A DNA stretch of 20,523 bases, from positions 1-20,523 of IMG/VR virus record IMGVR_UViG_3300030450_001995; one strand, written 5' to 3'. This document shows positions 1 to 20,523 of the stretch, in pieces. The DNA is from a virus. The notes beneath the pieces are model-generated. The model did not search any database and was not told the DNA's origin. It saw nothing but the letters and a program-made list of their open reading frames with translations. Both the position numbers and the translations under genes were made by a program. Every line of letters begins with the position of its first letter. Position 1 is the stretch's first letter.

Positions 1-40
1 ACCAGAATGTGCAGCTACTATTAAGTTATCTGCTTCTTAA
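1..40 (+). CDS. Major capsid protein (gp10-like), C-terminal fragment
   Basis: Only the last 12 full codons are visible (reading frame from base 2), ending at TAA 38-40 with the residues PECAATIKLSAS. The call rests mostly on position: it lies just before a strong terminator and the gp11-like tail tube gene, where T7 has gene 10. A C-terminus of the type RPE-hydrophobic is also what I remember for T7-like marine phage capsids; this is from memory and unchecked. The rest of the gene lies outside the window. Confidence 0.6.
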   Translation, partial: PECAATIKLSAS

Positions 41-52
41 TTTCAATTTATA

Positions 53-82
53 GGGTATCTTATTATTAGATACCCTTTTTTT
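53..82 (+). terminator. Rho-independent terminator after the capsid gene (T-phi position)
   Basis: A perfect 8-bp stem, GGGTATCT (53-60) with AGATACCC (68-75), encloses a 7-nt loop and is followed directly by seven T (76-82). In T7 the main late terminator lies between gene 10 and gene 11, the same place as here. It probably lowers transcription of tail and core genes relative to capsid, with readthrough expressing the downstream block. Confidence 0.9.
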
Positions 83-88
83 ATTATC

Positions 89-163
89 ATGTATTCATCA
101 AAGAAAAAAAAGAAGAAGAAAAAAAAAGGTGGGAGGGATTCACTCAAAATAAAAAAGTACTAA
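89..163 (+). CDS. Tiny lysine-rich peptide ORF (24 aa), leader to tail tube A
   Basis: The ORF runs from ATG at 89 to TAA at 161-163. It encodes MYSS, a run of nine lysines, then GGRDSLKIKKY. It starts six bases after the terminator T-tract and stops three bases before the gp11-like ATG at 167, so translation through it would deliver ribosomes to gp11. No Shine-Dalgarno sequence precedes it. The lysine run uses both AAA and AAG. It could be a real basic peptide, a translational-coupling leader, or a chance ORF in a purine-rich spacer. A second lysine-rich mini-gene lies at 17611. No family is recognised. Confidence 0.35.
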   Translation: MYSSKKKKKKKKKGGRDSLKIKKY

Positions 164-166
164 ACA

Positions 167-775
167 ATGGCTGTAGCTGCAACCACCGAGCTTGAAGCAA
201 TCAACATAATGTTGGCTGCTATTGCTGAAGCTCCAATAAATAGTTTGACAGGCACGCTTCCAGTAGATGCTGTTACTGCTAGGTCAACTCTTGCTGAATT
301 TAACAAAGAGATTCAATCAGAAGGTTGGTCTTTTAATACTGAGACAGATGTAACTCTTACAAGAGATGGATCAAATCAGATAAGTTTGCCAGCAAATATA
401 TTAAGAGTAGATGCAAATATACATCAACACCCAACTATTGACCCTATCCAACGTGGGTTAAAACTATACGATAGACAAAATAATAAATATGAATTTGATG
501 AAGACTTGATTTGTACTGTTGTTTATTTTAGAGACTTTGATGAAATACCAGAACAGGCAAGAAGATATATCAACATCAAAGCTGCAAGAGTTTTTGTTGA
601 CAGATTAGTAGGAGATCAAGGGTTAAGAACATACACACAAGAAGATGAAGTTAGAGCAAGAACTATACTTACAGAAACAGATTATGCAAATGCGGATCAC
701 AACTTACTAAGGGGAGATCCTTCTCTTACCAGTATCTTTGATACTTACAATCCTTCTAGTGCATTAATTAGATAA
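167..775 (+). CDS. Tail tubular protein A (T7 gp11-like)
   Basis: The 202-aa product is close to the 196 aa of T7 gp11. It is the tail tube/adaptor component that forms a ring between the portal and the gp12 nozzle. The N-terminus (MAVAATTELEAINIMLAAIAEAP) has the look of the tail tubular A family: an alpha-helical start followed by an I-x-x-E-G-W stretch (near residues 49-54). The gene directly precedes the gp12-like nozzle gene with a 2-nt gap, as in T7. The ATG at 167 is the natural start, only 3 nt after the stop of the lysine-rich mini-ORF. No good Shine-Dalgarno lies within 12 nt; a purine-rich GGTGGGAGGG (128-137) sits about 30 nt upstream. Confidence 0.9.
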   Translation: MAVAATTELEAINIMLAAIAEAPINSLTGTLPVDAVTARSTLAEFNKEIQSEGWSFNTETDVTLTRDGSNQISLPANILRVDANIHQHPTIDPIQRGLKLYDRQNNKYEFDEDLICTVVYFRDFDEIPEQARRYINIKAARVFVDRLVGDQGLRTYTQEDEVRARTILTETDYANADHNLLRGDPSLTSIFDTYNPSSALIR

Positions 776-777
776 CC

Positions 778-3228
778 ATGCCTGTTATATCAAGAGCTAT
801 ACCTACATTATTGAGAGGTATATCACAATCTTCTGATGCTTTGAAGCAACCAGACCATGCTGATATACAAGATAATGCTGATAGTAACCCTGTTCTTGGT
901 CTTACAAAACGAAGTGGTTTTCAATATGTAACAGCTTTATCTTCTTCAACTCTTGGTAATGTTCATATACAAACTATAAATAGAGATGCAAATGAAAGAT
1001 ATGTAGCAATATTTAGTAATGGCAATGTAAGAGTATTTGAATTAGATGGAACTGAAAAAACAGTAAACAAACCTGATGGTACTGCCTACTTAAATACTTC
1101 TACACCTAGAAGTGTAATGAAGACAGTTACTATTGCTGACTTTACTTTTGTTGTTAATACCAGTATTACAGCAGCTATGGACTCTACACTTAGCGGTGGT
1201 ACTGGTACAAAGGCAATCATATTTATAAATCAAGCAACAGCAGATACGACTTACTCTGTGACGATTGATGGGGTGACAGTTACAGATAACACTTCTGGCG
1301 ATTCTACTCTCAGTACAGATACAATAGCTGCTGATTTAAAATCTGGTCTTGATTCTGGTTTGTCTGGTTTTACTATTGCTAGAAATGGTCCTGTTTTATA
1401 TGTAAGAAAAAATGATAATTCTAATTTTTCTATAGATGGTAGTGATACACAAGGCGATACAAAGATGACAATAATAAAAGATTCAGTACAAAGGTTTACT
1501 GATTTGCCTACTGTTTCTCCTAATGGTTATGTCGTAGAAATAAAAGGAGATGACGATACAAACTTTGATAACTACTACGTTAAGTTTGTTACTAATAATG
1601 GTGGTGCATTTGAAGAAGGACAATGGGAGGAGACTGTAGAAGCTGGCATACCTTTTAAGTTTGATTATGCAACAATGCCACACGTTCTTATACGTCAAGC
1701 TGATGGTAATTTTAGATTTGCAAGAGTAGATGGAGATACATATACAGCAGCAAGTACATCATTTACTCTTCCTAAATGGGGTGAACGTACTGTTGGTGAT
1801 GTTGTATCTGCACCTGATCCTTCTTTTATTGGTAATAAAATTAATAATGTATTCTTTTTTAGAAACAGACTTGGGTTTCTTGCAGGTGATAATGTAGTTC
1901 TTTCAAGGGTATCGGAGTTTTTTAACTTCTTTCCTGAGACAGTTGTATCTGTTTTAGATAATGAACCGATAGACGTAGCTGCTTCTCACACAAAAGTTGC
2001 GATATTGAAAAGTGCAGTAACTATGGGAGAAAAACTTATCTTGTTTTCTGAACAGACGCAGTTTGTGTTGACCAGTTCAGCAGACAACCTTACTCCTAAA
2101 ACAGCTAACGTGATAGTTGTAACTGAATTTGAAAGTAGTGCAGCAGCACAGCCTGTAGGTTCTGGTAGTTCTATTTATTTCCTAACTCAAAAAGGTTCTT
2201 TTGCAGGGATAAGAGAATATATTTTACAAGGAGAATCACAGATAAGAGATGCAGCAAACGTCACTATTCATGTACCAAGACTCATACCAAGTAATGTATT
2301 TAAGATGGCTGTATCTACCAACCAAGACATTCTTGTAGTCTTAGGTTCAGACAATGCCAACAAATTATATATATATAGATGGTTATATGGAGAAGGTGGA
2401 CAGAAAGCTTTGAGTGCTTGGTTTACTTACAGCATCAATACAAACAGGTCTATTTTAAATGTTGATTTTATTGGTACAGATTTATTTGCTGTTATAGAAG
2501 AAGCCAATAAAGTAACGTTAGAAAAGATACCATTTGAAACTGAGTTTAGAGAACCTAATGCTAGTTTTGAATATCATCTTGACCATAAGGTAACTGAAGC
2601 GACCACAGGAGTATCAGTATCTTATAGCTCTGGTACTGGTCTATCCACCTTTACAGTTCCATATAGACTAAGAGCCAACATGAATATTGTTGGTAGATAT
2701 TTAGGTAGTGGAGAGACAAGCACATTTGTAGATGCTCAAGGCAATACAAAAACTCTTGTATCAGGACAGGTACTATCAACATCTAACACAACAAATGGTT
2801 CTACTTCTACCATTACAGCAATAGGAGATTACAGAAATAGTAAGTTTATTATTGGAGAACCTTATGAAATGCACTATAGATTTAGTAAACAAAGACTAAC
2901 AGAACAAGGTGCTGGTTCTCCTGAGTATGTAGGAGCAAGACTACAACTACATCATTTCTATATTAAGTACGAAGATGCTGGATTCTTTAAGGTAGAAGTA
3001 ACACCTGAGAACAGAGATACAAGTACACATAAATTTACTGGTCGTTTGCTTGGTGCTGCATCTGCTGCTATTGGTCAGATAAACCTTGATACAGGTACAT
3101 TTAAAGTACCGATAATGAGTAAGTCTGACAGGGTAGATATAGATATAAAGAACGATACATTTCTTCCTACACGTTTAGCTAGTGCAGAATACGAAGGTAC
3201 ATTCCATATAAGGAGTAGAAGAATATAG
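778..3228 (+). CDS. Tail tubular protein B / nozzle (T7 gp12-like)
   Basis: At 816 aa this is near the 794 aa of T7 gp12. The N-terminus (PVISRAIPTLLRGISQSSDALKQPDHA) is characteristic of the family: an early segment promising a ring of beta-propeller nozzle subunits, with the P-x-L-x-x-G-x-S-Q pattern. Around residues 150-240 there is a small beta-rich part with a T-Y-S-V-T-I-D-G strand, resembling the inserted Ig-like part seen in nozzle proteins. The central region has the R-N-R-L-G-F motif (near 360), which I associate with gp12 homologues. It should form the distal tail nozzle that opens during ejection. It follows gp11 after 2 nt and overlaps the gp13-like GTG by 1 nt. Confidence 0.9.
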   Translation: MPVISRAIPTLLRGISQSSDALKQPDHADIQDNADSNPVLGLTKRSGFQYVTALSSSTLGNVHIQTINRDANERYVAIFSNGNVRVFELDGTEKTVNKPDGTAYLNTSTPRSVMKTVTIADFTFVVNTSITAAMDSTLSGGTGTKAIIFINQATADTTYSVTIDGVTVTDNTSGDSTLSTDTIAADLKSGLDSGLSGFTIARNGPVLYVRKNDNSNFSIDGSDTQGDTKMTIIKDSVQRFTDLPTVSPNGYVVEIKGDDDTNFDNYYVKFVTNNGGAFEEGQWEETVEAGIPFKFDYATMPHVLIRQADGNFRFARVDGDTYTAASTSFTLPKWGERTVGDVVSAPDPSFIGNKINNVFFFRNRLGFLAGDNVVLSRVSEFFNFFPETVVSVLDNEPIDVAASHTKVAILKSAVTMGEKLILFSEQTQFVLTSSADNLTPKTANVIVVTEFESSAAAQPVGSGSSIYFLTQKGSFAGIREYILQGESQIRDAANVTIHVPRLIPSNVFKMAVSTNQDILVVLGSDNANKLYIYRWLYGEGGQKALSAWFTYSINTNRSILNVDFIGTDLFAVIEEANKVTLEKIPFETEFREPNASFEYHLDHKVTEATTGVSVSYSSGTGLSTFTVPYRLRANMNIVGRYLGSGETSTFVDAQGNTKTLVSGQVLSTSNTTNGSTSTITAIGDYRNSKFIIGEPYEMHYRFSKQRLTEQGAGSPEYVGARLQLHHFYIKYEDAGFFKVEVTPENRDTSTHKFTGRLLGAASAAIGQINLDTGTFKVPIMSKSDRVDIDIKNDTFLPTRLASAEYEGTFHIRSRRI

Positions 3229-3680
3229 TGGGATATTTAAGAAAGTCAAATCTTAAAGATTTTAAATATGTGGTAGAAAACATGAGAGTCATGGACAAAA
3301 TTGAAGCTTTGTATCAGACAGGCTTGAGTCCAGAAGATGCTCTTAGTTATACCTTCTTGGGTAGTAAGACTAATATGACTATTGCTGATGATGATGGACA
3401 ACCTATAGGTCTATGTGGAGTGCAGAAAGATGGTTGTATATGGTGCGTTGCCACAGATGAGTTGTTTAATAATAAAAAATACAGAATACAATTAATAAGA
3501 CAAGGCAGAAAATGGGTTGATAATCTACTTGAGTCTTATAAAATACTTTATAATTATGTATATGCAGAAAACACTTCTGCTATAAAATGGTTAAAAGCTC
3601 TTGGGTTTACATTTGTAAAGCTACATGAGAGTTATGGTTATCAAAAAAAACCTTTCTACGAATTTCTGAGGATTGCCTAG
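3228..3680 (+). CDS. Internal virion protein A-like (T7 gp13-like, GNAT-like)
   Basis: This 150-aa protein aligns by eye with T7 gp13 (138 aa) from start to end. The N-terminal RKSNLKDF matches the gp13 RPTKSTDF position, and residues 109-117 (NYVYAENTS) followed by IKWLKALGF match the NYVWVGNTS-IRFLK region. That segment also resembles the acetyl-CoA-binding end of GNAT acetyltransferases, though enzymatic activity is not implied. In T7, gp13 is needed for virion assembly. The start is GTG at 3228, overlapping the gp12 stop by 1 nt, with AGGAG at 3211-3215 (12-nt spacing). The later ATG at 3282 would remove conserved N-terminal sequence, so GTG is preferred. Confidence 0.85.
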   Translation: MGYLRKSNLKDFKYVVENMRVMDKIEALYQTGLSPEDALSYTFLGSKTNMTIADDDGQPIGLCGVQKDGCIWCVATDELFNNKKYRIQLIRQGRKWVDNLLESYKILYNYVYAENTSAIKWLKALGFTFVKLHESYGYQKKPFYEFLRIA

Positions 3681-4262
3681 ATGTGTGTTGGTGCTGCTTT
3701 ATTTGGTACTTCCAAAATTGCAGGTGGGTTGTCTGCTGCAACAGCATTTAATATAGGTCTAGGTCTTACCGCAGCTAATGCTTTTATTGGTAGGGCTGCT
3801 GCACAGCAAAGAGCAAATCAAACTTATAATCAAGCATTATTAGCCAACCAATCAGCAGAAGATGATAAGAGAAGACAACAACAAGCGTTAGCAGAACAAA
3901 AACAAGCCAAAGAAAAAGCAGAAGCACAAAATATATTTGCTAAAAATATAGAAACTTTACAAGCTAGTAGAGCTATAATTGCATCAGAACAAGCAGGTAC
4001 AACTTTAGGATTATTATTAATGGATACAGAAAGACAAGGTGCTAATTATAGAGAATCGGTTGCTCAATCACTTGAATCATTTAGAAGACAATATGATAGA
4101 AATATACTTGCAACGGAAGCTACTTTTAAAAATAGAAGAAATCAATTACAAAGCAATATTAATGAAGCTTACAATGCTATTCCAAGTTTAGGTCAGACAT
4201 TATTAAGTATTGGTGCAAGTGGTTTTAATACATATACTGGAATAACAGCAGGGTTAAGGTAA
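3681..4262 (+). CDS. Internal virion protein B (T7 gp14-like)
   Basis: The product is 193 aa; T7 gp14 is 196 aa. It begins MC followed by a small-residue hydrophobic stretch (residues 3-40), then a Gln/Ala/Lys-rich helical, probably coiled-coil segment (about 40-85), and a C-terminal hydrophobic G/A-rich part. T7 gp14 also starts MC, and inserts into the outer membrane as the first ejected core protein. Family identity is supported by start, size and position between gp13-like and gp15-like genes. The ATG abuts the upstream stop (TAG 3678-3680) with GAGG about 9 nt upstream. The stop overlaps the next ATG by one base (TAATG). Confidence 0.85.
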   Translation: MCVGAALFGTSKIAGGLSAATAFNIGLGLTAANAFIGRAAAQQRANQTYNQALLANQSAEDDKRRQQQALAEQKQAKEKAEAQNIFAKNIETLQASRAIIASEQAGTTLGLLLMDTERQGANYRESVAQSLESFRRQYDRNILATEATFKNRRNQLQSNINEAYNAIPSLGQTLLSIGASGFNTYTGITAGLR

Positions 4263-6937
4263 TGACAAATAGTTTTCAATCAACAGCAGCAACAAATATT
4301 TATGATGCTCCTGTAAGTACATTTGTTGAACCTGTAAGAGTTTTACCTAAAACTTCTTTAGTTGGTTTAGCTGAAACTTTGCAAGTAGTAAACCCTGTTT
4401 TACAAACATATTTACAAGGACAAATAGAAAAAGAAAAACAAGCAGGTATTTTACAGGGTGAAATAGATGTCTTGATGGCTGATCCCAAAAGACTAAAAGA
4501 GTTTACTAATGCTTTGAATAGTACAAATAAAAAAGAAGCTAAAGAAATTCTAGGTAATAATATATTTGTAAGGGCAGGTATTGAAAAAAGAATTGCTATA
4601 AATCATGGATTAGCAGTAGAGGGTAAATTAAATCAATTTCTAAATAATAAAACAATAACTGTTGAAGGAACTGATGGAATTGTAAGACAAGTTCCTTTAA
4701 AAGAATTTAGTGTTAATTCAGAAGAATTTAAAGGAGCTATAGCTGAATTTTCTGAAACACAAAGAACAGATGTAACTGGTGTAAGACCTTCTTTTATTAA
4801 TCAGTATTTTATGCCAGAAGTAGCAAAAGCAGTTCAAAAAGCATATATAAATCAAGAACAAAGTAATCGTGAATTTGTTGTAAACCAAACTAATACCTCA
4901 TTAAAAGATAATATTCTTGCAAATTTTTCAACAATAGATTTTAGCAATTTTGATAGCATTGATATATCAAATCCAGAATCACAATTTAATATAGCTTTTG
5001 ACAATATACAAAAAGAAATAAATTATTTAGATGCTATAGGAGCTTTAAATTCTGTAAGTCCTACTGCCATGAAACAAAATGTCATGGAGATTGCAGAGAT
5101 TATTTTTAATACTGAACTTCGTAGAAATAAAAGTGGAGTTGTTGCAGTACAGAATTTTAGAAATCTTATTGAAAATTTAAAAGTTGGGCCAGAACAAACT
5201 TTAGCAGATGGCACAAAAATTCAACCAACTTTAGGAAGTTTTTTAGGTGAAGATTGGAATAAAATGAAAGCTAGATTTGTTACAAATGAAAATGCTTATG
5301 ATACTTTTAAAAAGAAAAAAATTGCAGAAGTTATAAAACCTAGAATTATAAACTTACTTAATGATTTTGAATTTCAAATTGATGGTGCAGATGGAACTAA
5401 AGAATATAACACAGAAGCACTTGAAGCTTTGCAAGCTTTATTTCCAGATACCCCAGATGTATTTTTAGATGTTATAGAAGATTTAGATATATCTCGTGAT
5501 GAATTTTATGATAACTTTGCTACAAAAATAATAAACAAAAACTTTGCTAGTCCGTTACAAGCATTAAATGAATTAAGAACATTTGAAGCTAGTCTTGGAA
5601 AAACAATTACAGACGAAGATACTACAGAGTTGAACGAGTTAAAAAAAATGATTACAACTCATTTAGGTAAAGATAGATTAGCTATATACAGACCAAGAAT
5701 AAAAACTTTAATAGAAGATAGCAAAGATTTATTAGGCGGTAATAATCAAGTAAACCCTTGGAGAAAAAGAACTAATGTAGAACTTTATTTTTCTGATGCA
5801 ACACAATTTTTAAATAAAGAAATTATAAGAATTTCAAAAGAAGCTAAAACCCCAGAAGAGTTTACAGAAGGTATAGAAGAAGCTATGAAAAACTATAGAA
5901 AAGACATTTTACGATTAAATAATAATAAAACACTTAAGACTTATAAGCTTAAAGAAAGTGGTTTGTGGTTTGAAGCACAAGAAGAATTAGATATTGATCT
6001 TAAAAATGAAGGAAAAGATGCACCTCCAATAAAAGTATCACAAGAAGAATTTAATAAACTACTTGAAAAAGGCAGAATAGAAGAAGATAGTGATGGTAAT
6101 TTTAATAGAGTAGATGATGGTAGACGAGTTGATATTATTCCAGATAAAACAGGTGGTGAAAACAAAAACGGTGGATTTAAAGGTTGGATTAAAAACTTAT
6201 TTACAGATGACGTAAGTATGAACACTACAGATGGTGGAGTCATACCAGTATCTAATACAACAATACCTCCTTTATTAGACAAAAATAATAAAGAAGTTCC
6301 TGTTGGACAATTAGCGGGGGAAGGTGGTACTGAAGCACCTACCGAAGCAGGGGAAAATATGAATAGAGGAGAAGGGGTATTACAAAATAATTTAAAATTA
6401 ACTCTTGATAAGTTTGACCAGTTTAAGGGTGCTGTTTCTTATGGTAGTGGTGGTAGAGGTAGTAATTTAGAGAAAGATAAAAATTATATAACTACGATTG
6501 AAAAAGATGGATTTAGTCATGCTTATGCAGACAAGTCATCTAAAGAAGTTATAGACAAAGCAAAAGAAATATATACTGATCTAGTTATGAATAACACAAA
6601 AGAAAATATAGAAGCTAAATATGCAATAGCACAAATGGTACTTACTGAAGCAATATTAAGTAGTGAAGATGATATATTTGGTGTAATGCAATCAGTTCTA
6701 ATGCGAGTAGCAAGAGCAAGATTAGGAGTAAGAGAATATCCTTACGGAGTATATTCAACAGATATAATTACAGAAATGCTAAGACCTTATCAGTATGTTG
6801 GATTGAAAGATGCAGGTGTAACGACTAAAGAACAATTATTAGAAAAAGCACCAATTAAAGAAAATGAAGAGACATTGAAACGAGTAATTGATATTCTATG
6901 GAATATAGATCCAACAGGTTCAAAAGTAATTATTTAA
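4262..6937 (+). CDS. Internal core protein (T7 gp15-like) with C-terminal cell-wall-hydrolase-like domain
   Basis: This 891-aa protein lies in the gp15 position (T7 gp15, 747 aa) and is predicted to be ejected and to help form the channel across the periplasm. Residues 1 to about 600 are mostly helical and charged. Residues about 605-700 form a low-complexity G/D/N/T-rich linker. Residues about 785-891 resemble SleB-type cell wall hydrolases: an A-Q-M-V-L-T-E-A core with E796 as the candidate catalytic acid, then V-M-Q-S-V-L-M-R-V (808-816) where the family has V-x-x-V-x-x-N-R-V, and a downstream Y-G-V-Y (828-831) and Y-Q-Y (843-845) where the family has gVi..p.QFs. The extra 140 or so residues over T7 gp15 match the linker plus this domain. 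The ejection role is inferred from synteny; the hydrolase call comes from pattern matching by eye. Confidence 0.8.
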   Translation: MTNSFQSTAATNIYDAPVSTFVEPVRVLPKTSLVGLAETLQVVNPVLQTYLQGQIEKEKQAGILQGEIDVLMADPKRLKEFTNALNSTNKKEAKEILGNNIFVRAGIEKRIAINHGLAVEGKLNQFLNNKTITVEGTDGIVRQVPLKEFSVNSEEFKGAIAEFSETQRTDVTGVRPSFINQYFMPEVAKAVQKAYINQEQSNREFVVNQTNTSLKDNILANFSTIDFSNFDSIDISNPESQFNIAFDNIQKEINYLDAIGALNSVSPTAMKQNVMEIAEIIFNTELRRNKSGVVAVQNFRNLIENLKVGPEQTLADGTKIQPTLGSFLGEDWNKMKARFVTNENAYDTFKKKKIAEVIKPRIINLLNDFEFQIDGADGTKEYNTEALEALQALFPDTPDVFLDVIEDLDISRDEFYDNFATKIINKNFASPLQALNELRTFEASLGKTITDEDTTELNELKKMITTHLGKDRLAIYRPRIKTLIEDSKDLLGGNNQVNPWRKRTNVELYFSDATQFLNKEIIRISKEAKTPEEFTEGIEEAMKNYRKDILRLNNNKTLKTYKLKESGLWFEAQEELDIDLKNEGKDAPPIKVSQEEFNKLLEKGRIEEDSDGNFNRVDDGRRVDIIPDKTGGENKNGGFKGWIKNLFTDDVSMNTTDGGVIPVSNTTIPPLLDKNNKEVPVGQLAGEGGTEAPTEAGENMNRGEGVLQNNLKLTLDKFDQFKGAVSYGSGGRGSNLEKDKNYITTIEKDGFSHAYADKSSKEVIDKAKEIYTDLVMNNTKENIEAKYAIAQMVLTEAILSSEDDIFGVMQSVLMRVARARLGVREYPYGVYSTDIITEMLRPYQYVGLKDAGVTTKEQLLEKAPIKENEETLKRVIDILWNIDPTGSKVII

Positions 6938-6938
6938 C

Positions 6939-9900
6939 ATGGCTGAAGAAAAAAAAGATAACACAGCACAAGTGCCAGAATCGATAGCACTTGACCCTTT
7001 TGATAATACGTTTATCAAGTTTGATAATAATGTTGCTTATGAACCAGAAACTACAGGTGGAAATAATACACAAGTAAATAGTTATTTTGATTGGAACCAA
7101 GATATAAGTATGAAAGATACTTATAACTCTTTATTTAAAGATGACGAATTTACTATGTTCAATGATGATGATGAATCAGATGATGGTGGTAATTTTTCTT
7201 TCTATAAAGAAAATATGTTTGACCCTTCACAGGAGTTAACTTCTTTATATTTACAGGCTGAAGGTAATACTGAAAAAGCAAAAGAACAAATCAATAGTCA
7301 TATAAGTGACGGAGTTTTGAACTTTATTGGGTACAAAGAATATATCTTGCGTAATATGAAAAGGCCAAAACAAAGAATAGAAGCACAAAACATATTTGAA
7401 AAACATACAGGAATTAGATTCTGGGATTTTCTTAATGACGGTATTCCCTTGAATGTAGTTGACAGCGAAGAATTTCAAGATGGATTAAACAAGGTTATAG
7501 CTGAATATGACGCAAAAGGTATTGAGTGGGAGATTCCAAATAGAAATAATTTAAAACCTTGGGTCAGACAAGTACAGGGTCTTGGGTTAGAAATCGGTGG
7601 AGGTTTAGCTACTGATATTGCTACTGCACCATTATTAGGTATGGGTCCTTGGGGTATTGCTACAAATATAATTGTTAATTTTAGTGTTGGTTGGGAGCTA
7701 AATGTTGCTTCACAAAAAGCAAGATTAGGTGATAAAGCTAAAATTGGTTTTGGTGGTCAAATAAATTATGGAGAGGCTTTTGCTGCTGCTGTAGTGCAAT
7801 CTATACCTTTTGGTTCTACAGCTAAAGGTTGGAAAGGTATAAGGCAATCAGGTCTTTTTGGTGGTACTTTGGCAGGTACAGAACTAACAATTAGAAAACT
7901 AATAGATGAAAAAAAGTTTCCTAGCATACAAGAATATTTAACAGCTATAGGTTTAGGAGGTACTTTTGGTGCAACTTTTAAAGGTACTATGAATCAATTT
8001 GAAAAGTACCTTAATAAATTTGCTGATAAAAGTGCTGATGAAATAAATAGTCTTATTACAAAAAATGATAAAAAGAAATTAGATAAGATTTTTTCAGTTC
8101 TTAATAAATTTAAAAAAGCTGTTGATGACAACCCAACTAAAAAAGCAAACGTAGACGGTGATGATATAGATACCAGTAAAATTAAAATGGTAGAAGGTCA
8201 GGTAGAGCCTGAAGTAAAAAATTTAGATGAATCTATAGATAATAAAACAAAAACAAAATTTAATATAGGAGAAGTAAATATAGGTGATTTTGTTTTGCCA
8301 AAAGGCTTTGTTAAAATGTCACCGAGATACGGAAATGTTGTATTAAATTTTAATTCTGATATAGATAAAGTTGCATATATATTAAGAAGTCAAAGATTTT
8401 TAAAAAAGAAACCAACTGAAACTCAAATAAGAACACAAGAAAGATTAACAAAATTACTTGAAGATCAAGGTATAAGCGTTAACACAGTAAGAAAACATGG
8501 AGATAATATACATGAAAAAATTAAAAATATTGTAAAAGAAAAAACAGGTTCTTTTAAGGCATTAGGAGAAGGTACTGTTGGACTAAAAATAGATGTACCA
8601 ACAGATCAGGCATTTGTAAAAGCAAACTCTAAAGACTTTACTGCACCTGATTTAGGAGACAAAAATCTTAATCCAACACAAACAGTATTACTTAAATATG
8701 TTGATGAACCTAATATCACAAACTTTAAAAACTTAGTTAAAGCTTTGAAGAGTAAAGGTTGGAGTAGTCTTGAGTCAGAAACAGATCAAGAGACTTTAAT
8801 AAAAGCTTTAGGACTATTTGACCCAGAACAAAAAGATTTTGCAAAAAAAATTATTGATTTATCAAAAACAAAACTAATAGAAAGTGAAGCACAAAAAATA
8901 GAAAACTTTCATGCTATTACAAAAACAAAAGAAGTTAATGCTGCTTTAGCAATAACAGCAGTTATGTCAGCAGAGAATCTTAACAATGCTAACAACGCAT
9001 ACCTCAAAGCTTTAAATAGTAAGAATCCAGAAAATATAGAAATAGCAATAGTTGATTTAGCAAACAAAATAGATGATATGAAAAAATGGTTGACTAATTA
9101 TTTAGTACCTGCAAGTAGAGCTGGACAGACTTTAGAAAAATTAAAAATTAAAGTAAAAAAAGATATGGGTGGAAAAACAGCAGCAGAGTATATGGCTGAT
9201 GAAACACCAAAAGCAAAAACTCTAAATGAAGAAAAGTTTGCAAATACTTTAGATGAAGTAGCTTTTAGTGCAGAAGATTTAAAGAAAGACTTATCAAGAA
9301 ATTTAGAACTAGCTAAACAAACAGGTGATTATTCAGAGCTATATAGAATTGGCAAAATGATACAAGTAGCAGAAGGAGAACCAGAAACATTATTTGGTCT
9401 TACTAAGGTTAATGCTTTTAAGCTACAAGACGAAAATCCTTTTAATAAAGGTATGAGAGTAGTAAACGAAATAGGTATCAACGGTATGTTATTTAGATTT
9501 GGTACTAATACTGCAAACTTTATTTCTGCAACACTTAACACATACTATAGGCAACTAAAACTATTTTATGGTGCAAGAAATCCAGAAGCTTTTGAAGCAG
9601 CTATGAGACATCTTGCAGCGTTACATAGCAACTATCATTTTATGAGAACAGCTTATAAAAAATCTATGAAGTTAGAAGATAACTTTATCAACATAGGTAA
9701 TAGAAAGTTTGAAAATAAATTTGCAATAAAAACTGATGCAGGTGGAGCTAGTGGTGCAATAATAAACAACACAGGTAGGGCGGTTAGATTTTCTGGTAGA
9801 AACATGACCGCTACTGACGCTATGGTACAGGCTCCAAACCTTATAGCAGATGTTACTTATATGGCTTTTATAGAAGCTAAAAGACAAGGATTACAAGGTG

Positions 9901-11762
9901 ATGAAATAAATAAATTTATCAACAAACATAAGATGGCAATACTTGAGTGGTATGCACAAAATGGAAATAAAAAACTTGATGATTTAACAAAAAGATTTTT
10001 AATTCATGCAAAGAAACAAGCTAAGTTTTCAACCTTTACACAAGAAATAGATACTACTGGCCCGTTTGGAGGTATTTCTAAATACGCTGATGATAAAGCA
10101 AATCAATTTCCTTTATTGAGATTTATGCTTTCTTTTACAAGAACTCCTACAAACTTAAAAGAAGCTAATTACAGAAACAACCCTTTGTTTGTACCAATAG
10201 TTAATCCTGTTAGTATGCAACCAGTAACTTTTAATAAAGCTGCAAATTTTATTAGTGGTGGTCGTATTAAAGAAATACCAGCTATAGGTGGTAGAAATCT
10301 TAACCCTATGAGTGAAATCTTTATACCGCAATTATCAAAACAGTTAAATAGTCCAGATCCAAAAATAAGAGCCTTAGCTATTGGAGATATTAACCATGCA
10401 ATATCTGTAGTAACAACTATTGGAGGTTTTGCTGTAGGAGCAAACTTATTAATGCAAGATCCTACATTTATACCACCTATAATTCTTACAGGTGGTGGTC
10501 CTGATTTTGGTAAAACAGAAGGAAAAAATATGTGGATTAATAAATATAAAAATGGTTGGCGACCATACAGTATTGGTAGATTACAGTATGACGAAAATGG
10601 AGAACCAAAAATAGGTGAAGATGGCAAACCTGTTTACAGATACGACTCATACGAAGGTTGGTTAGAACCTCTTGCTGGCAGTATAAAAACTATTGTTGAT
10701 GTTACAAACTCTTTAGGTATGTTTAATGGTAAACCCTATGACGATTTAACAACAGGTTTAGTTGTATCTGTTTTACAAAATATGTATAACGATTCATGGA
10801 CATCACAGTTTGAAGAGTTTATAAATATATTTCGTGATGCTACAGCTCCTACAGACTCTAGTGGTGATGCTGTTAAAAACTACAGAGTGAGAAAAGTAGG
10901 AGATTTTGTAGGTAGGCAAATTGCTTCTCGTCTACCTTTTTCTGGTTTGGTATCAGATTTGAGAAGATACCCAAATGACATATTAAGAGTGATGGGATTT
11001 AGTCATAAAGAAATAAAAGAAATAAAAGGTAATGTTTTTGGTTTTAGAGCAAATCAACAACGACCAGATACAAAAGTAAGGGCAGGTGATATTTTGACAA
11101 CAGGAGACCCTACTGACCCACAATATGAAAAAAGTGGAGACTTTGCTATTATAAATCGTTCTATTCTTAATCAATTTAAAGCAAAATATGGAATAGGACC
11201 TGATATACCATTTGATGTAGAACATATAACAAATGAACCAATCGAATATCCAAACAGGATAGGAGGTAATGTATTTGGTATAAGTGTTACAAGCAAAAGC
11301 AAGAATCAACCTATATGGACAGCACTAGCACAAATAGGAAGAAGAATACAAGAACCTAGTGAATTTATAACAGGTGACTTTAGTAAAGAAGATTTTGTAC
11401 CAATAAGATTAGATACAAATAGCTACAATGGTTTAAAAATAAGAATCAATACTTTAGAAGTTGATGTTGGATATGGAGAAGGAACTATACTTGAAAGTAT
11501 GAATAGCTATTTAAAATCAGATGATTACAAATCAAATAGAGATATTATTGAAGAAGAAGGTTTGAATAGTCAGGCAGGTGCAATAGCAGCTAACGCTATC
11601 TTTGCAGAACTTACATACATAAATAAAACTTATATTGGAATAGCAGAGCAAGAATATATTGATAATAACTTTTCATCAAATGAACAAGAACGTATAATGG
11701 ATTATAAGTCTGGTATTCAAATAGATTACTCTGACAAATATTTAAGAAATCTATCTAACTAA
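6939..11762 (+). CDS. Internal core protein (T7 gp16-like), large ejection protein
   Basis: The 1607-aa product is in the gp16 position (T7 gp16, 1318 aa). It is expected to be ejected and to span the inner membrane. The first 110 residues are acidic and rich in D/N, with no lysozyme-like E-S-x-x-xx-x-x-S pattern typical of the T7 gp16 transglycosylase. A hydrophobic G/A-rich segment lies at about 213-258 and another at about 1154-1182, both candidates for membrane insertion. Residues about 449-553 look like a separate compact domain (begins GDFVLPKG). Residues about 1040-1130 contain F-P-L-L-R-F and R-T-P-T-N-L, and about 1200 N-G-W-R-P-Y-S-I, which I associate with large phage ejection proteins. 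The start ATG lies one base after the gp15-like stop. Confidence 0.8.
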   Translation: MAEEKKDNTAQVPESIALDPFDNTFIKFDNNVAYEPETTGGNNTQVNSYFDWNQDISMKDTYNSLFKDDEFTMFNDDDESDDGGNFSFYKENMFDPSQELTSLYLQAEGNTEKAKEQINSHISDGVLNFIGYKEYILRNMKRPKQRIEAQNIFEKHTGIRFWDFLNDGIPLNVVDSEEFQDGLNKVIAEYDAKGIEWEIPNRNNLKPWVRQVQGLGLEIGGGLATDIATAPLLGMGPWGIATNIIVNFSVGWELNVASQKARLGDKAKIGFGGQINYGEAFAAAVVQSIPFGSTAKGWKGIRQSGLFGGTLAGTELTIRKLIDEKKFPSIQEYLTAIGLGGTFGATFKGTMNQFEKYLNKFADKSADEINSLITKNDKKKLDKIFSVLNKFKKAVDDNPTKKANVDGDDIDTSKIKMVEGQVEPEVKNLDESIDNKTKTKFNIGEVNIGDFVLPKGFVKMSPRYGNVVLNFNSDIDKVAYILRSQRFLKKKPTETQIRTQERLTKLLEDQGISVNTVRKHGDNIHEKIKNIVKEKTGSFKALGEGTVGLKIDVPTDQAFVKANSKDFTAPDLGDKNLNPTQTVLLKYVDEPNITNFKNLVKALKSKGWSSLESETDQETLIKALGLFDPEQKDFAKKIIDLSKTKLIESEAQKIENFHAITKTKEVNAALAITAVMSAENLNNANNAYLKALNSKNPENIEIAIVDLANKIDDMKKWLTNYLVPASRAGQTLEKLKIKVKKDMGGKTAAEYMADETPKAKTLNEEKFANTLDEVAFSAEDLKKDLSRNLELAKQTGDYSELYRIGKMIQVAEGEPETLFGLTKVNAFKLQDENPFNKGMRVVNEIGINGMLFRFGTNTANFISATLNTYYRQLKLFYGARNPEAFEAAMRHLAALHSNYHFMRTAYKKSMKLEDNFINIGNRKFENKFAIKTDAGGASGAIINNTGRAVRFSGRNMTATDAMVQAPNLIADVTYMAFIEAKRQGLQGDEINKFINKHKMAILEWYAQNGNKKLDDLTKRFLIHAKKQAKFSTFTQEIDTTGPFGGISKYADDKANQFPLLRFMLSFTRTPTNLKEANYRNNPLFVPIVNPVSMQPVTFNKAANFISGGRIKEIPAIGGRNLNPMSEIFIPQLSKQLNSPDPKIRALAIGDINHAISVVTTIGGFAVGANLLMQDPTFIPPIILTGGGPDFGKTEGKNMWINKYKNGWRPYSIGRLQYDENGEPKIGEDGKPVYRYDSYEGWLEPLAGSIKTIVDVTNSLGMFNGKPYDDLTTGLVVSVLQNMYNDSWTSQFEEFINIFRDATAPTDSSGDAVKNYRVRKVGDFVGRQIASRLPFSGLVSDLRRYPNDILRVMGFSHKEIKEIKGNVFGFRANQQRPDTKVRAGDILTTGDPTDPQYEKSGDFAIINRSILNQFKAKYGIGPDIPFDVEHITNEPIEYPNRIGGNVFGISVTSKSKNQPIWTALAQIGRRIQEPSEFITGDFSKEDFVPIRLDTNSYNGLKIRINTLEVDVGYGEGTILESMNSYLKSDDYKSNRDIIEEEGLNSQAGAIAANAIFAELTYINKTYIGIAEQEYIDNNFSSNEQERIMDYKSGIQIDYSDKYLRNLSN

Positions 11763-11764
11763 TC

Positions 11765-14700
11765 ATGGCTACTAACACCACAGCGACAGCAACTACACAT
11801 ACTGGTAATGGTAGTACCAATAACTTTGCAATATCTTTTTCGTTCTTAGCCAATAATGAAGTAGATGTAACAGTAGCAGGTGTCTTAAAAACATTAGATA
11901 CTCATTACACAATTAGTGGATCAACAGTTACCTTTACTTCTGGTAACACCCCTGCTAATGGTGCTGCTGTTAAGTTTCAAAGAGATACAAATATAAGTGC
12001 AAAGAAAGTAGATTTTCAAGATGGTAGCGTTTTAACAGAAACAGATTTAGATACAAATAGCGATCAGGTATTATTTGCTCAACAAGAGATTACAGATAAG
12101 TTAGGTGGTATTGAAGAAGGTGCAACAGCAGACCAGACAGCAGCAGAGATTAGAACATTAGTAGAAAGTGCTAGTGATAGTAATGTCTTTACTGACGCAG
12201 ATCATTCTAAGTTAAATGCAATAGAAGCTGGTGCAACAGCAGACCAGACTGCTAGTGAGATAAGAACACTTGTAGAGAGTGCTAGTGATAGCAACGTGTT
12301 TACTGATGCAGACCATACTAAATTGAATGGTATAGAAGCTAGTGCAACTGCTGATCAAACTGCTGCTGAGATAAGAACCTTAGTAGAATCAGCTTCAGAC
12401 TCTAATGTATTTACAGACGCAGATCATACAAAACTAAATGGTATTGAAACAGGTGCTACCGCAGATCAAACAGTATCAGAAATAAAAAGTCTTATAGCTG
12501 GTAGTCCTCTAGATGCTAGTCATTTAGCAGCAAATTCAGTTGATAGTAGTGAACTGGTAGATGGAAGTATAGACACTTCTCACTTATCTGCTGACTGCGT
12601 AGATGGTACAAAGATAGCTGACAATGCTATTGGGTCAGAACATCTACAGGCAAACTCAGTCACTACTTCTGAAATAGCAGATGCAGAACTAACAACACTA
12701 GCTGGTATGCAATCAGCTACAGCTTCTAAATTAGCTGATAGCACCGCCCTTACTTCTGATATTGCAGATCTAAACCAGTTAGATGGCATGGCAAAGCAGA
12801 CCACCATAACTGATGATGATACAAAGTTTCCTACCTCTGGTGCTGTTGTAGATTTTGTAGCTGCACAAATAGCACCTCTTGGTGGATTAGAAGTTGTAGC
12901 TACAGATGCAGCATTTCCAAATACACAACCTAGTGCTGGTGTAGTTATATCTATATCTGACGCTGGTGGAGTTGCATTTAATGGTTCTGGAACAAGCACT
13001 ACAGCTAGAACTATAGGTGGGTCAACAGTAACTATTAATAATGCACCTTCTAGTTTAAATAACGAAACACTTGTAGCTGGTGTAGGTTTGATGGTTAGCT
13101 CTACAGGATCAGGGCAAATATATAATTATCACAAGATACTAGGTAAAGAAGATGACATAAAACAATTATCTGATGATATAAACGATTTTAATGCTAGGTA
13201 TAGAGTAGGTTCTAGTAACCCTACTTCTGCTTTAGATGCTGGTGATTTATTTTTTAATACTTCTACTTCAAAATTATTAGTTTATAACGCAACTAATAGT
13301 GCATGGGAAGAAGCACAAAGTATTGGTAACTTCTTTATCTCTACACTTAGCCCTGCATTTGATGGGTCAACACAAGATTTTACAATTACAAATGCACCAG
13401 CAAATGCACAGCAAATAGTATTAAGCATTAATGGTGTTGTACAGAAACCTAATAGTGGTACATCTACACCATCAGAAGGATTTGCTTTATCAGGCAGCAC
13501 AGTTAAATTAGCTGCTGCACCTGCAAGTGGATCAGATTACTTTGCAATAGTTCTTGGTTCTACAGTAAACATTGGTACTCCAAGTAACAATACAGTCACA
13601 AGTGCTATTCTTCAAAACGGATCAGTTACTACAGCTAAAATTGGTGATGACCAAGTAACTGCTGCAAAGATTTCTAATAACGAAGATTTTACTATCAATA
13701 GTGTAACTGTAGGTAAAGGTGCAAATTCTGTTGCTGGTAACACAGTTCTTGGAGAAAGTGCTTTAGATGCTTCTGTTTCTGGTGGAAATAATACTGCCAT
13801 AGGTAATGGGGCTTTAGGTGCAAATACTTCTGGAAGTGAGAATACTGCGGTTGGTAAAATTGCGGCAACATCACTTACAACTGGATCAGTAAATGTAGCT
13901 GTAGGTTATGCTGCTTTAGATAATAATACAACTGGAAGTGCCAATGTTGCCGTTGGAGATAATGCTTTGGGAGCTAATACAACAGCAGACAACAATACAG
14001 CAGTTGGTCGTAAATCATTATTTGTAAACACAACTGGTTCTAACAACACCGCAGTAGGAGCTTTAGCTTTAGATGCTAATACTACTGCTAGTAATATAAC
14101 TGCTGTTGGATACGGATCTTTATCAGGCAACACAACTGGAGATAATAATGTTGCAGTAGGTGCTTCCAGTTTAAATTCAAATACTACAGGTGCAGATAAT
14201 ACTGCTGTAGGTCTTAGTGCTGCTCAAACTAATACAACAGGGTATCATTTGGTTGCGATAGGAAGAAATGCCTTAGCAGGAAACACTACAGGATATCAAA
14301 ATATTGCTATAGGTAGAGCTTGTATGGAATCTAATACAACAGGAAACAGCAATACTGCCATTGGTCAACACGCATTACTTTTAAACACAACTGGAACGCA
14401 AAATGTAGCTGTAGGAGCAAGTGCATTAGACGCAAATACTACAGCATCAAATAATACTGCTGTAGGACATGAGGCTTTATCAGCAAACACAACTGGAACT
14501 AATAATACCGCCATCGGTGCATTTACTGCTATAACTCAAACAACCCATCATGGTTGTACTTGGGTTGGGAATGAAGCTGGTAGAAATAATACTGCTAGTG
14601 ATAATGTCGGTATAGGTTCTGGTGCTTTGTATGCGAATACCACAGGAACATTTAACTGTGCGGTAGGTCCCGGACAATATGGTGTTACACAAGGTCCACT

Positions 14701-15811
14701 TGGAGCCAATACGACAGGAAATTTTAATACAGCACTTGGTTTAAAAGCATTGCTGGCTAATACTACTGCATCTAGTAATACCGCAATAGGTTCTAGTGCC
14801 ATGATTTCAAACACAACAGGAGGATTTAATACTGCTGTAGGAGCTACTGCCTTAGATGCAAATACTACAGCTAATAATAATACTGCGATTGGATATGGTT
14901 CTTTAAGTGGAAATACTACAGGAGATAAAAATACTGCTGTAGGTCAAGGTTCTATGCTGAATAACACAACAGGACATTCTTCAACTGCTATAGGTAAAGA
15001 CTGTTTAGTATCAAATACAACTGGAAATTATAATACAGCAATCGGACTTCAAGCTTTAGATGCAAATACTACTGCTGGTTTTAACGTAGCTATTGGGTCT
15101 GGTGCTTTAGGAGCAGTTAATACAAATGCAAATACAGCAGTTGGTCATAATGCAGCACACAGCGCAACTACTGCAGATAATCAAGTTTGCATAGGTACTG
15201 ACGCTGGTCAAAATATAACAACTGGCCCTGCTAATGTTATTGTTGGCCGTAGTGCTGGTAAAAACATTACAACAAGTGAACGTAATGTTTTGATAGGTTA
15301 TCAAGCTGGAGATAGTATTACAACAGGTGAAGGAAGAAATATTATTATTGGAGATGATTCAGAGCTTGCTGGTAATACTAATAACCGAGAAATAGTTATT
15401 GGACATAACCACACAGGTAATGGTAGTGGTACTGCTACGATTAGAGGAAACAACGGAGTATATAACTCAGGTAATACTACTGCTTGGAATACAACATCTG
15501 ATGAAAGAATTAAAAAGAATATAGTTGATAATAATACTGGTCTAGATATTCTTAATCAAATACAAGTTCGTAATTTTGAATATAGAACTGAAGAAGAGAT
15601 AGTTGATTTTGATAATCCAAAAGCAGCTGTTGTTGAAAAAGAAGGAAAACAGATTGGTGTAATTGCACAAGAATTAGAAAAAATATTACCAGAGTGTGTT
15701 ACAACTCAATCAACTGGAGTTAAAACAGTTAACTCTGATAATTTAACTTGGTACTTAATAAACGCAATCAAAGAACTATCCGCAAAAGTCACAGCCCTCG
15801 AAGCAGGGTAA
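11765..15811 (+). CDS. Tail fibre protein with T7-type N-terminus, beta-repeat stalk and S74 self-cleaving chaperone
   Basis: This 1348-aa fibre sits in the gp17 position. Residues 1 to about 113 match the T7 tail-fibre N-terminal domain that binds the tail (TGNGSTNNFAISFSFL, then FQRDT and LTETDLDTNSDQ). Residues 119-246 are 37-residue repeats. Residues about 247-310 are short A-N-S-V-x-S-S-E-L type repeats. About 483-640 hold a GDLFFNT-type segment and a beta-rich part with INGVVQKP. Residues 659-1224 are about 33 copies of a 17-residue NTAVGxxALxxNTTGxx repeat, probably a trimeric beta-roll stalk. Residues 1245-1348 are an S74 intramolecular chaperone (S1245-DERIKKNI, later GVIAQELEKILPE). 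Known S74 domains cleave themselves before this Ser after trimer folding, so cleavage between T1244 and S1245 is predicted. The ATG lies 2 nt after the gp16-like stop. Confidence 0.92.
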   Translation: MATNTTATATTHTGNGSTNNFAISFSFLANNEVDVTVAGVLKTLDTHYTISGSTVTFTSGNTPANGAAVKFQRDTNISAKKVDFQDGSVLTETDLDTNSDQVLFAQQEITDKLGGIEEGATADQTAAEIRTLVESASDSNVFTDADHSKLNAIEAGATADQTASEIRTLVESASDSNVFTDADHTKLNGIEASATADQTAAEIRTLVESASDSNVFTDADHTKLNGIETGATADQTVSEIKSLIAGSPLDASHLAANSVDSSELVDGSIDTSHLSADCVDGTKIADNAIGSEHLQANSVTTSEIADAELTTLAGMQSATASKLADSTALTSDIADLNQLDGMAKQTTITDDDTKFPTSGAVVDFVAAQIAPLGGLEVVATDAAFPNTQPSAGVVISISDAGGVAFNGSGTSTTARTIGGSTVTINNAPSSLNNETLVAGVGLMVSSTGSGQIYNYHKILGKEDDIKQLSDDINDFNARYRVGSSNPTSALDAGDLFFNTSTSKLLVYNATNSAWEEAQSIGNFFISTLSPAFDGSTQDFTITNAPANAQQIVLSINGVVQKPNSGTSTPSEGFALSGSTVKLAAAPASGSDYFAIVLGSTVNIGTPSNNTVTSAILQNGSVTTAKIGDDQVTAAKISNNEDFTINSVTVGKGANSVAGNTVLGESALDASVSGGNNTAIGNGALGANTSGSENTAVGKIAATSLTTGSVNVAVGYAALDNNTTGSANVAVGDNALGANTTADNNTAVGRKSLFVNTTGSNNTAVGALALDANTTASNITAVGYGSLSGNTTGDNNVAVGASSLNSNTTGADNTAVGLSAAQTNTTGYHLVAIGRNALAGNTTGYQNIAIGRACMESNTTGNSNTAIGQHALLLNTTGTQNVAVGASALDANTTASNNTAVGHEALSANTTGTNNTAIGAFTAITQTTHHGCTWVGNEAGRNNTASDNVGIGSGALYANTTGTFNCAVGPGQYGVTQGPLGANTTGNFNTALGLKALLANTTASSNTAIGSSAMISNTTGGFNTAVGATALDANTTANNNTAIGYGSLSGNTTGDKNTAVGQGSMLNNTTGHSSTAIGKDCLVSNTTGNYNTAIGLQALDANTTAGFNVAIGSGALGAVNTNANTAVGHNAAHSATTADNQVCIGTDAGQNITTGPANVIVGRSAGKNITTSERNVLIGYQAGDSITTGEGRNIIIGDDSELAGNTNNREIVIGHNHTGNGSGTATIRGNNGVYNSGNTTAWNTTSDERIKKNIVDNNTGLDILNQIQVRNFEYRTEEEIVDFDNPKAAVVEKEGKQIGVIAQELEKILPECVTTQSTGVKTVNSDNLTWYLINAIKELSAKVTALEAG
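12119..12502 (+). repeat. 111-bp (37-codon) tandem repeat in the tail fibre gene
   Basis: Three full copies (12119-12229, 12230-12340, 12341-12451) and a partial fourth (12452-12502) encode the unit beginning GATADQTAAEIRTLVE and ending KLNGIEA. The protein copies are nearly identical, while the DNA copies differ at many synonymous sites, so the array is held by protein selection rather than recent duplication. I recall the same repeat from many marine phage fibres (memory, unchecked). It probably forms a helical or coiled segment just after the tail-attachment domain. Confidence 0.9.
13739..15436 (+). repeat. Array of about 33 x 51-bp (17-codon) NTAVG/NTTG repeats in the tail fibre gene
   Basis: The consensus unit is NTAVGxxALxxNTTGxx. 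I counted 33 units over residues 659-1224. Most are exactly 17 residues; unit 19 (starting NCAVG) is 24 residues because of an insertion, and units 17, 27, 31 and 33 are 16 or 18. The pattern resembles YadA-type head repeats (NxAxG), which fold as a trimeric left-handed beta-roll. Units 7-8 and 22-23 share ALDANTTA followed by YGSLSGNTTGD, suggesting an old block duplication 15 units apart. Confidence 0.92.
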
Positions 15812-15835
15812 ACTAAAAGTAACCTAATTTTTATT

Positions 15836-16087
15836 ATGGAAGAAAAAACCGCAGATGAAATAGCAGCAATCTTTAAAGCTGCTGGCGATAGCGTAACAGT
15901 TATCAACACAGCAAAGACATCAGATGAAACTGATGACGAGTTTAAAGACAAGATCAAACGGAATGTAGAGCATCTTGAAATTATTAAGGCTTATAAAAAA
16001 ACCGATGATACTACATCTATCTGGACTAGCGAAGATTTTACTGCTATAGATAAAGCTATAGTAGATGGTAAGAAAATTTATTCCTAA
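15836..16087 (+). CDS. Small protein between the two fibre genes (83 aa, unknown function)
   Basis: The protein is acidic at the N-terminus (MEEKTADEIAAIFKAAGD) with a helical middle (EHLEIIKAYKK) and a conserved-looking C-terminus (SIWTSEDFTAIDKAIVDGKKIY). It has no signal peptide, membrane helix or cysteine. It starts 24 nt after the long fibre gene and ends 6 nt before the second fibre gene, so a role in fibre assembly, as a chaperone or small virion part, is plausible from position only. Similar small proteins occur after fibre genes in marine phages as far as I remember, but no named domain is recognised. The ATG follows an A/T-rich leader with no Shine-Dalgarno. Confidence 0.8.
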   Translation: MEEKTADEIAAIFKAAGDSVTVINTAKTSDETDDEFKDKIKRNVEHLEIIKAYKKTDDTTSIWTSEDFTAIDKAIVDGKKIYS

Positions 16088-16093
16088 GTACCT

Positions 16094-17437
16094 ATGGCAT
16101 TAACACAAGTATCAACAGGTGGTGTCAAAGATGGCAGCTTGCTAAACGCAGATATAAATGCTAGTGCAGCAATAGCTAGAACAAAACTTGCAAACGTAGA
16201 TTTAGTTGATGACACATCACCACAGTTAGGTGGTACGTTAGATACTAATAATTACAATATTCACTTTAATGACAATGTTTCAGCTAGATTTGGAACAGAT
16301 CAAGATTTAGATATTTATCACTCAGGTAACTTTAATTTTATTGTTAATAATAATAGTAAAAACTTAGCAATACAAGCTAAAAGTGGAGAAAATGCGATTA
16401 TTACTATACCTGATGCCGAGGTACAATTATATCACGACAACAGTAAAAAGTTTGAGACAACTTCTACTGGCATAAATATCTCTGGATCCGTTCCAACTAT
16501 TACTTTATCTGATACTGATGGTAGCACTCCATATTCAACCATAACTGCTGGAGGAGGAGATTTAGTTTTTGACGCAGATCAAGGTAATGAAGAAGCAAAT
16601 ACTCTCATGTTATTTAGAGTTGATGACTCAGAACGTATGCGTATAAATTCATCTGGAAACGTAGGTATAGGATTAACTGATATAGCAGGTTTTGGTGGAA
16701 GTTATAAAGGAATTGATGTAGGCAGTAAAGGAAGTGGACTTGCAGGTAGAACAGATAATGTAACTATAGATTTAAGATCAAACACTTTTTATGATGGGTC
16801 TAACCACAAATATGGAGGAACGTCTACAACTGCTGGTCAATTAAGTGTTGGCGGTGCACAACTAACTTTTAGTAACGCACCAACCGGTACAGCAGGTGCA
16901 ACTGCAACCTTGACTCAAAGATTAAATATAGGAAATAACGGTGCAATATACGCAAGTAGTGGTGATACATCAAATGCAAGCCAAACTTTAAGGAAAACTG
17001 TTACAAATGCAGATAGTATTGATTATTTGCAATGCAGAAGTAGTAACAATTCATTGATGGCGAAAATTGGTGGTAATGGTGGTATTTCTAATTTCCAATC
17101 AAATGATGCTAACTTGTCAGATGAAACAATGAAAAAAAATATTGTCGATTGTGAAAGCATTATAGAAAAATTCAAACAATGGAAATTAAAAAAATTTAAT
17201 TACAATTTTGAAGCTGATGGAACCCCTTTAACTTATGGTGTAATTGCTCAAGAGGTTGAATCAATTCATTCTGATTTAGTTAATGCAGATTTTCCAGTTG
17301 ATGAAAGTGGTAAAGAAGTAATGAAAAAAACAGTTAAAGATCATCAATTAATGATGTTAGGTTTTAAGGCATTACAAGAAGCGATTGCAAAAATAGAAGT
17401 GTTGGAAACCAAAGTTGCAGCTTTAGAAACTGGTTAG
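16094..17437 (+). CDS. Second fibre/tail protein with S74 self-cleaving chaperone domain
   Basis: This 447-aa protein lacks the T7 tail-fibre N-terminus. It begins MALTQVSTGGVKDGSLLNADINASAAIARTKL-like (residues 1-32), a start often seen in phage fibres, followed by D-D-T-S-P-Q-L-G-G-x-L-D (near 38-49) and beta-rich sequence with repeated D-x-x-I-Y-H-S/L-Y-H-D turns. A collagen-like region is absent. Residues 342-447 form an S74 chaperone domain (S342-DETMKKNI, then YGVIAQEVESI), predicted to cleave before S342. The last residues, KVAALETG, mirror the KVTALEAG end of the upstream fibre, and both have heptad-like C-terminal helices. It may be a second receptor-binding protein or a short fibre attached to the first. 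Confidence 0.88.
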   Translation: MALTQVSTGGVKDGSLLNADINASAAIARTKLANVDLVDDTSPQLGGTLDTNNYNIHFNDNVSARFGTDQDLDIYHSGNFNFIVNNNSKNLAIQAKSGENAIITIPDAEVQLYHDNSKKFETTSTGINISGSVPTITLSDTDGSTPYSTITAGGGDLVFDADQGNEEANTLMLFRVDDSERMRINSSGNVGIGLTDIAGFGGSYKGIDVGSKGSGLAGRTDNVTIDLRSNTFYDGSNHKYGGTSTTAGQLSVGGAQLTFSNAPTGTAGATATLTQRLNIGNNGAIYASSGDTSNASQTLRKTVTNADSIDYLQCRSSNNSLMAKIGGNGGISNFQSNDANLSDETMKKNIVDCESIIEKFKQWKLKKFNYNFEADGTPLTYGVIAQEVESIHSDLVNADFPVDESGKEVMKKTVKDHQLMMLGFKALQEAIAKIEVLETKVAALETG

Positions 17438-17462
17438 TAATATTGGTTAACTTAATATAATT

Positions 17463-17621
17463 ATGTCAAAACCTACTCTTGAAGAACTGCAAGCAGAGTT
17501 ACAAAATGTTGTTAACAAACACAACCAAGCACAAGAAGTTGTCAAGCAATGTCAAACAAGGTTTACTGAATTAACAGCTATCATTAAAGATAGAACTACC
17601 CCTGAGTCAGATGCCACTTAA
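17463..17621 (+). CDS. Small helical protein (52 aa, unknown)
   Basis: The ORF runs from ATG at 17463 to TAA at 17619-17621. It encodes MSKPTLEELQAELQNVVNKH followed by a Q/V/K-rich stretch with one Cys (residue 30), ending ESDAT. The spacing of L/V residues suggests one long amphipathic or coiled-coil helix (about residues 5-43). It starts 25 nt after the second fibre gene behind an A/T-rich leader. Its end overlaps the next gene by 11 nt in another frame, an arrangement expected for translated genes. The function is unknown. Confidence 0.65.
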   Translation: MSKPTLEELQAELQNVVNKHNQAQEVVKQCQTRFTELTAIIKDRTTPESDAT

Positions 17622-17736
17622 AGGAAAACAGTACAAACTTGATGCTGATGGTGATAAGAAAATCACCAGAAAAGATTTTATGATTTTATCTAAAAACAGC
17701 AAGAAGAAAAAAAAGAATGGAAATAAATCTGCCTAA
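17611..17736 (+). CDS. 41-aa lysine-rich peptide with EF-hand-like calcium-binding loop
   Basis: The ORF reads MPLKGKQYKL then DADGDKKITRKD (residues 11-22), then FMILSKNSKKKKKNGNKSA. The 12-residue stretch matches the EF-hand loop: Asp at positions 1, 3 and 5, Gly at 4, Ile at 8, Thr at 9 and an acidic residue at 12, followed by Phe. The canonical Glu at position 12 is replaced by Asp, and only one loop is present. The C-terminus is strongly basic. It overlaps both neighbours (11 nt upstream, 20 nt downstream), consistent with translational coupling. Role unknown; a calcium-dependent fold or binding to virion or membrane is an inference. Confidence 0.7.
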   Translation: MPLKGKQYKLDADGDKKITRKDFMILSKNSKKKKKNGNKSA

Positions 17737-18217
17737 TCTACCAGATACAGATTATATTCTTATACCACCTACAACAATTTTTTATCCACCTGTGGCAGAA
17801 GTTCCGTACCTAGATCCTGTACTTCTTCCAAGTCTGGAACAGGTAGAGTCGGGTTTGGGAGATCAGGAATCTTCTGTTGAAGAAGAAAAAGCATCTTCAA
17901 CGGAGGAAGTGTCAGGAGTAACACCAGAGACAATACCGAAAGACCTGCCAGAAACCACAGAAACTTTATCAAATGAAGAAGGAATAGCTACGTTTAATTT
18001 ACCATTTTTCGGTGAAATGCCCATACCTGCCCCAGAAGTTATTGCCTCCTCTGTGATCGCTGCTGGAACTGCAAGTATTGTGAGCGTGGCGGGCGGGATT
18101 GCTATGCAATCAGTATTAGCTTTTATCAAGAAAACATTTAAGAAAATATTTACTAAAGTTCTTAAAAAAGAAGTCGCAAATGTGAAAGAAAAAATGGATA
18201 ATAATAAAGGTAGCTAG
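17717..18217 (+). CDS. Acidic Pro-rich protein with C-terminal membrane helix and basic tail (unknown)
   Basis: In this 166-aa protein, residues 1-40 are Pro/Tyr/Leu-rich (MEINLPNLPDTDYILIPP). Residues about 42-92 are acidic and Ser/Thr-rich. Residues about 105-137 form one hydrophobic helix (VIASSVIAAGTASIVSVAGG and on), and 138-166 are a basic amphipathic tail (KKTFKKIFTKVLKK). There is no signal peptide, so it is likely anchored by the C-terminal helix. It could be a holin-like or membrane-bound virion protein; the position after the fibre gene, where T7 has the gene 17.5 holin, is compatible with this but not proof. It starts within the 41-aa gene (20-nt overlap) with AAGAAG just upstream. 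Its stop lies in an inverted repeat shared with the opposing gene. Confidence 0.8.
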   Translation: MEINLPNLPDTDYILIPPTTIFYPPVAEVPYLDPVLLPSLEQVESGLGDQESSVEEEKASSTEEVSGVTPETIPKDLPETTETLSNEEGIATFNLPFFGEMPIPAPEVIASSVIAAGTASIVSVAGGIAMQSVLAFIKKTFKKIFTKVLKKEVANVKEKMDNNKGS

Positions 18218-18259
18218 AGTACACATACACCCGTAATGTGGCGTCTAAACTAGCTACTT
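18208..18259. terminator. Inverted repeat between convergent genes, possible bidirectional terminator
   Basis: GTAGCTAG (18210-18217) pairs with CTAGCTAC (18250-18257), extended by a G-T and an A-T pair (18208-18259). Inside the 32-nt loop a second stem can form, CACAT (18222-18226) with ATGTG (18236-18240). The forward gene stop TAG (18215-18217) and the reverse gene stop (18254-18256) both lie within the outer arms. T-rich sequence follows on both strands (TTTTT at about 18263-18267 on plus). The long loop makes this a weaker terminator than the one at 53-82. Confidence 0.45.
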
Positions 18260-18781
18260 AAATTTTTCTTTATTTGCTTTTACATAACTTCGTATATTGA
18301 TTACATCACTACAAATATATGCGAACTTAGACTCAGGGTTTATCATGTAGCCTGATGCGTGAAGCTGACTACATTTCAAAATACGAACTAGCTGTTTATC
18401 ATGCACTTGCTTGTCTAGTTCTTCTATGGCTAACTCTAGCTTCACTTTGGATAATTCATTACAGGTTTGATTATCTCCTAGTGGGATCATAAAAGACATT
18501 TGTACTCCCCAACCTTCATTGATGCTATATGTTTCTTCTCCCTGTGCATCATTACCTGTATAAAAAGGAGTTATTGCCATAGTTGGTTGGCTACATACTA
18601 AATTTCCAAACTGTTGTTTACCTGTCATTCCATTATTAATATTCATATTCTGATTGATAATACTTGAATTACCAATCGCATTTGGTTGAGCCTGTACGTT
18701 TGTATCGCCTTCGGCTTTTACCTGATTACTGGCTAAACACAGACAAGCTAGTAATAACGCTTGTAGTCGTGATCGTATCAT
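18254..18781 (-). CDS. Secreted four-cysteine protein (175 aa, unknown)
   Basis: The N-terminus is a signal peptide: MIRSRLQ, a hydrophobic core ALLLACLCLA, and likely cleavage after QVKA (about residue 23). A lipoprotein reading (LLAC) is possible but the motif is not ideal. The mature part starts with Asn/Gln-rich sequence (NSSIINQNMNINNG) and then has a conserved-looking centre with ITPFYTGNDAQGE and WGVQMSFMIPLGD. It carries four cysteines, in LVCSQ, QTCNE, LKCSQ and YICSD, enough for two disulfides in the periplasm. The last gene of the minus-strand block, it overlaps the upstream gene by 56 nt; the start is set by the signal peptide beginning right there. I recall similar secreted proteins in marine cyanophages (unchecked). 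No function is known to me. Confidence 0.82.
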   Translation of the reverse strand: MIRSRLQALLLACLCLASNQVKAEGDTNVQAQPNAIGNSSIINQNMNINNGMTGKQQFGNLVCSQPTMAITPFYTGNDAQGEETYSINEGWGVQMSFMIPLGDNQTCNELSKVKLELAIEELDKQVHDKQLVRILKCSQLHASGYMINPESKFAYICSDVINIRSYVKANKEKFK

Positions 18782-19091
18782 TCTGAGTAATTTGTTCTGT
18801 TAATGCACCAGCAGCCCTTGTAGTTGTGCTTAAAGTCCACTCAGCAGTACTATCTGTTGGAGTAAATACTGCATCTGTAGCTGTAATTCCTCCACTTGTA
18901 TCTGAAGTTACAGTTATATTTGTAGCTTCATAAGTATTTAAAGCAGAACCATATTTTTCAGTTACGATACTGCGAGTTATGGTTTGAGTAATGTTTTCAG
19001 TTCTGTTACTAGAACCAGTAGTCCAAGAAGGAACTCCGTTTGCATAGCAAGGTGCAGCTAGAAACAAACCTAATAAAAGTAATTTTTTCAT
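18726..19091 (-). CDS. Secreted Thr/Ser-rich protein (121 aa, unknown)
   Basis: The signal peptide is clear: MKKLLLLGLFLAAPCYA with probable cleavage before NGVPSW (after residue 17). The mature protein is about 104 aa, cysteine-free and rich in Thr/Ser. It includes a start motif W-T-T-G-S-S-N-R-T-E-N-I-T-Q-T-I-T-R-S (near 23-41), alternating beta-strand-like sequence, and the ending TTTSVITSLSVFSQ. It should be exported to the periplasm or envelope. It is the second gene of the minus-strand block: its ATG overlaps the stop of the 79-aa membrane protein (ATGA) and its end overlaps the next secreted protein. The close coupling suggests the three act together. I recall this type of protein from cyanophage genomes, without an assigned function. 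Confidence 0.85.
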   Translation of the reverse strand: MKKLLLLGLFLAAPCYANGVPSWTTGSSNRTENITQTITRSIVTEKYGSALNTYEATNITVTSDTSGGITATDAVFTPTDSTAEWTLSTTTRAAGALTEQITQNDTITTTSVITSLSVFSQ

Positions 19092-19327
19092 TTGGTGGTT
19101 GGTTTATTGTTCTTATTATCCACTATAGTATCTTTTTTCTTTTTTATCTGAAAACCTAGTGATGCAGTACTTGCTGAAAAAATACTTGCAATAAATGTCG
19201 GGTCAAAATCTACTATTTTTTTACCAGAAGGAGGTTCGTAGTATGAGAGAGATAATAGCGTTGCTGACCATAAAAGCACACAAACTTTGACTATAGTTTC
19301 GACTTTACTAGGCTCTTGATCTTCCAT
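19088..19327 (-). CDS. Small two-helix membrane protein (79 aa, holin-like topology)
   Basis: Residues about 9-30 (VETIVKVCVLLWSATLLSLSYY region) and about 45-62 (TFIASIFSASTASLGFQI) are hydrophobic. They are separated by a short polar turn (EPPSGKKIVDFD) and followed by a basic tail (KKKKD, then KNNKPTTK). The size, two helices and charged C-terminus fit small holins, but many small phage membrane proteins look alike. It is first in the minus-strand block and couples by an ATGA overlap to the first secreted protein. In T7 the holin and spanin genes lie near here, between fibre and TerL, on the plus strand. Confidence 0.78.
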   Translation of the reverse strand: MEDQEPSKVETIVKVCVLLWSATLLSLSYYEPPSGKKIVDFDPTFIASIFSASTASLGFQIKKKKDTIVDNKNNKPTTK

Positions 19328-19392
19328 AGAAGTGCAAACTCTTGTCTAATACTAGCAATGTAGCTATGTTTGGAAAGTAACACAAGATTACT
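19328..19392. promoter_or_regulatory. Divergent intergenic region, presumed promoter for the minus-strand block
   Basis: This 65-nt gap separates the minus-strand start (ATG at 19327) from the plus-strand start at 19393, and is the only divergent junction in the window. A promoter for the minus-strand genes must lie here or downstream inside plus-strand genes. On the minus strand TTGTGT (19372-19377), a 17-nt spacer and TACATT (19349-19354) give a weak sigma70-like match (4 of 6 at each box). No operator palindrome or T7-type promoter is convincing. Confidence 0.25.
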
Positions 19393-19557
19393 ATGCTAAA
19401 AATTTTAAAACCAATACTACTAAAATTCTTTACTACAACTGCTGTAAAGAGACTTATCGTAGATTTGCTTCGTGCAATCTGTAAGCAGACCTCGAATACT
19501 CTTGATGACAGGGCTGTTGATATGTTGGAGCAACAGTTGTTTCCTAAATTAAACTGA
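19393..19557 (+). CDS. Small hydrophobic/amphipathic protein (54 aa, unknown)
   Basis: The ORF runs from ATG at 19393 to TGA at 19555-19557. The N-terminal 30 residues (MLKILKPILLKFFTTTAVKR then LIVDLLRAIC) are hydrophobic with spaced Lys/Arg, suggesting a membrane-lying amphipathic helix. The C-terminal part is polar, with SNTLDDRAVDMLEQQLF. I have an impression of short proteins with a TxNTLDDRAV-type motif in phage genomes near lysis or packaging genes, but cannot assign a family. It ends one base before the next ATG, so the two are probably cotranslated with the terminase genes. It is too short for most ORF callers. Confidence 0.68.
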   Translation: MLKILKPILLKFFTTTAVKRLIVDLLRAICKQTSNTLDDRAVDMLEQQLFPKLN

Positions 19558-19558
19558 T

Positions 19559-19867
19559 ATGAACCACAAAGAGTTTTTCAAGATTCTTGTTGGCAATCCA
19601 CCGCCAGAAATTGAATTTGAGATTGAAATCAAACAACGTGAAACAGAACAAATGCCTGATGAAGCTGTAAGGGCATACTGTTTAGACCTAGTTAAGTACA
19701 CCAAGCTACAAGATTTACTTTTAACTTCAGCAATAATGCGTATATCAGAGATAGAAACCAAACTATATCGTTATGAAAAAAGTATGGAACTATATAAAAA
19801 GGTTAGAAAGCTAGGTTTTGTAGGTAAAATTAAGTATCTTCTATTTGGCAAAACAGATAAAAAGTGA
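19559..19867 (+). CDS. Small protein upstream of TerS (102 aa, unknown)
   Basis: The N-terminal half is acidic (EIEFEIEIKQRETEQMPDEA, residues about 17-36). A helical centre (VRAYCLDLVKYTKLQDLL, about 37-54) and a likely coiled-coil part (ISEIETKLYRYEKSMELYKK) follow, and the end is basic (about 82-102, with KIKYLLFGKTDKK). No signal peptide, membrane helix or catalytic motif is seen. It follows the 54-aa gene after 1 nt and precedes TerS by 27 nt. Position suggests late expression with packaging genes; function unknown. Confidence 0.8.
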   Translation: MNHKEFFKILVGNPPPEIEFEIEIKQRETEQMPDEAVRAYCLDLVKYTKLQDLLLTSAIMRISEIETKLYRYEKSMELYKKVRKLGFVGKIKYLLFGKTDKK

Positions 19868-19894
19868 TTATATTAATTAAAAACAAGACTAATC

Positions 19895-20116
19895 ATGGAT
19901 AGAAGTTTAAAAACATTAGAAACTTTACATGAATGTTTAGCAAAAGAACTATTAGGTAAGATACAAAGTGGCGAAGCAAAGGCAGGGGATCTAAACGTAG
20001 CTAGACAATTCCTAAAAGATAATGGTGTTGAATGCTTACCTGTAGAAAAGAACCCAATGCAAGAGCTTATGGAGAACTTACCAGACCTAGATGCTGTACC
20101 TTTAGCTGATTTATAA
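19895..20116 (+). CDS. Terminase small subunit (T7 gp18-like, DNA maturase A)
   Basis: This 73-aa protein is slightly shorter than T7 gp18 (89 aa). Residues about 23-43 contain the hallmark G-D-L-N-V-A-R-Q-F-L-K-D-N-G-V segment of T7-like small terminases. The C-terminus is acidic with N-P-M-Q-E-L-M. It recognises concatemeric phage DNA and directs the large subunit. The large-subunit gene follows with no gap. The ATG is preceded by ACTAATC, the same 7 bases as before the fibre ATG at 11765, with no Shine-Dalgarno. Confidence 0.85.
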   Translation: MDRSLKTLETLHECLAKELLGKIQSGEAKAGDLNVARQFLKDNGVECLPVEKNPMQELMENLPDLDAVPLADL

Positions 20117-20523
20117 TTGCAACCACTACCAAAAAAACTACAAGACTTTAGATATTTCTTAATCGTTACTTGGAGACATCTAAACCTACCAGACCCTACA
20201 CCTGTTCAGTTAGACATAGCTGAATATCTACAATATGGTGCAAGACGTAAAATCATACAGGGATTTCGTGGTGTAGGTAAGAGTTGGATTACATCTACCT
20301 ATGTAGTGTGGAGACTTCGTATGAATCCACAGCTAAAGTTCTTAGTCGTATCTGCCAGTAAAGATAGAGCCGATAACTTTACTACATTTACCATGCGTCT
20401 TATCAATGAGATGCCAATACTTGCTGATTTGATCCCCAGAGACGACCAGAGAAACAGTAAGGTAAGTTTTGATGTAAAACCTGCACAGGCCGATCATGCA
20501 CCCTCATGCTCTTCTAGAGGGGT
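20117..20523 (+). CDS. Terminase large subunit (T7 gp19-like), 5' part, TTG start
   Basis: The 135 visible codons align by eye with T7 gp19 throughout. Examples are LNLPDPTPVQLDIA, the Walker A motif GFRGVGKS (residues 49-56, where T7 has AFRGIGKS), NPQLKFLVVSASKDRAD, and SFDVKPAQADHAPS. It is the packaging ATPase and nuclease; the nuclease part is beyond the window. The start is assigned to TTG at 20117. The TerS stop TAA (20114-20116) is immediately upstream in the same frame, and the first in-frame ATG is codon 69, after Walker A. TTG at 20117 is therefore the only standard start that keeps the ATPase intact. The gene runs off the window end. Confidence 0.92.
   Translation, partial: MQPLPKKLQDFRYFLIVTWRHLNLPDPTPVQLDIAEYLQYGARRKIIQGFRGVGKSWITSTYVVWRLRMNPQLKFLVVSASKDRADNFTTFTMRLINEMPILADLIPRDDQRNSKVSFDVKPAQADHAPSCSSRG

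Follow-up and report, generated by a model that had tools for sequence, protein, structure and literature searches.

In T4-like cyanophages, the gene families T4-GC 218, 219, 234, 235 and 237 lie in a cluster, often together with a plasmid-stability gene. Sullivan et al. (2010, PMC3037559) reported this cluster in all but one of 16 T4-like cyanophages, the exception being S-PM2. The passages of that report concerned with the cluster treat T4-like phages; a shared function is suggested there without a specific one being proposed, and podo- and siphoviruses are not mentioned. In the annotation of P-SSM2, families 218, 234, 235 and 237 correspond to the proteins termed here P1, PR, P3 and P2′, respectively, with P2 (family 236) in between.

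The window analysed in this report (the whole stretch of 20,523 nt) covers part of the genome of a T7-like Prochlorococcus podovirus that is closely related to the MPP-C group (P-SCSP1/P-SCSP2, with MED4 as host). Its matches comprise the tail tube, nozzle, gp13, gp14 and DNA packaging, and P3 of the window is 85–87% identical to P3 of P-SCSP1/P-SCSP2. Homologues of P1, PR and P3 are linked in the window, as in the T4-GC cluster. The window differs in the lack of P2′ (P2 follows directly after P1) and of a recognised plasmid-stability gene, and its minus-strand genes form one overlapping run. S-PM2 was also negative in our panel of 16 named phages, in agreement with the account of the cluster in PMC3037559. 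The set had been proposed as novel, which is only partly right, since most of its members belong to the T4-like cyanophage cluster of that 2010 account (PMC3037559). The statement that cyanophages carry similar exported proteins of no assigned function proved right, with homologues present in T7-like, T4-like and siphovirus cyanophages. One module is thus common to three phage morphologies, which is new here.

Gene layout of the cassette

The three minus-strand ORFs P1, P2 and P3 (Table 1) all start with ATG, and the other evident genes of the window are all located on the plus strand. The overlaps are those originally described, 4 nt (ATGA, 19088-19091) followed by 56 nt (18726-18781). The median dN/dS values against relatives are 0.18 for P1, 0.17 for P2 and 0.15 for P3, and homologues of the cassette are present in hundreds of phage records. 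Thus, the three ORFs are real genes.

Table 1. Positions of the cassette genes and adjoining features in the window.
Feature	Position	Strand	Description
P1	19088..19327	-	79 aa, two TM, DUF6450; = PSSP7_043, Syn9 gp161, P-SSM2 T4-GC 218
P2	18726..19091	-	121 aa, exported (predicted), Thr/Ser-rich, ends SLSVFSQ; = PSSP7_044, Syn9 gp166, P-SSM2 T4-GC 236
P3	18254..18781	-	175 aa, exported (predicted), four invariant Cys; = PSSP7_045, Syn9 gp165, P-SSM2 T4-GC 235
PR	17717..18217	+	166 aa, acidic, Pro-rich, C-terminal TM; = PSSP7_042, Syn9 gp164, P-SSM2 T4-GC 234
P3/PR convergent junction	18210..18257	.	inverted repeat (G)TAGCTAG...CTAGCTA(C)
Divergent 65-nt gap upstream of P1	19328..19392	.	candidate promoter region
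54-aa flanking gene, PHROG 2738/402	19393..19557	+	neighbour, not claimed as cassette member

The limits 18254-19327 given for the block are correct for these ORFs but do not cover its full extent, as the plus-strand gene PR belongs to the cassette as a fourth member. In the loci of podoviruses and kyanoviruses PR adjoins the cassette, and its homologues were aligned across seven phages, including PSSP7_042, SRSM4_032 and a gene of DSL-LC02. In the siphovirus P-HS2, a clear PR-like gene converges on P3; it is evident from the translation and was missed by the PR profile.

P3 and PR are separated by 36 nt. The folding energy of the surrounding 100 nt is -20.1 kcal/mol on one strand and -18.7 kcal/mol on the other (values calculated without a shuffle control), and the junction is a possible two-way terminator. 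Scans around the cassette found neither sigma-70 promoters nor U-tract terminators above chance, and no consensus site is present in the gap upstream of P1. By eye, this gap is nearly unchanged and in the same place in P-HS2, and a blastn block spans it. The coding DNA around P1, unlike the gap, is only about 80% identical between the window and P-HS2. P1 is 95–97% identical at the amino-acid level in the siphoviruses MED4-117 and P-HS2; a recent transfer of P1 between podo- and siphoviruses, considered on account of this value, is not supported by the low DNA identity.

Small proteins related to the product of the 54-aa flanking gene also flank the cassette in P-SCSP1u and NATL1A-7. The PHROG matches of the genes flanking the cassette are confined to terminase and to families without an assigned function. 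By eye, the small genes at 17463-17621, 19393-19557 and 19559-19867 are like genes 00005 and 00012 of P-HS2, and the second of the three also resembles an ORF beside the same gap in this siphovirus. From this likeness, the block exchanged between podo- and siphoviruses may be larger than the cassette.

Order, distribution and timing in phages

Profile HMMs applied to fetched loci support the claim that P1-P2-P3 is one unit, and its order is kept in other marine phages. Linkage was counted in roughly 480 P3-bearing loci, a figure derived from overlapping scans. In nearly all ordered loci P2 immediately precedes P3, and this is the only nearly constant relation in the cassette. The few podovirus loci that list P3 before P2 probably do so by overlap of long stop-to-stop frames. 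Among loci with more than 700 nt of 5′ flank, none has P3 without P2. Homologues that occur only singly and unlinked were looked for across the phage loci, and this is not the pattern found.

MPP-A/B-like contigs carry the genes in the order and relative strand PR+ P1+ P2+ P3+, and MPP-C-like contigs as P1+ P2+ P3+ PR-. Kyanoviruses have P2+ P3+ PR- P1-, and the siphovirus arrangement is P1+ (P2′+) P2+ P3+. A separately transcribed block on the opposite strand, as envisaged in the original prediction, is therefore not a general property: in P-SSP7, NATL1A-7 and S-TIP37 the same genes are in line with the late genes. Opposite polarity is one of several arrangements and not a defining feature of the cassette. 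The genes of the large and small terminase subunits of P-SCSP1u are on the minus strand (L516:34646-36699), unlike in the window and P-SCSP2. Since these genes are inverted too, the fibre-terminase region of MPP-C phages is prone to inversion.

Across the 16 named phages the presence of the cassette is close to all-or-none. All four families are found in P-SSM2, Syn9, P-SSP7, S-RSM4, S-TIP37, S-H38, P-RSP2 and P-SCSP1u, and P1-P3 in MED4-117. The only match in S-CREM2 is a weak one to P1 that contains stops, and all four families are absent from S-CREM1, S-PM2, Syn5, P60, PSS2 and Pf-WMP4. Genes 2-5 of S-CREM1, examined as candidate analogues, do not resemble the cassette. P3 was found in 462 phage records, named after Synechococcus, Prochlorococcus, cyanophages or uncultured/marine viruses, with one named Tiamatvirus, the genus of P-SSP7. 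P3 is unannotated in S-RSM4 (L010:7852-8993, where a plus-strand gene is called) and apparently also in S-SCSM1 (L255:7127-7765). A record survey based on annotation thus undercounts P3.

In kyanoviruses, the core of the T4 late promoter, TAAATA, is located just upstream of P2′-P2-P3 in 57 of the 64 loci with enough flank and upstream of P1 in 40 of 44, mostly within 50 nt, compared with 6.3% of 140-nt background windows. These late-promoter cores upstream of both transcripts are new here. As the two kyanovirus transcripts lie on opposite strands, the signal is seen twice independently. The cassette is probably expressed late in T4-like phages, judging from these motifs, and probably also in T7-like phages, judging from its position in the late region.

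Protein features and a possible role in lysis

In line with the predicted two-helix membrane protein, P1 has hydrophobic segments at residues ~9-27 and ~43-61, the second of which is weak (KD19 1.11). Its hydropathy and basic tail suggest that it is probably an N-in/C-in hairpin. P1 matches PF20048 (DUF6450) in Pfam with E=6.8e-18 and the PHROGs 21865/721/2714; no mention of DUF6450 was found in the literature searched. In PR, a TM segment rich in small residues is located near the basic C-terminus (KD19 1.85 at residue 119).

P2 and P3 have signal-like N-terminal segments according to hydropathy. P2 had been described as free of cysteine and P3 as containing four; both statements are true for the mature part, but the signal segments hold one further Cys in P2 and two in P3. 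By inspection, the N-termini of P3 across lineages show AxA-type ends and no conserved lipobox, and P2 of the window has none either. All 95 aligned P3 sequences keep Cys63, Cys107, Cys137 and Cys157, a finding that is new here and would fit two disulfides in the exported protein. P3 matches the PHROGs 1755/848. Its AF2 model is weak (pLDDT 65, pTM 0.33, with a predicted 40-residue helix 104-143), and the fold matches in the PDB (E>=0.26) were dismissed as meaningless for this poor prediction. An apparent natural P2-P3 fusion, 'gp165' of NATL1A-7, was rejected as evidence of an interaction, as it is an annotation artefact in which the N-terminal half comes from ORF2 DNA in a different reading frame.

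P2 matches PHROG 650 (E=4e-12). In an alignment of 100 sequences F119 is invariant and Q121 is conserved in at least 90%. The AF2 model of P2 (pLDDT 87, pTM 0.43) contains two long strands of 23-24 residues each (25-47 and 97-120) with 43% Ser/Thr. Phage tail and collar proteins and beta-barrel pores lead the list of PDB fold matches, all with E>=0.013; neither P2 nor P3 has a match at E<=0.001. The matches of P2 to the pore formers lysenin, aerolysin and CDTb are weak (Foldseek, E>=0.13, TMq about 0.2) and were rejected. A membrane beta hairpin was rejected as well, since the two strands show no periodicity of 160-180 degrees (shuffle p 0.49 and 0.84, respectively). Without the hydrophobic alternation of a membrane hairpin, P2 is not called a pore former.

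The best fold match of P2, a tail chain of a Staphylococcus phage (E=0.013), and the location of the set next to structural genes in S-RSM4 would fit P2 and P3 being minor structural or decoration proteins of the virion. This is very unlikely: the signal sequences and disulfide-type cysteines favour export, no PDB match reaches E<=0.001 and relatives are present in host chromosomes. The virion proteomes of S-CREM1 and S-CREM2 are uninformative here because both phages lack the cassette.

No spanins are recognised in the phages of Prochlorococcus and Synechococcus. Kongari et al. list P-SSP7, P-SSM2, Syn9, S-PM2, Syn5 and others as spanin-less (PMC6139136). The main rival explanation is a lysis module in which P1 would be a class II-type holin (two TM, N-in/C-in) and P2, P3 and PR would replace spanins in opening the outer membrane. 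The late promoters and the position between fibre and terminase, where T7-like phages have holin and spanin genes, fit this function. In the hydropathy scan of P-SCSP1u (37.9 kb, 38 genes), no non-structural proteins other than PR and P1 are convincing membrane proteins. P2 and P3 are its only evident exported proteins, the signal segment of P3 being below the scan threshold. The remaining hydropathy peaks belong to core, capsid and replication proteins or a 66-aa protein. The only peptidoglycan-hydrolase domain among the scanned P-SCSP1u proteins is the C-terminal SLT of an internal core protein (L516:16096-18957), and neither a holin nor a separate endolysin was recognised. A holin made by the phage itself, if there is one, would therefore most likely be P1 or PR, and the cassette provides the likeliest membrane and exported candidates in a genome of this type.

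While the elimination in P-SCSP1u keeps the predicted lysis set in play, it is not a universal one: S-PM2, Syn5, P60 and PSS2 are also listed as spanin-less and lack all four families. Furthermore, the cassette has no match to holin or spanin families in Pfam, PHROGs and NCBIfam, P3 lacks a conserved lipobox and the P2 strands lack amphipathic alternation. Relatives of P2 and P3 in the chromosomes of living cells also speak against a lysis module, which we regard as somewhat unlikely.

Relatives in host chromosomes and proposed function

In three freshwater picocyanobacterial MAGs, P2′-P2-P3 is located beside host genes, in two of them with a convergent PR (L252/L253). P2′ belongs to PHROG 564 in the two MAGs tested. 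Citrate synthase or DUF3352 is found 6-18 kb further in on the same contig in two of them, and the flanking ORFs tested gave no phage-family match. The three contigs end at or near the cassette, so this synteny may partly reflect the assembly or the boundary of an element.

P3 is present in 14 of 300 host-family genomes, namely as two podovirus-type cassettes, in two of the MAGs above and as ten divergent P3 homologues. Among the 300 genomes, none but the two with podovirus loci have P1, and PR on the host side is limited to the freshwater MAGs. Thus, half of the set (P1 and PR) may be phage-specific. One of the two genomes with a podovirus-type cassette is the Prochlorococcus single-cell genome AG-363-M21 (L254, QCFU01000005.1:65844-78248; L518, L519). 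Host genes on its 78.9-kb contig include those for leucyl-tRNA synthetase, phosphoglucose isomerase and transcription-repair coupling factor. Close to one end, the contig also has the late region of an MPP-B-like podovirus, with TerL (82% to P-SSP7), fibre and cassette. This region is either an integrated podovirus or an assembly chimera.

The regions of the divergent P3 were read in eight of the ten genomes and include contigs of 2.66 and 3.2 Mb. The adjacent genes encode PALP enzymes, Clp proteins, RelA/SpoT and NDK. The similarity of host to phage P3 is low (E about 1e-7 to 1e-15), and the four cysteines align between them. In one genome the chromosomal P3 homologue is seemingly split by an insertion with a transposase-like ORF (L537:2985-4956, ORF 3270-4301; G105:C1). 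Host P3 is found among exported-like proteins, some of which are P2-like (best E=3e-9, others about 1e-5 and with composition bias); most of these P2 links are marginal, and even the best is affected by composition bias. Several neighbours end in S-[VA]-F, and one ends in NSLTVFDQ, close to SLSVFSQ of the phage. A C-terminal [ST][VAI][FY] is found in 18 of 59 exported-like proteins and in 11 of 376 internal 20-mers of the same proteins (p=2e-10 for a pattern chosen post hoc), an enrichment that is suggestive only. P2′ of most kyanoviruses ends in SEITVID and not in S-V-F.

Homologues of P3 and, more weakly, of P2 are accordingly present in picocyanobacterial chromosomes within clusters of predicted exported proteins, which is new here. 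Chromosomal homologues in the host clade beside housekeeping genes, the mark of auxiliary genes, were found for P3 and P2, and not for P1. These relatives favour an exported-protein system over a set dedicated to lysis, and point to a system in freshwater picocyanobacteria that has not been described.

Superinfection exclusion, in which exported P2 and P3 would coat or alter the outer membrane so that other phages cannot adsorb or inject, would also make use of exported proteins like the host relatives. It would agree with a separate block of genes for small exported and membrane proteins, and with a P1 that is nearly identical in podo- and siphoviruses infecting the same host MED4. Exclusion genes are usually early and patchy, whereas this cluster is probably late. 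It is also almost universal in T4-like cyanophages, being described for all but one of 16 in the account of the cluster in PMC3037559. No family of the cassette matches an anti-phage defence family in PADLOC. As a rival explanation, exclusion is considered unlikely.

The best explanation, held with moderate confidence and drawn from sequence comparison, is that P1-P2-P3 and PR form a late export module of picocyanobacterial phages of three morphologies, a reduced form of a chromosomally encoded exported-protein system. The conserved linkage, the export and membrane signals and the invariant P3 cysteines are firm, as are the chromosomal relatives of P3 and, less strongly, those of P2. P2, with P2′ in kyanoviruses and siphoviruses, would be an extended Ser/Thr-rich beta protein destined for the outer membrane or the surface of the cell, perhaps via its conserved C-terminal S-V-F-x-Q end. 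P3 would be its disulfide-bonded partner in the periplasm or outer membrane, and PR and P1 would be inner-membrane components either added by the phage or adapted to it. Made late, the set would remodel the infected cell's envelope. Its most probable benefit would be an altered surface that blocks superinfection or adsorption to debris, or else assistance at lysis, when the outer membrane has to be opened. A more specific version is put forward tentatively: the picocyanobacterial system would consist of multi-gene Ser/Thr-rich clusters with S-[VA]-F ends and a four-Cys partner, and the phages would have kept a minimal late version with phage-specific P1 and PR as a tool for envelope remodelling or lysis. 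S-TIP37, which infects Synechococcus WH8109, carries the cassette and is genetically tractable (PMC8776855), so the function is directly testable.

Compared with class II holins, P1 has a similar putative topology by hydropathy and no homology. Like class II holins and two-component spanins, the set combines membrane and exported proteins in a late block; it differs from two-component spanins in the absent lipobox and in not being universal in cyanophages. The genes PSSP7_042-045 of P-SSP7 have the same order PR-P1-P2-P3, and GenBank notes one TM for 042, two TM for 043 and a signal peptide for 044. All of them are on the late-gene strand in P-SSP7, whereas P1-P2-P3 of the window is inverted relative to PR. 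The freshwater picocyanobacterial clusters (L537-L544, L251-L253) contain more exported proteins than the phage set, no P1 and a divergent P3. They share with the phage set the same four cysteines of P3, and its neighbours there are P2-like or end in S-[VA]-F.
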